A stretch of 64,000 bases of DNA from Asaia bogorensis NBRC 16594 (GTDB lineage Bacteria > Pseudomonadota > Alphaproteobacteria > Acetobacterales > Acetobacteraceae). The stretch lies in the NCBI RefSeq assembly GCF_001547995.1, contig NZ_AP014690.1:1981001-2045000 (forward strand), given 5' to 3'. Shown piece after piece: positions 1-64,000 of the stretch. The position numbers and the translations under genes are program-made. Below the pieces are notes generated by a model. The model was given only the letters and a program-made list of their open reading frames with translations. It did no database searches and was not told where the DNA came from. How positions within the stretch are numbered: the stretch's first letter is position 1; every line of letters begins with the position of its first letter.

Positions 1-25
1 CGACAACGGAGAGGCTCAGCAGATA

Positions 26-709
26 TCAGGCTGCGCGGGCGGCCGCCAGATGCCAGGATGCGACTGGCTGGTTTGGGCCTGTTTCACTCTCGAATTCCCA
101 CAGATCGGAAAACTCGGTAACAGATTCCGTCCCGATCAGCGGCTGCCCACCAACATCGTTGAGAATACTGATCTGGCGTGAAACGATCTGCACGTCGATA
201 CGCGCCTTATCGCCGCCTTCAAAGCGCGTCAGCACGGCATCGACAATGGCAAGCGAGTTGATCCCGACAATCTCGGTGCGCTGTTGCTGCTGCGCCTCCT
301 CGCGGGCCGTGATGGCTGCATCAAACCCGGCAAAAGCTTCAGGCGTCAGATAAAGACGCAGTTTTTCGCGATCACCCGTCGCAAAGGCCGTTACGACATC
401 GCGGAAAGCCTTCTGCGCATTTTGCAGGAAGATTTCCGGTTTGAACCCGGGCTGTGCTGCCGCAATCTCGGCCAGAACCTGTCCGACCCGCGTGGCGGGC
501 TGGGGAATATCGAACTTTGCACTGGGTTCTTCCACAGGCGCCGGTGCGGCCGCCGCAGGCTGCGGGCGAGCAGGCACAGGCGCGGCTGTCACGGATGATC
601 CGCCAACATCGACGCGACGACCGAGCACAGCACGCAGCCGCCAGACCAGAAGGGCCGTCAGCAAGGCAAAAATGACGATGTCGTAGGGGATATGCGAAAG
701 GACGGACAT
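26..709 (-). CDS. Tim44-like domain protein (TimA type)
   Basis: 227-residue protein. One N-terminal membrane segment (about residues 8-23) is followed by an Ala/Pro-rich linker and a C-terminal Tim44-like domain (about 75-227, with the FLQNAQKAFRDVVTAFATGD stretch typical of the start of that fold). Bacterial Tim44-like proteins are membrane-anchored and resemble the mitochondrial import-motor subunit; their substrate is not settled. It lies divergent to secB, an arrangement common in alphaproteobacteria and consistent with a role in protein traffic. The ATG at 709 is preferred over an in-frame TTG one codon upstream. A second Tim44-like protein lies at 27728-28633. Confidence 0.85.
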   Translation of the reverse strand: MSVLSHIPYDIVIFALLTALLVWRLRAVLGRRVDVGGSSVTAAPVPARPQPAAAAPAPVEEPSAKFDIPQPATRVGQVLAEIAAAQPGFKPEIFLQNAQKAFRDVVTAFATGDREKLRLYLTPEAFAGFDAAITAREEAQQQQRTEIVGINSLAIVDAVLTRFEGGDKARIDVQIVSRQISILNDVGGQPLIGTESVTEFSDLWEFESETGPNQPVASWHLAAARAA

Positions 710-943
710 CAAGACTTCAGCTTCCCGCTATTTTTTTCTCGAAGGGCATGTTGCCTAGGTAGAGCGGGTCGTGCGGTGGCACAACTCCCTGCCAATGCCT
801 CACAACCCGAAATATGGTCACATTTGCGCCGGAATCATAGGCTGTTGGCGTGAGTCATCGATCATGCTACCGCCTAGAGGTACGCAATGCAGCTCTCATG
901 GGCTGCATGTTCACAACCGCCCATGCGAGCAATGCGAGGCTTT

Positions 944-1462
944 ATGTCCGATACCGTCCAGAACCCGGCCAACGACCAGGGCAATCCGCCCGCCCTGCCC
1001 CTGTCGGTCAATCTGCAATACACGAAGGACCTTTCCTTCGAGGTCCCGGCCGGTGCAGCGATTTTCGCAACGCTGCGCTCTGCACCCCAGATCTCGGTCA
1101 ATATCGACGTGCAGGCCAATCGCCTTGAAGAAGCCCAGCCAGTTTTCGAGGTTGCACTCGCCATCCGCGCCGAAGCGACCGAATCGCCGGAAACCGAAGG
1201 CGGTGCAGCGGGCCGCACGGTGTTCATCGCCGAGCTGACCTATGCTGCCATCGTCACGCTGACCGACGCACCCGCCGAGCTGATCGAGCCGATCCTGCTG
1301 GTTGAAGTGCCGCGTCTGATTTTCCCTTATGTTCGCAGCATCATCAGCGACGTAACGCGCGATGGCGGCTTCCCGCCGATCGTTCTGCAGCCAATCGATT
1401 TCGTGGCACTGTGGCAGGCCAAGCGTGCCCAGCAGTTCCCCGAGACCGCAGGTAACGCCTGA
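944..1462 (+). CDS. secB: Protein-export chaperone SecB
   Basis: 172-residue SecB, the tetrameric cytosolic chaperone that keeps precursor proteins unfolded and hands them to SecA. The conserved core runs from about residue 20 (LQYTKDLSFEVP) through VEVPRLIFPYVRSIISDVTRDGGFPPIVLQPIDF, the diagnostic SecB C-terminal helix region. The start at ATG 944 (MSDTVQNP) gives the normal family length; an ATG at 887 would add 19 residues without homology. The Shine-Dalgarno sequence is weak. The gene is divergent from the Tim44-like gene and is followed by a strong GC hairpin. Confidence 0.95.
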   Translation: MSDTVQNPANDQGNPPALPLSVNLQYTKDLSFEVPAGAAIFATLRSAPQISVNIDVQANRLEEAQPVFEVALAIRAEATESPETEGGAAGRTVFIAELTYAAIVTLTDAPAELIEPILLVEVPRLIFPYVRSIISDVTRDGGFPPIVLQPIDFVALWQAKRAQQFPETAGNA

Positions 1463-1470
1463 TCATGAGC

Positions 1471-1495
1471 ACCGGGAGGGCCCACCCCTCCCGGT
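1471..1495 (+). terminator. GC hairpin after secB
   Basis: Perfect 10-bp inverted repeat (ACCGGGAGGG / CCCTCCCGGT) with a 5-base loop, beginning 8 bases after the secB stop codon. No T-run follows, so it is either a weak intrinsic terminator or a 3' end stabiliser. Confidence 0.5.
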
Positions 1496-1714
1496 ACGCA
1501 CGCGCATCACGCGCCTGCAACGGCTGACGCGCCGAAAAGAATAACTGATATCATGGGTATTGCCGTGGGTGCCTGAACCGGCCAGCGTCGAGCCGATCAG
1601 CGATTGTTACTTCTGGCTTAGCCGATAACGGGATGGCCCCTGCAGATGCGCTACGGTGCGCGGTGATCTGCTGCGGGACAGACTGGAATCATAACCGGGA
1701 ATTTTCGGAAGAAA

Positions 1715-1804
<90 letters not shown>

Positions 1805-2061
1805 TGCGCTCATCAGGGTTTGACCCCTGCGGCAAGAGCCGCTTCTTTGCCCGGTTTCATAACAGGATGCAAGAGGGGGAATACCACGAAAAAAGGGCCG
1901 CCACCCGGCGCGCGCTGTGCAGGCCTCATGCGGGCACCTCTGTTCTTCTCGCAACGAACTTAGAAGGTTAAGTCCGGCTCCACTGGCTCGCTCACTCAGA
2001 ACTCTGCTCGACCCGCACTCGCGCCAACACCTGCGCCGCGAGTATCAAACCCAGCGATGAC

Positions 2062-2256
2062 TCAACCGAGCAGGTGAAACCAGGAAATGATGGCCCAGAG
2101 CGCCCCGAGCAGAAAAACCCCCATGGCAATGGTGGGTAATACGATCGACCACAAGAAGCTTCGAACCGTCTGGGCTGGCTCGGCAATACCAGCCTGACGC
2201 TCAAGCGCGCTCGCCTGTTCATCAATGTTGAACCAGGCATCGTCTTCTTTGCTCAT
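2062..2256 (-). CDS. Small single-pass membrane protein, hypothetical
   Basis: 64 residues: a charged N-terminal half (MSKEDDAWFNIDEQ...) and one membrane segment (about 37-60, SFLWSIVLPTIAMGVFLLGA). The start at 2256 is chosen because AAAGG lies about 8 bases upstream; an ATG at 2265 is too close to it. I do not recognise a named family. It lies downstream of tsaD on the same strand and could be its distal partner, although about 115 bases separate them. Confidence 0.6.
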   Translation of the reverse strand: MSKEDDAWFNIDEQASALERQAGIAEPAQTVRSFLWSIVLPTIAMGVFLLGALWAIISWFHLLG

Positions 2257-2380
2257 CACATGCACCTTTCCCGCTGTTACTACTGCCAGCCAAGCACGGA
2301 TGGCAGACTCAGGCCAATCAGTTCTTGGTCATCATACGTCGCAGCCTTGGCGTAGTGCCTCAATACTATCGAAGTAGGGC

Positions 2381-3469
2381 CTATGCCCCGGATTGTTTCC
2401 CGGCAGGCAGAATATCGCCCAGTGGCCAGCGGGGGCGTGGTGCGGCTGTAATGCCGTCCTCAAGCATCGCACTCGCCTGTTCGTGGGCGCGGATTGTCTC
2501 GATAGCTGCCCAGCCCACCATGACGGCATTATCCGTGCACAGACGCAGCGGCGGTGCCACGAACGGAATATGCGCCTCCTGCGCAACCTGCTCCAGCGCG
2601 GCCCGGATCGTCGTATTGGCAGCAACCCCGCCGGCCACGACAAGGGACGTGGCCTCTGGCAACGCCTGAAGGGCATGGCGCGCCCTATCTGCCATCACAT
2701 CGCAAACGCATTGCTGAAAACTGGCGGCGATATCCGCCGCAACCTGCCGTGGCAGGGCCGCCATGCCATAAGGCTCGATCTGTCGGGCGACTGCTGTCTT
2801 CAGTCCTGAAAAGGAGAAATCGCATCCCGGCCTGCCCATCAATGGACGCGGCAGGCTGATTCTTCCTGCATTGCCCTCAGCCGCAAGCTTTTCGAGGGCC
2901 GGACCACCCGGCCAGCCCAGCCCCAGAAGCTTGGCCACCTTGTCGAAGGCTTCGCCCGCTGCGTCGTCGATCGTCCCGCCGAGCTTTTCGTAGTGCCCCA
3001 CACCGTGCACGGCGACGCATTGGCAGTGCCCACCTGACACCAGAAGCAAAAGATACGGAAATTTAATATCGGTCGCGACCAGCCCGGGCAGCCGCGCTGT
3101 CAGAGCATGTGCCTCGATATGATTCACTGCGATGAAAGGCCGGTCCATCGCCAGTGCCAGCCCTTTCGCATAGTTGCTGCCCACAATCAGCCCACCGATC
3201 AGACCCGGACCGGTGCAGGCCGCAAAAGCCCCCATCTCGTGCAACGCAAGGCCCGATTTCTCAAGTGTTTGCCGGACGATATCAGGCAACAGGGACAGGT
3301 GCGCGCGTGCAGCAATTTCTGGCACGACCCCACCCAGCGCCGCATGGCCCGCCTGCGTATGCACGGTTTCGGCCAGCACCCGCCCTTCGGGGGAGAGAAT
3401 TGCGCAGGCTGTCTCGTCACAGCTTGATTCGATGGCCAGAACCGGGGCCTTGAGTGAAAAACATGCCAT
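2381..3469 (-). CDS. tsaD: tRNA threonylcarbamoyladenosine transferase TsaD
   Basis: 362-residue ASKHA-fold protein that transfers the threonylcarbamoyl group from TC-AMP to A37 of ANN-decoding tRNAs, working with TsaB and TsaE. Visible hallmarks are LAIESSCDETACA at the N terminus, GPGLIGGL near residue 87, the metal-binding VNHIEAH motif (His117 and His121) and VSGGHCQ. It is full length. It is divergent from hemC with about 80 bases between the starts, the common alphaproteobacterial arrangement. Confidence 0.96.
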   Translation of the reverse strand: MACFSLKAPVLAIESSCDETACAILSPEGRVLAETVHTQAGHAALGGVVPEIAARAHLSLLPDIVRQTLEKSGLALHEMGAFAACTGPGLIGGLIVGSNYAKGLALAMDRPFIAVNHIEAHALTARLPGLVATDIKFPYLLLLVSGGHCQCVAVHGVGHYEKLGGTIDDAAGEAFDKVAKLLGLGWPGGPALEKLAAEGNAGRISLPRPLMGRPGCDFSFSGLKTAVARQIEPYGMAALPRQVAADIAASFQQCVCDVMADRARHALQALPEATSLVVAGGVAANTTIRAALEQVAQEAHIPFVAPPLRLCTDNAVMVGWAAIETIRAHEQASAMLEDGITAAPRPRWPLGDILPAGKQSGA

Positions 3470-3548
3470 CCCCCCTGATAACGCGATGGAACGCCATAAG
3501 CGAGCCGTCTCTTTTCATGGATCACGCGGTGGAGTAGCAAGATCAGCC

Positions 3549-4667
3549 ATGAAACAGATGACGATGCCCGAAGCGCTCATGACCCAGAGCCTGCAATTGC
3601 AGCAGGTTGCTGCCGAAGCCATGCGCCGACAGGCCTCGCCTCATCCGCCGACCTCAAGGCACTCTCTGCCGCTCCGCGTAGGCACGCGTGGCTCGCCGCT
3701 GGCGCTTGTGCAGACAAGAGCTTTCCTGACACGGCTGACCCGTTTCTGTCCGCTGCTGCGTGACATGGGCGCGTTTCAGGAACACCCGATCAACACGACA
3801 GGCGATCAGGTCCAGTCCCGCCTGCTGTCGGAAATTGGCGGCAAAGGGCTGTTCGCCAAGGAAATCCATGAATCCCTGCTCGCACGGCAGATCGACTTCG
3901 CCGTCCACAGTCTCAAGGATCTCGAAACGGTTCTGCCTGCCGGGCTGACACTGGCCTGCACGCTCAAGCGTGAGGATGCACGCGATGTGCTGATCCTGAG
4001 CCCGGCGCTGCGCGACAAGGCAAAGGCGCTGGTCGCAGCTGGTCACTCCCCGCTCGATGCCCTGCCTTTTGGCGCCAGGATCGGCTGCGCCTCTGTGCGT
4101 CGTCAGGCCCAGCTGCTGCATCGGCGTCCGGATCTGCGGTTCGGGCTGATACGCGGCAATGTGCAGACACGCCTCGACAAGCTTGCAGGCGGCGCCTGCG
4201 ACGCGACACTTCTTGCTCTGGCCGGGCTACGCCGTCTGGGCATGGAAGACCGGGCCGATATCGTGCTCGACACCGATTTCATGATTCCGGCGGCCGGTCA
4301 GGGGATCGTTGGCGTGACAGTCCGTGCGGAAGACCGTGAACTGCTCGACCTGCTGGCGGCCATAGAAGACCCCGAAGCACGCGCTGTTGCGACGGCAGAG
4401 CGCGCGCTTCTGGATGTGCTCGATGGCTCGTGCCGCACGCCGATAGGTGGCTATGCCAGGCTGCGCCCCAAGGCCCAGCCGGGCGGGCGCGGTCATTTCG
4501 GCGATCGCGAGCTTGTCCTGACAGGTCTGGTGGCCCGCGAGGATGGCTCCTTCTTCCTGCAACGCGAGATCTGCGGCGAGCCGACCGAGGCCCTGCGTCT
4601 GGGGCGCGAACTCGGCCTGTCGCTCCGTGCCGATTCCCCTGCCGATATCTTTGAGGATCATGGCTGA
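3549..4667 (+). CDS. hemC: Porphobilinogen deaminase (hydroxymethylbilane synthase)
   Basis: Up to 372 residues. Condenses four porphobilinogens into hydroxymethylbilane in haem synthesis. Motifs: LRVGTRGSPLAL (42-53), catalytic Asp124 in HSLKDLE, Arg-rich substrate-binding segments, and Cys295 in GSCRTPIG, which carries the dipyrromethane cofactor. About 40 residues precede the conserved N terminus, more than usual, so the true start may be a later Met (3621 is in frame). The last 8 bases overlap hemD, which implies translational coupling. This is the first gene of a chain running through hemD, rlmJ and gpsA. Confidence 0.95.
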   Translation: MKQMTMPEALMTQSLQLQQVAAEAMRRQASPHPPTSRHSLPLRVGTRGSPLALVQTRAFLTRLTRFCPLLRDMGAFQEHPINTTGDQVQSRLLSEIGGKGLFAKEIHESLLARQIDFAVHSLKDLETVLPAGLTLACTLKREDARDVLILSPALRDKAKALVAAGHSPLDALPFGARIGCASVRRQAQLLHRRPDLRFGLIRGNVQTRLDKLAGGACDATLLALAGLRRLGMEDRADIVLDTDFMIPAAGQGIVGVTVRAEDRELLDLLAAIEDPEARAVATAERALLDVLDGSCRTPIGGYARLRPKAQPGGRGHFGDRELVLTGLVAREDGSFFLQREICGEPTEALRLGRELGLSLRADSPADIFEDHG

Positions 4668-5406
4668 GACGCCGCGCCGGACGGTCCTTGTCACACGCCC
4701 GGAACCGGGACTCAGCGATACGCGCCGTGCATTGGAGGCGCTGGGCTGGGAGCCTCATCTGGCCCCCATGCTGCGCATCATGCCTATGCCGTTGCGTCCC
4801 TTATCCCCTGTCGGTCGTATCGTCGTTACCAGCGGGCAAAGCCTCGACTCCCTGCGTGATATTCTTCCACTGCAAACGCCGCTGACGGCCGTCGGCGCAC
4901 GCACTGCCGAGCGCGCGCGTGCCTGCGGCTTCAGTCATGTCGATCATGCCGATGGCGACGCCCGCTCCCTGTTGCAGCATCTCGGTCGCCCCCAGTCAGA
5001 CCCCTCTCTTCTTCTCGCGACCGGACGCGGGCTTGGGGGCATGCTGGCGCGTGACCTGCGTAGCCAGGGCTGGCGCGTCACGAGACGGGTAGTCTACCAT
5101 ACCGCTCCCACCGGCACGCTGGATGACGCCACCCGGACGTTGCTCGCCCAGCAGCGTATCGCCGCTGTCCTCTTTTACTCAGCTGCAACGGCCCGTGCCT
5201 TTCTCTCGGCGCTGGGGCCAGACAGCGCGCTGCTCTCAAGGGTGCGGGCGCTTGCCCTGTCGGACCAGATTGGCGACGCGCTGAGGCCGTCGTCATTCGC
5301 CGATATCGCCATCGCTGCACGACCGGAGCAGGAGGCGCTGCTCGATCTGCTCGGCCCATCAAGCGCTCCAGCACACGACACGCAATTCAGGAAAGACGCC
5401 CGTTGA
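4660..5406 (+). CDS. hemD: Uroporphyrinogen-III synthase
   Basis: 248 residues. Cyclises hydroxymethylbilane to uroporphyrinogen III with inversion of ring D, the step after HemC. The family is poorly conserved in sequence. Recognition rests on LVTRPEPGLSDTRRALEALGW at the N terminus, VVTSGQSLDSL, the AVGARTAERA segment, AAVLFYSAATARAF in the second lobe and the position directly after hemC. The start ATG lies inside the hemC end, and the stop overlaps the TTG start of rlmJ. Confidence 0.9.
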   Translation: MAETPRRTVLVTRPEPGLSDTRRALEALGWEPHLAPMLRIMPMPLRPLSPVGRIVVTSGQSLDSLRDILPLQTPLTAVGARTAERARACGFSHVDHADGDARSLLQHLGRPQSDPSLLLATGRGLGGMLARDLRSQGWRVTRRVVYHTAPTGTLDDATRTLLAQQRIAAVLFYSAATARAFLSALGPDSALLSRVRALALSDQIGDALRPSSFADIAIAARPEQEALLDLLGPSSAPAHDTQFRKDAR

Positions 5407-6260
5407 ACTACCGTCACGCCTATCACGCAGGCAACTTCGCTGACATGATGAAACACGGGCTCCTGCTCGTTATCCTTCGCCATCTGCTGCGCAAGCCAGC
5501 CGGATTTTGCGTGCTCGACACCCATTCGGGTTGCGGGCTCTATGATCTTGACGCAACCGAAGCGCAGAAAACCGGAGAATGGCGCGAGGGCATCGGTGCT
5601 TTCTATGACGCCCCGACCCCGTCGGAAACAGCGCCCGAGGAACTGACTGATTATCTCTCGATCGTGGGCAGCTTCAATGCGCCCGATAGTCCGGCAAACC
5701 GCTATCCCGGCTCACCCGCGTTGATCGCCTCGGTGCTGCGCCCTCAGGACCGGCTCATCTGTTGCGAACTCCACCCTGACGACGCCCGCATACTTAGGCG
5801 CAACTTCCGCGATCAACCGCAGGTTGCGGTGCATGAGCGCGATGGTTATGGCGCGCTCAAGGCCTTTCTGCCGCCGCGTGACCTCAAGCGCGGCCTCGTG
5901 CTGATGGACCCGCCTTTTGAGAAAACGGACGAATTCGATACCCTCGCTACCGCCATGCGCAATGCACGGCGTGCTTTCCCTATGGGCATTGTCGCCGCCT
6001 GGTATCCCATCAAGCATCGCGCCCCGGTGCGCCGTTTTCACGATACGCTGCGCGATATGGGTTTGCGTGATATCGTCGATTGCAGCCTCTATCTGCGACA
6101 GCCCACCGATCCTGCCCGGCTCAATGGCTGCGGCCTGACCGTCATCGCCCCACCCTATCGTTTCGAGGATCAGGCCAGAGTGTTTCTCAACTCCATCGCG
6201 CCCATCCTTTCACCGGACGGTGAAGGCTACGCGGAAGTGACCCGGATCGTGGAAGAATGA
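5403..6260 (+). CDS. rlmJ: 23S rRNA (adenine(2030)-N6)-methyltransferase RlmJ
   Basis: 285 residues, full length. Methylates N6 of A2030 in 23S rRNA. The N terminus NYRHAYHAGNFADMMKHG matches the family signature, and MDPPFEKTDEF holds the DPPF catalytic motif of N6-adenine methyltransferases. The start is a TTG whose last two bases are part of the hemD TGA (TTGA overlap); no ATG gives the conserved N terminus. The 3' end overlaps gpsA by ATGA. Its presence between haem and lipid precursor genes looks like co-expression rather than a shared pathway. Confidence 0.93.
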   Translation: MNYRHAYHAGNFADMMKHGLLLVILRHLLRKPAGFCVLDTHSGCGLYDLDATEAQKTGEWREGIGAFYDAPTPSETAPEELTDYLSIVGSFNAPDSPANRYPGSPALIASVLRPQDRLICCELHPDDARILRRNFRDQPQVAVHERDGYGALKAFLPPRDLKRGLVLMDPPFEKTDEFDTLATAMRNARRAFPMGIVAAWYPIKHRAPVRRFHDTLRDMGLRDIVDCSLYLRQPTDPARLNGCGLTVIAPPYRFEDQARVFLNSIAPILSPDGEGYAEVTRIVEE

Positions 6261-7222
6261 CAGCCACCTCCCCTCATATCGCCGTTATCGGTGCCGGTGC
6301 CTGGGGTATCGCCCTGGCTTGCGCCAGCGCCCGTGCTGGCGCGCGCGTAACGCTCTGGTCGCGCTCCCCGGTGACACCCGGCACGCGAACATTGCCCCGC
6401 CTGCCTGCTGCCGTCCTGCCCGATGCGGTTGGCGTGACATCCGACCTGCCCGAGCACGCCGATCTGACATTGCTGGTGGTGCCCATGCAGACACTCAGAT
6501 CAATCGCGCCGCGCCTGAAGGGTACCTCGCCGCTCATTGCCTGCTGCAAGGGGCTCGAACTGGGCACGGGAGATCTCCCGCTCGACATTCTGCGCGAAAC
6601 CCAGCCTGATCGGCCTCACGCCGTTCTGTCAGGCCCGAATTTCGCGATCGAGGTTGCAATGGGCGCACCGGCAGCAGCCACCATCGCCGCAGCGTCGCTT
6701 GATGAAGCCCATCACTATGTCGGCCTGCTCTCCTCGCCGCATTTCCGTCTCTACGCCAGCGATGATCCGATTGGGGTGCAGATTGCTGGTGCTGCAAAGA
6801 ACGTGGTCGCCATCGGCGCCGGGATCGCCATTGGCGCGGGGCTTGGTGAGAATGCACGTGCGGCGCTGATCACGCGCGCCATTGTCGAGATCGGTCGCCT
6901 CGCCGCTGCAATGGGAGGGCGTCCTGCGACGATAGCGGGCCTCAGCGGTCTGGGTGACCTGATTCTCACCTGTACGGGGGCAGGTTCACGCAATTACAGC
7001 CTTGGTCTCGAGTTGGGGCGCGGCACAAGCTTGGCCGAAATCCTTGGCACACGCAGCACGGTTGCTGAAGGCGTCGCCACGGCGCCTGCCCTGGCTGCAA
7101 GGGCAAAGGCGCTTGGCATTGCCATGCCCATTACCGAAACCGTCTCGGCCTTTCTGGCAGGGGAAATCGACCTCGCCCAGGCGCGTCGCCACCTTCTCGA
7201 GCGGCCCATCACCGTCGAATAA
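6257..7222 (+). CDS. gpsA: Glycerol-3-phosphate dehydrogenase [NAD(P)+]
   Basis: 321 residues. Reduces dihydroxyacetone phosphate to sn-glycerol 3-phosphate for phospholipid synthesis. Features: Rossmann motif IGAGAWGIALA (10-20), CCKGLE, SGPNFAIEVAMG, catalytic Lys in AGAAKNVVAIGAGI, and GLSGLGDLILTCTGAGSRNYSLG. It overlaps rlmJ by ATGA, so translation is probably coupled. It is the biosynthetic counterpart of the catabolic GlpD at 38.9-40.5 kb. Confidence 0.95.
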   Translation: MTATSPHIAVIGAGAWGIALACASARAGARVTLWSRSPVTPGTRTLPRLPAAVLPDAVGVTSDLPEHADLTLLVVPMQTLRSIAPRLKGTSPLIACCKGLELGTGDLPLDILRETQPDRPHAVLSGPNFAIEVAMGAPAAATIAAASLDEAHHYVGLLSSPHFRLYASDDPIGVQIAGAAKNVVAIGAGIAIGAGLGENARAALITRAIVEIGRLAAAMGGRPATIAGLSGLGDLILTCTGAGSRNYSLGLELGRGTSLAEILGTRSTVAEGVATAPALAARAKALGIAMPITETVSAFLAGEIDLAQARRHLLERPITVE

Positions 7223-7245
7223 GAACAACGATAAGGGACAGTATC

Positions 7246-7956
7246 ATGTGGATGCGCAATGAAGCCATGCGTCGCCTCGTCAGCCGGAACCGGGTCGTCC
7301 GGTTTCTGACATTCGGCGTTCACAGCATGATGCAGATGAAACTGCTCGGCGGGCACAAACATCCGGTCACACTGCGTCGTCTCGACAAGGCGCGCGCAGG
7401 CACGGATTCACTTCTCAGCAGTGACGAGTCCTTCGTGCTCCATGAACTGGCGCAAGCGCAGGCCGTGTATGAAGGCGATATGGCCGAATTCGGTGTCTAT
7501 CGTGGTGCCTCGGCGGAACTGCTCTGCATGGTCAAAAACCGCCGCAGGCTTCACCTGTTCGACACGTTCGAGGGTCTGCCCGCACCATGCGCTAAAGAGG
7601 GCAAGGTATTTGCCAAGGGTGAGTTCTGCGGAACGCTCGATTCCGTCAAACGCAAGCTCGCAGGGTATGAGAACGTCGCCTTTCACCCCGGCTTCTTTCC
7701 AGACTCTGCTGCTTCGCTTGGCGATGAACGCTACAGCTTTGTCCATCTCGATGTTGATCTGTACGAAGCGACACTGGCCGGGCTGACCTATTTCTACCCG
7801 CGCATGATCCCCGGCGGCATTATTCTCACGCACGACTATTCCATCATTGACGGCGTGGCGCAGGCTTTCGCCGAATTTCTGGCCGACAAGCCGGAGCATG
7901 TCATTGAACTGCCCACCACGCAGGCCATGATCATCCGACACCCCCGTCAGGACTGA
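7246..7956 (+). CDS. TylF/MycF-family O-methyltransferase
   Basis: 236 residues, SAM-dependent methyltransferase of the family named after the macrocin O-methyltransferase TylF. Seen: GDMAEFGVYRGASAELLC (SAM-binding motif I), HLFDTFEGLP, FVHLDVDLYEAT (the acidic metal-binding segment) and GGIILTHDYS. AGGGA lies 8 bases before the ATG. It starts 23 bases after gpsA and may be the last gene of that operon. In bacteria these enzymes usually modify sugars or polyketides; the substrate here is unknown. Confidence 0.82.
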   Translation: MWMRNEAMRRLVSRNRVVRFLTFGVHSMMQMKLLGGHKHPVTLRRLDKARAGTDSLLSSDESFVLHELAQAQAVYEGDMAEFGVYRGASAELLCMVKNRRRLHLFDTFEGLPAPCAKEGKVFAKGEFCGTLDSVKRKLAGYENVAFHPGFFPDSAASLGDERYSFVHLDVDLYEATLAGLTYFYPRMIPGGIILTHDYSIIDGVAQAFAEFLADKPEHVIELPTTQAMIIRHPRQD

Positions 7957-8020
7957 TCCGCCGGTATTACAGCAGGGGTGGCGCAGCCGGCGCCATCTCA
8001 CGGCCCGTATGGGTCGATGG

Positions 8021-8317
8021 CTACCTGCCTCGTCCGGGCAGAATATTCTTTAACGTACCGCGCAGGCGCTCGAAACGGGCCACCATCGCATCGCCGGGCC
8101 GATCCATGGAGGCCCATGCCATGAGCGGCATCCAGATCCAGAACTCCCAGAAAAACACAAGGTTGATCAGTGCGATCATCCGGAAAGACGGATGACGGCG
8201 CAGCCCTGCAACAAGCGTCGGCAGAAACACCCAGACGAAGCAGACAAGCCCAACAAGAACCAGAGTCAGCGGATCATGATCATGCAGCCGGTGCAGCAGC
8301 GCGCTCTTATCCAACAT
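8021..8317 (-). CDS. Small membrane protein, superinfection-immunity-like
   Basis: 98 residues with two hydrophobic segments (about 17-38 and 45-69). The run FLPTLVAGLRRHPSFRMIAL INLVFFWEFWIW resembles the short family named after phage T4 superinfection immunity (FLPt.vA..R.H.....I..lN...GWt..gW). That name reflects sequence resemblance; most bacterial members have no shown phage role. GGAG lies 8 bases before the ATG. No phage genes are nearby. It is convergent with the TylF-like gene. Confidence 0.55.
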   Translation of the reverse strand: MLDKSALLHRLHDHDPLTLVLVGLVCFVWVFLPTLVAGLRRHPSFRMIALINLVFFWEFWIWMPLMAWASMDRPGDAMVARFERLRGTLKNILPGRGR

Positions 8318-8402
8318 GATAACGTCTCCATCTGTTTCGATAAGATAACGTTAAGCGGCATGGACAGGTGACGCAATGAAACCATTCATTGCTTTGAAGT
8401 AA

Positions 8403-9320
8403 CTATCTCGCCTCGTCGGACGCACGGCCCTTATGCCTGAACCATCTCGACAGGAAAAACGGCGCCCGCCCTCCATGACCGAAATAGGCCAGACGCGCCT
8501 CGTGCAGATGAACCCTGCCAAACGCTTCGGCCCGTATCAGGACGATCATGATACTGGCCCCAGCGAAGGGACCGAGCAGATAAACCCAGAAATGCTCCCA
8601 TGATCCCGATATCAGCGCCGGTCCGACGCTCCGGGCGAGATTCGTACTATCGCCCGAAAGCCAGGCCTCGAAGGGATTAAGCACGAAAAACACCGGACCT
8701 GCCGCCCAGGCAGCAAACGGTCTCAGCATAGGCCGCGCACCGCAGAGCAGGACGACAGCAACGAGAATCGCCGTTGTATTGATCTCGCCTACAAAGGCCC
8801 ACCACGGCGGCACAAAGGGCGACGGCACGGTCGCTGCAAAGCGTGACGACTGGCACCAGAGCCCCCAGACTGGCCAGATCAGGCCACTCGCCGCAACCAG
8901 CCCCGTTCCCATGACCGCACCCGAAATCTGGGCGAGCATGTAAAACACCATATCGGTCAGGGCCAGACGCTGGCCCAGACAGAATGCCAGGCTGATCGAC
9001 GGGCTCAGATGAGCACCGCTGACACGCCCAAAAGGCGAAAGAGCCGCCAGCGTGGAGCTCAGACCAAAAACGAGCCCTTCAAGGGCACTGAGGAGATTGG
9101 GCCAGTCAGCCAGCGCCCTGGCGACCGGGCTATGCGGTGAGCCTATGGCAACGTTGGAGCAGACACCACCAATCATGAGCAGGCAGGTCGCCCAGAACTC
9201 GCAGATATAGAGCCGCGTATGGAGGTTCTTGCCCGGCTCGGGCTTCCCCATGAGAGGGCGGTCATGGGGATCGGGATAAAGGGAGTGAAGGTCCTGCTTG
9301 CCGGATGTGTCATCCACCAT
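8403..9320 (-). CDS. Aquaporin-family protein with degenerate NPA motifs
   Basis: 305 residues with about six membrane spans and a major-intrinsic-protein layout. The first half-helix loop reads SGAHLSPSISLAF (104-113 region) where aquaporins have SGAHLNPAVTLAF, so NPA is SPS (106-108). The second reads TNLARSVGPAL, so NPA is NLA (227-229); the selectivity-filter Arg230 is kept. The 36-residue N terminus and basic C terminus are extra. A normal GlpF with both NPA motifs is encoded at 40560-41465. Function as a water or solute channel is uncertain. Confidence 0.75.
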   Translation of the reverse strand: MVDDTSGKQDLHSLYPDPHDRPLMGKPEPGKNLHTRLYICEFWATCLLMIGGVCSNVAIGSPHSPVARALADWPNLLSALEGLVFGLSSTLAALSPFGRVSGAHLSPSISLAFCLGQRLALTDMVFYMLAQISGAVMGTGLVAASGLIWPVWGLWCQSSRFAATVPSPFVPPWWAFVGEINTTAILVAVVLLCGARPMLRPFAAWAAGPVFFVLNPFEAWLSGDSTNLARSVGPALISGSWEHFWVYLLGPFAGASIMIVLIRAEAFGRVHLHEARLAYFGHGGRAPFFLSRWFRHKGRASDEAR

Positions 9321-9473
9321 GCCTGAGCTGTCCCTCTTCCTCTGCCTTCCTGCGCCCTGCCATCCGAGGCGTGGCAGATTTGCGGGATCGGAAAATCCCG
9401 CTGCTGACAGGCAAGATCCCCATGACGCCCCTGCGATAACCGGGTCTATGCGAGGCTTTTGGGGGACACTGGC

Positions 9474-10715
9474 TCAGGCGGCAATAAAAAGCCCCGTGAT
9501 CGTGGCACTCATGAGGTTGGAGAGCGTCCCGGCAATCACACAACGTGAAGCGATCGTCGCGATTTCAGCGCGTCGTTCAGGAGCCACGCTGCCAAAGCCA
9601 CCGATAAGAATCCCTACGCTCGAGAAATTAGAAAAGCCGCACAGCGCGACCGAGACGATCGCGAGGCTATGAGCAGAAAGCGCATGCGCGTGGATAAGCG
9701 GCGATAGCCCGACATAGGCGACGAACTCGTTGAAGGCGATTTTCTGCCCAAGGAGCCCGCCGACGGTCAGGGAATCAGCCCAGGGGATACCGATCAGCCA
9801 GGCGAGTGGCGCCATCAGCCCGCCCAGAAGCGTAGAGAGGCTCATCCCGGGCAGATGGAGCCACCCGCCCAACCCGTGAAGAACGCCATCGACCAGTGCG
9901 GTGATGCCGACAAACGCAACGAGAACGGCACCCACGGCAAAGGCCACGCGGGCACCGCTCATCGCGCCCTCGGCCAGCGCATCGAAAACACCGGATGTCT
10001 CGAGCACGGCGCGTGGCATGGGTTCTTTTGCCAGCGCGGCATCCTCCGGGGTGGGCCAGAGAATTTTGGCGAAAAGCAGTCCACCCGGTATTGCCATGAA
10101 AGACGCCGCCAGCAGGTAATGCATGGGCACACCAAGCCCCGCATAACCTGCCAGAACGGAACCGGAAACCGAGGCGGTGCCAGAACTCATGATCGTGAAC
10201 AGTTCGGCGCGACGAAGCTTGTTCACATAGGGCCGCAGCACCACCGGCATTTCGCTCTGCCCCAGAAACACGGTCATGACGGCAGAAAAGGATTCGATGG
10301 CCGTTGTGCCGAGCACACGGCAAAGGCCCTGCCCGATGATACGGGCCAGCGCCTGCATGACGCCCCAATGATAGAAAAGGGCAATCAGCGCCGAGACATA
10401 AACAATGGCCGGCAGCACCTGAAAGGCGAACACGAAACTGTCCTGCCCGAACAGAGTATCCATTTTGGGCCCAGCAAGACCGCCGAACAGAAAATGCGTG
10501 CCAACCTGCCCATAGGCGAGCACTGCCCCGACGCCATCGGCCAGCGCCCCGAAAAGCCTGCGCCCCCAAGGTACGAAAAGCGCCAGAGCACCGATGCCGC
10601 ATTGCAGCGCCAGAGCAATACCCACCTGACGGAAATTTATGGCTCTCCGGTTACTCGAAAGCAGCACGCCCAGCGCGATGAGCACTGCCATACCAACCAA
10701 ACCGCGCAGGAACAT
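9474..10715 (-). CDS. Concentrative nucleoside transporter (NupC/CNT family)
   Basis: 413 residues, polytopic inner-membrane protein. It takes up nucleosides with H+ or Na+. Family marks: VFAFQVLPAIVYVSALIAL, AVMTVFLGQSEMPVVLRPY (the gate region; the QSEMP segment is diagnostic), ELFTIMSSGTASVSGSVLAGYAG, KIAFNEFVAYVGL and FSNFSSVGILIGGFG. ATG 10715 is chosen; a TTG lies one codon upstream. It stands alone between the aquaporin-like gene and the divergent peroxidase. Confidence 0.93.
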   Translation of the reverse strand: MFLRGLVGMAVLIALGVLLSSNRRAINFRQVGIALALQCGIGALALFVPWGRRLFGALADGVGAVLAYGQVGTHFLFGGLAGPKMDTLFGQDSFVFAFQVLPAIVYVSALIALFYHWGVMQALARIIGQGLCRVLGTTAIESFSAVMTVFLGQSEMPVVLRPYVNKLRRAELFTIMSSGTASVSGSVLAGYAGLGVPMHYLLAASFMAIPGGLLFAKILWPTPEDAALAKEPMPRAVLETSGVFDALAEGAMSGARVAFAVGAVLVAFVGITALVDGVLHGLGGWLHLPGMSLSTLLGGLMAPLAWLIGIPWADSLTVGGLLGQKIAFNEFVAYVGLSPLIHAHALSAHSLAIVSVALCGFSNFSSVGILIGGFGSVAPERRAEIATIASRCVIAGTLSNLMSATITGLFIAA

Positions 10716-10941
10716 CAACGGCCCTTCAGATCATTCATTCCCTGCCCCCTTAGGGCATGAAACTGCGCCCAAGCGGGGGAGAGATGCGAGGAGTTACAAC
10801 ACGATAGAGGGCCAGCGTCGAGACATGACCTGCGGGAACCGTTCTACTCGCGAAAGGTTTTACTGTGTCGGGATGCTTGCACGCTGTCCAGCGGAAAGCC
10901 ACAGTGGTGGTCAGGCTCATAACGAGGCATGACGGACTGAC

Positions 10942-11430
10942 ATGACGACCAGTTTTTATGATTTGCAGATACCCGCCCTGTGCGGAGAGCCGATCTCGAT
11001 GGCCGATTTCAAAGGCAAGGCGGTCGTGATTGCCAATACGGCCTCAAAATGTGGCTTCACCCCGCAATATGAAGGGCTGCAATATCTCTGGAGCCATTAC
11101 GGCAAATCCGGCCTTGTGGTGCTGGGTGTGCCAAGCAACGATTTTGGCCAGCAGGAACCGGGAACAGCTTCCGAAATCCAGACCACCTGCTCGCGCAATT
11201 ATGGCGTCAGCTTCCCTATGGCGACCAAATCGACCGTCAAGGGCAAGGAGGCCACGCCGCTCTTTCGTTGGCTGGCCAGTCAGGGCGGGATCCTGTCACG
11301 CCCGCGCTGGAATTTCTACAAATACATCGTCTCGCGTGAGGGTGAGCTGCTCAACTGGTACACGCCGCTCACCGCCCCCGATTCAGATCGCTTCAAGGCC
11401 AGCGTCATGCGTGCGGTGATGGATCGGTAA
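10942..11430 (+). CDS. Glutathione peroxidase-family thiol peroxidase
   Basis: 162 residues. Reduces hydroperoxides with a cysteine (not selenocysteine) active site. Peroxidatic Cys37 sits in NTASKCGFTPQY; Gln71 in GQQEPG and Trp123-Asn124 in WNFYKY complete the catalytic tetrad; Cys83 in TTCSRNYGVSFPM is the likely resolving cysteine, as in thioredoxin-dependent members. SNDFGQQEPG replaces the usual N.FG.QEPG with minor change. Monocistronic, convergent with the LysE gene. Relevant to an aerobic acetic acid bacterium with strong oxidative metabolism (inference). Confidence 0.93.
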   Translation: MTTSFYDLQIPALCGEPISMADFKGKAVVIANTASKCGFTPQYEGLQYLWSHYGKSGLVVLGVPSNDFGQQEPGTASEIQTTCSRNYGVSFPMATKSTVKGKEATPLFRWLASQGGILSRPRWNFYKYIVSREGELLNWYTPLTAPDSDRFKASVMRAVMDR

Positions 11431-11516
11431 TGATCCTGCCTGACCCTTTGGGGGGTCGGATACTCTCTCACGCAACGGCGCAAGAGGCTTTCCCCCAAGC
11501 GCATTGGGAAAATGGC

Positions 11517-12152
11517 TCAGCCCTGGCGTTCGAGGGCAAGACGCAGGCCGAAGGCCATGAAGATACCCCCCGTGGCACGGTCGAGAATCCTTACAGTGGC
11601 GGGGCGGGACAAAAACGCCCCCAACCTGACGGTCATGAGAATGAGCAATGTGAACCAGCTCAGCGTCAGTAGCACCTGAATTCCCGCCAGAAGCAACGAA
11701 AATGCGACGAAATTGACCCCATGCGGGATGAATTGCGGCAGGAAGGTAATGAAGAAGATGCCAACTTTTGGATTGAGCAGATTGGTCGTCAGCCCCTGAC
11801 GGAAGCTCTGCCAACCAGACAGGGTGACACCGCGCAACGCGTCACCGGGTGTGGCCTTGCCTCGGGGCTGAAGCAGCAGGCGTATCCCGACACTGAACAG
11901 ATAGATGGCGCCCGCCCATTTCACGATAGTGAAACCGAGTTTTGAGGCGGCAAGCAGCGCCGTCAGCCCGAAAGCCGCGCTCGCCCCCCAGACAAAAAGC
12001 CCGAGCGTAATGCCGAGCGCCGCGCAGAATCCTGTGCGTGTTCCAGAAATGGTCGTGCTGCGCAGAACGAATGCCGTATCGAGCCCCGGGACGAGGGTGA
12101 ATACCCCAGCCGCGAGGACAAAACTGGTCAGTGAAAGCACTATAGGGCTCAT
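11517..12152 (-). CDS. LysE/RhtB-family amino-acid exporter
   Basis: 211 residues with about six membrane spans. Family features are the N-terminal FTLVPGLDTAFVLRSTTISG segment (variant of the FxxxPGP signature), GLFVWGASAAFGLTALL, and the conserved QGLTTNLLNPKVGIFFITFLPQFI. The start at 12152 (MSPIVLSL) is chosen because the longer frame upstream encodes a non-hydrophobic, non-conserved leader. These proteins export amino acids such as homoserine, threonine or lysine; the substrate cannot be told from sequence. Confidence 0.9.
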   Translation of the reverse strand: MSPIVLSLTSFVLAAGVFTLVPGLDTAFVLRSTTISGTRTGFCAALGITLGLFVWGASAAFGLTALLAASKLGFTIVKWAGAIYLFSVGIRLLLQPRGKATPGDALRGVTLSGWQSFRQGLTTNLLNPKVGIFFITFLPQFIPHGVNFVAFSLLLAGIQVLLTLSWFTLLILMTVRLGAFLSRPATVRILDRATGGIFMAFGLRLALERQG

Positions 12153-12634
12153 CTTTCGCTCGCCTTTTTCGACATCCGGCTGGCCGGGTCCATCTTCTCT
12201 TGATGCCGGGCCACTTTTTGAGGCTCGCAGGAAAAAATCCCGCCAACGCGCTGCCCGAAGGGCGTTCTCTAGCCCCGGGAGATAGCTGCCCACAAGAAAA
12301 AGCTCGTAGGAGCAGCCATGCCTTTTCTGCACGATCGAACCGTCAGATAATGTCGCGCAGAAGAGCGCGGCCTGTCGGCATGGGGGACAAACTCAGGATA
12401 TGTCTGGCATTGCAGGCTAGGCTGGCCATACCTGCGTGTGGTCATGACGTAACGACACCCTTTTTTCGCCGCGCTCATCCACCGCCACAGGAAAGCCACC
12501 CTCTGCCCCGATGGCTGGGCGCCGTCATGCTGATGACCCCGTAGCCAATCCTCCCCGACCCGATGGCGCTCCAGCGCGGTTGCGTCTAAAGAGGCGCGTT
12601 CGATTTTAGCTTGTTCTCTGACTGGAAGCCCGGA
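12153..12634. other. Intergenic region before murJ
   Basis: About 480 bases between divergent lysE-like and murJ genes. Open frames exist on both strands but show no recognisable domain, no convincing ribosome site and no hydrophobic pattern. I see no RNA gene or repeat here. Confidence 0.5.
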
Positions 12635-14188
12635 ATGCTCCGAAACCTGATCACCGTCGGTGGTTGGACCATGCTGTCCCGTATCCTTGGTCTGGTGCGT
12701 GACCAGCTTCTTGCAGCGTTTCTGGGTGCTGGCCCGGTGCAGGACGCCTATCAGATTGCCTTCAGGCTGCCGAACATGTTCAGGCGGCTTTTTGGCGAGG
12801 GGGCTTTCAACGCAGCCTTCGTACCACTCTTCACCGAACGTCTGACAGCGCATGGGCAGGAAGATGCCTCGCGCTTTGCCTCGCAGGCCCTGAGCTGCCT
12901 CAGCGCATGGCTGCTTGGCCTCACGATCCTGGGCGAAGTGTTCATGCCCTGGATCATCGAAATCATCGCACCAGGTTTCAATCATGCCGGGGGCCGCTTC
13001 GAGATGGCGGTCACTCTCACACGCATCACCTTCCCCTATCTGATCCTGATCTGCACAGCCGCCCTGGTGGCGGGTGTGCTCAACGGGCTGCATCGTTTCT
13101 CCATGGCAGCCGGGGCCTATGTTTCCTTCAATATCGTGGGCATCGCCACCATCCTGCTTGGCGCGCTGGTGTTTCATGACACCGCCACCTGGACCGCCAT
13201 CGGAATCACGGTTTCAGGATTCGTCCAGCTTGGCCTTCTGCTCTGGTCGGTCAGACGGGCCGGTGTGCGATTAACCCTGCCGCGCCCCCGCCTGACGGGC
13301 GAGATGCGCGACATGCTGCGTCGGCTCTGGCCGGGGCTGGTGGGCTCTGGCGCCACACAGCTCAATCTGACCGTCGATACGCTGATTTCCACCCTGCTCC
13401 CTGCAGGATCGATCTCGTGGCTTTACTTCGCCGATCGCGTCAACCAGCTGCCGCTAGGTGTACTGGGGGCCGCCGCAGGAACGACACTTCTGCCTGTCCT
13501 GACCCGTCATGCAGCCGAGCATGACACGGCAGGCGGACAGAAAACGCTCAATCAGGCCATTGATTATGCGTCTATCCTGACCTTTCCAGCCTGTTTCGGC
13601 CTGCTGGCCCTTGCCCCCGAAATCATGGCGACGCTTTTCGGCTACGGAAAATTCACCACCGAGGACGCGCTTTCTTCAGCGCAATCGCTAAGAGCCTACG
13701 CGCTTGGCCTGCCCGCTTTCATTCTGATCAAGGTGCTCTCGCCCGGGTTTTTCGCTCATGGTGATACCCGTACGCCAGTGCGTATCGGGTTTCTCACCCT
13801 TGCGCTCAATCTTGCGCTCAATCTTGCCCTCTATCGCCCGCTCACCCATGTCGGGCCGCCGCTCGCGAGTACGATTGCGGCTCTGGTCAATCTTGGCTTC
13901 CTTGCCGTCATCCTGCACAGGCGATCCGTATTCCGTCCGGATGCGGCTCTGGTCGGCCGCCTGCTGCGTGTCATCGCCGCCTCTTTTCTCATGGCGCTTG
14001 TCACGGTCACGCTCGCACGCCTCATCGCGCCGGGTCTGGTCATGTGGCATGGCCTCATGCGCGGGATGATGCTTGGCATCCTCATGGGGCTGGCTGGTGT
14101 GGTTTACCTCGCCGCCCTCTGGGCCTTCGGCGTTGCACAGCCTGACCGTCTGCTTCGTCGTGTTCTGCGACGCGGCCGGGCCCGCTAG
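12635..14188 (+). CDS. murJ: Lipid II flippase MurJ
   Basis: 517 residues with about 14 membrane spans. Flips lipid II across the inner membrane for peptidoglycan synthesis. Signature regions: GGWTMLSRILGLVRDQLLAAFLGAG at the N terminus, DAYQIAFRLPNMFRRLFGEGAFNAAFVPLF, GAAAGTTLLPVLTRHAA, and ALGLPAFILIKVLSPGFFAHGDTRTPV. The ATG at 12635 (MLRNLITVGG) matches other family members; a TTG at 12611 would add eight residues. GGAAG lies just upstream. It precedes mutS and glnD on the same strand. Confidence 0.95.
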   Translation: MLRNLITVGGWTMLSRILGLVRDQLLAAFLGAGPVQDAYQIAFRLPNMFRRLFGEGAFNAAFVPLFTERLTAHGQEDASRFASQALSCLSAWLLGLTILGEVFMPWIIEIIAPGFNHAGGRFEMAVTLTRITFPYLILICTAALVAGVLNGLHRFSMAAGAYVSFNIVGIATILLGALVFHDTATWTAIGITVSGFVQLGLLLWSVRRAGVRLTLPRPRLTGEMRDMLRRLWPGLVGSGATQLNLTVDTLISTLLPAGSISWLYFADRVNQLPLGVLGAAAGTTLLPVLTRHAAEHDTAGGQKTLNQAIDYASILTFPACFGLLALAPEIMATLFGYGKFTTEDALSSAQSLRAYALGLPAFILIKVLSPGFFAHGDTRTPVRIGFLTLALNLALNLALYRPLTHVGPPLASTIAALVNLGFLAVILHRRSVFRPDAALVGRLLRVIAASFLMALVTVTLARLIAPGLVMWHGLMRGMMLGILMGLAGVVYLAALWAFGVAQPDRLLRRVLRRGRAR

Positions 14189-14429
14189 AGAACAGCGATG
14201 TCCCGAACCCGGGCTGGAACATGATGGTACCCCACGCATCGTCTCTCTCCGCGTCTGCTTGGTTGTCGCAGCGGCATGTCGGGGGCTTCCTGACCGCACA
14301 GTCAAGCGTTGCAAAATAATCATGGCTCTCAGGCGATCGCGCCCGGTGCCTTAACAGAGAGTTCACAGGACCGCGCTGTAACGTTAGGATTTGTGTCATG
14401 TGGCGCGACATACAGACCCGATATCCAGC

Positions 14430-17075
14430 ATGACGACCCCCGCGATTACGGGTGCAACCCCCTCTGCCGAGGGGGCGACGCCTGCCATGGCGCAGTGGTT
14501 TTCACTCAAGGCGCAGGAACCCGATGCGCTGCTGTTCTTTCGTATGGGCGATTTCTACGAGCTTTTTTTCGCCGATGCCGAAACCGCGTCGATGGCGCTC
14601 GATATCAGCCTGACCACACGGGGCAAGCATAACGAAGAGCCGATCCCCATGTGTGGCGTCCCGGTTGCGGCCGCCCCGGCCTATCTCGCCCGCCTGATTC
14701 GTCGCGGCTTTCGTGTGGCTGTGGCGGAGCAGACCGAAGCCGCGCGCAAGGCGGGTGATCCTCCCCAGAAAGGCCCCCTGTCGCGGGCTATCGTGCGTCT
14801 TGTCACGGCAGGGACGCTGACCGAAGACGAACTGCTCGAAGCCGGTCGCCCCAACCTTCTCTTCGCCCTTTCCGCCCCCGCGCGCAAACCACGCGCCAGC
14901 GATGCGTGCGGCGCGGCGTGGATCGATATCTCCACCGGATCGTTCGAAACTACGACGCTGCCGCGTACCCAGATCGAGGAGTTGCTCGCCCGCCTCGACC
15001 CATCGGAAATCCTTGCCGACCCGGCGCTTGTCCCGGAACCCTTCGCGCTGCGCGTCGCCCCCAACTTGGTTCCGCCCGGCATCGATTCAGCACGGACGCG
15101 CATGGCGCAGATTTTTGAAGTCCCTCAAATTAACGTTCTGGGCGACTTCACCGACGAGGAGATCCGCGCAGGCGCCCTGGTGCTTGATTATGTGCGTCGC
15201 AGCCAGGCCGGTGCGATGCCCCGTATCGCCCGCCCCCTAAGACGGGATGATTCCGAGACGCTGGGTCTCGATCCTGCAACACGCGCCAGCCTCGATCTCG
15301 TACAGGCCAGGGACGGCACGACCACGCATACGCTTTTTTCAGCGGTGGATCGCTGTGTCAGCGCAGCCGGGCAACGCCTGCTCGCCCAGTGGATCGCAGC
15401 CCCCTCTACCGATCTGACACTCATCCAGAGTCGCCAGGAAGGCTGGCGCTGGATTGGTGCCCAGCCGGGGCTGATGGAGGCGATAACGCCCATCCTGCGG
15501 CGCAGTCCCGACCTTGCCCGCGCCCTGGGCCGCCTCTCGGCGGGGCGCGGCCTGCCGCGCGATCTGGCTGCCACACGTGATTTGCTGCAAGCGGCTGACG
15601 CACTCGTGGCGTTGCTCGAGCCGGTTTGCGACGATGCAACGCCTTCGCTCATCCGAGCGCTTTTCGCCGGGCTGTACGGCCGCGCCGATGCCCTGCTGGA
15701 GACGCTGGAAAAATCCCTGTCAGACTCCCTGCCCGCCCGTATTGAGGATGGCGGGGTTATCGCCACCGGCTATGATGCCGATCTCGATCGTTACCGTGGC
15801 CTGCGTGACGACAGCAAACGTACCCTTGCAGCGCTTCAGCAAAGCTATGCCGAGAAATTCGGCGTTGCCACGCTCAAGATAAAACATCACGCGCAACTGG
15901 GTTACATCATCGAGACCTCGGCGCTGCATGGGGCAAGGCTTCGGGATTGCCCCGAGCTTTCCTTCAGGCAGGGCACGGCCAATCTGGTGCGGTTCACCAC
16001 AGAGGAACTGCTCGACCTCGACCGGGCTATTCTGGAGGCTGCCGACCGCGCCGGGGCGCTGGAGCGTCGTCTGTTCGCCGCGCTGGTTGCCGAAACTGTC
16101 TCCCATCCTGCCCTGCCCGAACTGGCGGAGCTTTTTGCGCTGGCCGATGTGCTGACTGGCAGTGCGCGCCTGGCGCAGGGTGGCACCTGGTGCAGTCCCG
16201 AAATGACGCAGGATCAGAGCTTTGCGCTCAAGGCCTGCCGTCACCCTGTGGTTGAGGCGGCCCTGGACCGCGCCACGCGCTTCATCCCCAATGACTGCCA
16301 CCTGCCCCCCGACCAGCGCGTGATGCTGCTGACCGGCCCCAACATGGCCGGCAAATCGACCTTCCTGCGCCAGACGGCCCTCGCCGTTATCCTCGCCCAG
16401 GCCGGTCTGCCCGTTCCGGCGGAGAAAGCCCGTATCGGCATCGTCGATCGCCTGTTCTCCCGCGTGGGCGCTGCTGATGATCTCGCGCGCGGACGCTCGA
16501 CCTTCATGGTTGAAATGACCGAGACAGCCGCCATCCTGCGTCAGGCCGGGCCGCGCTCACTTGTGGTGGTGGACGAGATCGGCCGTGGCACCTCCACGCT
16601 GGACGGGCTTGCCATCGCCTGGGCCACGCTTGAAGCGCTTCACTCGCAGCTTGGCTCACGCACTATCTTCGCCACGCATTTTCATGAGCTATGCGGCCTG
16701 TCCGATTCGATGCCCCGACTGACACCGTTCACCATGGCGGTGCGCGAATGGCAGGGCGAGGTGATTTTCCAGCATGAGGTGCGCAAGGGCTCGGCGCGCA
16801 AGAGCTGGGGGGTACACGTGGCCCAGCTGGCAGGCGTTCCGCTACCGGTCGTACAGCGTGCCACGCGCCTGCTGGCAGCCCTTGAGCGCGATCAGGGGCG
16901 CAGTGGGCCGCAACTCCCACTATTTGAGGCCGCCCCGCCTCCCCCTGTGGCGAAAGATCACCTGCGTGAAGCGCTGGAAACGATCGACCCCGACACCCTT
17001 TCGCCGCGCGACGCTCTGGAGGCCCTCTACGCGCTACGCAAACTTGCGCTTGAAACAAAGAACGATTTGACCTGA
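14430..17075 (+). CDS. mutS: DNA mismatch repair protein MutS
   Basis: 881 residues. Recognises base mismatches and recruits MutL. Mismatch-binding domain I carries the phenylalanine wedge in LFFRMGDFYELFFADAE (F-x-E motif within FYELF). Walker A TGPNMAGKST is at 635-644, followed by GAADDLARGRSTFMVEMTE, Walker B VVVDEIGRGTSTLDG, and FATHFHEL. The C-terminal tail has the short helical dimer/MutL region. ATG 14430 gives a compact N terminus; an upstream in-frame ATG at 14391 adds 13 residues without family resemblance. Confidence 0.97.
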   Translation: MTTPAITGATPSAEGATPAMAQWFSLKAQEPDALLFFRMGDFYELFFADAETASMALDISLTTRGKHNEEPIPMCGVPVAAAPAYLARLIRRGFRVAVAEQTEAARKAGDPPQKGPLSRAIVRLVTAGTLTEDELLEAGRPNLLFALSAPARKPRASDACGAAWIDISTGSFETTTLPRTQIEELLARLDPSEILADPALVPEPFALRVAPNLVPPGIDSARTRMAQIFEVPQINVLGDFTDEEIRAGALVLDYVRRSQAGAMPRIARPLRRDDSETLGLDPATRASLDLVQARDGTTTHTLFSAVDRCVSAAGQRLLAQWIAAPSTDLTLIQSRQEGWRWIGAQPGLMEAITPILRRSPDLARALGRLSAGRGLPRDLAATRDLLQAADALVALLEPVCDDATPSLIRALFAGLYGRADALLETLEKSLSDSLPARIEDGGVIATGYDADLDRYRGLRDDSKRTLAALQQSYAEKFGVATLKIKHHAQLGYIIETSALHGARLRDCPELSFRQGTANLVRFTTEELLDLDRAILEAADRAGALERRLFAALVAETVSHPALPELAELFALADVLTGSARLAQGGTWCSPEMTQDQSFALKACRHPVVEAALDRATRFIPNDCHLPPDQRVMLLTGPNMAGKSTFLRQTALAVILAQAGLPVPAEKARIGIVDRLFSRVGAADDLARGRSTFMVEMTETAAILRQAGPRSLVVVDEIGRGTSTLDGLAIAWATLEALHSQLGSRTIFATHFHELCGLSDSMPRLTPFTMAVREWQGEVIFQHEVRKGSARKSWGVHVAQLAGVPLPVVQRATRLLAALERDQGRSGPQLPLFEAAPPPPVAKDHLREALETIDPDTLSPRDALEALYALRKLALETKNDLT

Positions 17076-17123
17076 AGATAGCAAATTCAGGTATTCCTTA
17101 ACGCCCCTGACCGACGGATCTTA

Positions 17124-19931
17124 ATGCGCGAACCCATCTCCCTCCTTGAAACCGACATGCAGTCAGCCCTGACCACGGCCCTTGACCGTGTGCGTCAGCC
17201 GGATGGCTCTGTTTCACGCGAGGATGCCGTCAGCCTCTTCCGCCGTCATATCGGTCGTCATCACGGCGAGATCCGCAGGCTTTTCGAGGGGCGCCAGCTC
17301 AAGGGCATTGCTGCCGCGTCAACTCTGGCGCAGCTGATGGATGGAGCCATCGCGAGCCTTTTCGACCTGTCCCGCGCGGCGGCCAAGGCCCCGGCAGACG
17401 GCCTCAGCCTCTGTGCTACGGGTGGCTATGGCAGTGGCCTTCTTGCCCCCTATAGTGACATCGATCTGCTTTTTCTCACCGACGAGATCCCCGCGCCCGA
17501 AACGACCGCGCAGATCGAATACATGCTGTATTTCCTGTGGGATCTGGGCGTTCGAGTGGGTCATGCCACGCGGTCCATTGAAGGCTGCCTGCAAGCGGCT
17601 GCTGAAGATCTGACCATACGCACCACCCTTCTGGATGCGCGACGGATCACCGGGGCAGAGCGCCTGTTCGTCGAACTCGGTGCGCGTTTCAGCCGTAGCG
17701 AAGCAAACGCCTTGTCTTTTATCCATGACAAGATCGACGAGCGCGAGAAACGTCATAAACGTTTCGGCGACAACCCCTATATGGTTGAGCCGAACATCAA
17801 GGAGGGACGCGGCGGCCTGCGTGACCTCCAGACCCTGAACTGGATGACGCGGGTCTTTCAGGACAGCAGCGACATCAATCCCGCCCATCCTCACCGCCCG
17901 CACGAACCCGTTTTCACGACATTAGGGCTCCTGACCGAGCAGGAAGCCAACCGCGCACGACGCGCCTGGAATTTCCTCTGGACCATCAGGCTGCATCTTC
18001 ATTACATCGCCGGAAGGGCTGACGAGCGTCTGGCCTTTGACGTCCAGCCTGTCATTGGCGGCCGTATGGGCTATGCCGGTCATGGACGACAACAGGGCGT
18101 CGAGCGCTTCATGCGCCACTACTTCCTCACCACACGTGAGGTCATGCGCCTGACCCGTATCCTCGAACCCAGCATCATGGAACGCCTGCAAGGCCCTGTT
18201 CGCGAGGCCCCCTATCAGGGAACGATCCTGACGCCCGCAGATGCCAGCCATTTCCGACTGATCAATGACCAGATCGCGCCCGCGGATGCGCAGTGCTTCG
18301 AGAACGATCCGCGCCTGATGGTCCGGATGCTCGATGCGGCATTCCAAGACAATCTGGAACTGCATCCGACCGCCATCCAGCAACTCATACGCAATGAGCG
18401 CCGGATTGCCTCGCTGCGTGACGACCCGATGACCATGCGGGTGTTTCTGTCGCTTCTCATGCGCCCGACAGAGATGAACCGGGAACATGCCCGCCCCAGC
18501 GGGGCAGACTGGCTCACCATTCTCAACGATACGGGATTTCTTGGCGCGTTGCTGCCTGACTGGTCGCGTATCGTCGGACAGATGCAGTTCGATACCTATC
18601 ATATCTATACGGTCGATGAGCATAATATCGAGGCCGTGCGTATGCTTGGCTGGATCGAGGCCGGGGCCATGGCGGATGAAATTCCGCTCGTTTACGATCT
18701 GGCTCGCGACATGCAGTCGCGTCGCGCCATGTATGTGGCCACGCTTTTGCATGACGTTGCCAAAGGGCGCGGTGGCGATCACTCGGTTCTCGGCGCAGAG
18801 GTGGCACAGCATGTCTGTCCGCAGCTTGGGCTGGATGCCGAAGAGACCGAGACGGTCTCATGGCTCATCCTGCATCATCTGCTTCTGAGCCAGACCGCTT
18901 TCCGTCGCGATATTGACGACCCGCGCACCATTCTCGACCTCGCGGACATCATCCAGTCTCCAGAGCGCCTCCGCCTGCTGCTGCTGCTCACCATCGCCGA
19001 TATGCGTGCCGTAAGCCCGAATGTCTGGAATGCCTGGAAAGCGACCCTGCTGCGCGAGCTCTACAGCCGCGTTGCCGAGGTGCTTGAAGGAGGCCTGGCA
19101 GCGACAGAGCGCGACGAGCGTGTAAGCCACGCGAAGGAACTGGTGCGTGACGGCCTGCTTCAGCAGGGTGTCGCCGCCGATCAGGCCGAGCACTTCCTGA
19201 CACTGGGCTATGCGGGTTACTGGCTGGGCTTTGACGCCGATACCCATATCCGCCACGCACGACTGGTTCTTGATTCCGAAATCCATTCGGCTCCGCTGAC
19301 AATCGAGGCGACCCCGATCCCGCAGCGTGACGTGACCGAAATCACCATTTTCAGCGCCGACCACTCAGGGCTGTTTTCACAAATCGCCGGTGGACTCGCT
19401 GTTGCCGGTGCCTCGATCGTCGATGCCCGTATCCATACGCTCAGTGATGGCATGGCGCTTGATACGTTCTGGGTGCAGGACAGCAACGGACGCGCCTTTG
19501 ACACGCCGCTGCAACTGGCGCGCCTGAACAGTCTGATCGAGCAGGCTCTTTCGAGCCGCCTCGCCATCGGTGCTGAACTTGACCGCCTTGCCGATCAACG
19601 CGCGACACGCCGCATGAGAGCCATCCATGTTCCGGCCCGTGTCGTGATCGACAACCGCGCCTCGGAGCGTCACACGATCATCGAAATCAACGGGCGCGAC
19701 CGCCCCGGACTGCTATACGATATCACCCGCACCATCAGTGAGCAGTCACTGCAGATTTCCTCAGCACATATCACGACCTACGGCATGCGGGCGGTCGACG
19801 TTTTCTATGTGCGCGATCTGGTAGGGACCAAGGTCACCTCCGAAACCCGTATGGCTGAAATCCGTACTGCCCTGCTGGCAACCATGAATCAGGACGATAC
19901 CACCCGGCCGCTCAAGCCCGTCGCGGCCTGA
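17124..19931 (+). CDS. glnD: Bifunctional uridylyltransferase/uridylyl-removing enzyme GlnD
   Basis: 935 residues. Senses glutamine and uridylylates or deuridylylates PII proteins, controlling nitrogen metabolism. Domain order: nucleotidyltransferase (GGYGSGLLAPYSDIDLLF at 100-117, catalytic Asp112 and Asp114), a linker with EPNIKEGRGGLRDLQTL, the HD domain (YVATLLHDVAKGRGGDHS) and two C-terminal ACT domains (ITIFSADHSGLFSQIAGGLA and IIEINGRDRPGLLYDITRTI) that bind glutamine. It starts 48 bases after mutS, so they may share a transcript. Confidence 0.97.
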   Translation: MREPISLLETDMQSALTTALDRVRQPDGSVSREDAVSLFRRHIGRHHGEIRRLFEGRQLKGIAAASTLAQLMDGAIASLFDLSRAAAKAPADGLSLCATGGYGSGLLAPYSDIDLLFLTDEIPAPETTAQIEYMLYFLWDLGVRVGHATRSIEGCLQAAAEDLTIRTTLLDARRITGAERLFVELGARFSRSEANALSFIHDKIDEREKRHKRFGDNPYMVEPNIKEGRGGLRDLQTLNWMTRVFQDSSDINPAHPHRPHEPVFTTLGLLTEQEANRARRAWNFLWTIRLHLHYIAGRADERLAFDVQPVIGGRMGYAGHGRQQGVERFMRHYFLTTREVMRLTRILEPSIMERLQGPVREAPYQGTILTPADASHFRLINDQIAPADAQCFENDPRLMVRMLDAAFQDNLELHPTAIQQLIRNERRIASLRDDPMTMRVFLSLLMRPTEMNREHARPSGADWLTILNDTGFLGALLPDWSRIVGQMQFDTYHIYTVDEHNIEAVRMLGWIEAGAMADEIPLVYDLARDMQSRRAMYVATLLHDVAKGRGGDHSVLGAEVAQHVCPQLGLDAEETETVSWLILHHLLLSQTAFRRDIDDPRTILDLADIIQSPERLRLLLLLTIADMRAVSPNVWNAWKATLLRELYSRVAEVLEGGLAATERDERVSHAKELVRDGLLQQGVAADQAEHFLTLGYAGYWLGFDADTHIRHARLVLDSEIHSAPLTIEATPIPQRDVTEITIFSADHSGLFSQIAGGLAVAGASIVDARIHTLSDGMALDTFWVQDSNGRAFDTPLQLARLNSLIEQALSSRLAIGAELDRLADQRATRRMRAIHVPARVVIDNRASERHTIIEINGRDRPGLLYDITRTISEQSLQISSAHITTYGMRAVDVFYVRDLVGTKVTSETRMAEIRTALLATMNQDDTTRPLKPVAA

Positions 19932-19939
19932 GCGATAGC

Positions 19940-19969
19940 GCGCGCCTTGGGGATAACGATCAGGCGCGC
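19940..19969. terminator. GC hairpin between convergent genes
   Basis: Perfect 8-bp inverted repeat GCGCGCCT / AGGCGCGC with a 14-base loop, 9 bases after the glnD stop and just beyond the end of the convergent TPR gene. No T-run on either side, so its termination strength is uncertain. Confidence 0.4.
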
Positions 19970-19987
19970 CGATGTTCAGAGCGCCGG

Positions 19988-21799
19988 TTATTTGCTTTCC
20001 CTGTCACGCAGGGCCTGAGCGACACGTGTCACCACGACAGGCCACGCCTCAGCAGGCGGTGCGTGATCGACAGGGCGGAACACCCGTGTCCTCGCGTACC
20101 AGTCAGGCCCCTGCCAGCGCCAGTCTCCCCCGACGCGGTCGAGAAGCCAGAGCTCCATGCCCGCCGATCCCGCCACGTGGGCCAGCAGACTATCCACGCC
20201 GATAATCAGCTCGCATCGGGCCATTTCCCTTGCCGTGTCGAGCAATGTGGAACCAACGCCCTGCGCCATGCCAAATGCCGGGGCCGCCGCACGCTCCCCT
20301 TCGGCCTGAAAGCTGACGAACTCATAACCAGGCACAGCGACCAGCGGCGCGAGCATCGAAACAGGCAATGAACGACGCGCATTGAAGCGATAGGTCGGAC
20401 TCCCCGCATGAAAAATACCCACGCGGCCCGGCTCGAGCGCAACCCCAAGATCAAGGATCGGCTTTGCGTCGATATGCTCTACACCCAGTACGTGTGGAAG
20501 GCTCAGCATCGGGCAAAACAGCGTTGCCTCGCCATCAAGAACGACACGACCTGAACGAAGAAGCGGCGTCAGGGATGGCATAGCGCGAAGTAGCCCCTGG
20601 AGCGGTGCCGGCATCGACAGGAGGAGCGGTGCCCGCTCAGCCGCGCAGGGCACAAAGCGCAGGAACTGCAACGCGTCACCCAATCCCTGCTCGGCCTGGA
20701 TGCAAACGCGTTGAGCGGTTGCCTCACCCGACCAGCGCGGCAGATCTGACGGTAGCGGTGTGAGAGCGAGCCTGTGCTCGAAATTGGCCCAGCCCTGGGC
20801 GTAATCGCCACGGGCCAGCTGGAGTACGCCGAGATTGAACCGTGCACGATGAAAGGCCAGAGTCCCGGCTGCGTCGCTGACAGCTGCGCCAGTGGGGGGC
20901 GGCTGCGGCACGGCGCAGAAAGCCTGCTCGGCTTCATGCTCCCTGCCGATCTCGGCAAGAAGCGTCGCATGGTTCCCCTTGATGCCTGCATCGTCAGGGG
21001 CATGAGAGAGCGCCTGAGTAAAAAGGCTCTCTGCCTGAGCGAAAGCACCGAGCGCATGATAGACGAGGCCCAGATTATTGAGCGTCTGCGCGCTTGGCAC
21101 ATCGAGCGATAACGCTGTTTGCAGGGCGGTCAGCGCCTCGCTCATGGCACCTGCCTCAAAACACGCTGCGCCAAGATTGGCATAGGCTGCCGCCTGTGCC
21201 TGCCGCAGAGTCTTGTCAGCGTCTCTGGCATGGCCTGCATTGCTGTCGTAGCCAGCACCGACGGACAACCGGGCGATCAGTGCCTTGAACGTCTCGGATG
21301 CCGTCACGAAGTCGCGCTGCGCCATCAGGAAGGCGCCGCGGCGAGCGAGCAACGAGGCCGGGTCGGCAGAGAGAGCGAGTGCCTCACGGAATTCACGTTC
21401 AGCCTCGTCACCCTGTCCGCTGCGATGCAGCAGTTCTGCGAGAAACGCCTTGCCCCTGAAATCGCGCGGCTCAAGCAAAAGGGCCACGCGACAGACCGAG
21501 ACCGCTTCTCGCAGGTGTCCGGCCTCATCCAGCGCCGCAGCAAGCGTGATGTGAAAGCGCGATTTCTCGCGGTCATTCTTTTCCAGCTGAAGGGCCTGCG
21601 CGGCTGAAGCAATGGCCACGCGGGGCTGCCCCAAGGCACGCGCCACGCAGGCCAACCCATGCCACGCCCCCGCACACTCGACATCGACTGCGAGTATTTC
21701 CCGAAAGATGGCCTCCGCCTGCACGGTTTCCCCACCTGCGAGAAGGGCAAGACCCGTATCAATCCGTGAGGCGTGAGCCCTTGAGCGCGTATCCGACAT
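19988..21799 (-). CDS. TPR protein with C-terminal glycosyltransferase-like domain
   Basis: 603 residues. The N-terminal two-thirds is a chain of tetratricopeptide repeats (for example AEAIFREILAVDVECAGAWH, AYANLGAACFEAGAMSEALT, NNLGLVYHALGAFAQAESLF). From about 340 comes WANFEHRL...LPRWSGE, then QAEQGLGDALQFLRFVP and a terminal LLDTAREMARCELIIGVDSLLAHVAGSAG, which resembles the heptosyltransferase-type (GT9) fold seen in many TPR proteins of alphaproteobacteria. Ligand and acceptor are unknown. An in-frame ATG at 21811 is an alternative start. Divergent and convergent neighbours leave it monocistronic. Confidence 0.78.
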   Translation of the reverse strand: MSDTRSRAHASRIDTGLALLAGGETVQAEAIFREILAVDVECAGAWHGLACVARALGQPRVAIASAAQALQLEKNDREKSRFHITLAAALDEAGHLREAVSVCRVALLLEPRDFRGKAFLAELLHRSGQGDEAEREFREALALSADPASLLARRGAFLMAQRDFVTASETFKALIARLSVGAGYDSNAGHARDADKTLRQAQAAAYANLGAACFEAGAMSEALTALQTALSLDVPSAQTLNNLGLVYHALGAFAQAESLFTQALSHAPDDAGIKGNHATLLAEIGREHEAEQAFCAVPQPPPTGAAVSDAAGTLAFHRARFNLGVLQLARGDYAQGWANFEHRLALTPLPSDLPRWSGEATAQRVCIQAEQGLGDALQFLRFVPCAAERAPLLLSMPAPLQGLLRAMPSLTPLLRSGRVVLDGEATLFCPMLSLPHVLGVEHIDAKPILDLGVALEPGRVGIFHAGSPTYRFNARRSLPVSMLAPLVAVPGYEFVSFQAEGERAAAPAFGMAQGVGSTLLDTAREMARCELIIGVDSLLAHVAGSAGMELWLLDRVGGDWRWQGPDWYARTRVFRPVDHAPPAEAWPVVVTRVAQALRDRESK

Positions 21800-21864
21800 G
21801 ATGCTGATCATGAAACGTCTCGGCGCCTGTTACAACCGCGCGAAGCACCCGGGTCAACGCGCGA

Positions 21865-22263
21865 TTACAGGACAAGCCCGAAGCGCGGCCCGATCCATGT
21901 CACCGCAAGGTAGAGTACGATCGTCAGCAGGCAGCCAGCACCGAGGGCGGGCCAGAACCCCACCCCGTGCCGAAGCAGCGCCGGGATAAGGAGGAACATG
22001 GGCAAGGAGGGCAGGACGTACCAGAACGTCGCCTCCGCATGATCGGCCATGTTGGCCGCGTCGGGCCTGTCACGCCACAGCCAGATCATGCCCAGCACGG
22101 ATACCAGCGGTAATGAGGCGATCAGCGCGCCGAAACCGGGAAAGCGACGCGCCACAATCGAAGCGCAGGCAATCAACACACCCGACAGGGCTGATCTGAC
22201 AAACAGAGCAAGCACGAACCGTTTCTCCCCTGCGTGACGGGTTACTTCCCCGATCGGCAACAT
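21865..22263 (-). CDS. DUF3147-type inner-membrane protein
   Basis: 132 residues with four hydrophobic segments. The pattern ARRFPGFGALIASLPLVSVLGMIWLW followed by FWYVLPSLPMFLLIPALL and GVGFWPALGAGCLLTIVLY matches the DUF3147 family of small proteobacterial membrane proteins; its function is not established. ATG 22263 (MLPIGEVTRHAGEKR) is chosen because everything further upstream in this frame is unlike the family. It is divergent from the gene at 22365. Confidence 0.7.
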   Translation of the reverse strand: MLPIGEVTRHAGEKRFVLALFVRSALSGVLIACASIVARRFPGFGALIASLPLVSVLGMIWLWRDRPDAANMADHAEATFWYVLPSLPMFLLIPALLRHGVGFWPALGAGCLLTIVLYLAVTWIGPRFGLVL

Positions 22264-22364
22264 ATCTTCTGGCCCTTTGGCATATCCGCCAATCCGATGG
22301 CGGCAAAATGCTGCTCTTGAAACAGATGGTTTTGCAAGGGGGCCGATTGGCCCTAAAAGGAGAC

Positions 22365-23504
22365 ATGGTCGCCTTCTCACGCTCTCTGCCCAGCCGCTTC
22401 CTGCCCCCACGCCACCCGCTCAGATTCCGTTTCCGAGCGATTTCGGCAGTTGCCAGCCTTGCCCTGCTTGCCCATGCAGCACCGGCGAGAGCGTCTCATG
22501 AGCGCCCTTGGGTTGCCGATACCGAAGGCGCGCGTGTGGTTGCGACAATCGATCTGCCCGAGGCACGCCGCTGGAAACAGGCCCTCCCCCTCAAGAACAA
22601 CCGGATCGTCCTGCTATGCGACGCTACGGAACAAGGCGTCGGGTCCGGAAATAACTGCCTGATGAGGCTGAGCGCAGATCAGACTTCGAAGCCCGTCGCC
22701 TCGCCCCTGACGATCGTATGGCCGGAAGGCGGCACAGAGCCTCACGTTAACACGTCTCTCTTGCCCGTTGCCCTCGCTTACGGCACTGACGGTACGCTGT
22801 GGTTGCTCGACGGGGGCGCAGACAAGGCCGCGCCGCGCCTGATCCGTTTTGACCCGACATCAGGGCGGGTCCTCCAGACGCAGGAGATCCCCGCCGAAGG
22901 ATACACGCCCCAATCCCGCTTCACGGCATTCGCCGTTCATGGCGACATGGCCTATCTGGCTGATGAGGGTGGCATTGCCCTGACCGTGCTTGACCTCAGA
23001 CGTCATGCTGCCACGCGGTTTTTCGCTGGCTACCCCACATCTCGCGGGCATGTGCCCCTGACCATCGATGGCCACTCGGTACCGGGCAAGGACGGGCATC
23101 CCCTCACGCGCGACCTTGCCTATCTGGCACTCGAAACCAACGGTCAATGGCTTTACGAGCTGGCCCCTACCGGGCCGATCTACCGCCTCTCCGCCGATCT
23201 GCTGAACGATCCTTCCGTGACCCCGTCCGAACTCATGGAAGGGGTGACGCAATGGCGTGGCACGCCCACCGTCAGCGGGATCACGATCGATGACAAGGCC
23301 ACGCTCTATCTGACCGATATCAGCGCGGGACGCGTCCTGAGTTTCGACACCGCACGGCATCCGCATATCCTTCTGTCATCGCATGAACTGGTCGGGGCCG
23401 GTATGCCGCAATGGGTGCCGGGCGAAGCCGGGCACAGCACCACGGGCGCGGGGGAGCTTTACATTCCGGTCGGATCCAGGCTGTTGCGCATTGCCCTGCC
23501 CTGA
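22365..23504 (+). CDS. Royal-jelly/Yellow-type beta-propeller protein, exported
   Basis: 379 residues. The N terminus has a basic stretch and hydrophobic core ending LLAHAAPARAS, a signal peptide. The body resembles the major royal jelly protein/Yellow family, relatives of SMP-30 six-bladed propellers: LAYGTDGTLWLLDGG, ALTVLDLRRHAATRFF, SGITIDDKATLYLTDISAGRVL. A strong site AAAGGAG lies 5 bases before ATG 22365, which rules out the longer upstream frame. A second family member is at 45581-46810. Enzyme activity, if any, is unknown. thrC follows 73 bases later and may be co-transcribed. Confidence 0.72.
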   Translation: MVAFSRSLPSRFLPPRHPLRFRFRAISAVASLALLAHAAPARASHERPWVADTEGARVVATIDLPEARRWKQALPLKNNRIVLLCDATEQGVGSGNNCLMRLSADQTSKPVASPLTIVWPEGGTEPHVNTSLLPVALAYGTDGTLWLLDGGADKAAPRLIRFDPTSGRVLQTQEIPAEGYTPQSRFTAFAVHGDMAYLADEGGIALTVLDLRRHAATRFFAGYPTSRGHVPLTIDGHSVPGKDGHPLTRDLAYLALETNGQWLYELAPTGPIYRLSADLLNDPSVTPSELMEGVTQWRGTPTVSGITIDDKATLYLTDISAGRVLSFDTARHPHILLSSHELVGAGMPQWVPGEAGHSTTGAGELYIPVGSRLLRIALP

Positions 23505-23577
23505 AATACGGGCCATTTCTTCTTTTTCGTCTTTTTCTCGCCCCCGGTTTTCCAGCCAAGCAATCATGAAGGCCATC

Positions 23578-24984
23578 ATGCAGTACCGTTCCACCCGCGG
23601 CGATGCGCGCCCGCGCTCCTTTTCAGACATCCTGCTCGCCGGTCTGGCAGAGGATGGTGGGCTGTACATGCCGGAAACCTGGCCCCGCTTCACGGCAGAT
23701 GAGTGGCGCGCCATGCGCAGCCTCTCCTATCCTGATCTGGCCGCAAAAATCCTCTCGGTCTTTGCCGCGGGCAGCATAGACCTGCCGACATTGCAGAAGC
23801 TCTGCGCGAAGGCCTATGCCGGTTTTTCGCATGCCGCCATCGCGCCGCTGGTAGAGGTCGAGAACGGGCTGTTCTCGATGGAGCTGTTTCACGGCCCCAC
23901 CCTCGCCTTCAAGGACATGGCCATGCAGCTGCTTGGCCAGCTTTTCGAGCATGTCCTGACGGAGCGCAACCAGCGCGTGACGATCGTGGGCGCCACGTCG
24001 GGCGATACCGGCTCTGCGGCCATCGAGGCTTTCCGTGGCAGCCCACATCTCTCGGTTGCGATCCTGCATCCGATGGGCCGCACATCGGATGTGCAGCGCC
24101 GCCAGATGACGACTGTTCACGATGACAACATCCTGAACATCGCCGTCGAGGGGACATTCGATGATTGTCAGGATCTGGTGAAGGCCATGTTTGCCGATAC
24201 CGGCTTTCGCGATGAGATCGGCCTTTCCGCGGTCAATTCGATCAACTGGGCACGCATTGCCGCACAGATCCCGTATTACGTGCGCGCTGCCCTCATGATG
24301 GGTGCGCCTGATCGCGAAGTCTCATTTGCCGTTCCGACGGGCAATTTCGGCAATGTGCTCGCGGCCTGGGCGGCCAGCCAGATGGGGCTGCCAATCCGCC
24401 GTCTGTGCATTGGCTCGAACCGCAACGACATTCTTACCCGCTTCCTGACCAGCAACGACATGAGCATGCGCGCCGTTGAGCCAAGCCTGTCGCCCTCGAT
24501 GGATATCCAGATTTCATCCAATTTCGAGCGCCTGCTGTTTGAACTGCTCGATCGCGATCCGGTTGCCTGCCGGGAAACCATGCAGAGTTTCCGCCAGACA
24601 GGCCGCATGAGCGTCGATCCTGCCGTATGGAACCGTGCGCGTGAGCGTTTTGGCGCTCTCATGCTCGATGATGAGGCAACGCTGGGCGAGATGAAGGCGC
24701 TGTGGGACAATTCGCTCTATCTGGCCGACCCGCACAGCGCGATCGGACTGGCTGCTGGCCGTCAGGAGCAGGAGCCGGGAATTCCGATGATCGTGGCCGC
24801 CACGGCCCATCCAGCCAAGTTCCCCGATGCTGTGCGCAAGGCCACGGGTATCGACCCGGCGCTACCGCCGCATCTGGCGGATCTGTTCGCCCGTGAAGAG
24901 CGTTACGAAACGCAGCCCAATGAGCTCAACCTCGTTGAGGATGCCGTAAGGCGTCATCTGGCCGGTCACGTTCACGCGGCCTGA
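23578..24984 (+). CDS. thrC: Threonine synthase
   Basis: 468 residues, PLP enzyme converting O-phosphohomoserine to threonine. It belongs to the longer proteobacterial class: QYRSTRGDARPRSFSDILLAGLAEDGGLYMPE at the N terminus, catalytic Lys in HGPTLAFKDMAMQLLGQ, GATSGDTGSAAIEAF for phosphate binding, and VPTGNFGNVLAAW. ATG 23578 reproduces the normal M-x-Y-x-STRG start with AAGG upstream; ATG 23566 is possible. Confidence 0.95.
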   Translation: MQYRSTRGDARPRSFSDILLAGLAEDGGLYMPETWPRFTADEWRAMRSLSYPDLAAKILSVFAAGSIDLPTLQKLCAKAYAGFSHAAIAPLVEVENGLFSMELFHGPTLAFKDMAMQLLGQLFEHVLTERNQRVTIVGATSGDTGSAAIEAFRGSPHLSVAILHPMGRTSDVQRRQMTTVHDDNILNIAVEGTFDDCQDLVKAMFADTGFRDEIGLSAVNSINWARIAAQIPYYVRAALMMGAPDREVSFAVPTGNFGNVLAAWAASQMGLPIRRLCIGSNRNDILTRFLTSNDMSMRAVEPSLSPSMDIQISSNFERLLFELLDRDPVACRETMQSFRQTGRMSVDPAVWNRARERFGALMLDDEATLGEMKALWDNSLYLADPHSAIGLAAGRQEQEPGIPMIVAATAHPAKFPDAVRKATGIDPALPPHLADLFAREERYETQPNELNLVEDAVRRHLAGHVHAA

Positions 24985-25112
24985 CATCCGGGCAGGCATC
25001 AGACACGCCCTGGCACGATCATCCAGCGCGGGGGGCTAGGATTTTGCCCTCCGCGACGCCATCTCATTTTACAGCCCCCGTTTTCCTTCGATTTCAGGAC
25101 CATCACCACTCG

Positions 25113-26378
25113 ATGACCGATCCGATTACCGTCACCACCCTTCCCAATGGCCTCACTGTCGTAACCGAGAGGATGGAGCGCGTCGAAACCGTGTCCTTCG
25201 GGGCCTATGTTGCCACCGGCACGCGCAACGAAAGCGCAGAGGAAAACGGTGTTTCGCATTTTCTGGAGCATATGGCCTTCAAGGGCACGCAGCGCCGTAG
25301 CGCCGCACGTATTGCCGAAGAGATCGAGAATGTGGGGGGGCATATCAACGCCTACACGGCCCGCGAGCAGACGGCCTATTACGTCAAGCTTCTGAAGGAA
25401 GACCTTCCGCTCGGTATCGACATCATTGGTGATATCCTTACCCACAGCACGTTTCTCGATCAGGAAGTCGAGCGCGAGCGCGGTGTGATCCTGCAGGAAA
25501 TCGGTCAGGCGAACGATACACCTGACGACATCATTTTCGACCATTTTCAGGAAACGGCTTTCCGCGATCAGCCTATGGGGCGTCCGACCCTGGGCACCGA
25601 GGGGCTCATTGCCTCGATGAAGCGCGAGACCATGATGCGCTACATGCAAACGCATTATACCACGCGTAACATGGTCATCGCCGCAGTCGGCAATTTGCAG
25701 CATGATGCCGTGCTGGAAATGGTGCAGGAGCATTTTCGCGATCTTCCCGACCATCAGCCACCCTCACGTGAGGGATGCACCTATCTCGGTGGCGAGCATC
25801 GCGAGAAGCGCGAGCTCGATCAGGCGCATATCGTGCTGGGCTTTCCCTCGGTCAGCTATAATGACCCGGCCTATCATGCGACCATGCTGCTCTCGACCGT
25901 CCTTGGCGGGGGCATGTCCTCGCGTCTGTTCCAGGAAATCCGCGAAAAGCGCGGCCTTGTCTACTCGGTTTATTCCTTCGCCCTGCCCTTCCTCGATAGC
26001 GGGCTTTTCGGCATCTATGCCGGAACGGGCGAGCAGGAGGCGGCAGAGCTTGTGCCGGTCCTGCTGGACGAGTTGCGCCGTATCGGCGATGGCATCAGTC
26101 CGGAGGAAATTGCCCGTGCCCGTGCACAGGTCAAATCCTCGCTTCTGATGTCGCTGGAAAGCACGGGCAGCCGCTGTGAGCAGATCGCCCGCCAGATGCA
26201 GCTTTTCGGGCGGATTATCGACACGAGCGAGACCGTGGCAAAAATCGATTCTGTGGATGAAGGGGCCATGATCCGCGCCGCCGAGACACTGTTTCGTGCC
26301 CGCCCCACGCTCGCAACCATTGGCCCGGTGGGGGCCATTCCGTCATTTGAGGCCATCAGCCAAAGGCTTGTTGCATGA
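25113..26378 (+). CDS. M16-family zinc peptidase (processing-peptidase type)
   Basis: 421 residues. Related to the beta subunit of the mitochondrial processing peptidase. The inverted zinc motif HFLEH lies at residues 49-53 with the downstream glutamate in the ETAYY...ERGVILQEI region. GGGMSSRLFQEIREKRGLVYSVYSF in the second half is the conserved substrate-binding segment. Start at ATG 25113 (MTDPITVTTLPNGLTVV). Its stop overlaps pmbA by ATGA, which argues for a proteolysis operon; downstream is a Tim44-like gene, another relative of mitochondrial import parts. Confidence 0.92.
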   Translation: MTDPITVTTLPNGLTVVTERMERVETVSFGAYVATGTRNESAEENGVSHFLEHMAFKGTQRRSAARIAEEIENVGGHINAYTAREQTAYYVKLLKEDLPLGIDIIGDILTHSTFLDQEVERERGVILQEIGQANDTPDDIIFDHFQETAFRDQPMGRPTLGTEGLIASMKRETMMRYMQTHYTTRNMVIAAVGNLQHDAVLEMVQEHFRDLPDHQPPSREGCTYLGGEHREKRELDQAHIVLGFPSVSYNDPAYHATMLLSTVLGGGMSSRLFQEIREKRGLVYSVYSFALPFLDSGLFGIYAGTGEQEAAELVPVLLDELRRIGDGISPEEIARARAQVKSSLLMSLESTGSRCEQIARQMQLFGRIIDTSETVAKIDSVDEGAMIRAAETLFRARPTLATIGPVGAIPSFEAISQRLVA

Positions 26379-27718
26379 GCAAGGACCAGGAGCGTCTTTC
26401 AGACCTGATCGAAGCCGCAAAGCGCGCCGGAGCCGATCGGGCCGATGCGCTCATGGTGGCCTCGCGTTCGGTTTCGGCCATGTGCCGTCAGGGCGTACCG
26501 GAAGGGCTGGAGCACTCCGAAACCCTCGCGCTCGGCCTGCGCGTGTTCGTTGGTAAACGCGCGGCCAGTGTTTCGGCCACGGCACTCGACCCGAGCCGCT
26601 TCGAGGCGCTTGCCCAGCAGGCCGTTGCCATGGCGCATGTCGTGCCTGAGGATGCTTGGGCCGGTGCAGTCGATCCCGACCGGCAGGGCGTGTACGACAT
26701 CGCGGCGCTCGATATGGTCGATCCGACCGAAGCCCCGAGCCTCGATGCCTTGCTGGCCCGGGCGCGCGAGGCCGAGGAAATCGCCCTCGGCATCAAGGGG
26801 ATCACCAATAGCAATGGCGCCTCAGCGGGCTATAGCCGCGTCGAGATCACCCTGGCTGAAAGCAGCGGTTTCAGCGGCGCTTATGCCCAGACCAGCCATA
26901 GCAACGGCATCAGCGTGCTCGCCGGTGACGGGCCGAGCATGCAGCGTGACTATGCCGGACATAGCACGCGCCATCTGACCGATCTGGATAGCCCTGCGCT
27001 GCTCGGACGCGAGGCGGCCGAACGAGCTCTCGCACGCATGAACCCGGTCAAGCCGCGCACCGGATCATTCCCGGTGGTGTTCGACCCACGTGTCTCATCC
27101 AGCCTGCTCGGCCATCTGGCGGGTGCCATCAATGGCTCTGCCATCGCACGCGGCACGTCGTTTCTGTCCGGCCACAAGGGCAAGCGCATCCTGCCGGAAG
27201 CCCTAAGCGTCATCGATGACCCGACGCGCGCCCGCGGCCTGCGCTCAAAGCCTTTCGATGCCGAGGGCCTGCTGCCCAGCCCTCTCGCCTTTGTTGAAAA
27301 TGGTGTGCTTACGGACTGGATTCTGGATGGTCGCTCGTCCCGCCAGCTTGGTCTGATCAATAACGGTCGCGCCTCGCGCGGGGTGGGTGGTCCCCCCTCT
27401 CCGGCAGTCGGCAACTTCTACCTGACGGGCGGAACGGGATCACGCGCTGCGCTGATGGAGGACATTGTCGAGGGCATCTATGTGACCGAGATGATGGGGT
27501 CTTCCATCAACGGCCTGACAGGCGATTACAGCCGTGGCGCGTCGGGTTTCATGATTCGTCAAGGTCAGCTTGCGGAACCTGTCGCCGAGTTGACCATTGC
27601 AGGTAATCTCATCGAGATGTTCGCGGCCCTGCGTGCCGCCGACGATCTCGTCTTCCGCCACGGTGTCGATGCCCCGACACTAAGGATCGACGCCATGAGC
27701 GTTGCCGGAAGCCAGTAA
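26375..27718 (+). CDS. pmbA: PmbA/TldE-family metalloprotease-associated protein
   Basis: 447 residues. PmbA (TldE) forms a complex with TldD that degrades certain peptides, including microcin B17 precursor and CcdA in E. coli. Seen: GADRADALMVASRSVSAMCRQG, YSRVEITLAESSGFSGAYAQTSHSN, FPVVFDPRVSSSLLGHLAGAINGSAIARG, and the C-terminal GGTGSRAALMEDIVEGIYVTEMMG...GDYSRGASGF. TldE lacks the HExxxH motif of TldD, and none is seen here. ATGA overlap with the preceding M16 gene. Confidence 0.92.
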   Translation: MSKDQERLSDLIEAAKRAGADRADALMVASRSVSAMCRQGVPEGLEHSETLALGLRVFVGKRAASVSATALDPSRFEALAQQAVAMAHVVPEDAWAGAVDPDRQGVYDIAALDMVDPTEAPSLDALLARAREAEEIALGIKGITNSNGASAGYSRVEITLAESSGFSGAYAQTSHSNGISVLAGDGPSMQRDYAGHSTRHLTDLDSPALLGREAAERALARMNPVKPRTGSFPVVFDPRVSSSLLGHLAGAINGSAIARGTSFLSGHKGKRILPEALSVIDDPTRARGLRSKPFDAEGLLPSPLAFVENGVLTDWILDGRSSRQLGLINNGRASRGVGGPPSPAVGNFYLTGGTGSRAALMEDIVEGIYVTEMMGSSINGLTGDYSRGASGFMIRQGQLAEPVAELTIAGNLIEMFAALRAADDLVFRHGVDAPTLRIDAMSVAGSQ

Positions 27719-27727
27719 GGAGTTCTC

Positions 27728-28633
27728 ATGTCACGCCGCCTGTTCCGCGCCTCTCTTCTGCTTGTTGCCCTTGCCCCGCTTCTGGCCGCCCCGGCCGATG
27801 CGCGCCCCGGTGGCGGTCGCTCCATGGGAAGCCGGGGAAGCCGCACCTATTCTCCCCCGCCCATGACTCAGACCGCGCCTTATCAGGCCCGGCCCATGGA
27901 GCGAAGCTATACCCCCTCATCCCCGTCACCAGGGTATAGCAACCCGATGCAGCGCCCGATGGGCCAGCCTTACGGCTTTGCACAGCGCCGCCCCTTCATG
28001 ACCGGCTTTGTGGGTGGCCTGCTGGGTGCCGGCCTGTTCGGCATGCTGTCAGGGCACGGTTTTCTTGGTGGTATCGGCGGGGGGCTCTCCTTCCTCGGCC
28101 TGCTATTCCAGATTGCGCTGTTCGGTTTCATTATCGTGATGGTGCTGCGCTGGCTTGGCAATCGTCGCCAGGGTGGTGCCAGTGCCCCTCAGAGCCCCGG
28201 CTTTTCCGGTGGTGCCGGGGCGCCGGCCGTGACACTGAACAACAGCGATTACCAGAACTTCCAGCGCCTTCTGCTCGACATCCAGGCTGCCTGGAGTGCC
28301 CAGAACATGCGGGCGCTTTCCAGCATGGCCACGCCGGAGATGGTGTCGTATTTCAACGAGCAGCTGGCCGATTATGCCAGCCGTGGTGCACGCAATATCG
28401 TATCGGACGTGCAATTCATGCGCGGCGATCTCTCGGAAGCATGGCGTGAGGGCAACCTGACCTATGCCACCGTTGCCATGCAGTATTCGCTGTATGACGT
28501 CACGACCGATCAGCTCGGCAACGTCATTGATGGCAGCAAAACCGAGCGTCAGGTGGTGACAGAGCTCTGGACCTTCGTACGTGCCGATGGACGCGGGAAC
28601 TGGGTACTTTCCGCCATCCAGCAGGTTGGCTGA
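27728..28633 (+). CDS. Exported/membrane Tim44-like domain protein
   Basis: 301 residues. Signal-like N terminus (LFRASLLLVALAPLLAAPADA), a low-complexity Ser/Pro/Gly/Tyr region (about 25-95), two glycine-rich membrane segments (about 96-147) and a C-terminal Tim44-like domain from about 170 (NNSDYQNFQRLLLDIQAAWS...TELWTFVRADGRGNWVLSAIQQVG). AAGGAG lies 6 bases before the ATG. It begins 9 bases after pmbA and is probably the third gene of the M16-pmbA operon. A rho-independent terminator follows at 28733. Confidence 0.87.
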   Translation: MSRRLFRASLLLVALAPLLAAPADARPGGGRSMGSRGSRTYSPPPMTQTAPYQARPMERSYTPSSPSPGYSNPMQRPMGQPYGFAQRRPFMTGFVGGLLGAGLFGMLSGHGFLGGIGGGLSFLGLLFQIALFGFIIVMVLRWLGNRRQGGASAPQSPGFSGGAGAPAVTLNNSDYQNFQRLLLDIQAAWSAQNMRALSSMATPEMVSYFNEQLADYASRGARNIVSDVQFMRGDLSEAWREGNLTYATVAMQYSLYDVTTDQLGNVIDGSKTERQVVTELWTFVRADGRGNWVLSAIQQVG

Positions 28634-28732
28634 AACGACGGCCAAGGCCGCGTTTGTGCCGGGCCAGGTCGGGTAATCGCTGACGCGGGAGGATGGGTAA
28701 CTCCTACCGCGTCTCACCGCTCCTAGAACTGA

Positions 28733-28762
28733 AGCCGGAGCCCCTGAGGGCTTCGGCTTTTG
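28733..28762 (+). terminator. Rho-independent terminator of the M16-pmbA-Tim44 run
   Basis: Stem AGCCGGAGCCC / GGGCTTCGGCT (11 pairs with one G-T) around a CTGA loop, followed by TTTTGTGT, about 100 bases after the stop of the Tim44-like gene. A second hairpin (ACGCGG...CCGCGT, 28683-28712) lies just before it. Confidence 0.75.
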
Positions 28763-29400
28763 TGTATGGGGAAGTCACCGAAGCTCCCCTTCGGACGGGG
28801 CACGCTTTGGACGATCGACTGCGTTGTCCCGACATTGACGAGGTGCGGGTTTGCCCCCTTTGACGCGAAGGGGGCGCATTGAGCGGATTGTCGGGGCATC
28901 GACGATAATCCGTACCGGATATGCCAGCCCCACTTGTCTGTGTCTGGTATTCGGACCCGACGGCACTCGGACACATCCTCCCAACGCGCAGCCGTTCTTT
29001 TCAGATGCCAAATCGTCGTTGGTCGTATTGGCTGATCGTTATCACGACGTAACGCTGCCCTCACCATCACGGCTATACCGCCCCTCAACCTCTTTGTCTG
29101 CCTATGCAATGACTCGCGGCGGCTTCTGCCTCGCAGCACCGCCAGCGTTGTCTCAGACCCTTTTGAAGAGTCGAGCATCGTCCCGATCAGAGGGATAGTA
29201 GCGGCCAACCAGAACGATGCTGGCCCCGGCCCTACAAACATATCCGGCAGCCGGAAGACCCACGGGAATCAGTGGCGTTGCTGCGGCCCTATCCTCATCG
29301 TTACCTTAAGGCAGCACCACAGGCGTGAAGCCTAAGTAGCGGATCTCTCGTACCCCTCTGGCGCGGGATCGGGCCGCAGTTGCAAGAGCGCCCGCGGGTC
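28763..29400. other. Gene-poor region, origin unclear
   Basis: About 640 bases between the terminator at 28733 and the coxF-like gene. Open frames run on both strands (28851-29198 plus; 28723-29241 minus), but neither shows a domain, a ribosome site or conserved spacing. Composition stays GC-rich with Ser/Arg-heavy conceptual products. It might be a decayed gene; no transposase motif or terminal repeats were recognised. Confidence 0.4.
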
Positions 29401-29511
29401 TCAGAGACGCAAATAGGTCAGGGCGAAAAGAGAGATCATGACCAGTGACAGACCACCCAGCAGGCCCATGATCCGCCCCTGACGGCGCACGGCGAGTTCG
29501 TTTTTCATCAT
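29401..29511 (-). CDS. CoxF-like cytochrome oxidase small protein
   Basis: 36 residues (starting MMKNELAVRRQGRIMGLL). A basic N-terminal half is followed by one membrane segment ending LFALTYLRL. The ATG overlaps the ctaB stop as ATGA. In alphaproteobacterial coxBA-ctaB-coxF-ctaG-coxC clusters a tiny single-span protein with the same layout (R-x-R-N, membrane segment, short R-L/K-M tail) follows ctaB. Identification rests on that synteny and shape. The neighbouring coxB, ctaG and coxC are absent. Confidence 0.6.
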   Translation of the reverse strand: MMKNELAVRRQGRIMGLLGGLSLVMISLFALTYLRL

Positions 29512-30449
29512 GGAAACAACACCCGATCGATCAGCAGGGCTGAAAACAGAAAGAACAGATACGCCAGCGAATACCGGAAGGCATAGCGGGCAGGCTTGTC
29601 AGCCGTCAGGCTCACCCCGGTCTCGTCTTGCTTGTCGAGCAGAACACGCAAGGCAAATCCCACAAAACCCAGCCCGAGAACCGTGGCGCTCACCGTGTAG
29701 ATCAATCCGCAAAGATGCAGAAAGGACGGCACCAGAGACACAGCCAGCAGGATCAGCGTGTAGATGAAGACATTCCAGCGCGTATGACGAGCCCCCTTCA
29801 CCACGGGCAGCATCGGGATGCCAGCCTTCGTGTAATCCTTGCAGGCGTAGAGCGAGAGCGACCAGAAATGGGGCGGCGTCCACAGGAACACGATGGCAAA
29901 CATTACCACCGGCAATACGCTCATGGAGCCTGTAGCCGCAGCCCAGCCGATCATGGGCGGAAAGGCTCCGGCTGCTCCGCCAATCACGATATTCTGCGGT
30001 GTGCTCCGCTTTAGCCACATGGTGTAGATGACGGCATAGAAGAAAATCGAAAACGCCAGAATACCCGCAGCGAGAGCATTGCTCGCCAGCCAGAGCAGAG
30101 CCACAGAAGCCAGCGACAGCACAACGCCATAGATAAGGGCGCCATCGGCATCCATACGGGAGTCCGGAATGGGCCTCACCGAAGTCCGCTTCATGATCGC
30201 GTCAATATCGCGGTCATACCACATATTGATGGCACCGGCCGCCCCTGCTCCGACGCATATGCAGAGCATATCGATCAGACCGAGCGGAACCGAAGGCCAT
30301 GTCGGTGCCACGGCCATGCCCGCCACACCTGTGAACACAACCAGCGAGATGACACGCGGCTTCAGCAGCGCAAGCCAGTCCCTGAGCGTCGCCCCTTGAA
30401 GGCGATCGAATCCCGGCTCGACATGCGGCAATGATTGTGAGGCACTCAT
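29508..30449 (-). CDS. ctaB: Protohaem IX farnesyltransferase (haem O synthase)
   Basis: 313 residues, UbiA-type prenyltransferase with about nine spans. Adds a farnesyl group to haem B to make haem O. First aspartate motif NMWYDRDIDAIMKRT; second region HFWSLSLYACKDYTKAGIPMLPVVKG. LRDWLALLKPRVISLVVFTGVAGM is the classic N terminus. It overlaps the CtaD-like gene upstream (ATGA) and the CoxF-like gene downstream (ATGA). Haem O is needed for bo3 ubiquinol oxidase, so the gene can stay essential without a functional cytochrome c oxidase (inference). Confidence 0.95.
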   Translation of the reverse strand: MSASQSLPHVEPGFDRLQGATLRDWLALLKPRVISLVVFTGVAGMAVAPTWPSVPLGLIDMLCICVGAGAAGAINMWYDRDIDAIMKRTSVRPIPDSRMDADGALIYGVVLSLASVALLWLASNALAAGILAFSIFFYAVIYTMWLKRSTPQNIVIGGAAGAFPPMIGWAAATGSMSVLPVVMFAIVFLWTPPHFWSLSLYACKDYTKAGIPMLPVVKGARHTRWNVFIYTLILLAVSLVPSFLHLCGLIYTVSATVLGLGFVGFALRVLLDKQDETGVSLTADKPARYAFRYSLAYLFFLFSALLIDRVLFP

Positions 30450-31639
30450 GAAAGGTCGACCTTCGCAGGCTCACGCAATGGCATGATCAGTCTGACGCCC
30501 AGACAGGCAACACAGCAGAGTGAGACCATCATGCCGGCCTCGCCGATATGCCGTAGCATGGGCAGAAACGGGATCATGGCCAGCACCGCTATACCCATCG
30601 AAACAAGATGAAGACGACCGAGCCAGAGAGGTGCGGCCATATCGCCCAGCCGGGCCTGCCAGCGATAATAGCAGCCAAACAACGCAAACACCGCGCCAAA
30701 CAGCATGGCGGAATGAAAGGCCTCCGGACGGGCGGGAAAGAGATAGAGCACCCACCCCGCAGAGAGCAGGAGCAACGCCGGAAAGCTCCAGGAGAGCGCA
30801 TAGGTCATGGTGAAGCTGCGACGCCATAGGGAAGCGCAGATCAGCCCCATGATCCCGAAACAAGGGAGTGCAACGCCTGCCCCCAGAAGCCACGCCTCGG
30901 AAAGCCCCGGCACGATAACTCCATGCGCCCAGACCACCGATACACCAAGCGTCGGTACCGCCATAAGCAGTGGCAGAACGATCTTGGCACGGGTTGAATG
31001 GAAGGAAACGAGGTTTGCAATCGCCCCGAGGGCGAGTTGCATGACAAGGGCCAGTACGGGAACCTGGATACGACCAAGCCATACGCCAGCCACAATTTGC
31101 GCATCCCCGCCCGCCACGAGGTCATGGCACAGGCCAGCCAGCACAACAGGGACGATGACGATCAAGCCAAGTGACGCGAGAAGTTGTGACCAGGTAAAGG
31201 GCGACAGGTCACGAAAGCGCACAACGCGACACTCGAGACATTTGACGATGGTCGACAGCGCCAGCAACACAACACCAACCGACCAAAGCCCCATCGAGAC
31301 GGCAAACAGGTCAGGTCGTGAAACACCGCCAAGCGCGCAGAGCGCCCCGAGGAACATTGCGACAAGAGCCACACGGTCAAAACGGACCATCAAGGACGGG
31401 AGGGATGTCAGCTCACCCGGCAGGATCAATCGTCCCATGCCGCCTAGAAAAGCCGGGATCAGGACAAAAAGATCGAGCAGCAATCCATGGCCCAGCGCAT
31501 GGGTTGGGCCGGTATTCTGGGAAACAAACCCGAGGAAACCACCTGCGAGACCGCAAAAGAGCGCCAGGGCGAGAAAAGCAGCACCATCGGCCCGCAATGT
31601 CAGACCCTCGCGGCGTCTCGAAATCGGCAACTGTAACAA
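30446..31639 (-). CDS. CtaD-like membrane protein lacking the oxygen-reducing centre
   Basis: 397 residues, about 12 membrane spans, resembling haem-copper oxidase subunit I, which is normally over 500 residues. Helix II GHGLLLDLFVLIPAFLGGMG keeps the haem a ligand (His51). The segment GGDAQIVAGVWLGRIQVPVL aligns with GGDP...FFGHPEVYIL, placing Arg190, Gln192 and Pro194 at the CuB His, proton-gate Glu and cross-linked Tyr. Helix VII VVWAHG keeps His239 but has Gly240 for the second His. Helix X AFHSAMLFGAVFALF has Ala307 for the haem a3 ligand and keeps His309 for haem a. The start is TTG with AAGGA 7 bases upstream. Overlaps ctaB. NnrS-like or other haem-copper relatives are less good fits. 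Confidence 0.75.
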   Translation of the reverse strand: MLQLPISRRREGLTLRADGAAFLALALFCGLAGGFLGFVSQNTGPTHALGHGLLLDLFVLIPAFLGGMGRLILPGELTSLPSLMVRFDRVALVAMFLGALCALGGVSRPDLFAVSMGLWSVGVVLLALSTIVKCLECRVVRFRDLSPFTWSQLLASLGLIVIVPVVLAGLCHDLVAGGDAQIVAGVWLGRIQVPVLALVMQLALGAIANLVSFHSTRAKIVLPLLMAVPTLGVSVVWAHGVIVPGLSEAWLLGAGVALPCFGIMGLICASLWRRSFTMTYALSWSFPALLLLSAGWVLYLFPARPEAFHSAMLFGAVFALFGCYYRWQARLGDMAAPLWLGRLHLVSMGIAVLAMIPFLPMLRHIGEAGMMVSLCCVACLGVRLIMPLREPAKVDLS

Positions 31640-31741
31640 GACCCGTTCCTTATTCCGTCCTGGGGGTCCTCATGCCATCAGCATCGGAAAGGGACCCTGA
31701 GATCAAGGCCAGTCTGGTATGATTTGTCGGGCACAAACGTG

Positions 31742-32464
31742 TCAGGCAACCAGGGCCGTCTCTTCCTTACTATCCTTCTCGATCGGCAATGTCACGAGCG
31801 TAAACAGTCCCGCAGGCGGGACCGGCGTGATGGTTGCGCGGCTCAGATCTTCAGGCGGCAGCAGGGATTCCATAGCAAAATCCGGGTGCCAGCCGAGCGA
31901 TCGGGAAGCCCGGGCCATACCGCGTTCTACAGCCAGCCGGACGCCGCCCGTCGCAAGGAAATGATTGACGAACAGGATATGGCCGCCCGGCTTCACCACG
32001 CGCTTGAGCTCGCCCAGAAGACGACGTGGGCTTGGCACGACGGATGCGACGAACATCGCCACAGCAATATCAAAGCTTCCCGCCTCGAAAGTGGTCGCTT
32101 CAGCATCCATTTCCTGCAGATCATCGACATTGCCGAGCTGCTGGTTGATTACACGCTGACGGGCGCGCTCGAGCATGGCCTCGGAGAGGTCGATACCGGT
32201 GATATGCTTGTCGCGATTGTAATGCGGCAGCGCAAGCCCTGTACCGACCCCAACCTCCAGCACGCGTTGGCCCGGCAACGCATTGACAGCGGCGACAGCA
32301 CGGCGACGACCGAATGCGGAGATGCCGCCAAACACGGAGTCATACACCTTGGCCCAGCGGCGATAAGCTGCGCGGACAGCATCAGCGTCCAGTGCAGAGC
32401 GGGGGCGAGGATGCGTATCGTCAAGGGAGACGGTCGGGTCGATCAGGGGGTCCGGTCGTGTCAT
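31742..32464 (-). CDS. SAM-dependent methyltransferase, PmtA-like
   Basis: 240 residues. Class I methyltransferase with YRRWAKVYDSVFGG, motif I VLEVGVGTGLALPHY, ITGIDLSEAMLERAR, and VKPGGHILFVNHF. The N terminus and motif spacing resemble the Rhodobacter-type phosphatidylethanolamine N-methyltransferase PmtA, which makes phosphatidylcholine; ubiquinone-type methyltransferases are the main alternative. ATG 32464 (MTRPDPLID) is chosen; an ATG at 32551 would add 29 residues. It is upstream of the CtaD-like gene on the same strand (102 bases). Confidence 0.75.
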   Translation of the reverse strand: MTRPDPLIDPTVSLDDTHPRPRSALDADAVRAAYRRWAKVYDSVFGGISAFGRRRAVAAVNALPGQRVLEVGVGTGLALPHYNRDKHITGIDLSEAMLERARQRVINQQLGNVDDLQEMDAEATTFEAGSFDIAVAMFVASVVPSPRRLLGELKRVVKPGGHILFVNHFLATGGVRLAVERGMARASRSLGWHPDFAMESLLPPEDLSRATITPVPPAGLFTLVTLPIEKDSKEETALVA

Positions 32465-32738
32465 CAGGCTTCGTTCGTCTGGTCGCACAAAATCATTGGT
32501 TTTGTCCTGATACCTGTCCCGAAATCCCCTTGCGAGACCTCGGCCATTCAAAATTGTCGCCCGACCGCAGCCAGCGTGGCAGGCATCGAACAGATCAGAT
32601 GCTCTTAGCGTATCTCGTCAGAACTGGCGAGGGGCGGTTTGCATTTCGTCACAGGCAACGCCTAGAAGATAGGCAATAATAACGGGAGAGCGCCCGAGCC
32701 CGGGCCACGCACTCAAGCCCGGAGATGAGAACGTCACA

Positions 32739-33056
32739 ATGTCACGCCTCGATATATGTCTGATCCTGCTCGCAATAGGCCTATGGTCATCGATCTATGT
32801 CATCAAATTCAAGGAAGACATCCAAAGATGGTATCACATCAGATTTGACAAATCGCCGCCGCCAGCTCCGCGCGACGGCAAGATGCCTGAAGTCCAGCTT
32901 CCTTTTCGCTATGACCTGCCAATGACGGATAAGGACGAAGACGAATACCTCCGGGCAAAGGAACAGGAAGAAGCACAAGAGGCGGAGGCAGGCAGCCCTA
33001 TCGGGGCCGCAGCGCCAGAAAGTGCTACGGACGAGGCAGCCCGACACAAAGCCTGA
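32739..33056 (+). CDS. Small membrane-anchored hypothetical protein
   Basis: 105 residues: one N-terminal membrane segment (about 4-22, LDICLILLAIGLWSSIYVI), then a charged region with a proline cluster and a glutamate/alanine-rich tail (EQEEAQEAEAGSP). No family recognised. It is flanked by divergent methyltransferase and convergent gshB genes, so it stands alone. Confidence 0.55.
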   Translation: MSRLDICLILLAIGLWSSIYVIKFKEDIQRWYHIRFDKSPPPAPRDGKMPEVQLPFRYDLPMTDKDEDEYLRAKEQEEAQEAEAGSPIGAAAPESATDEAARHKA

Positions 33057-33084
33057 CGTCGGGCGGTCCCCGTCATCAGGCGCC

Positions 33085-34065
33085 TCAGCCGAGGCGCTTT
33101 TCGATGGCATCCCAGATTAGGCCGGCACTGTTCATGTCGTTGAAACGGTCCAGTTCCTGCAGGCCCGTCGGGGAGGTCACGTTGATCTCGGTCAGCCAAT
33201 CGCCGATCACGTCGATCCCGACGAAGATGAGCCCGTTTTCACGCAGATATGATCCGATACGCGCACAGATTTCCTGATCGCGCGCCGTCAGGGCGACGGC
33301 TTCCGCCCGACCACCCACATGCATGTTCGAGCGGGCCTCGCCTGTAGCAGGAACGCGGTTGATCGCACCGATCGGCTCGCCATCGACCAGTATGATGCGT
33401 TTGTCGCCCTTGCGCACCATCGGCTCATAACGCTGGATCATGAGCGGTTCACGCGAACGGCTGAAATGCAGCTCCAGCAATGACGCAAAATTCTCATCGC
33501 CTTCACGAATACGGAAGATCCCCGCCCCGCCATTACCGTAGAGCGGTTTGAGAATCACATCGCCATAGCGGGCCCGGAATTCGGCCAGCGCCTCAGTGTC
33601 CCACGTGACCAGTGTTGGGGGCATGAGATCAGGATAATGCGTGACAAGCAGCTTCTCGGGAGCGTTTCGTACGGCTTGCGGGTCATTCACGACCAGTGTC
33701 TTGCCAGGTCCAACACCGTGGACATGCTCGAGCATGTGGGTGGCGGTAATATATCCCATATCGAAGGGTGGATCCTGACGCATCAGCACCACATCGGTCT
33801 CACCCAGATCCAGACGCTGCTCTGCGCCGAAGGTCGCATGCCCCCCCTGCACGCGTTGCACCGAAACCGGACGCGCCCGCGCAGAAACCCGACCATGATG
33901 CAGCGTTTTCTCTGCCCCGCCTTCGCCAAGACATAGCGAGTCCACAGGATATACAAAGAGTTCGTGCCCACGTCTCTGGGCTTCGAGCATCAGGGCGAAG
34001 GTCGAGTCCCCGTTGATATTGACGTGCTCAAGCGGGTCCATCTGTACGGCTATGCGTAGGGCCAT
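33085..34065 (-). CDS. gshB: Glutathione synthetase
   Basis: 326 residues, ATP-grasp enzyme joining gamma-glutamylcysteine and glycine. Seen: [20 protein letters not shown] at the N terminus, [53 protein letters not shown], and [23 protein letters not shown] 34065 has AAAGGA 9 bases upstream; an ATG at 34110 is not supported. Full length for the bacterial enzyme. Glutathione could serve the peroxidase at 10942, though that type often uses thioredoxin. Confidence 0.96.
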
Positions 34066-34236
34066 CGTCTTCGTCCTTTCGGTATCTGCAAACCAGAATG
34101 TCATCGTCACACACCAGGCGCGATCCCTGGCTCTTGCCCTGCGGGGCGGTTTGCATCACGCCACACCCATATCATGAGCGAGCGCCCTGCCAAGCATGCG
34201 CAAAAAGAAAGTCTGGAGGGGCCTTACGGCTCCCCC

Positions 34237-34734
34237 TCAATGCGGATAGGCAATTTCCAGAATCTCCAGCGTGACCGTCCCGTTAGGGGTCAGCAGGCTC
34301 ACTTCATCACCCACACGGCCGCGCATCAGGGCACGCGCGACGGGCGACACCAGCGAGATTTCCCGCCGGGTCAGATCTGCCTCATCGCAGCCGACAATGG
34401 TCACATCATGCCTGACATCGTCCTCATCGGCATAGGCAACGCGCGCCCCGAAAAACACGCGGTCGCGCGTTGTCTGACTGGCAGGATCGACAATCAGGGC
34501 ATGCTCGAGTCGCTTGCTCAGAAACCGGGCGCGGCGGTCGATCTCACGCAGCCGACGTTTACCGTACAGATAATCGCCATTTTCAGAGCGATCACCGTTA
34601 CCCGCTGCCCAGGAGACAATCTCCACAATGCGTGGACGCTCAACCTGCATGAGTTCCCGTAATTCCTCACGCATACGCGCGGCCCCCTGAGGGGTAAGAT
34701 ACTGGTTGAGGGCAATACGGGAAGCGTCGGACAC
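34237..34734 (-). CDS. greB: Transcription elongation factor GreB
   Basis: 165 residues. Binds the RNA polymerase secondary channel and stimulates cleavage of backtracked transcripts. NGDRSENGDYLYGKRRLREI places the acidic tip of the coiled coil, and the KRRLREIDRRARFLSKRLE basic run is the GreB rather than GreA version. The C-terminal FKBP-like domain (FFGARVAYADEDD...LMRGRVGDEV) is complete. The start is GTG, 6 bases after the galM stop, suggesting coupling with galM. Confidence 0.92.
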   Translation of the reverse strand: MSDASRIALNQYLTPQGAARMREELRELMQVERPRIVEIVSWAAGNGDRSENGDYLYGKRRLREIDRRARFLSKRLEHALIVDPASQTTRDRVFFGARVAYADEDDVRHDVTIVGCDEADLTRREISLVSPVARALMRGRVGDEVSLLTPNGTVTLEILEIAYPH

Positions 34735-34740
34735 GGAAAT

Positions 34741-35634
34741 TCAGCCGCGCTGCTCGGTAATGCGATAGCGTATGACACCCGATATCCTCTCACCGGGCGC
34801 GAGAACATGCAGCCCGTTTTCCAGTATCTCGGGATGATTGATCGCATTGTTCATGTTCGTCACGGCCTCGACCGCCACGAAAGGTTTTTCCGGCGCGGTG
34901 AAGACCACCAGATGCGAGAACGCCGTATCAGCCTCAATCGTCAGATCATAGCCAGCCGAGGGATAGCCGATCGTTGCCTTGCCATCCCACCCGGCAAAGC
35001 AGTTATCGAGACGTGTCGCCCCGACGAGCTTCGCCTTGTCGAAAAACTCCTTCCCCTCATAGGGCTGCAAAGTGGTGGGAAGCATGTCCGGCCCATTCTG
35101 CCACATACCCCGCGCCCCGAATTGCAGCGTCATGTCGTCGCTTCTGGCGAAGAACGGGTGGAACCCCATGCCAAGAGGCTGTGCACGCGTATCGCGATTG
35201 GCGAGGAGGATTTCGACATCCAGCCCTTCACGATGCAGTACGAAAGAGAGAACGGCGCGGTAGGCAAAGGGCCATTGCGCCGCATCGTTACCCTTGGCGG
35301 GATCATGGTCGAGATAGAGAATGGCCCGCTCGGCATCGTGCTGTGCGACTTCCCAGCTGCGTTCCCAGCCATTGCCGTGGATGGCATGGGGCTCGCTGAC
35401 AAAATTATGCGCCAGCTGGTACGGGATGCCCTCGAAACTGAATGCACCATTCGCGATGCGATTGGAGAAGGGCAGCAAGGGATAGCCAGCAACCGGCGTG
35501 TTTTTCTGTGCGACAAGGTTCGGATCGGCGGTAGGCACCAGCAGATCGCGCCCGCGTAGCCGCCAGAAGGCAAGACTACCACCAAGAGCGGGGAGTAATC
35601 CGAGATGGGCCTCGCCCAGTTTCAGCTCGATCAT
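34741..35634 (-). CDS. galM: Aldose 1-epimerase (mutarotase family)
   Basis: 297 residues. Interconverts alpha and beta anomers of hexoses or related sugars. Family marks: [34 protein letters not shown] (catalytic His), [18 protein letters not shown], and [16 protein letters not shown] with the catalytic Glu. It overlaps uvrB by ATGA and is followed by greB, so the three minus-strand genes look like one transcript. The exact sugar is not evident. Confidence 0.9.
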
Positions 35635-37850
35635 CCTGCTTTTCTCCTGCCACCGCCCCGTTTCTTGTTGGGGTCATAACCGCCGCCGCCCGGGCCGAGC
35701 GGTCGTGGCGTCTTGTCCTTGCTTCTGAACCCGCTACGCCCTGCGGTTGAACTCGGCAAGGGGGGGGGCTCAAGCCCGAGATCGATCGCTTCAAGCCGCT
35801 TGATTTCATCTCGCAAGCGCGCGGCCTGCTCAAAATCGAGGTCCGCCGCCGCAGCACGCATACGCTTTTCCAGATCCTGGATAGAAGCCGCAAGCGACTT
35901 GCCCACGAATTCCTGCGTGTCCCCGGCCTCATCAGGACCAACCGTCACGTAATCCTGCTCGAACACGGACGATAGCGCATCGCCAATACGCGAACGCACG
36001 GTTTGCGGTGTGATCCCGTGTTCCTCGTTCCATGCCACCTGACGGGCACGACGACGCGCCGTTTCCTCAATCGCGAATTCGAGCGAGCCCGTCATCTTGT
36101 CGGCATAGAGCAGCACGCGGCCATCCACGTTACGCGCCGCACGGCCAATCGTCTGGATCAGCGATGTGCGGCTACGCAGAAAGCCCTCCTTGTCTGCATC
36201 AAGGATCGCAACGAGGGCACATTCAGGAATATCGAGCCCCTCACGCAACAGGTTGATGCCAACCAGCACGTCAAAAGCGCCAAGACGCAGATCACGGATG
36301 ATCTCGATACGCTCAAGCGTGTCCACATCGGAATGGAGATAGCGCACCTTGATCCCGGCCTCGCCGAGATATTCTGTCAAATCCTCGGCCATACGTTTGG
36401 TGAGCGTGGTCACCAGAACACGCCCTCCCGCCGTGATGGTGTCGCGGGCTTCAGCCAGCAGATCATCCACCTGCCCTTCGACTGGGCGGACGATCGTGAC
36501 AGGGTCGATCAGCCCGGTCGGACGGATGATCTGCTCAGCAAACACGCCGGCAGTCCGTTCCATTTCCCAGGGGCCGGGTGTTGCGGAAACGAACACGCTT
36601 TGCGGACGCAAGGCCTGCCACTCCTCGAATTTGAGGGGCCGGTTGTCGAGACAGGAAGGCAGACGAAAACCATATTCGGAAAGCACGGATTTACGCGCAT
36701 GGTCACCCCGCGCCATGCCCCCGATCTGTGGCACGGTCACATGGCTCTCATCGACAATCAGCAGCGCATCCTCTGGCAGATACTCGAACAGGGTGGGTGG
36801 CGGATCGCCGGGGCCTCGGCCAGAGAGGTAACGGGAATAGTTCTCAATGCCTTTGCAGGCCCCTGTGGTCTCGATCATCTCGAGATCAAAAATCGTGCGC
36901 TGTTGCAGGCGCTCAGCCTCCAGCAGCTTGCCCGCAGCATTGAGCTCATCGAGACGCTGGCGCAGCTCCGCCTTGATACCGATCATGGCCTGATTGAGCG
37001 TCGGGCGTGGTGTCACATAATGCGAATTGGCATAGACGCTTATCTCTGTGAGATCGGCGGTCTTGTTGCCTGTCAGCGGGTCGAACTCCGTGATGGCCTC
37101 GATTTCATCGCCGAAAAGCGAGACACGCCAGGCACGATCCTCGTTCTGCACCGGAAAGATATCGATCTGCTCGCCGCGCACGCGGAAGGTACCGCGCTCG
37201 AAAGCCGCGTCGTTGCGGCGATATTGCAACTCAACCAGCGCCTTGATCAGTCGATCACGATCAATGCTGCCGCCCGCCTCGAGCTTGACCACCATGCGCG
37301 AATAGGTCTCGACCGAGCCGATACCATAGATGCACGATACCGAGGCCACGATGATAACGTCGTTGCGTTCCAGCAAGGCCTGCGTGGCAGCATGGCGCAT
37401 ACGGTCGATCTGCTCGTTGATCTGACTGTCTTTTTCAATATAGGTGTCAGAGCGCGGCACATAGGCTTCCGGCTGATAATAATCGTAATAGGATACGAAA
37501 TATTCAACCGCGTTATCGGGAAAGAACTGCTTCATTTCGCCGTAGAGCTGCGCCGCCAGTGTCTTGTTCGGTGCCAGGATCAGGGTCGGCTTCTGTGTCG
37601 CCTCGATGACCTTGGCCATGGTGAAGGTCTTGCCCGAGCCCGTGACACCCAGAAGAACCTGATCCACCTCCCCGTCATTCACGCCCTGCGTCAGTTCCGC
37701 AATGGCGGTGGGCTGGTCGCCCGCGGGCTCGTATTCGGATTTGACGACAAGACGCCGCAGCTTCTCCTTTGCCGGCTGTCGTTCAGGCCTGAACCCCATA
37801 AGCCGGTGCTCGGGGATCGCTTCCATCGTGGATCGTGTTGCTGTCGCCAT
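35631..37850 (-). CDS. uvrB: Excinuclease ABC subunit B
   Basis: 739 residues, full length. Damage-verifying helicase of nucleotide excision repair. Walker [13 protein letters not shown], the beta-hairpin [25 protein letters not shown], helicase motifs ([31 protein letters not shown]) and the C-terminal UVR domain ([25 protein letters not shown]) that binds UvrC. A Gly/Lys/Arg-rich tail closes the protein. Start taken at ATG 37850; Mets at 37883 and further downstream are alternatives. I did not find a GTTC-N7-GTTC SOS box upstream. Confidence 0.96.
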
Positions 37851-37971
37851 GGCAGGAAAATGGGCTTTCAAAAGGGCTGTCACAAGAGCGCGCCAGATCG
37901 CGGGTTCAAAAGCGAGATTGTCGGCATCGGTATCGCATGACAGAACGCGTCATGGCAGACAGGGGTTCATG

Positions 37972-38739
37972 ATGCAGGATATCCTCAATTCTCCCCGTCA
38001 CAGGCGGATCGTGACGCTGGTCCAGGCCCATGGCTTCATGTCCAATGAGGATCTGGCGCAGCGTCTTGGGGTCACGGTCCAGACCATCCGGCGCGATCTC
38101 AATGCCCTGTCCGAGGCCGGGCATGTGGCGCGCTATCATGGCGGGGCAAGCCCTGCCTCCTCCACCGAGAACATCGCCTATGGCGAGCGCCAGAGCCTTC
38201 ACTCCCGCGCCAAAGAGGCGATCGGGCAATGTGCGTCACGGCTCATCCCCGATGGCAGTTCGCTCTTCATCAATATCGGCACCACGACAGAGGCGTTTGC
38301 CCGGGCCCTGACCAGCCATAAGGACCTGCACGTCATCACCAATAATTTGCATGTTGCAGTTGCCCTGTCTCCCCGGCGCGATTTCCGCACCGTGCTGGCA
38401 GGTGGACTGGTGCGCCCCCAGGATGGCGGCATCGTCGGCGCGGGCGCGACGGAATCCCTGTCGGGCTTCCGGGCGGATTTCGGTGTTATCGGTATCAGCG
38501 GCATTGAGGAAGATGGCACGCTGCTTGATTTCGATCTCGATGAGATACAATGCGCCCGCGCCATCATGCGCCATGCAAGACGTGTGATTCTGCTGGCCGA
38601 CCACACCAAGTTCACACGCAGCCCGGTGGGGCGGGTGGGCGATCTCTCCAGCATTAATGACTTCGTGACGGATCGTATGCCCTCCTCCCCATTCGTTGCC
38701 GCGCTCGAAGCGGCGAATGTTAGACTTCACATAGCCTGA
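37972..38739 (+). CDS. glpR: DeoR-family repressor of glycerol metabolism, GlpR
   Basis: 255 residues. N-terminal winged helix-turn-helix (RRIVTLVQAHGFMSNEDLAQRLGVTVQTIRRDLNAL) and a C-terminal sugar-phosphate-binding domain (INIGTTTEAFARAL, ADFGVIGISGIEEDGTLLDFDLDE, ILLADHTKFTR). AGGGG lies 6 bases before ATG 37972 (a preceding in-frame ATG at 37969 is closer). It sits immediately upstream of glpD, with a promoter and repeats between them; the ligand is expected to be glycerol 3-phosphate, by family. Confidence 0.92.
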   Translation: MQDILNSPRHRRIVTLVQAHGFMSNEDLAQRLGVTVQTIRRDLNALSEAGHVARYHGGASPASSTENIAYGERQSLHSRAKEAIGQCASRLIPDGSSLFINIGTTTEAFARALTSHKDLHVITNNLHVAVALSPRRDFRTVLAGGLVRPQDGGIVGAGATESLSGFRADFGVIGISGIEEDGTLLDFDLDEIQCARAIMRHARRVILLADHTKFTRSPVGRVGDLSSINDFVTDRMPSSPFVAALEAANVRLHIA

Positions 38740-38747
38740 CCCACATC

Positions 38748-38778
38748 TTGCTCACAAATAACACGAACGCGTTATAGT
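38748..38778 (+). promoter_or_regulatory. Candidate sigma-70-type promoter of glpDFK
   Basis: A TTGCTC element (38748-38753) and a TATAGT element (38773-38778) are 19 bases apart, in the 117-base gap between glpR and glpD. Spacing is slightly long. Transcription would begin near 38785, at the edge of the repeat below. Confidence 0.4.
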
Positions 38779-38790
38779 TAACGTTTCATG

Positions 38791-38804
38791 TTCGCTTTCT
38801 TTCG
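38791..38804 (+). promoter_or_regulatory. Candidate GlpR operator (direct TTCG repeats)
   Basis: TTCG occurs at 38791-38794 and 38801-38804, exactly one helical turn apart, within TTCGCTTTCTTTCGTTTTTG. DeoR-family glycerol and polyol repressors commonly recognise repeated TTCG-containing half-sites. Its place just downstream of the candidate -10 element fits repression. Confidence 0.4.
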
Positions 38805-38856
38805 TTTTTGATCTAGCAAGACTTTCGAGTTTGTTCCCCTCGAAAGGTCTCACCCC

Positions 38857-40512
38857 ATGAGCGGTTCCACCCCCATCCACCCGAACGAGGGTTCCGACAC
38901 GATTGAGCACGACCTGCTGATCGTGGGCGGTGGCATCAATGGCGCAGGGATTGCGCGCGATGCCGCAGGGCGCGGCCTGAACGTGCTGCTGGTCGAGAAG
39001 GATGATCTGGCAAGCCATACGTCCTCAGCCAGCACGAAGCTGATTCACGGTGGGCTGCGCTATCTCGAATATTACGAATTTCGGCTGGTGCGCGAGGCGC
39101 TCAACGAACGTGAAAACCTGCTTCGCATTGCACCGCACATTATCTGGCCCATGCGGTTTATTCTGCCTCATTCAGCCATGCTGCGTCCGGCATGGCTGCT
39201 GCGCACGGGGCTGTTCCTTTACGACAATCTCTGCCGCGTCATGACCCTGCCCAAAACCCGCGTGCTCAAGCTGCAGCAGGACCCGGCAGGGCGTGTGTTG
39301 CGCAACGAATTCCGCAAGGGGTTCGAATATTCCGATGGCTGGGTGCAGGACAGCCGGCTCGTCGTGCTCAATGCCATGGATGCCGCCCGACGCGGCGCAA
39401 CAATCTGCACCCGCACGAAGCTGATCGGGGCCGAGCGTCACCCGGATCGCTGGATCGCCACTCTGCGTGACGAGGCGAGCGGTCAGACAAGGCAGGTCAG
39501 CGCCCGTGCCCTTGTCAATGCCGCAGGCCCCTGGGTAGCTGAACTGCTCAAGGAGAGATTGTCAGTACCGAGCAGGAATGATGTGCGGCTCATCAAGGGC
39601 AGCCACATTGTCGTGCCCCGCATGTTCGAGACCGAGCAGGCCTATATCCTGCAAAATCCGGACCGGCGCATCGTCTTTGCCATCCCGTATGAGAAGGATT
39701 TCACCCTTATCGGCACGACCGACATTCCCTGGGAACAGGACGCCGGTGCCGTGGCTATATCACAGGAGGAAATCACCTATCTCTGCGAGAGCGTGAACCG
39801 CTACTTCAAACGCGCCATCACGCCGGATGACGTTGTGTGGAGCTATGCTGGCGTACGTCCGCTCTATGACGACCATTCGGGCAGCGCCTCAGCCGTGACG
39901 CGCGACTATGTGCTCGATGTCGATCACAGCGCAGCCCCCGTGCTGTCCGTTTTCGGCGGCAAGATCACCACCTATCGCAAGCTCGCCGAGCACGCGCTTG
40001 AAAAGCTTGCGCCCCATCTGCCCGGACTGCCGGTTACGTCATGGACGGCCGATACCGCCCTGCCCGGCGGCAATTTCAAGCGGGCAGATTTCAACAACCG
40101 CGTCCGTCTGCTCATGAAGCATGTGCCGGGAATGACGCAGGATACCGCAACGCGGCTTGTGCGCAATTACGGCACCCTGGTCGAAACGCTGATGGCAGAA
40201 GGCGCAGAAGCGCATACAACCCAGCCCGGCACGGGCACACAAGCAAATGCCCTTCCTGCCGGGCATACACCCGATGCCAACGCCCTTCCCTCGCTGGGGG
40301 CCTGCCTTGGAGCCGATCTGTATGAGGCCGAGGCCAATTATCTGATCGACCATGAATGGGCGTGCAACGCAGAGGATATTCTCTGGCGTCGCTCGAAGCT
40401 CGGCCTTCGTTTTTCCCCTCGCGAGACACGCGCTCTCGAGGATTACATCGCCCGGCGATCGCGCCGGAATTTCCCGCCTGTCGAGACCGGCCCCGCCCAC
40501 GAAATGGCCTGA
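38857..40512 (+). CDS. glpD: Aerobic glycerol-3-phosphate dehydrogenase
   Basis: 551 residues, FAD-dependent membrane-associated enzyme oxidising glycerol 3-phosphate to dihydroxyacetone phosphate and passing electrons to quinone. FAD motif HDLLIVGGGINGAGIARDAAGRG, then SSASTKLIHGGLRYLE, and GVRPLYDDHSG in the catalytic half. An insert rich in Thr/Gly/Ala (about 455-475) interrupts the C-terminal domain. AAAGG lies 9 bases before the ATG. First gene of the glpD-glpF-glpK run. Confidence 0.96.
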   Translation: MSGSTPIHPNEGSDTIEHDLLIVGGGINGAGIARDAAGRGLNVLLVEKDDLASHTSSASTKLIHGGLRYLEYYEFRLVREALNERENLLRIAPHIIWPMRFILPHSAMLRPAWLLRTGLFLYDNLCRVMTLPKTRVLKLQQDPAGRVLRNEFRKGFEYSDGWVQDSRLVVLNAMDAARRGATICTRTKLIGAERHPDRWIATLRDEASGQTRQVSARALVNAAGPWVAELLKERLSVPSRNDVRLIKGSHIVVPRMFETEQAYILQNPDRRIVFAIPYEKDFTLIGTTDIPWEQDAGAVAISQEEITYLCESVNRYFKRAITPDDVVWSYAGVRPLYDDHSGSASAVTRDYVLDVDHSAAPVLSVFGGKITTYRKLAEHALEKLAPHLPGLPVTSWTADTALPGGNFKRADFNNRVRLLMKHVPGMTQDTATRLVRNYGTLVETLMAEGAEAHTTQPGTGTQANALPAGHTPDANALPSLGACLGADLYEAEANYLIDHEWACNAEDILWRRSKLGLRFSPRETRALEDYIARRSRRNFPPVETGPAHEMA

Positions 40513-40559
40513 TCTCCCTCCCGCCTCTCCCTCCCACTCTGGCTGACGGAAATTTTCTC

Positions 40560-41465
40560 ATGTCAGAAAGAAAACGCTATCTCGGCGAACTGATTTCCGA
40601 ATTCATCGCCGTGCTGATCATCATCATCTTCGGCGACAGCGTCGCGGCGATGATCGTGCTTTATGATCCCAACCCGTATCAGAACGCCTATTGGGGCGTG
40701 GCCATCGTGTGGGGGCTTGGCGTCACTATCGCCATCTATGCCACCGGGGCTGTAAGCGGCACCCATGCCAACCCCGCCGTAACCCTCGCTCTCGCCCTGT
40801 ATCGTGGCTTTTCATGGAAAAAGGTCCTGCCTTACTGCACCGCGCAGGTGCTGGGCGGCATTGCCGGGGCTGCGGTCGTCTATCTCAATTTCCATCCGGT
40901 CATCGACCACTACAACATGACCCATCACTTCACCCGTGCGGGTGATGGCGGGGCCGCAGGGGTGTTCTTTACCCATCCCGGCCTTGCCGTGACGGCCATG
41001 CATTCCTTTGTGGTGCAGATCGTCCTGACTGCCGTGCTGGTATTTGGCATTTTCGCTATCACTTGCCAGTATAACACCCAGGCCCCCCAGGCGAATTCGG
41101 GTGCCCTGATCATCGGTCTGCTCGTTGCAGCCATCGGTGCCTCTTCCGGCTTCCTCGATGCCTGGGCCATCAACCCCGCGCGTGATTTCGGCCCGCGTAC
41201 CTTTGCGTTCTTTGCCGGCTGGGGGGCTTCAGCGTTCCCGGCACCCCAGCATTACTGGTGGGTTCCCATTGCAGGCCCGCTGGTTGGCGGCGTGGTGGGT
41301 GCTGGTATCTATCAGTTCACGCTTCGCCCGTTCATGCCGAACTACAACCCCGGCGCCACGACAGGGGCAGCCCAGACATTGCCCGATCCTGTCACCGCCA
41401 CCCCCGTCATTGCCCCGGCACCCGTGTTTGCCTCGCGGGTCAACGAGGCCACGACGCTCCATTAG
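40560..41465 (+). CDS. glpF: Glycerol uptake facilitator GlpF
   Basis: 301 residues, six spans and two half-helices. Both NPA motifs are intact: GTHANPAVTLALAL and AWAINPARDFGPR; the Asp after NPAR is the glyceroporin hallmark. The protein continues about 45 residues past the last span with a Pro/Ala/Thr-rich tail (TLPDPVTATPVIAPAPVFAS) not usual in the family. It starts 47 bases after glpD and precedes glpK. Confidence 0.94.
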   Translation: MSERKRYLGELISEFIAVLIIIIFGDSVAAMIVLYDPNPYQNAYWGVAIVWGLGVTIAIYATGAVSGTHANPAVTLALALYRGFSWKKVLPYCTAQVLGGIAGAAVVYLNFHPVIDHYNMTHHFTRAGDGGAAGVFFTHPGLAVTAMHSFVVQIVLTAVLVFGIFAITCQYNTQAPQANSGALIIGLLVAAIGASSGFLDAWAINPARDFGPRTFAFFAGWGASAFPAPQHYWWVPIAGPLVGGVVGAGIYQFTLRPFMPNYNPGATTGAAQTLPDPVTATPVIAPAPVFASRVNEATTLH

Positions 41466-41582
41466 ATCCAGCCTTACGAGGCACCGGCCGACCGGAACAA
41501 TCCGATCGGCCACCCCTCCCCGATTTCATGAGACAGCCTGCACCGGCGCCGACATGCCACGCGTATTTCAAGGACCATCACC

Positions 41583-43118
41583 ATGACCCGCAAGACCCAT
41601 ATCCTCGCCATCGATCAGGGCACGACCTCCACACGCAGCATCGTGTTTGACAGCAAGGCGCGCTCTCTCGCGTTGTCACGGCGTGAATTCACCCAGCATT
41701 ATCCCAACCCCGGCTGGGTCGAGCATGATGTCGAGGATATCTGGCGCGATGCGCTCGACACGGCACGCGAAGCCATCGAGCAATCCGGGGGTGTCGACAG
41801 GATTGCCGGTCTGGGCATTACCAGCCAGCGCGAGACCGTCGTGCTCTGGGAGCGCAGTACAGGCAAGCCGGTGCATCGCGCCATCGTCTGGCAGGACCGA
41901 CGCACAGCCGCCTTCTGCGCCGAGCTCAAACGCGATGGTGCGGAGGAAATGGTGCGCGCCAAGACCGGCCTGCTCCTCGATCCCTATTTCTCTGCCAGCA
42001 AGATCACCTGGCTGCTCGACAATATTCCCGGCTTGCGGGCACGGGCCGAGGCAGGCGAACTTGCCATGGGCACGATCGACTGCTTCCTCCTGTGGCGCCT
42101 CACCGGTGGCAAGGTGCATGCCACCGATGTCACCAATGCCAGCCGCACGGCCCTGTTCAACATCCACACACAGCAATGGGACCACGAGCTTCTGGCCCTG
42201 TTCAACGTCCCTCAGGCCCTGCTGCCCGCTCTTTGCGACAATAGCGGTGAGCTGGGCATGACCGATCCGGCCCTGTTCGGCCAGTCCATTCCCATTGGAG
42301 GCATGGCGGGCGATCAGCACGCGGCGCTAGTGGGTCAGGCCTGCTTCAAACCCGGTATGGCCAAGGCAACCTATGGAACAGGCTGTTTCATGCTGCTCAA
42401 CACGGGTGACAAGCCCGTCACCTCGCATCATCGGCTTCTGACCACAATTGGCTATCGTATCGGTGGCAAGACCACCTATGCGCTGGAAGGCTCCATCTTT
42501 GTGGCCGGGGCTGCCATCAAATGGCTGCGTGACGGGTTGCACCTCATCACCCATGCCTCCCAGACCGATGACATGGCAACGCGTGTGCCAGATAGCCACG
42601 GGGTATACATGGTGCCCGGTTTTGTCGGGCTGGGTGCCCCCCATTGGGATCCGGAAGCACGCGGTCTGATCTGTGGCCTAACGCTTGGCTCGACCGAGGC
42701 GCATATCGCCCGTGCAGCGCTTGAATCGGTCGCTTATCAGACTTTCGATCTGGCACACGCCATGCGTGAGGACGGCGCCATGCAGGCCCAGACATTGCGT
42801 ATCGATGGCGGTATGTCAGCCAATGACTGGTTCTCGCAGTTTCTGGCGAACATCCTCGATACAGACGTGCAGCGCCCGGTGGATCTGGAGACAACGGCTC
42901 TTGGCGCCGCTTTTCTGGCGGGCCTGGCCACGGGTGTCTGGCAGTCTCTGGAGGAAATCGGCACCATCTGGGAGCAGGAGCGGCTTTTCACGCCCGATAT
43001 CGACGGTGCCCTGCGCCTGACATTGCTGCGGGGCTGGGAAGATGCGGTGCGTCGCACCCTGACCCCTCCCCATGAGACGACGAGCGTCACATCTGCGCGC
43101 CGCGATCAGGCAGCCTGA
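41583..43118 (+). CDS. glpK: Glycerol kinase
   Basis: 511 residues, FGGY-family kinase that phosphorylates glycerol at C3. [17 protein letters not shown] is the first phosphate loop; [26 protein letters not shown] and [12 protein letters not shown] bind glycerol; [11 protein letters not shown] and [20 protein letters not shown] are the ATP-domain signatures. AAGGA lies 8 bases before the ATG. Last gene of the glycerol operon, followed by a strong hairpin. Confidence 0.97.
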
Positions 43119-43144
43119 ACAGGCCAGCAGGCGTATGATCCGAA

Positions 43145-43175
43145 CCGGGATGCGGGGGAAACCCCCGCATCCCGG
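43145..43175. terminator. Long perfect hairpin after glpK
   Basis: A 14-bp perfect inverted repeat (CCGGGATGCGGGGG / CCCCCGCATCCCGG) with an AAA loop, 26 bases after the glpK stop and 41 bases from the end of the convergent DUF2938 gene. No clean T-run follows (CCTTATTC on the plus strand). It probably insulates the two convergent genes. Confidence 0.65.
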
Positions 43176-43216
43176 CCTTATTCAACCCCGCAGTCGTGGC
43201 CGGGGGAACGTGTCCC

Positions 43217-43732
43217 TCAAAAGCAGGACGCAAACCCTATCGCTGCCGCATATTGCCCGATGGCAAAGACTGCATGGGCCAGCAGCACGAGACCGTAAAG
43301 CTTCACCGGGTTGGGCGTCTTGAGACCGAGAAAACCGCCCCCCATACCGGGTACCATAAGTGTCAGGCCTGCAATGGTGGTCAGGACCACACCGATAAGA
43401 ATGATCGGCAGCCATGTGGGTGCTGCGATGAACGCCACACCCCAGAAAACCGGCAGCATGGCGGCATAGGCACAGCCAACCACGTAGTGGAACAGCCAGC
43501 CAAGCCCGTGTTCACCGGGTGTATAGACCCCGCTTGCCGTTGGTTCGAACACAAAGCGCCCCTGCTTCATGCCCTGTAGCCAGTGGCCGACCGCGCCCCA
43601 ATTGGTCTGGGGGAGACCCAGAGCCTTGTCGAGAACGAGCGCGTAGAGATCGAGAATTAGGGTCGAGACAACGCCGACGATAATCGTGAATACAATGACG
43701 GCCCCCAGAGGGTGCGCGAGAAAACTGTCCAT
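43217..43732 (-). CDS. DUF2938 family membrane protein
   Basis: 171 residues with four to five membrane segments. GVVSTLILDLYALVLDKALGLP, GHWLQGMKQGRFVFEP, GEHGLGWLFHYVVGCAYA and LMVPGMGGGFLGLKTPNPVKL match the DUF2938 pattern. Function is unknown. ATG 43732 is chosen because AGGA sits 8 bases upstream; ATG 43741 and the longer frame to 43819 are possible. Confidence 0.72.
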   Translation of the reverse strand: MDSFLAHPLGAVIVFTIIVGVVSTLILDLYALVLDKALGLPQTNWGAVGHWLQGMKQGRFVFEPTASGVYTPGEHGLGWLFHYVVGCAYAAMLPVFWGVAFIAAPTWLPIILIGVVLTTIAGLTLMVPGMGGGFLGLKTPNPVKLYGLVLLAHAVFAIGQYAAAIGFASCF

Positions 43733-44249
43733 TCCGGTCATCCTGCAATGAGCGAGCCCGGCTGAGCATGAGGTGCTGACACCGGACCGTAAGCCCGCCC
43801 TCCATGACAGATCCGCCATCTGTCAGCCAGTTCGTAACACGTGCGCATCATCGGACACGCGCAATAGTGATCAGGAGCAAATCACGAGCCCTTTCATAGC
43901 TGCGGCAGAATGACTGCGACAAATGACGCCGAGCGGAAGTGCTGTATCAGTCAGAATAGAGCTGCCCCGTGATGATGGCTCACCTGACAAGAAGAGAGGC
44001 CATATATTCAGGCACAGCACTGGTCTCGTATCGATCACGAAAAGTAATCGGGCAATTCTTCATTGCGACTGGCCAGAGCCTGATCACTAATTTAGCGTGA
44101 TTTATAACATCATCATCACATTTCCACCTGAAGCCTCTGTCGATCCGACCGGAACCTGACCTCACCCCCGACCTTGAATGACTAATCCCGTCCCGTTGCC
44201 GTCGCTTTGCGCGGCGACCGTGGAAACGAGCCTGCGAAAGGAACACCTC
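43733..44249. other. Intergenic region between divergent genes
   Basis: About 515 bases between the DUF2938 gene and the lactonase run. It holds a perfect 8-bp dyad (43805-43825) and an AT-rich patch (44085-44125) that could contain a promoter for the plus-strand genes. No credible reading frame or RNA gene was seen. Confidence 0.45.
43805..43825. promoter_or_regulatory. Perfect dyad, possible operator
   Basis: TGACAGAT-CCGCC-ATCTGTCA, an 8-bp perfect inverted repeat about 70 bases upstream of the DUF2938 start. Short spacing and AT-containing arms suit a protein-binding site better than a terminator. No regulator gene is adjacent. Confidence 0.35.
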
Positions 44250-45584
44250 ATGCTACCTGCCACACCCCCCGCCCCGAAAGTCGTCGCCCGTGAAAAGGTG
44301 CTTTCCGGCGCCAACGATCCAGGCCCGGCAGGTTCAGTTCCCTCCCCGACACGGCGTAGGCTGATACGGATCGGTAGCGCCGCGCTGGGCGCAGCGCTTA
44401 TGGCCCCCCTGATGCGGCGGAAAGCCTCGGCCCATGACGTTCCAGCTGATACGGCGCTGTCTCCGCCGAGTGTTGTCAGCACACCGCCGCGCCTCTGGGG
44501 CCCCGAAGCTCCCGTCGCCTTTACCCCCGACCCCGATATCATTTCCTACGATCCGTCCTTCTCGGCGGTGATCCTCGATAACGCGCCGCTTGTTCAGGCG
44601 TGGAAAGGCAAGGTGCTCTGGCTGGAAGGGCCTGCATGGTCAAACGAGGGCAGGTTTCTTATCACCAGCGATGTCATGGGAAGCACACAGTACCGATACC
44701 TGCCAGAAGAACGCTGCATGACGGTGTTCCGCAAGGAAAGCTACCACTCCAACGGCAATACGTTCGATCGTGAGGGACGGCTCATCACCTGCGAGCACGG
44801 GTTGCGCCGGGTGATACGCTGGGAGCATGACGGGCGCTGCACAGTGCTCGCGGAGAGCTTCAACGGCAAACGCCTCAACTCACCCAATGATATCGTGGTC
44901 GATCATGAGGGCGGGATCTGGTTCACCGACCCGCCTTATGGCGACAGATTATGGGAAGGGCACCCGGATGCTCCTGACGGGGCCACGCCGACAAAAGACA
45001 ATCTTACCTGGAATCTGGATCTGGAAGCGACAGAGCAGATAGGGGGTGAGCATGCACAGGCAACCCATGTCTTTCATCTCGACCCCGAGACGCATCACCT
45101 CACCGCACTTCTCGATGGCGACGCCCTCGCGGGGCCGAACGGGCTATGCTTCTCTCCCGATCAGAAGACGCTCTATATCGTCTCCAGCGAGAAAGGCGCC
45201 CTCAGCCCCAAAGGTGGCGGGTATCGCAACATCTACGCATTTGACGTGCAGAAACCGGGGGGCACTCAACCCGGCACGAATGGCGTCCCGGCCCTTACGA
45301 ACCAGCGCGTCTTTGCCGATATGACGCTGGGTGGTCACAAGCTTATGCCCGACGGTATCAAGGCAGACCGGCTGGGCAATCTCTGGGTCGCGGCCAATGG
45401 CCCGCTCGGGTTGTGCGGTGTGTTTGTCTATAACCCGGCAGGCAAGATGATCGGCCGCCTGCGCCTGCCGCGCAGTGTTTCCAATCTGTGCTTTGGCGGA
45501 ACCCAGCGCGACCGTTTGTTCATGTGCGCTGAAAATACGATTTTCACACTCGATGTCGCCACACAGGGAGCCGGCCTGTCATGA
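44250..45584 (+). CDS. SMP-30/gluconolactonase-family protein with Tat-like signal
   Basis: 444 residues. The N terminus has PTRRRLIRIGSAALGAALMA (34-53), a twin-arginine-type signal, with a possible cleavage after ASA. The body is a six-bladed propeller: VLWLEGPAWSNEGRFLITSDV with the metal-binding Glu, SNGNTFDREGRLITCEHGLRRV, NSPNDIVVDHEGGIWFTDPPYG, and GPNGLCFSPDQKTLYIVSS. These metal enzymes open sugar lactones. A periplasmic gluconolactonase would follow the membrane sugar dehydrogenases of acetic acid bacteria (inference). AAAGGAA precedes ATG 44250. ATGA overlap with the next gene. Confidence 0.88.
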   Translation: MLPATPPAPKVVAREKVLSGANDPGPAGSVPSPTRRRLIRIGSAALGAALMAPLMRRKASAHDVPADTALSPPSVVSTPPRLWGPEAPVAFTPDPDIISYDPSFSAVILDNAPLVQAWKGKVLWLEGPAWSNEGRFLITSDVMGSTQYRYLPEERCMTVFRKESYHSNGNTFDREGRLITCEHGLRRVIRWEHDGRCTVLAESFNGKRLNSPNDIVVDHEGGIWFTDPPYGDRLWEGHPDAPDGATPTKDNLTWNLDLEATEQIGGEHAQATHVFHLDPETHHLTALLDGDALAGPNGLCFSPDQKTLYIVSSEKGALSPKGGGYRNIYAFDVQKPGGTQPGTNGVPALTNQRVFADMTLGGHKLMPDGIKADRLGNLWVAANGPLGLCGVFVYNPAGKMIGRLRLPRSVSNLCFGGTQRDRLFMCAENTIFTLDVATQGAGLS

Positions 45585-46810
45585 AAACGCCTTATCGATT
45601 TCTGATCGGGGGGAGCGCAGTCACTCTGCTTGCCCTCTCTGCCGCGCCTTGCGCACTGGCTGCACCAGCACCCGATACCCTCACGCCGGACGCGGCCTCA
45701 CAGCGCATCGCTCTGAAAAGCGGCACGACGGCGCTGGAAGTCGTCAAACGCTTCCCGAAGGATTTCAACATGATCGGGGTCGGGGTCTCGCATTCCGGCA
45801 TCGTCTATGCCTCTGCCCCGGCAACCATGAAGCGCTACAGTGCGAGTGTCGTGCGGGTCGACCCTGCGACGGGCGCCCTCCGGCCGTTTCCCGATGCAGG
45901 CTGGAACCGCTTCGACCCGCATCCGGTGGATAAGGAAGTATGGGTTTCTGTACCGGCCCTGTGGGTAGATGACCGCAATCATCTCTGGGTGCTGGATTCA
46001 TCGCTCCCTTCGGTGGACCAGAAAACCCTGCCGCCCAAACTGACGGAATTCGACGCCGAGACTGGACAGCTCTATCAGATCTATCACTTCGGCCCCGACA
46101 TCACCCCGGCCGACTCACTTAACGATGTACGCGTGGATACGCGCACGCGCACTGCCTATATCACCAATGAATGGGGGCGTGGCGGGCTGGTGGTGATGGA
46201 TCTCGATACCGGGGCCTATCGTCTGGTTCTGGCCAATACGCGCTCGGGGATCGCCGATCCCAAACAGCATCTTCACATCTATGGGGAGCTTGCGCGCAAG
46301 AAAGACAATACGCTCCCCGTCACACAGGATGATGGCATCGCGCTCTCACCCGACCGAAAGTGGCTCTATTATCGCCCACTCACCGACCATCATTACTGGC
46401 GCATCGCGACCTCGGATCTGCGCAATGCCAAGCTCACCGATGCGGAGCTGGACAAACGGGTAGAGTATCTTGGCCAATCGGTCATGAGCGGCGGTATCGA
46501 GATGGATTCCTGCCAGCGACTATGGGTGGGGGATATCGAGAACCACGGTCTTTATGCCCTGAGTTTCCCCGAAGGGGCGACGACACCCAAAATCGACTTC
46601 AGCTATCGCAACCCGGCGGTTCTGGACTGGGCCGATGGCTTCGCGATTGCGAAAGACTGGCTCTATATTTCCGACTCACGTCTTGATGAACTAGCCTTCA
46701 GCAATTCCCGTCCTGTTTCTGGCGCCACAACCATCTATCGTATGAAGCTTCCTGCCTGCGAGACAGGTGGGGAAGCTTCACCTCAACAGATCGATGGACA
46801 TTCAAATTGA
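45581..46810 (+). CDS. Major royal jelly/Yellow-family protein, exported
   Basis: 409 residues with a clear signal peptide (FLIGGSAVTLLALSAAPCALA). Propeller hallmarks are AGWNRFDPHPVDKEVWVSVPALWVDDRNHLWVLDSSLP, SLNDVRVDTRTRTAYITNEWG, DDGIALSPDRKWLYYRPLT and GGIEMDSCQRLWVGDIENHGL. Bacterial members are of unknown activity. It overlaps the lactonase gene (ATGA) and the YagU-like gene (TTGA), so the three are probably one operon. Confidence 0.87.
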   Translation: MKTPYRFLIGGSAVTLLALSAAPCALAAPAPDTLTPDAASQRIALKSGTTALEVVKRFPKDFNMIGVGVSHSGIVYASAPATMKRYSASVVRVDPATGALRPFPDAGWNRFDPHPVDKEVWVSVPALWVDDRNHLWVLDSSLPSVDQKTLPPKLTEFDAETGQLYQIYHFGPDITPADSLNDVRVDTRTRTAYITNEWGRGGLVVMDLDTGAYRLVLANTRSGIADPKQHLHIYGELARKKDNTLPVTQDDGIALSPDRKWLYYRPLTDHHYWRIATSDLRNAKLTDAELDKRVEYLGQSVMSGGIEMDSCQRLWVGDIENHGLYALSFPEGATTPKIDFSYRNPAVLDWADGFAIAKDWLYISDSRLDELAFSNSRPVSGATTIYRMKLPACETGGEASPQQIDGHSN

Positions 46811-47322
46811 CCGGGAACAAGACCGAAAAGGCCTCCCTCAACAAGGCTCTGTGGGCAGGATTTATTGGTGGCAACCTGTCCAGCTTCGTCAAATGGGGAA
46901 CCGAAGTTCCCCTGCCGCCCCGCACGCCGGACCGCCCCAGCCCACCAGCCGAGATGCTGCGTGATTTCGGTATCGACGTTCGTGGTCTGGTCTATCACTA
47001 CTCGGACCATCTGGTGCAGGGCGGTGTGCTGCTCGTGCATCACCTCTTCTCCATCGTTTTCGCGCTGCTCTATTGCGTCATCTGGCGCTATGAGCCACGC
47101 ATTGCGCTCTGGCAGGGCGTTGCCTTCGGGCTGGTCGTCACGGTGGTGTTCCATGGCATGGTGCTGCCTTTGGGGCACTGGGCACCCGCCCTGTGGAATC
47201 TCCCGCGAGCGGAAATCCTGTCCGAGACAATTGGCCATATGTTGTGGGCATGGGTCATTGAGCTGATCAGACGTGAGTTCATGACCCCAGCCTCAGAGGC
47301 AAGGAAAACCCTGAAAGCCTGA
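46807..47322 (+). CDS. YagU-like inner-membrane protein (DUF1440)
   Basis: 171 residues, about three to four membrane segments. GFIGGNLSSFVKWGTEVPLPPRTP, HHLFSIVFALLYCVIWRYEPRIALWQGVAFG and ETIGHMLWAWVIELIRRE closely match E. coli YagU, which has been linked to acid resistance. The start is TTG at the end of the preceding stop (TTGA), since no ATG gives the conserved N terminus. Acid tolerance would suit an acetic acid bacterium, but this is inference. Confidence 0.85.
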   Translation: MTGNKTEKASLNKALWAGFIGGNLSSFVKWGTEVPLPPRTPDRPSPPAEMLRDFGIDVRGLVYHYSDHLVQGGVLLVHHLFSIVFALLYCVIWRYEPRIALWQGVAFGLVVTVVFHGMVLPLGHWAPALWNLPRAEILSETIGHMLWAWVIELIRREFMTPASEARKTLKA

Positions 47323-47374
47323 AACACGGAAAGAGCTGCAAAGCGGGGCCATCATATCGCCCCCGCAGCGACAG

Positions 47375-47794
47375 TCAGAGGACGAGCGCCATGCGTTGAT
47401 GCTCGATCGGCCCCTTGAAAAACAGATTCCCCATCGGCTGCATGGCAAATTTCTCGTAAAAGCCGCGTGCCGTGCTGCGGGCATCGAGTTCGAGACGCGT
47501 GACGCCCAGCATCCGACAGGTGTCGATCGCCTCACGCATCAGTTGCGTCCCGATCCCCTTCCCCTGACAGCGCCCCGTCACGGCGAATTTGCGCAACTGG
47601 TACAGTCCCGGCCCGATGGGGCAAAGTGAGAGACAGCCCACCAGCGTCTCGCCGACAAACGCCCCGAGATGCGTGGCTTCGGGATCCTGTGGCACGCGAC
47701 ACTCATCTTCAGTCAGGGCTGGCCAAAGCACCTCGCGGCGCAAAGGCAGACAATCTTCGGTTGAAATTCTCGCAATGCGCAGAGCGTCCTGCAT
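47375..47794 (-). CDS. GNAT-family N-acetyltransferase
   Basis: 139 residues. Acetyl-CoA-binding motif A reads FAVTGRCQGKGIGTQLMREAI; motif B includes LELDARSTARGFYEKFAMQPMG. GGAG is 7 bases before ATG 47794; the frame extends upstream but without family resemblance and into the neighbouring gene. Substrate unknown. Confidence 0.85.
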   Translation of the reverse strand: MQDALRIARISTEDCLPLRREVLWPALTEDECRVPQDPEATHLGAFVGETLVGCLSLCPIGPGLYQLRKFAVTGRCQGKGIGTQLMREAIDTCRMLGVTRLELDARSTARGFYEKFAMQPMGNLFFKGPIEHQRMALVL

Positions 47795-47870
47795 TTCCTT
47801 ACTCCCTGACGAGGCATTTTCAAGCATCATTCCCGGCCGGTACGATGCGCGTCCACGCCTCAAGCATAAC

Positions 47871-48980
47871 TCAGATTGCCGTCTGAGGCCCTGCGCCAAG
47901 AATTGGAGCCCCCTCAGCCGGGCCGACATCTGAACAGGCTTTTTCGGGAACCTGTCCCAGATCCTCCGCGCCACAGCTTAGGCAGAAGCGGTTGAATGCC
48001 ATGTTGCGCGTGTCGCAGCGCAGGCAGTGCTGATAGAGCGTCAAACCGCAATGGACGCAGAAATTCGTGTCCATACCCTCGACCTGCAGGATAGGCCGAT
48101 CGCAATCGGGGCAGATCTTCTTCTCGATACGGGCATAGGCCTGTTCGCGATCGACGCGTTGACGGCGCTCCTTCTCCGACTCTGCTTCAGCAATACGGCG
48201 CCTCGCCAGATAAGCCTGCATGTTCCTGATCAGCACGACGCAGATAACAACCGTCAGGACTGCGCCCACGCCGTAGCGCACATACCCGCCATAGCTCGGC
48301 AGATAGGGGACGAGCTCGACGAAGAACGCATAAAGCGAGGCCAGAACGAAGCCGCGATAGAGGGGCCAGTAAGCGCTTTGCCGCTTGCGCATGACCAGCC
48401 AGATGGCGAGCACCAGAAGCGGCAAGGTGAATGCAAGACGCATGAGAAACACGCGCATCTGCGCCATGAATACAGCGCGGGCATAGACAGGCCGGTACGC
48501 CTGCGCGATCGTATCGCGTTCCTGCTCGATCGCCGTTTTCTGCTGACTGAGCTCATGCACACGCTGATCGATCGCCTCGATCTTCTGCGTTGCCTGATGC
48601 TCGCGCTGCTGCAATTGTTCGAGCGCCTCGGTACGACGGGTCAGTTCAGTGTCCTGCCGCGGGTCGGTCGTCGCCTTGCGAGTCTCAAGCCAGGCCTGGA
48701 AGGCCTCCTTCGCGCTGCTGGTTGCACTATGTGCCGCCTCCAGCGCGATCTCACCGCTTTCGCGCTGCGCGCGCAGCGCATCCTCCTCGGTGCTGATCGA
48801 ACGCGCATGCTGCGTCAGTGTGTCAGGGAAGACGGGTTTGTAGGCGACATCCCCTGCGCGGCGCGGCAGATCATCGATAACCAGACCGCCAAGCCCGATC
48901 AGAAACACCGCAAACGCAGCTGAAACGGCCCACATGGCCAGCCCATAAAGCCGCTCAGGGAGGCGATTGCCTTTTTTCAT
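47871..48980 (-). CDS. Membrane protein with coiled coil and two zinc ribbons
   Basis: 369 residues, no named family recognised. One N-terminal span (about 12-33), then a long charged helical region (about 60-180) rich in Ala/Glu/Gln and predicted coiled coil, two further spans (about 185-205 and 215-260), a basic stretch (ARRRIAEAESEKERRQR) and a C-terminal pair of zinc ribbons: CPDC (290-293) with CVHC (308-311), and CLRC (319-322) with CLSC (333-336). It would sit in the inner membrane with the ribbons in the cytosol, if the basic loop is cytosolic. ATG 48980 is chosen. The gene is divergent from the ABC-F gene. Confidence 0.65.
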   Translation of the reverse strand: MKKGNRLPERLYGLAMWAVSAAFAVFLIGLGGLVIDDLPRRAGDVAYKPVFPDTLTQHARSISTEEDALRAQRESGEIALEAAHSATSSAKEAFQAWLETRKATTDPRQDTELTRRTEALEQLQQREHQATQKIEAIDQRVHELSQQKTAIEQERDTIAQAYRPVYARAVFMAQMRVFLMRLAFTLPLLVLAIWLVMRKRQSAYWPLYRGFVLASLYAFFVELVPYLPSYGGYVRYGVGAVLTVVICVVLIRNMQAYLARRRIAEAESEKERRQRVDREQAYARIEKKICPDCDRPILQVEGMDTNFCVHCGLTLYQHCLRCDTRNMAFNRFCLSCGAEDLGQVPEKACSDVGPAEGAPILGAGPQTAI

Positions 48981-49135
48981 TCTTGTTTCCCATGATGGTG
49001 CCAAGTTGCAGGAGCACGTTACCGCAAGGGAAGCGCGATCTGACGCCTGCGTCAAATATCCGCAGCGTGATCGTAATTGCACATTACGGGGCGAGCCCGT
49101 ATCAACGCCACCTTCCCCCGTGACCCAGAGGTTCC

Positions 49136-50758
49136 ATGATCCGTCTTGATTCGATCAGCAAGCAGAACGGCCAGCGCGTCATTTTCATCGAGACGAGCGC
49201 TGCCCTCCAGAAGGGCGAGAAAATCGGTCTGGTCGGGCCCAATGGCGCCGGCAAGACCACGCTGTTCAGGCTGATCACAAAGCAGGAATCTCCCGATGAA
49301 GGTCAGGTGTTCCAGGACCGCGGCATCACCATCGGGTTCTTCAGCCAGGACGTGGGCGAAATGGATGGACGCTCCGTCGTGGCCGAGGTGATGGACGGCG
49401 CTGGCGAAGTCGCAAAGATTGCTTCGGAGCTGGCAGATCTCGAGGCCGCCATGTGCGATCCCGACAGAATGGATGAGATAGACGCCATTCTCGAACGCTT
49501 TGGCGATGTGCAGGCGCGCTTCGAGGAACTTGGCGGTTACGGGCTGGACAGCCGCGCCCGCGAGGTGCTGCACGGCCTCGGTTTCTCTCAGGAAATGATG
49601 TCCGGCGATGTAGGGCTTCTGTCAGGCGGGTGGAAAATGCGCGTGGCGCTGGCCCGCATCCTGCTCATGCAGCCTGACGTGATGCTGCTTGATGAGCCGA
49701 GCAACCATCTTGATCTGGAAAGCCTGATCTGGCTCGAACAGTTCCTGAAAAACTACGAGGGTGCGCTCCTCATGACGTCGCATGACCGCGCCTTCATGAA
49801 CCGTGTCGTCAACAAGATCCTCGAAATCGACGGCGGGACACTGACCTCCTATACGGGTGATTACGAATTCTACGAACAGCAGCGTGCGCTGAATGAAAAG
49901 CAGCAGCAGGCGCAGTTCGACCGTCAGCAGGCGATGCTGGCAAAGGAAATCGCCTTCATCGAACGATTCAAGGCACGCGCCTCCCATGCCGCCCAGGTGC
50001 AGAGCCGGGTCAAGAAGCTCGACAAGATCGATCGTGTGGAGCCGCCGCGCCGCCGCCAGACCCTGTCTTTCGACTTTGCCCCTGCACCGCGCTCTGGCGA
50101 TGCTGTTGCCACGCTCAAGCAGGTTGGCAAGGCCTATGGCTCACGCGTGATCTATCAGGATCTCGACCTGCTGATACGCCGTCAGGAGCGCTGCTGTATT
50201 CTCGGCGTGAACGGTGCTGGCAAATCCACGCTCCTCAAACTGATTGCAGGAGCCAGCGAGCCTGATTCAGGCAGTGTGAGCATTGGGGCCAGTGTGAAAA
50301 TGGGCTATTTCGCCCAGCACGCCATGGATCTGCTCGATGGCAGCCGCACCATTTTCGAGACACTGGAGCACGCTTTCCCGCTTGCTGCCCAAGGCTCGCT
50401 GCGGGCTCTGGCGGGCGGATTCGGCTTTTCAGGGGATGATGTCGAGAAATATGTCAGCGTCCTTTCGGGCGGCGAAAAAGCGCGTCTCGTCATGGCCCTG
50501 ATGCTGTTCGATCCGCCGAACTTCCTCGTGCTGGACGAGCCCACCAACCATCTGGATATCGACACCAAAGAAATGCTGATCCGCGCGCTGTCCAATTACG
50601 AGGGCACCATGCTGTTCGTCTCGCATGACCGGCATTTTCTGGGAGCACTTTCCAATCGCGTGCTCGAAGTCACCCCGGAAGGGCTGCACCGCTATGACGG
50701 TGGGTATCATGAATATGTCGCTGCCACGGGTCAGGAAGCTCCAGGCCTGCACGTCTGA
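49136..50758 (+). CDS. ABC-F family ATPase
   Basis: 540 residues, two fused ABC domains and no membrane spans. First domain: VGPNGAGKTTLFRLI, LSGGWKMRVALARIL, LLDEPSNHLD. Linker FDRQQAMLAKEIAFIERFKA resembles the P-site tRNA interaction motif region. Second domain: LGVNGAGKSTLLKLI, LSGGEKARLVMALM, LDEPTNHLDID. ABC-F proteins act on the ribosome in translation or antibiotic resistance; this looks like a housekeeping member, but the subgroup cannot be fixed by eye. Confidence 0.93.
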   Translation: MIRLDSISKQNGQRVIFIETSAALQKGEKIGLVGPNGAGKTTLFRLITKQESPDEGQVFQDRGITIGFFSQDVGEMDGRSVVAEVMDGAGEVAKIASELADLEAAMCDPDRMDEIDAILERFGDVQARFEELGGYGLDSRAREVLHGLGFSQEMMSGDVGLLSGGWKMRVALARILLMQPDVMLLDEPSNHLDLESLIWLEQFLKNYEGALLMTSHDRAFMNRVVNKILEIDGGTLTSYTGDYEFYEQQRALNEKQQQAQFDRQQAMLAKEIAFIERFKARASHAAQVQSRVKKLDKIDRVEPPRRRQTLSFDFAPAPRSGDAVATLKQVGKAYGSRVIYQDLDLLIRRQERCCILGVNGAGKSTLLKLIAGASEPDSGSVSIGASVKMGYFAQHAMDLLDGSRTIFETLEHAFPLAAQGSLRALAGGFGFSGDDVEKYVSVLSGGEKARLVMALMLFDPPNFLVLDEPTNHLDIDTKEMLIRALSNYEGTMLFVSHDRHFLGALSNRVLEVTPEGLHRYDGGYHEYVAATGQEAPGLHV

Positions 50759-50990
50759 TCCGTTTCCGCCTGCCGGGCGCGACATCAAGCACCCGGCAGA
50801 TGGCGTGATCCCGTCTTCCCGATAACCGAACGCCTCGTGAGGGATCATCCGGTTTTTATACGGGGTGCCGCACCAGACCCGGTACCCCATCCACTCCGAA
50901 GCGATAACGGTCTGTCGCCCTTCGGAATTGCCCCCTCGCAGGGCGGCGGGCGCGCCGCGATAGGATCGAAGCGTCTTTTCTGTCTCCCGC

Positions 50991-51506
50991 TCAGGCGGTG
51001 ATGAATGCGAACCGCTCAAGCAACGTCCAGGGGCCGCCTTCATAACGCCAGAGACGTAGAGCCACCGCGTGGCACGTAACCGGATGAGGGGTCGTCTGAA
51101 GGTCTGCAAGAAGCGCACGGGCCTGTTCGGGGGACACCTTGTTCTGAACCGTTAGATGAGGCCGCCATGACGCGGCATCCTGGCGGGTCAGGCGGTCTCT
51201 CCCGACCACAGAGACGAGATCCTCACGCAGTCGGGCAAGATCCGGCGTTGTCATGGCATAGGCCACACCGCGCCCCAAAAGGTAGGGTGCACCGATCGTA
51301 ATCTCGGGCGCTTCACCCAACGTCGCCAGATTCGCGCCGATGCGGCCGCGACACGATGATGGCAGGGCGTGAAACAGGGTCACATGAGCAGGGACGATAT
51401 TGCGGGCTACTGGAAAATGCGTGCTGCGCATATTCTGCGCCCAATCCTGCGTAGCTGGGTCGAATTCCAGCGTCAGGATAAGCGGTGCGTCATTCCCCTG
51501 ATCCAT
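50991..51506 (-). CDS. 2H-family phosphoesterase (2'-5' RNA ligase-like)
   Basis: 171 residues. Two H-x-T/S motifs, HVTLFHALP and HLTVQNKV, define the 2H superfamily, which includes ThpR/LigT cyclic phosphodiesterases. The role is likely RNA end or cyclic phosphate processing. The gene lies downstream of tetR on the same strand, with a perfect 8-bp hairpin (51528-51550) between them, so co-transcription with the regulator is possible. Confidence 0.8.
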   Translation of the reverse strand: MDQGNDAPLILTLEFDPATQDWAQNMRSTHFPVARNIVPAHVTLFHALPSSCRGRIGANLATLGEAPEITIGAPYLLGRGVAYAMTTPDLARLREDLVSVVGRDRLTRQDAASWRPHLTVQNKVSPEQARALLADLQTTPHPVTCHAVALRLWRYEGGPWTLLERFAFITA

Positions 51507-51527
51507 GCGACCTGCTCTCCTTACATG

Positions 51528-51550
51528 CTTGACGGTTTCAACCCGTCAAG
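51528..51550 (-). repeat. Hairpin between tetR and the 2H gene
   Basis: Perfect 8-bp inverted repeat CTTGACGG / CCGTCAAG with a 7-base loop, 22 bases upstream of the 2H phosphoesterase start. No T-run follows on the minus strand; it may be an RNA processing site or regulatory hairpin. Confidence 0.35.
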
Positions 51551-51630
51551 ACGCGAAAGAGCGTGGCGGGGTTGCCCCCGGAAACAGGCCACATGCTGGC
51601 AGACCGCTCGCCTGCCCTCCTCAAGACAGT

Positions 51631-52326
51631 CTAATCCTGGCCTCCATCGCGGTTTGGCCCGTCGAAAGCGATCATATCCGGGTGCCTTGTCATGATGAGG
51701 CGCGCAAGCCAGGTGCGATAGGGAAAGACGAGCGCCATGATCTGGCTGAAACCCCATGAGAGATGGCTGTCATCCGGATCGCTGATGCCTGTCTGGTGGA
51801 TGACGTAGCCAAGCCAGTAGCTCGATACGATGAAGATATTGGCGACGAGCGGCGGTATGGCGTCATCCTCGATCGATAATGCCCGAAGCCGCCTGAGTTC
51901 CACAACAAGACCTGTGACCCGTGCCGACAGATCGCGATTCAGGCTCATGGCGGCGTCCTGAATCTCCGGCGCAAGGCGGAATACCGCGTTACCATCGCGC
52001 ATCAGCGCCCGATAATGCCAGCTGAGCGCGCACCATTCGCGCAACAGGCTGATGGCCTGTTCGATGGCGGCAATGAGTTCGGCGCGGTTGAATTGTCGAT
52101 GAATGAATGGCCCGGAGGAGAAGATCTCCCGCGCATCCGTCTCGAACAGGGCAAACAGAGCCTGCACGATCTGGGCCTTCGTCTTGAAGTAATAATAGAG
52201 GTTTCCCTCATTGATGCCGCAGCGCTCGGCAAGCTCTCGCGTGGTGAGGCGATCGAACCCGACTTCATTGGCAACGACGCGCGCCTCCTCAAGGATTCGT
52301 GATCGTGTGGAGGGACCTCGCGCCAT
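51631..52326 (-). CDS. TetR-family transcriptional regulator
   Basis: 231 residues. N-terminal helix-turn-helix (LTTRELAERCGINEGNLYYYFKTK, about 27-50) with an all-helical ligand domain after it. The gene is divergent from a cytochrome P450 with 75 bases between, and that gap holds two palindromic sites, the usual layout for a regulator that controls itself and its neighbour. An inducer related to the P450 substrate is likely by analogy; none is identified. Confidence 0.9.
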   Translation of the reverse strand: MARGPSTRSRILEEARVVANEVGFDRLTTRELAERCGINEGNLYYYFKTKAQIVQALFALFETDAREIFSSGPFIHRQFNRAELIAAIEQAISLLREWCALSWHYRALMRDGNAVFRLAPEIQDAAMSLNRDLSARVTGLVVELRRLRALSIEDDAIPPLVANIFIVSSYWLGYVIHQTGISDPDDSHLSWGFSQIMALVFPYRTWLARLIMTRHPDMIAFDGPNRDGGQD

Positions 52327-52342
52327 ATGTACGCTCGCTTTC

Positions 52343-52358
52343 TAAGGTGTTCACCTTA
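52343..52358. promoter_or_regulatory. Palindromic operator candidate 1 (TetR/P450)
   Basis: TAAGGTGTTCACCTTA: 7-bp arms (TAAGGTG/CACCTTA) around a 2-base centre. It lies 17 bases from the tetR start and 44 from the P450 start. Confidence 0.6.
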
Positions 52359-52365
52359 TATGGTT

Positions 52366-52381
52366 TAAGGTGTTAGCCTTA
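52366..52381. promoter_or_regulatory. Palindromic operator candidate 2 (TetR/P450)
   Basis: TAAGGTGTTAGCCTTA repeats site 1 with two changes in the right arm. Centres of the two sites are 23 bases apart, about two helical turns, suggesting two dimers bound on one face. Confidence 0.6.
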
Positions 52382-52401
52382 GATAACGGAGTCCGTCCGC
52401 A

Positions 52402-53886
52402 ATGTCATCCCTGCTCAACCCCGTCCGATCCCTGCCGAGCCAGATCAAGGCGCTCCACGCCACGATGAAAAACCCGGTGGAGGCCCTGCCCGAGGCGGTC
52501 TATCACGAGCGCATCGTCGAGCGTCGCCTGATGCGACAGCATATCGTCTATGTCTGCGCGCCAGACCTCATACGAGATGCGCTCGTGACCCGCAGCCATG
52601 CACTCGACAAGGGCGAAGGGCTACGCCGCGCCATCGGACCCGGGCTTGGGCAGGGCCTGCTGACGGCCGAGGGCAGCCATTGGCGCTGGCAGCGTCAGGC
52701 TCTTGCCCCGGTTTTCAGAGCCAATGCCACAGCTGCCTTCCTACCCGCCATGACGCGGGCCACTCTTGGCTGTGTGCTTGATCTCGCCAGACAGGGCGGC
52801 GTGGTGGCCATCGAGCAGATCATGATGCGGCTTACGGGACGCATCATTATTGAGACGATGCTGTCTGATCCCGAAGCCGTCGATGCCGATGCCATGGCCG
52901 ACGGTCTGGCGGTATTTCTTCATCAGACGCGATGGAGCCTCCTGGGCGACCTGCTTGGCACCCCCGAATGGATGCCCCATCCGGGCAAGGCGCGCGGCCT
53001 TGCCGCCGCCCGTGCCTTGCGTCGTGAGGCGATGGCCCAGATCTCACGCCGCCGCGCGGCGATGGCGCACGGTACGCCGTCCGGATTTTCGACGCAGGAA
53101 AGCACCCCGCAAAGCGATGGAGCGTCACCGCTGCCCGATGATCTGCTTGCACGGCTCCTTGCGGCGCGTGACCCCGAGACAGGCCGGATGATGAGCGATG
53201 AGGAGATCATCGATAATCTGCTGACATTCCTGACGGCAGGTCATGAGACCACAGCGCTGGCTCTTGCCTGGACATTCGACCGTCTCGGTCGTCACCCCGA
53301 GATCGCACGCAGCGTGCAGGCGGAAATCGATGCCGTACTGGGCGCTGGTAATGTGAAGGGCACTGGGGGCGATGCGCTTGCTATGGAACAGGTCCAGAAG
53401 CTCACCCTCACACGTGCCGTGCTGCGTGAATCCATGCGTCTGACGCCACCGGCGCCGATGATCGTTCGTGAGGTGAGCGAGCCTTTCGAGCTGGAGGGGG
53501 TGCAGCTTCATCGTGGTACGCGACTGATTGTACCTATCTGCGCTCTGCACCGGCACAGGAGTCTATGGTCGGCACCTGAGATTTTCGACCCGTCGCGGTT
53601 CATGAGTCAGCCCGATGGCAAGGAAAAACAGATCGATCGCTTCGCCTATCTGCCTTTCGGCGCAGGTCAACGCATCTGCATCGGGGCAAGCTTTGCCGAG
53701 ACCGAGGCCCTTGTTGTCATGGCGCTTATGCTACGCCATGTCACCCTTACCCCGATGCTGCGCGAAACCCCGCCCGGCCGGATGGAAATCACCATGCGAC
53801 CGGCAAGGCCCCTGCTGATGGCGGTAACGGCACGTAATCAGGGAGCTTCGGTAGCCCAAGGCCTAAAGCCTCCGGACCAACCGTAA
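52402..53886 (+). CDS. Cytochrome P450
   Basis: 494 residues, soluble-type P450. Helix C WRWQRQAL; oxygen-activation motif AGHETT (279-284); ExxR as ESMR (343-346); haem-binding FGAGQRICIG with Cys426. Long, with no membrane anchor seen; the helix order and ExxR-to-Cys spacing resemble the class of bacterial P450s acting on fatty acids or terpenes. No ferredoxin or reductase gene is adjacent, so a redox partner must come from elsewhere. GGAG lies about 9 bases before the ATG. Controlled by the divergent TetR, by inference. Confidence 0.93.
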   Translation: MSSLLNPVRSLPSQIKALHATMKNPVEALPEAVYHERIVERRLMRQHIVYVCAPDLIRDALVTRSHALDKGEGLRRAIGPGLGQGLLTAEGSHWRWQRQALAPVFRANATAAFLPAMTRATLGCVLDLARQGGVVAIEQIMMRLTGRIIIETMLSDPEAVDADAMADGLAVFLHQTRWSLLGDLLGTPEWMPHPGKARGLAAARALRREAMAQISRRRAAMAHGTPSGFSTQESTPQSDGASPLPDDLLARLLAARDPETGRMMSDEEIIDNLLTFLTAGHETTALALAWTFDRLGRHPEIARSVQAEIDAVLGAGNVKGTGGDALAMEQVQKLTLTRAVLRESMRLTPPAPMIVREVSEPFELEGVQLHRGTRLIVPICALHRHRSLWSAPEIFDPSRFMSQPDGKEKQIDRFAYLPFGAGQRICIGASFAETEALVVMALMLRHVTLTPMLRETPPGRMEITMRPARPLLMAVTARNQGASVAQGLKPPDQP

Positions 53887-53895
53887 GCGCTCGGG

Positions 53896-54723
53896 TTATG
53901 AAGTCTGTTCGTGAGCGAAAGGATGGAAGGTCAAATCCACGACCTCGATCATGCCTTGCACATTGAGATTGAGCTCTTTGGGCGCACACAGCATATTGCA
54001 CGACACTGTGTTATCGTAGATATTTTCCGGGTCATTCCGGTAATTGTTTTTATTATAAAGCGCCGTTACATGCCAATATAGAATATAATCCTGCGCCCAA
54101 AGATGCTTTATCAACTCTGCTGAGCGATCTGGTCGGTCATTTTCAACGAAAATGACCGGTCGGCACCGGGCTATGGTTTCCGATGCGCCCTGCAATGCTT
54201 CAAGCTCGAAACCCTCGACATCGATCTTGAAGAGCAACGGGTGCTTGTCCGTCAGCATGTCATCGGCCCGCACACACGGAACCTTCACTTGCTCGGCCTT
54301 GTTGTCGTGGCTCATGGAAACACGACCGAAATTGCCAAGCTGCCGGTAATCGGGGCGTTCAAATCCGAGCACACCGCGCTCCGCACCGCAGGCAAAAGGC
54401 CAGGCGACAACATTATCGAGCGCGTTCAGAGCCAGATTGGCGCAGAGATTCTGGAACAGGAAAGGCTGAGGCTCGAAAACAACGACATCAGCCCCGACCC
54501 TTGCGGCAGCTTGGGCGAGAGCCACTGTCATGCTGCCGTTATTACCGCCGATCTCGACGATGGTACCCGGCCCCCTGATGAACTGCCGCAGAAGCTCCAG
54601 CTCGCCTTCGCCATATTCGCCATAACGGATCAAGGCCTGTCCGATGAAGAAATCGCATTTATTCGCCAACATCGGCCCATAGCGACCCTGGGTCAGTTCA
54701 TAAGGCAGTAGGGGCTGAACCAT
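53896..54723 (-). CDS. FkbM-family methyltransferase
   Basis: 275 residues. SAM-binding motif TIVEIGGNNGSMTVALAQAA, VVVFEPQPFLFQNLCANLALN, and LFKIDVEGFELEALQGASETI are typical of FkbM enzymes, which often methylate sugars or capsule-type molecules. The C-terminal 60 residues are rich in Asn/Tyr. The gene ends 9 bases from the convergent P450. The DNA upstream (54724-55365) is AT-rich relative to the neighbours, so the gene may be an acquired accessory. Confidence 0.85.
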   Translation of the reverse strand: MVQPLLPYELTQGRYGPMLANKCDFFIGQALIRYGEYGEGELELLRQFIRGPGTIVEIGGNNGSMTVALAQAAARVGADVVVFEPQPFLFQNLCANLALNALDNVVAWPFACGAERGVLGFERPDYRQLGNFGRVSMSHDNKAEQVKVPCVRADDMLTDKHPLLFKIDVEGFELEALQGASETIARCRPVIFVENDRPDRSAELIKHLWAQDYILYWHVTALYNKNNYRNDPENIYDNTVSCNMLCAPKELNLNVQGMIEVVDLTFHPFAHEQTS

Positions 54724-55365
54724 TTTACGACACTCTTATTCTGCTTTGCCCGAAGCAATGGGCACGTGCTCGTCAATATCCCCGTTAAATAACCGACCTG
54801 CCGCGTTGCGACTACTCCGATTTGGATTATGGAAACGTTAATACCTTCACATAAGCGAGATATTCCATGAATTTACATTACATCGATGTCAAATGAATGC
54901 GTGTATATATCAGAATGCATGGAATAAGAGACCAAGACCGTCTGAGATACGGATGGTATTTTTCAAAATTTATTATAGTCCACGTGAGATGATCATACTA
55001 TACCTCTCCTAGACGGCGCATCAATGATCCCCACTGAGGCAATACGATATAATAGCAATGGATAATCTATATTGTGTTATTCATTATTTAGACTCGCGAA
55101 AGGTGTATTTGCCTGTAAATGCAGGAACGCCGTTCGCCGAGACACCAGTCACCACGAAGGCTTCACCGCTTCCCACGTAGTGCCGTCGCATGTGTCAGCA
55201 GAGGGGTAGGAACAACGTCACAGACCCCTCACCACTATGCCCTGCGATAAAGAGGCTTCGCCCTTCCTTCCCTCAGCGAGAAGGCAGAGCGCAACAATGC
55301 GCGAAAGACACCATTCCTACATCCGGCTGGCACGTAGTCTTGATCAGAAGCCAGCCGGGGAGGAC
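54724..55365. other. AT-rich gene-free stretch
   Basis: About 640 bases between fkbM-like and ABC1-kinase genes, clearly richer in A and T than the rest (for example 54830-55085). Only short frames occur; none has a domain or a good ribosome site. Contains CCTGTAAATGCAGG-like partial dyads. No transposase, tRNA or long repeat was found. It may contain the fkbM promoter. Confidence 0.55.
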
Positions 55366-56733
55366 TTATAGACCGTTGAGCGGCGGCGGCACGCGAGCGG
55401 CGGCGAGTGCCACCTGCTGTCGCTCCGCAAGAGCGACCTCGTCGAAATCCGCAATCAGTTCCTGGAAAAGCTTGTGCCAGTTCAACTTGGCGCGCAGGCG
55501 AAGGAAAACGCTCCCCAGACCGATGGCGGAGCGATCGACCAGCACGAACTCACGTGACGGGCGGACGCCACCTGTGCGCTTGAGCCCCTCATAAACGCGT
55601 TCAGCAATATCACGCCCGAAATTGGGGTCGTCATTTTCCTGAATGAAACGTTCGCGGTCATCCATCAGCGGGCCATAGATGAAACGCGCCCATTCGTTCA
55701 GCACCGAAGCTGTCTCACGCGACAGCCCCTTGAAGCCCCAAGCCTCATAGGCTGCAAAGGCCATGTCCTCATCATTGTCACGCAGCGCATTGAAGAGGTC
55801 GATGATACCCTTGATAAAATGCGGTGGGAAAATCCGTATCGCACCAAAATCGAGCAGGTTGAGCCCCCAATCGGGGCGAATGGTGAAATTGCCCATATGC
55901 GGGTCGCCATGAATAATGCCGTAGCGATAGACCGGTGTGTACCACGCCTTGAACAGTGCGGTCGCAATGGCATTACGCTCTTCCTGGGTCGGGTTCGTAT
56001 CCAGGATCTTCTGGATACCCCTGCCCGAGACCCACTCCATCGTCAGCAGGCGACGGGTGGAGAGCGCCTCGACAGGCAGTGGTACCGTGACCTCAGGAAT
56101 ATGCTGCAGCATGTCGCGATAGAGCCGCATATGCGAGGCTTCGCGCTCGTAATCGAGCTCCTCACGCAGGCGCTCTTCCAGCTCGCGCACGACTTCGTCC
56201 TGTTTGATGGCTGGCAGGAACTGCTGCACAAGCCCGACCACCACCCTGAACTGACGCAGATCGGATTCCACGGCAGCGTTCATATCGGGATATTGCAGCT
56301 TGCAGGCGACATCCTGCCCCTCTGCCGTTACCGCACGATGCACCTGCCCCAGACTGGCCGCCGCCATGGCCTGATGGGAGAAGGAGCGAAACTGCCGCTC
56401 CCAGTTCACACCGAGTTCAGTCACCATACGGCGGCGCACAAAGCTCCAGGCCATCGGCGGGGCATTGGCCTGAAGTTCTGCCAACTGGTTGGCATATTCC
56501 TCGGGCAGGGCACCGGGGATGGTAGAGAGTATCTGCGCGCCCTTCATGAGCGGCCCCTTGAGCCCCCCCAGAGCCGCACGCAGGTCATTGGCATGAATGG
56601 CCTGATTGGATTTGAAACCAAGCTTGTTGCCAATCACGCGCGTCGCGATACCCCCGACCGTGCCTGAGGCACGCGCCATGCGCTTGATTTCGCCAAACAG
56701 GCCAGTCTGATCCAGATCCTTGGGTGTGCTCAT
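55366..56733 (-). CDS. ABC1/UbiB-family atypical kinase
   Basis: 455 residues. The KxGQ region reads GPLMKGAQILST (Lys64, Gln67, with Ala66 for the usual Gly), the Ala-rich loop is AAASLGQVHRA (125-135), ATP-binding Lys146 lies in DVACKLQYP, and the catalytic loop GIIHGDPHMGNF plus LLDFGAIR are present. UbiB proteins support ubiquinone synthesis; this is a UbiB relative rather than a certain UbiB, as it lacks the C-terminal membrane spans. It begins 3 bases after the pepF stop, so they share a transcript. Confidence 0.88.
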   Translation of the reverse strand: MSTPKDLDQTGLFGEIKRMARASGTVGGIATRVIGNKLGFKSNQAIHANDLRAALGGLKGPLMKGAQILSTIPGALPEEYANQLAELQANAPPMAWSFVRRRMVTELGVNWERQFRSFSHQAMAAASLGQVHRAVTAEGQDVACKLQYPDMNAAVESDLRQFRVVVGLVQQFLPAIKQDEVVRELEERLREELDYEREASHMRLYRDMLQHIPEVTVPLPVEALSTRRLLTMEWVSGRGIQKILDTNPTQEERNAIATALFKAWYTPVYRYGIIHGDPHMGNFTIRPDWGLNLLDFGAIRIFPPHFIKGIIDLFNALRDNDEDMAFAAYEAWGFKGLSRETASVLNEWARFIYGPLMDDRERFIQENDDPNFGRDIAERVYEGLKRTGGVRPSREFVLVDRSAIGLGSVFLRLRAKLNWHKLFQELIADFDEVALAERQQVALAAARVPPPLNGL

Positions 56734-56736
56734 CGG

Positions 56737-58548
56737 TTAAGCGCTCTTGTCCTGTTTTTCCTGAGCCTCAAGCTCGTCAATGAAGCCGGAGATCACATCC
56801 AGGCCCTTGCGCCAGAACCCCGGGTCGGTCGCATCCAGACCGAAAGGCGCCAGCAAATCGGCATGACGCTTTGTGCCCCCGGCTTCCAGCATCGCCACAT
56901 AACGATCCTGAAACGCGGCTGTTCCACCCTGCTTGTCCTGTTCGCTTTGATAAACGCCATAGAGCGCATTCACCAGGCAATCCCCGAACGCATAGGCGTA
57001 AACATAAAACGGTGAGTGCACGAAATGCGGGACGTAAGACCAGTAGGTGTCATAATCGGGAGTAAACTCGAAGATCGGGCCAAGGCTGCGCGTCTGCACC
57101 TCGCGCCAGATTTCGCCCAGACGCTCGGGAGACAACTCGCCGTGACGGCGCTCATCATGCACCTTCACCTCAAACTGGTAGAAGGCAATCTGGCGCACAA
57201 CCGTGTTGAGCATGTCCTCGACCTTGCCGGCCAGCATCCGGCGTCTGCGCGCGGGGTCGCGCTCCGCGTCCAGCAGGGCACGGAATGTCAGCATCTCGCC
57301 GAACACCGAGGCTGTCTCGGCAAGGGTGAGCGGGGTCGAGGATTGCAGATAACCCTGCTTTGCCGCGAGAAGCTGATGCGCGCCATGTCCCAGCTCATGC
57401 GCCAGCGTCATGACATCGCGCGTGCGACCGTGATAGTTGAGCAGCACGTAAGGATGGGTGTCCGGTGTGACCGGATGGGCAAAGGCGCCGGATGACTTGC
57501 CCGGCACTGGCGGCACGTCGATCCAGTCATTCTCCATGAAGCGCCCCACGAGCGCACCAAGGCGCGGGTCGAAACGCTCATAGGCATCGCGCACGATGGT
57601 CTTGGCATCTTCCCACGGGATCAGCCTGTCCTCGTCACCGGGGAGCGGGGCGTTGCGGTCCCAGTGCTGCAGCTTGTCGAGGCCAAGCCATCCTGCCTTG
57701 AGACTGTAATAGCGATGTGCCAGTCGGGCGTAATCAGCGTCGACCGCCGAGACGAGCGCATCGACCACCTCATCCTCAACCATATTTGCCCGGTTGCGGC
57801 TCGATGAGGGGCGCGGAAAGCCCCTGAGGCCGTCCTCGATGGACTTGTCCTTGGCGAGAGTATTGGTGATCAACACGAGAAGGCGCTGATTGGCCCCCAG
57901 AGCGCGGCTTACTTCACCGGCAGCGATACGACGTTTCTCCCGATCGGGGCTCGATAACTGGTTGAGCGCGTCACCCAGAGGGCGCTCCTCGCCATCGAGC
58001 GTGACCGTCAGGGAGGCCATGGTCTCGTCAAAAAGCCGGTTCCACGAAGCCCTGCCCGTCACCGACTTCTCAACCAGTACCTGTTCCACCTCATCAGAAA
58101 GCTGATAGGGCCGCCATACACGCAGATCACGCAGGAAGGGCGCCCAGCGGACGAGCTCGGCATCCTCCAGCAGCTTTTCCAGATGGGTATCATCCAGTCG
58201 GTTGAGCTCAAGCGTGAAGAACAGCAGATGCGATGAGATTGCCGTCAGACGCTCTGTCATGCCCTGTGAGAAGCGCCCGGTGGCCGGGTCGGTCGTTCGG
58301 GCCGCAAAGCCAAGCTGAGCAAAGGCACCCAAGCGGCCCATGCGCTGGTCGATCTGCTCATACGCTACGATGGCAGAGGCCAGATCGCTGGCACTCGCTT
58401 CAGCCAGCCTGCCTTTCCAGCGTTCGGCAAAGGCCTTTGCCTGTTCATCGCACCAGGCGAGATCGTGCTCGATGGAAGGGTCATCGAGGCCGGCATACAG
58501 ATCCGAGAGATCCCAGCGGGGCAAGGTAGGGCTGTCGGCTTGGGCCAT
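56737..58548 (-). CDS. pepF: Oligoendopeptidase F (M3B family)
   Basis: 603 residues, cytosolic zinc endopeptidase that degrades short peptides. Zinc motif HELGH at 384-388 within MTLAHELGHGAHQLL, third ligand in TLAETASVFGEML, and the C-terminal FTPDYDTYWSYVPHFVHSPFYVYAYAFGDCLVNALY for substrate shape. Full length. It is followed immediately by the ABC1 kinase and preceded by amn with about 120 bases in between. Confidence 0.94.
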   Translation of the reverse strand: MAQADSPTLPRWDLSDLYAGLDDPSIEHDLAWCDEQAKAFAERWKGRLAEASASDLASAIVAYEQIDQRMGRLGAFAQLGFAARTTDPATGRFSQGMTERLTAISSHLLFFTLELNRLDDTHLEKLLEDAELVRWAPFLRDLRVWRPYQLSDEVEQVLVEKSVTGRASWNRLFDETMASLTVTLDGEERPLGDALNQLSSPDREKRRIAAGEVSRALGANQRLLVLITNTLAKDKSIEDGLRGFPRPSSSRNRANMVEDEVVDALVSAVDADYARLAHRYYSLKAGWLGLDKLQHWDRNAPLPGDEDRLIPWEDAKTIVRDAYERFDPRLGALVGRFMENDWIDVPPVPGKSSGAFAHPVTPDTHPYVLLNYHGRTRDVMTLAHELGHGAHQLLAAKQGYLQSSTPLTLAETASVFGEMLTFRALLDAERDPARRRRMLAGKVEDMLNTVVRQIAFYQFEVKVHDERRHGELSPERLGEIWREVQTRSLGPIFEFTPDYDTYWSYVPHFVHSPFYVYAYAFGDCLVNALYGVYQSEQDKQGGTAAFQDRYVAMLEAGGTKRHADLLAPFGLDATDPGFWRKGLDVISGFIDELEAQEKQDKSA

Positions 58549-58581
58549 GTCGTCGGGTCCTTGTTATCTTTGTCTGTCCCA

Positions 58582-58607
58582 TCCCATCTGGTGACGACCA
58601 GATGGGA
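58582..58607. repeat. Perfect inverted repeat between amn and pepF
   Basis: TCCCATCTGGT / ACCAGATGGGA, 11 bp with a GACG loop, 62 bases after the amn stop. No T-run follows on the minus strand. It may attenuate read-through into pepF or protect the amn transcript end. Confidence 0.5.
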
Positions 58608-58668
58608 CAGAAAGAGGGGTATCGCCCCTGCCGTGAAAGAGTGCGTGTCGCGTCCGGGAAATGACGCC

Positions 58669-60117
58669 CTAGCGGAAAGCCGGCTCGTCAAAGCCGCGCA
58701 GCTTGCGCGAATGGAGACTCTCCACCCCCCGCTCACGCAGCAGACGCATGGTCTCGATCCCCACCATGAGGTGCTGGCTGACCCGCTCGCGATAGAACGC
58801 ATTCGCCATTCCGCGCAGCTTCAGCTCGCCATGCAATGGCTTGTCAGACACACAAAGCAGCGTGCCATAGGGAACGCGAAACCGGAATCCGTTGGCCGCA
58901 ATGGTGGCGGATTCCATATCCACGGCGATGGATCGGCTCATATTGATCTGGGTGAAGAGCGCCCGCAAACGGAGCTCCCAGTTGCGGTTATCGGTCGTCA
59001 TGACCGTGCCTGTGCGCAGCCTGGTCTTGATCTCGCGCTCGTCCAGCCCGGTCACGCGCTCCATCGCCTCCTGCAGCGCCACCTGCACCTCTGCAATTGG
59101 AGGGACAGGCACCCATGTCGGCAGGTCGTCGTCAAGCACATGGTCGTCGCGCACATAACCATGCGCCAGCACGTAATCACCCAGCAGCTGGGTGCGGCGC
59201 AGCCCGGCGCAATGGCCTACCATCAGCCAGCAGTGAGGACGCAGAACGGCCAGATGATCGGTGATCGTCTTGGCGTTGGAAGGGCCGACACCGATATTGA
59301 TGAGCGTGATGCCATCACCATCCGGGCGGCAGAGATGATAGGCGGGCATCTGCGGCAAGGAGGCCGAAGGCTGCCCCGACATACCGGTCTTGCTGTAGAT
59401 CGCATCGCCCGGCTCGACGAAAGCGCTGTATTCACCGCCCGCATCGACCTGTGCGCGGGCATAATCGCGAAAGCCATCAACATAGCGCTGATAGTTGGTC
59501 AGCAGAATGAAGCGCTGGAAATGACGGGGCGCCGTGCCGGTATAGTGATGCAGGCGCGCAAGCGAATAATCCGTCCGTTCTGCGGTGAAAAGCGCCAGAG
59601 CCCTCGGCGCATCGGGGTCCGGTATGATTTCGCAATTGGCAATGCGATCATCTGTCGCATGCAGATCCGGTAAGGCGTAATTATCCTGCAGGATCTTCAG
59701 ATCACTCTCGGTGAGGCCAGTCACAGCCTCTTCCATGACATAGGGCAGCGGCATGGGGCGACGTGACAGCCCGACATGCACAGGCTGACGGTAACATTCG
59801 AGCAAGTTCTCGATCTGGGCACGCCAATAGCTGCGAAAGAGCGCAGGTCGCGTCAGGGTGGTGCCATAGAAGCCGGGCTCAAGCAGAACGCCAAAACGCG
59901 GCTTCACATCATGGGGGATCGATCCGCGCGCGAGAGAAAAAGCGAGATAGGGATAATAAGACTCCGCTGGCTCACGCGCCTCGAAGGCCTTGCGCAGCCG
60001 GGATGCCCCCTCGTCGTAAAGCGCCTCGATCCGGTCAAGCGCTGCCTCGGCATCATGAAACGGCATGAAGCCTGAACCGACCTGGTCGAACATGCCATCC
60101 TGATCCGATACGCTCAT
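58669..60117 (-). CDS. amn: AMP nucleosidase
   Basis: 482 residues. Splits AMP into adenine and ribose 5-phosphate. Family N-terminal domain (YLAFSLARGSIPHDVKPRFGVL) and nucleoside-phosphorylase-like C-terminal domain with INIGVGPSNAKTITDHLAVLRPHCWLMVGHCAGLR and VDMESATIAANGFRFRVPYGTLLCVSDKP. Full length. It is divergent from the small gene at 60227. Confidence 0.95.
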   Translation of the reverse strand: MSVSDQDGMFDQVGSGFMPFHDAEAALDRIEALYDEGASRLRKAFEAREPAESYYPYLAFSLARGSIPHDVKPRFGVLLEPGFYGTTLTRPALFRSYWRAQIENLLECYRQPVHVGLSRRPMPLPYVMEEAVTGLTESDLKILQDNYALPDLHATDDRIANCEIIPDPDAPRALALFTAERTDYSLARLHHYTGTAPRHFQRFILLTNYQRYVDGFRDYARAQVDAGGEYSAFVEPGDAIYSKTGMSGQPSASLPQMPAYHLCRPDGDGITLINIGVGPSNAKTITDHLAVLRPHCWLMVGHCAGLRRTQLLGDYVLAHGYVRDDHVLDDDLPTWVPVPPIAEVQVALQEAMERVTGLDEREIKTRLRTGTVMTTDNRNWELRLRALFTQINMSRSIAVDMESATIAANGFRFRVPYGTLLCVSDKPLHGELKLRGMANAFYRERVSQHLMVGIETMRLLRERGVESLHSRKLRGFDEPAFR

Positions 60118-60209
60118 CCTGCATCCTTCCCATTTTTCAGCCCGCTCTTGAGAGGGTTGCGATCAGGCTAGCCCGAACTGCACAACGACGATAGACGCAG
60201 ATATCGGTA

Positions 60210-60224
60210 CGTTATAACATAACG
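60210..60224. promoter_or_regulatory. 6-3-6 dyad before the 60227 gene
   Basis: CGTTAT-AAC-ATAACG lies 2 bases before the ATG at 60227, where a Shine-Dalgarno site would be expected and is absent. Could be an operator or a leaderless promoter element. Confidence 0.35.
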
Positions 60225-60226
60225 AT

Positions 60227-60667
60227 ATGAGCCATCACGATTCCGCCTCGCCTGCCGCTATCCGTTCTGCGAACGTGCAAAGCCGCCTCACCTCTGAGGC
60301 TGCCGGAAAAAGAGCGTCCAGACGCAAGGCATCCGCAGATAATGACGGCACCTGCCGCAAAACGATCTGGCGCAGGCTGGAAGGCGATTCATGGGAGGCG
60401 TTCGATGCCCTGCCCCGCGCCATTCGCCTTCGGTTGACCGAGCATGTCTATGATGCCTGGTCGGTCAACGCTCTGGCACTGTGGCGCCACTACAAGAAAG
60501 TGCATGGCGCGACTGAAAGGGCTGAACGTGCTATGATCCGCTACCTCGACTACTGCGAGAGGCTTGAGCAGCAAGCCTTTATCGAGCGCCACGGCGCCCT
60601 GGCCCATCAGGCAGCAGGTGCCACACCGTTACGCTATGAAGCCTCGCGCCAGAAAATGGGGGCTTGA
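60227..60667 (+). CDS. DUF6525-like small protein
   Basis: 146 residues, no membrane span. A Ser/Ala/Arg-rich N terminus (about 1-45) is followed by TIWRRLEGDSWEAFDALPRAIRLRLTEHVYDAWSVNALALW, which resembles the short alphaproteobacterial DUF6525 family. It is basic and helical. Function unknown. The start ATG follows a dyad instead of a ribosome site, so translation may be leaderless or the start later. Confidence 0.6.
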   Translation: MSHHDSASPAAIRSANVQSRLTSEAAGKRASRRKASADNDGTCRKTIWRRLEGDSWEAFDALPRAIRLRLTEHVYDAWSVNALALWRHYKKVHGATERAERAMIRYLDYCERLEQQAFIERHGALAHQAAGATPLRYEASRQKMGA

Positions 60668-60848
60668 GCTCGAAACGCCCTCAGAACAGAGATACGCCAC
60701 CATAATACTATGACGGTTGCGTTTAATTAACGCGCATCACACCATTGTCACGCACCCACTCATAAATAGTCTGCCATATGATCGGCCTGTCATGCGCAGA
60801 TCGATGTTGTATTTATTTGGACAGTCCGAACTCCATGCGGCGATTCTG

Positions 60849-60858
60849 TGTCCGGACA
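60849..60858. promoter_or_regulatory. Palindrome pair with GGAC/GTCC half-sites
   Basis: TGTCCGGACA is a perfect 10-bp palindrome. About 30 bases upstream, TTTGGACAGTCCGAA carries the same half-sites around one central base. The pair is a candidate operator for the efflux genes; no regulator gene is adjacent. Confidence 0.4.
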
Positions 60859-60942
60859 GGCGGCTTCTACCGTATGACTGCATGAGGACATTGGCTTCAG
60901 AAGGTGTAATCTTCTGAGCGACGCCCAATCGACCGCCGGACT

Positions 60943-60969
60943 GGAGCGCCCTCCTCTTCTGGGCGCTCC
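60943..60969 (+). promoter_or_regulatory. Hairpin in the efflux-operon leader
   Basis: GGAGCGCCC / GGGCGCTCC, a perfect 9-bp stem with a pyrimidine-rich loop (TCCTCTTCT), ending 19 bases before the MFS start codon. No T-run and no Shine-Dalgarno between stem and ATG. Confidence 0.45.
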
Positions 60970-60988
60970 CTATATCGCCCATCACCCC

Positions 60989-62482
60989 ATGTGGCGGCGG
61001 GTTCTCTACGCGTGCTTGGGCATTTTCATGCCCATCATTGCCTCAACCCAGAACGCCCTCCTTTCGGGCAATCTCGGGAGCGCAGCCGGTGAAGCCGGAC
61101 TGACCACAGCCGAGGCGGAATGGCTGATCGCCGCGTTTGTCGGGGCGGCGGCCTTTGCCAATCTGGTGGTGATCAAGGGGCGCCAGCAATTCGGCATAAT
61201 GTTCTTTCTCATCACCCTGCTCGGGGTGAATGTGGCAACCGGGCTGCTGCTGATCGCCGCCCCGTGTTTCGCAACCCTGATCATCAACCGTGCCAGCAAC
61301 GGGCTTATGGTATCGACCAGCGTTGCGGGGGGCGTTTATTACCTGATCCAGGCGCTCCCCAAATCGCATCGTGTCATGGCCATCGCCATTGCCATCACCT
61401 CCCTACAGATCGCCGTCCCGCTGGCGGCCCTTATTCCCGTCGAAACGCTGACCCGCTCGGGCAATCATGGCTTTGCGTGCCTCGGCACAGCCTTCGCTGC
61501 CCTGCAACTCGCCTTCGTTCTGCTGCTGCCCCTGCCGAAAACCAATATGGGCCGCGTTTTCGAGAAAATGGACGGCATGTCAGCCCTGCTCCTGTGCGGC
61601 ATGTCGATCTGCCTTGCCTCGTTCCTGACTTTCGGGCGCACCATGTGGTGGACAGACACCCCCTGGATCGGGTGGCTGCTTGTCGGCACAATCGGTTTTG
61701 GTGCTGCGGCTCTGGCGGTTGAGCTCTGCCGCACGCGTCCGCTGCTCCAGATCGACTGGCTGAGTACCGGCACGATTTTCCGTTTTGCGCTTGTCGCCAT
61801 CATGGAACGGCTCCTGCTGTCAGAGCAGAACACCGGTGCTATCGGATTGCTCGGTCATGCGGGGCTGCTCAATGACCAATATCACACGCTTTATCTGCTG
61901 GTGATTCTGGGCATGGTGGCTGGGATGAACGTCATGGCGCTGACACTCTCGGCCCGTGCAATCCCCTATCAGTGTATCGTGGCCCTGCTCGCCATCGCCC
62001 TTGCCGCATGGCTTGATTCCGGCAGTAACGGCCTCACACGCCCTGCCGACATGTATCTTTCACAGATGCTGCTGGGCTTCGGCACCACGCTCTTCGTCGG
62101 CCCGGCCCTGCTCTATGGTGTCATTCTGGTGCTCAAATCGGACACGAGCCATTTCATCTCCACCATCTATGTCTTTGCCATCACGCAGAGTATCGGCAGC
62201 GTCACAGGGGCGGCCCTGCTGGGCAGTATCCAGTATTATTACGAACGCTATGCCCTGACCGGGTTCAGTTCACGCCTCGACGACACAGCCAGTCTCTCCC
62301 TCGCCACGGCGGGTCGAGGCCTAAGTGGTGTTTCCAGCACCCTTTCGGATCAATCCGCCATCATGGGGTATCTGAACCTGTTCGGTTTCGTGGCCGTCCT
62401 GGCGCTTTGCGCCGCCATTCTGATCGGCCTCTTCCTCATCGGGCGGCATCTCATGCAATTCACGAACAAGCGCCTCTCATGA
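60989..62482 (+). CDS. MFS drug transporter (DHA2/EmrB-like)
   Basis: 497 residues with about 14 membrane spans. No strong motif A is visible (VVIKGRQQFGIMFF in its place), but layout, N-terminal QNALLSGNLG and the partner genes place it with EmrB-type exporters. No ribosome site precedes the ATG; no alternative ATG, GTG or TTG start lies close upstream. The stop overlaps the HlyD gene by ATGA. Together with the next two genes it would form an envelope-spanning pump. Confidence 0.88.
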   Translation: MWRRVLYACLGIFMPIIASTQNALLSGNLGSAAGEAGLTTAEAEWLIAAFVGAAAFANLVVIKGRQQFGIMFFLITLLGVNVATGLLLIAAPCFATLIINRASNGLMVSTSVAGGVYYLIQALPKSHRVMAIAIAITSLQIAVPLAALIPVETLTRSGNHGFACLGTAFAALQLAFVLLLPLPKTNMGRVFEKMDGMSALLLCGMSICLASFLTFGRTMWWTDTPWIGWLLVGTIGFGAAALAVELCRTRPLLQIDWLSTGTIFRFALVAIMERLLLSEQNTGAIGLLGHAGLLNDQYHTLYLLVILGMVAGMNVMALTLSARAIPYQCIVALLAIALAAWLDSGSNGLTRPADMYLSQMLLGFGTTLFVGPALLYGVILVLKSDTSHFISTIYVFAITQSIGSVTGAALLGSIQYYYERYALTGFSSRLDDTASLSLATAGRGLSGVSSTLSDQSAIMGYLNLFGFVAVLALCAAILIGLFLIGRHLMQFTNKRLS

Positions 62483-63684
62483 CCGACACACATTCTCTCC
62501 CCCCCGACCAGAATGCACCGCCTCCCGGCAAGACAGCATCGGGAGGGGCGCCCGCAGCGCCCCCATCAGGCGCGGTCTGGCATCCCCCCCGACGCAGCAT
62601 CACCATACTGAGCGTGGTGGCCTTGCTGGCTTTCATCGCCATCGGTTGTGTGCTGGCAACCTTCGACCTAGCCCCTTTCGGGACCGAGGGTGTGAGCACG
62701 GATGATGCCTATGTGCAGGGCCATGTCACCATCGTGGCGCCTGAAGTGCCGGGTTATATCGAGGGGGTTTTCGTGACCGACTTCGCCCCGGTGCATAAGG
62801 GACAGCTTCTGGTGCAGATTGACGAAAGCACCTATCGCGCCCGCGTGGCACAATCCGAAGCCGATCTCGCAAGCAGGCAGGCGGCGTTGGACAATAACAG
62901 ACAGAACCAGGCCTCGGCCCGTGCGCGGCTCGACCAGCGTCAGGCGGCCCTGATGACGGCACAGGCCCACCTGACCCGCAGCACAGCGGATCATCGGCGA
63001 CAGGCGGCCCTCGTGGGCGATCAGAGCGTGTCGCGTGTGGAATATGATTCCGGCCTCGATGCCCTGCGTTCCGACCAGGCGGCATTGCGTCAGGCTCAGG
63101 CCGATATCCGTGCCGCACAGGCCGATGTGAAAGCGGCGGATGTGCAGGAAGAAGTTCTCAGCGCGCAGGTTCGTCAGGCGGCCGCAACCCTTGACTCGGC
63201 GCGCATCGACCTCGGTCGCACCCATATACGCGCAGCCAGTGACGGTGTGATTGGCCGCACGGGCGGCACGCATATTGGCGCCTATGTGGGCGCAGGAACG
63301 GCGCTTTTCTCTCTGGTCCCCCGTGAGCGCTGGGTGGTTGCCGAGTACAAGGAAGCCCAGACTGGCAATATCCGCATCGGTCAGGTGGCCTCTTTCACCG
63401 TGGACGGCCTGAACGGGCAGAAATTCACAGGACGGGTTTTCCGTATCGCACCCGCAACGGGCTCAGAATTTGCAGTCGTCAAACCGGATAATGCGACGGG
63501 CAATTTCGTGAAAATTCCCCAGCGTATCGGCATCTATATAGCCGTTGACCCGAACCAACCCAACGCCGATCGCCTCGCCCCGGGCATGTCGGTCGAATCC
63601 TACGTCGCCACGCCGCCTCAGTCGTCTTCCGATAGTGCCCGGTCCACGGCTGACACAGGCACAGCAGGAACCCAGGCGCCATGA
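62479..63684 (+). CDS. HlyD/EmrA-family membrane fusion protein
   Basis: 401 residues. Pro-rich N terminus, one membrane segment (about 44-65), biotinyl-lipoyl domain halves (STDDAYVQGHVTIVAPEVPGYIEGV and TGGTHIGAYVGAG), a long Ala/Gln/Arg coiled-coil hairpin (about 125-245) and a beta-barrel end. The Ser/Thr-rich tail is short. It links the MFS pump to the outer-membrane factor and overlaps both neighbours by ATGA. Confidence 0.94.
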   Translation: MTDTHSLPPDQNAPPPGKTASGGAPAAPPSGAVWHPPRRSITILSVVALLAFIAIGCVLATFDLAPFGTEGVSTDDAYVQGHVTIVAPEVPGYIEGVFVTDFAPVHKGQLLVQIDESTYRARVAQSEADLASRQAALDNNRQNQASARARLDQRQAALMTAQAHLTRSTADHRRQAALVGDQSVSRVEYDSGLDALRSDQAALRQAQADIRAAQADVKAADVQEEVLSAQVRQAAATLDSARIDLGRTHIRAASDGVIGRTGGTHIGAYVGAGTALFSLVPRERWVVAEYKEAQTGNIRIGQVASFTVDGLNGQKFTGRVFRIAPATGSEFAVVKPDNATGNFVKIPQRIGIYIAVDPNQPNADRLAPGMSVESYVATPPQSSSDSARSTADTGTAGTQAP

Positions 63685-64000
63685 AGACCGGTTTTGTCTC
63701 GCGGCGATACTATCCCGCCAAAATCCTGATCGGGCTGTGCCTTTTATCGCTCGGTGCGACGGGATGTCAGGAGAGGGATTTCAACCTGCCGAAAGGCTCG
63801 GCCGTGGTGGCACCGGCACAATGGCGGCAGGGCGACCAGGCAGCGATGCCCACGAAGCTCGACCCGCAATGGTGGGGGCAGTTCGGCGACCCTGTTCTGG
63901 TGGCTCTTGTCGCCCATGCGCTGGACAACAACCCAGATCTTGCTTTGGCGGCTGAAAATGTCATGCAGGCGCGTGCACAAATGCGCCTCGCCCTCAGTGC
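63681..64000 (+). CDS. Outer-membrane efflux factor (NodT/OprM type), partial
   Basis: The first 106 residues are in the window; the gene runs past its end. Signal peptide with a lipobox-like SLGATGC (Cys29), then FNLPKGSAVVAPAQWRQ, WWGQFGDPVLVALVAHALDN and NPDLALAAENVMQARAQMR, the typical start of NodT-family lipoproteins. ATGA overlap with the HlyD gene confirms operon membership. Confidence 0.9.
   Translation, partial: MKTGFVSRRYYPAKILIGLCLLSLGATGCQERDFNLPKGSAVVAPAQWRQGDQAAMPTKLDPQWWGQFGDPVLVALVAHALDNNPDLALAAENVMQARAQMRLALS

Follow-up and report, generated by a model that had tools for sequence, protein, structure and literature searches.

A COX1-like protein encoded before ctaB in Acetobacteraceae keeps both low-spin haem ligand positions and has lost the oxygen-reducing centre

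The locus described here raises the question of what purpose a gene for subunit I of a haem-copper oxidase may serve beside ctaB when its product has lost the residues that reduce oxygen. The window, a stretch of 64,000 nucleotides from Asaia bogorensis NBRC 16594, carries on its reverse strand a frame from 31639 to 30446 that is open throughout from a TTG start (Table 1). An earlier note on this DNA had described the frame as open and as overlapping ctaB, and both points hold, with 397 codons for amino acids and four shared bases, ATGA. The gene itself is already known in print: ctaB (APT_01774) and ctaD (APT_01775) appear among the conserved genes of Acetobacter pasteurianus in a list in PMC5158111, and another paper describes, next to ctaB in Acetobacter, a COX1-like gene from which every cofactor ligand has been lost (Degli Esposti 2023, PMC10715153, citing Matsutani 2014). 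A proteome paper (PMC10742644) names, in the section concerned, CyoE and CyoC as cytochrome c oxidase. We found no published statement of invariant low-spin haem ligands, and no mutants of the cox1-like gene, in the literature searched. Two other genes in the window's genome, with frames of 664 and 696 aa, lie above the Pfam COX1 cut-off; we take them to be CyoB, subunit I of the bo3 quinol oxidase, because two cyoABCD operons are named for this strain in a passage of PMC4596401. CtaA, Cox11 and SURF1 were not found in the window's genome.

Table 1. Features of the cox1-like locus, in positions of the window
Feature	Position	Strand	Remark
cox1-like gene (degenerate ctaD)	30446..31639	-	397 aa, 12 predicted membrane helices
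His51 codon	31487..31489	-	helix II low-spin haem ligand; invariant, 57/57 distinct full-length members
His309 codon	30713..30715	-	helix X low-spin haem ligand; invariant, 57/57 distinct full-length members
Val193 codon	31061..31063	-	position of first CuB His (HPEVY)
His239-Gly240 codons	30920..30925	-	position of CuB His-His pair
Ala307 codon	30719..30721	-	position of haem a3 ligand
AAGGA	31647..31651	-	plausible ribosome-binding site, 7 nt before TTG start of cox1-like gene
ATGA	30446..30449	-	cox1-like stop / ctaB start, 4-base overlap
ctaB, haem O synthase (UbiA family), 313 aa	29508..30449	-	directly downstream of cox1-like gene
class I methyltransferase	31742..32551	-	upstream neighbour; also precedes ctaC in true cox operon of L196
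gshB, glutathione synthase	33085..34110	-	conserved neighbour
thrC, M16 peptidase, PmbA/TldD, Tim44-like genes	23383..28633	+	usual flank

Taken singly, the 397-aa sequence gives weak evidence of being COX1: Pfam COX1 matched it with an E value of 0.054, under the cut-off, NCBIfam returned no match, and the best PDB chain had an E value of 7e-5. The profile of the family was far more decisive, since it matched 41 distinct PDB sequences at E ≤0.01 (best 6e-77), every one of them named as oxidase subunit I or as a fusion containing it, and among 42 aligned members 31 matched Pfam COX1 (E ≤0.01) and 25 matched NCBIfam CtaD. The AlphaFold2 model (mean pLDDT 90.6, pTM 0.90) has the COX1 fold with 12 membrane helices, and Foldseek at E ≤0.001 returned 41 PDB chains, all haem-copper oxidases or supercomplexes holding one; superposition on COX1 of Paracoccus aa3 (1ar1_A; TMq 0.75, rmsd 5.1 A) is loose in detail. 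The proposed alignment with subunit I is thus upheld by the family profile and by the modelled structure, and none of the searches (Pfam, NCBIfam, PDB profile search, Foldseek) produced a better match to a different family.

A first search found the gene in 51 of 249 Acetobacteraceae genomes, and a 42-member profile added five more (G071, G122, G173, G181 and G056), which places the family in at least 56 of the 249 sampled genomes and in 21 of 102 genera. Bit scores against that profile were 259-302 for true COX1, 112 and 127 for CyoB and 142 for G056, the most diverged member; over the family profiles CyoB reached 112-137 and G056 142-143. As the score of G056 lies so near those of CyoB, weak profile matches could hide further members, and the count of 56 is a lower bound. 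Relatives elsewhere in Alphaproteobacteria were sought in 385 genomes, and the 27 best-ranked outside loci were compared. Twenty-six of them were rejected as members on account of HPEVY and H.H motifs like those of true COX1, as was L129 (477 aa), which has HPE and H.H; neither L129 nor L149 showed the W.HH pattern. A true COX1 gene adjoins ctaB in G019, G038 and G110, and G012 is cut at the locus.

The central result comes from a comparison of the ligand positions in 57 distinct full-length members and 58 true COX1 proteins. The earlier note had identified His51 in helix II and His309 in helix X as the retained haem a ligands, and the alignment bears this out, with His at both positions in all 57 members, the most diverged included; the free variation that would have counted against the idea does not occur. 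The six residues examined in the oxygen-reducing centre are kept in only 0 to 27 of the 57: the three CuB ligands in 0, 27 and 5 members, respectively, the haem a3 His in two, the cross-linked Tyr in none and the gate Glu in 27. In the window protein Gly240 stands at the second CuB His of the HH pair and Ala307 at the haem a3 ligand, as first proposed, and His239 occupies the first position of the pair, as in 27/57 members. The assignments in helix VI needed correction. Arg190, Gln192 and Pro194 had been assigned to the missing CuB His, gate Glu and Tyr, a register that is off by three; Pro194 aligns with the Pro of HPEVY, and the lost residues correspond to Val193, Val195 and Ala197. Possession of HPEVY was a criterion in choosing the true COX1 set, which makes those letters conserved there by design but leaves the two haem ligands unaffected.

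Conservation across the whole alignment sets the two histidines apart. There are 195 columns in which at most one of the 58 true COX1 sequences departs from the conserved residue, and five of these are kept in every member of the family, namely the two low-spin haem His, one Pro and two Trp; true COX1 has 11 conserved His columns, and only the two haem ligands survive throughout. The chance that both would fall among five of 195 columns is ∼5e-4 (20/(195×194)), and retention by chance was rejected. The Arg pair of COX1, which holds the haem propionates, falls opposite gaps in 55 of 56 members, a point against the cytochrome reading given below. The family therefore shares with family A subunit I (CtaD/COX1, Paracoccus aa3, 1ar1) the fold, the 12 helices, the bis-His low-spin ligands and the place in the operon before ctaB, but differs in having no conserved CuB, haem a3 or cross-linked Tyr sites, in the gaps at the Arg pair, and in length, its frames being mostly 400-480 aa as against 530 and more in true COX1. 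CyoB likewise has a homologous fold and haem ligands, but both copies in the window's genome keep the binuclear-centre residues, which the cox1-like family does not.

These ligands have survived in a very divergent family. Median pairwise identity among 52 members is 26%, and tree distances average ∼4.2 substitutions per site within a sample of the family (15 × 15) against 0.34 within one of true COX1 (12 × 12), so that the His pair was retained through heavy change. In the FastTree phylogeny all 57 members form one monophyletic group with support of 1.0, which does not group with CyoB and stands beside all 58 true COX1 sequences and not within them; its placement outside true COX1 may reflect long-branch attraction. 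The Acetobacter protein with deranged sequence described in part of PMC10715153 is likewise COX1-like, encoded beside ctaB and found in acetous bacteria lacking cytochrome c oxidase, and, compared by description, it probably belongs to the same family. It was described there as lacking all cofactor residues, whereas both low-spin ligands are kept in 57/57 members here; judged by the family's own sequences, that description does not appear to fit. The same passages suggest that the Acetobacter protein binds no haem and only stabilises CtaB in the membrane. Such a structural remnant would accord with the linkage of the gene to ctaB and with its very rapid divergence, which a scaffold might be expected to show, but it would not explain why both axial ligands persist in every member amid near-total drift from COX1, and ctaB occurs without the upstream gene in four genomes discussed below (G001, G053, G077, G179). 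We regard this explanation as unlikely.

The gene is under purifying selection between Asaia copies. The closest Asaia pair (L009 and L001) has a dN of 0.022 and a dS of 0.272 for the cox1-like gene, a dN/dS of ∼0.08, with a dN of 0.008 and a dS of 0.181 for ctaB; for most wider Asaia pairs dS exceeds 1, too high to be trusted. Of the 56 family genomes, 55 have an open frame and the copy in the last (G009) runs off its contig, so orthologues are not often broken. One sequence outside this count, an Asaia platycodi draft that was fetched separately (L006 6001-7160), reads in another frame over helix II, through either a draft error or a real break. We also considered slow decay of a gene kept only for the translation of ctaB through the four-base overlap. 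The overlap itself, the few genomes with no such gene before ctaB and the shifted draft all speak for it, and against it stand the dN/dS of the closest pair, the open frames, the two invariant ligands and the high-confidence predicted COX1 fold; decay is strongly disfavoured, and we consider it very improbable. The claim that the locus does not represent simple decay is accordingly well borne out by the open frames and the low dN/dS.

The association with ctaB is almost unbroken. The gene ctaB lies directly 3' on the same strand in 55 of the 56 family genomes (50 of the 51 found first and all five of those added by profile), and in G009 the cox1-like gene and ctaB are each at a contig end. Counted by locus the figure is 56/57, where six of the 56 linked loci are named Asaia contigs, two of them identical in sequence to sampled genomes. 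The usual order is gshB, methyltransferase, cox1-like gene and ctaB, followed on the other strand by the Tim44-like, PmbA, M16 and thrC genes; six loci (L043, L045, L046, L048, L052 and L057) have no Tim44-to-thrC flank within the stretch compared. In the window the gap between the Tim44-like gene and ctaB (28634-29507, 874 bases) is wider than in most compared loci. No Rfam family at gathering score and no tRNA was found around it, and its promoter and terminator matches were not above those in shuffled sequence.

A true oxidase locus, L196, has the order methyltransferase-ctaC-ctaD-ctaB-ctaG-ctaE-surf1 with thrC and M16 genes further on, from which it follows that the cox1-like gene occupies the former place of ctaD. 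Descent in place from a ctaC-ctaD-ctaB-ctaG-ctaE-surf1 operon is well supported, and the neighbourhood of ctaB may in part be inertia of that old operon. Such descent would by itself account for the ctaB neighbour if the protein were a bis-His electron-transfer cytochrome of the quinol branch, unrelated to haem O synthesis, and a membrane cytochrome b requires a low-spin site and no O2 site. Against this, no subunit II gene lies between the methyltransferase and the cox1-like gene at the locus, no quinone or donor site was identified, and the cox1-like gene was found in none of the 13 genomes (of 249) that have no ctaB match, nine of which have no profile match at all and four only weak ones. 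We think this role improbable. One genome lacking ctaB, G210 (1.7 Mb), also lacks a PF00115 match and the cox1-like gene; in four others of its genus (G030, G117, G169 and G242) all three are present.

The complement of oxidase assembly factors agrees with the loss of the oxygen-reducing site. Cox11, which serves CuB insertion, was found in 0 of 55 family genomes (a set that leaves out G056) but in 51 of the 55 true-oxidase genomes that served as control, chosen by a strong true COX1 match. CtaA was found in 28 of the 55 family genomes and, with its absence from the matches in the window's genome, this indicates that the retained site is independent of haem A. Neither Cox11 nor SURF1 was found in the family genomes searched, a difference from CtaD/COX1. 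For SURF1 (PF02104) the search covered 60 genomes, the 56 of the family together with G001, G053, G077 and G179, all with a ctaB match, and gave no match in any; the true-oxidase genome compared, L196, has it.

We also compared 20 further ctaB genomes, taken from those whose best COX1 score lay below the range of a full true COX1. Thirteen have part of a cox1 gene upstream of ctaB, with the H.H motif in 11 of them and, in the other two, a short C-terminal fragment with true COX1 sequence and the Arg pair; three are cut at a contig end. The remaining four have no cox1-like gene upstream of ctaB. In G001 (L182, L191) the methyltransferase is followed by ctaB with the flanks otherwise unchanged, a natural deletion; G053 (L190, L194) and G179 (L187, L193) also have nothing cox1-like between methyltransferase and ctaB, and in G077 (L184, L192) ctaB is in another setting, again with no cox1-like gene. 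Weak profile matches elsewhere in these four genomes (best E 7e-27 to 7e-33) are in the CyoB range or below. It follows that CtaB can do without the cox1-like protein and that the gene is not strictly required there, and, as the same four genomes have no SURF1, that the absence of SURF1 alone does not call for the gene.

Weighing these observations, we judge the best reading to be a bis-His membrane cytochrome that works with CtaB on haem O, to which we would give about an even chance. Its parts are of different strength. Haem binding by the cox1-like protein is likely; joint work with CtaB could as easily prove wrong as right. The two axial His lie at equal depth in the modelled helices (0.81 and 0.84), and together with the lack of a second metal site this would suggest a one-haem cytochrome, while being translated together with CtaB suggests a place in the haem O pathway. 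On this reading of a cytochrome allied to CtaB, an ancestral operon for cytochrome c oxidase would have lost ctaC, ctaG, ctaE and surf1 and kept its ctaD in place, and this ctaD product would have become a membrane cytochrome with one haem between His51 and His309 and with no CuB, haem a3 or O2 chemistry. That haem would be B or O in Asaia, for which the search gave no haem A synthase. The protein would most probably work with the co-translated CtaB in haem O synthesis, either by adjusting CtaB as its haem-loaded partner or by accepting or carrying new haem O on its way to the bo3/ba3 quinol oxidase. Even after losing O2 reduction, a subunit I could retain the role of a Cox1-like partner; there is a possible parallel in yeast, in which multimerisation of Cox10 seems, in the account given in part of PMC7140478, to require newly made Cox1. 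For E. coli bo3, a section of one review knows of no specific assembly protein besides haem O synthase (PMC9145763).

More specifically, we propose, tentatively and at somewhat less than even odds, that a stripped oxidase subunit serves CtaB by accepting or carrying haem O or by sensing its haem state in bacteria with quinol oxidases, perhaps in place of SURF1-type factors. If one haem is still carried in 21 genera, the family would be a rare example of a haem-copper oxidase cut back to a simple cytochrome, and the proposal, if true, would offer a way into two questions, the release of haem O from CtaB and the loading of bo3 oxidases. Conservation of the assumed cytoplasmic half, where CtaB would act, is not significantly above that of the periplasmic half (p 0.42), and so lends no support to a CtaB contact there. 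On the claim as first made, that a bis-His site was kept while the O2 centre was lost, the family at large agrees. Two further features of the protein may be recorded: a conserved block from R138 to W150 around PFVWSQLL, on the assumed cytoplasmic side, and a third nearly invariant histidine, His344 in helix XI, present in 49 of 52 members.
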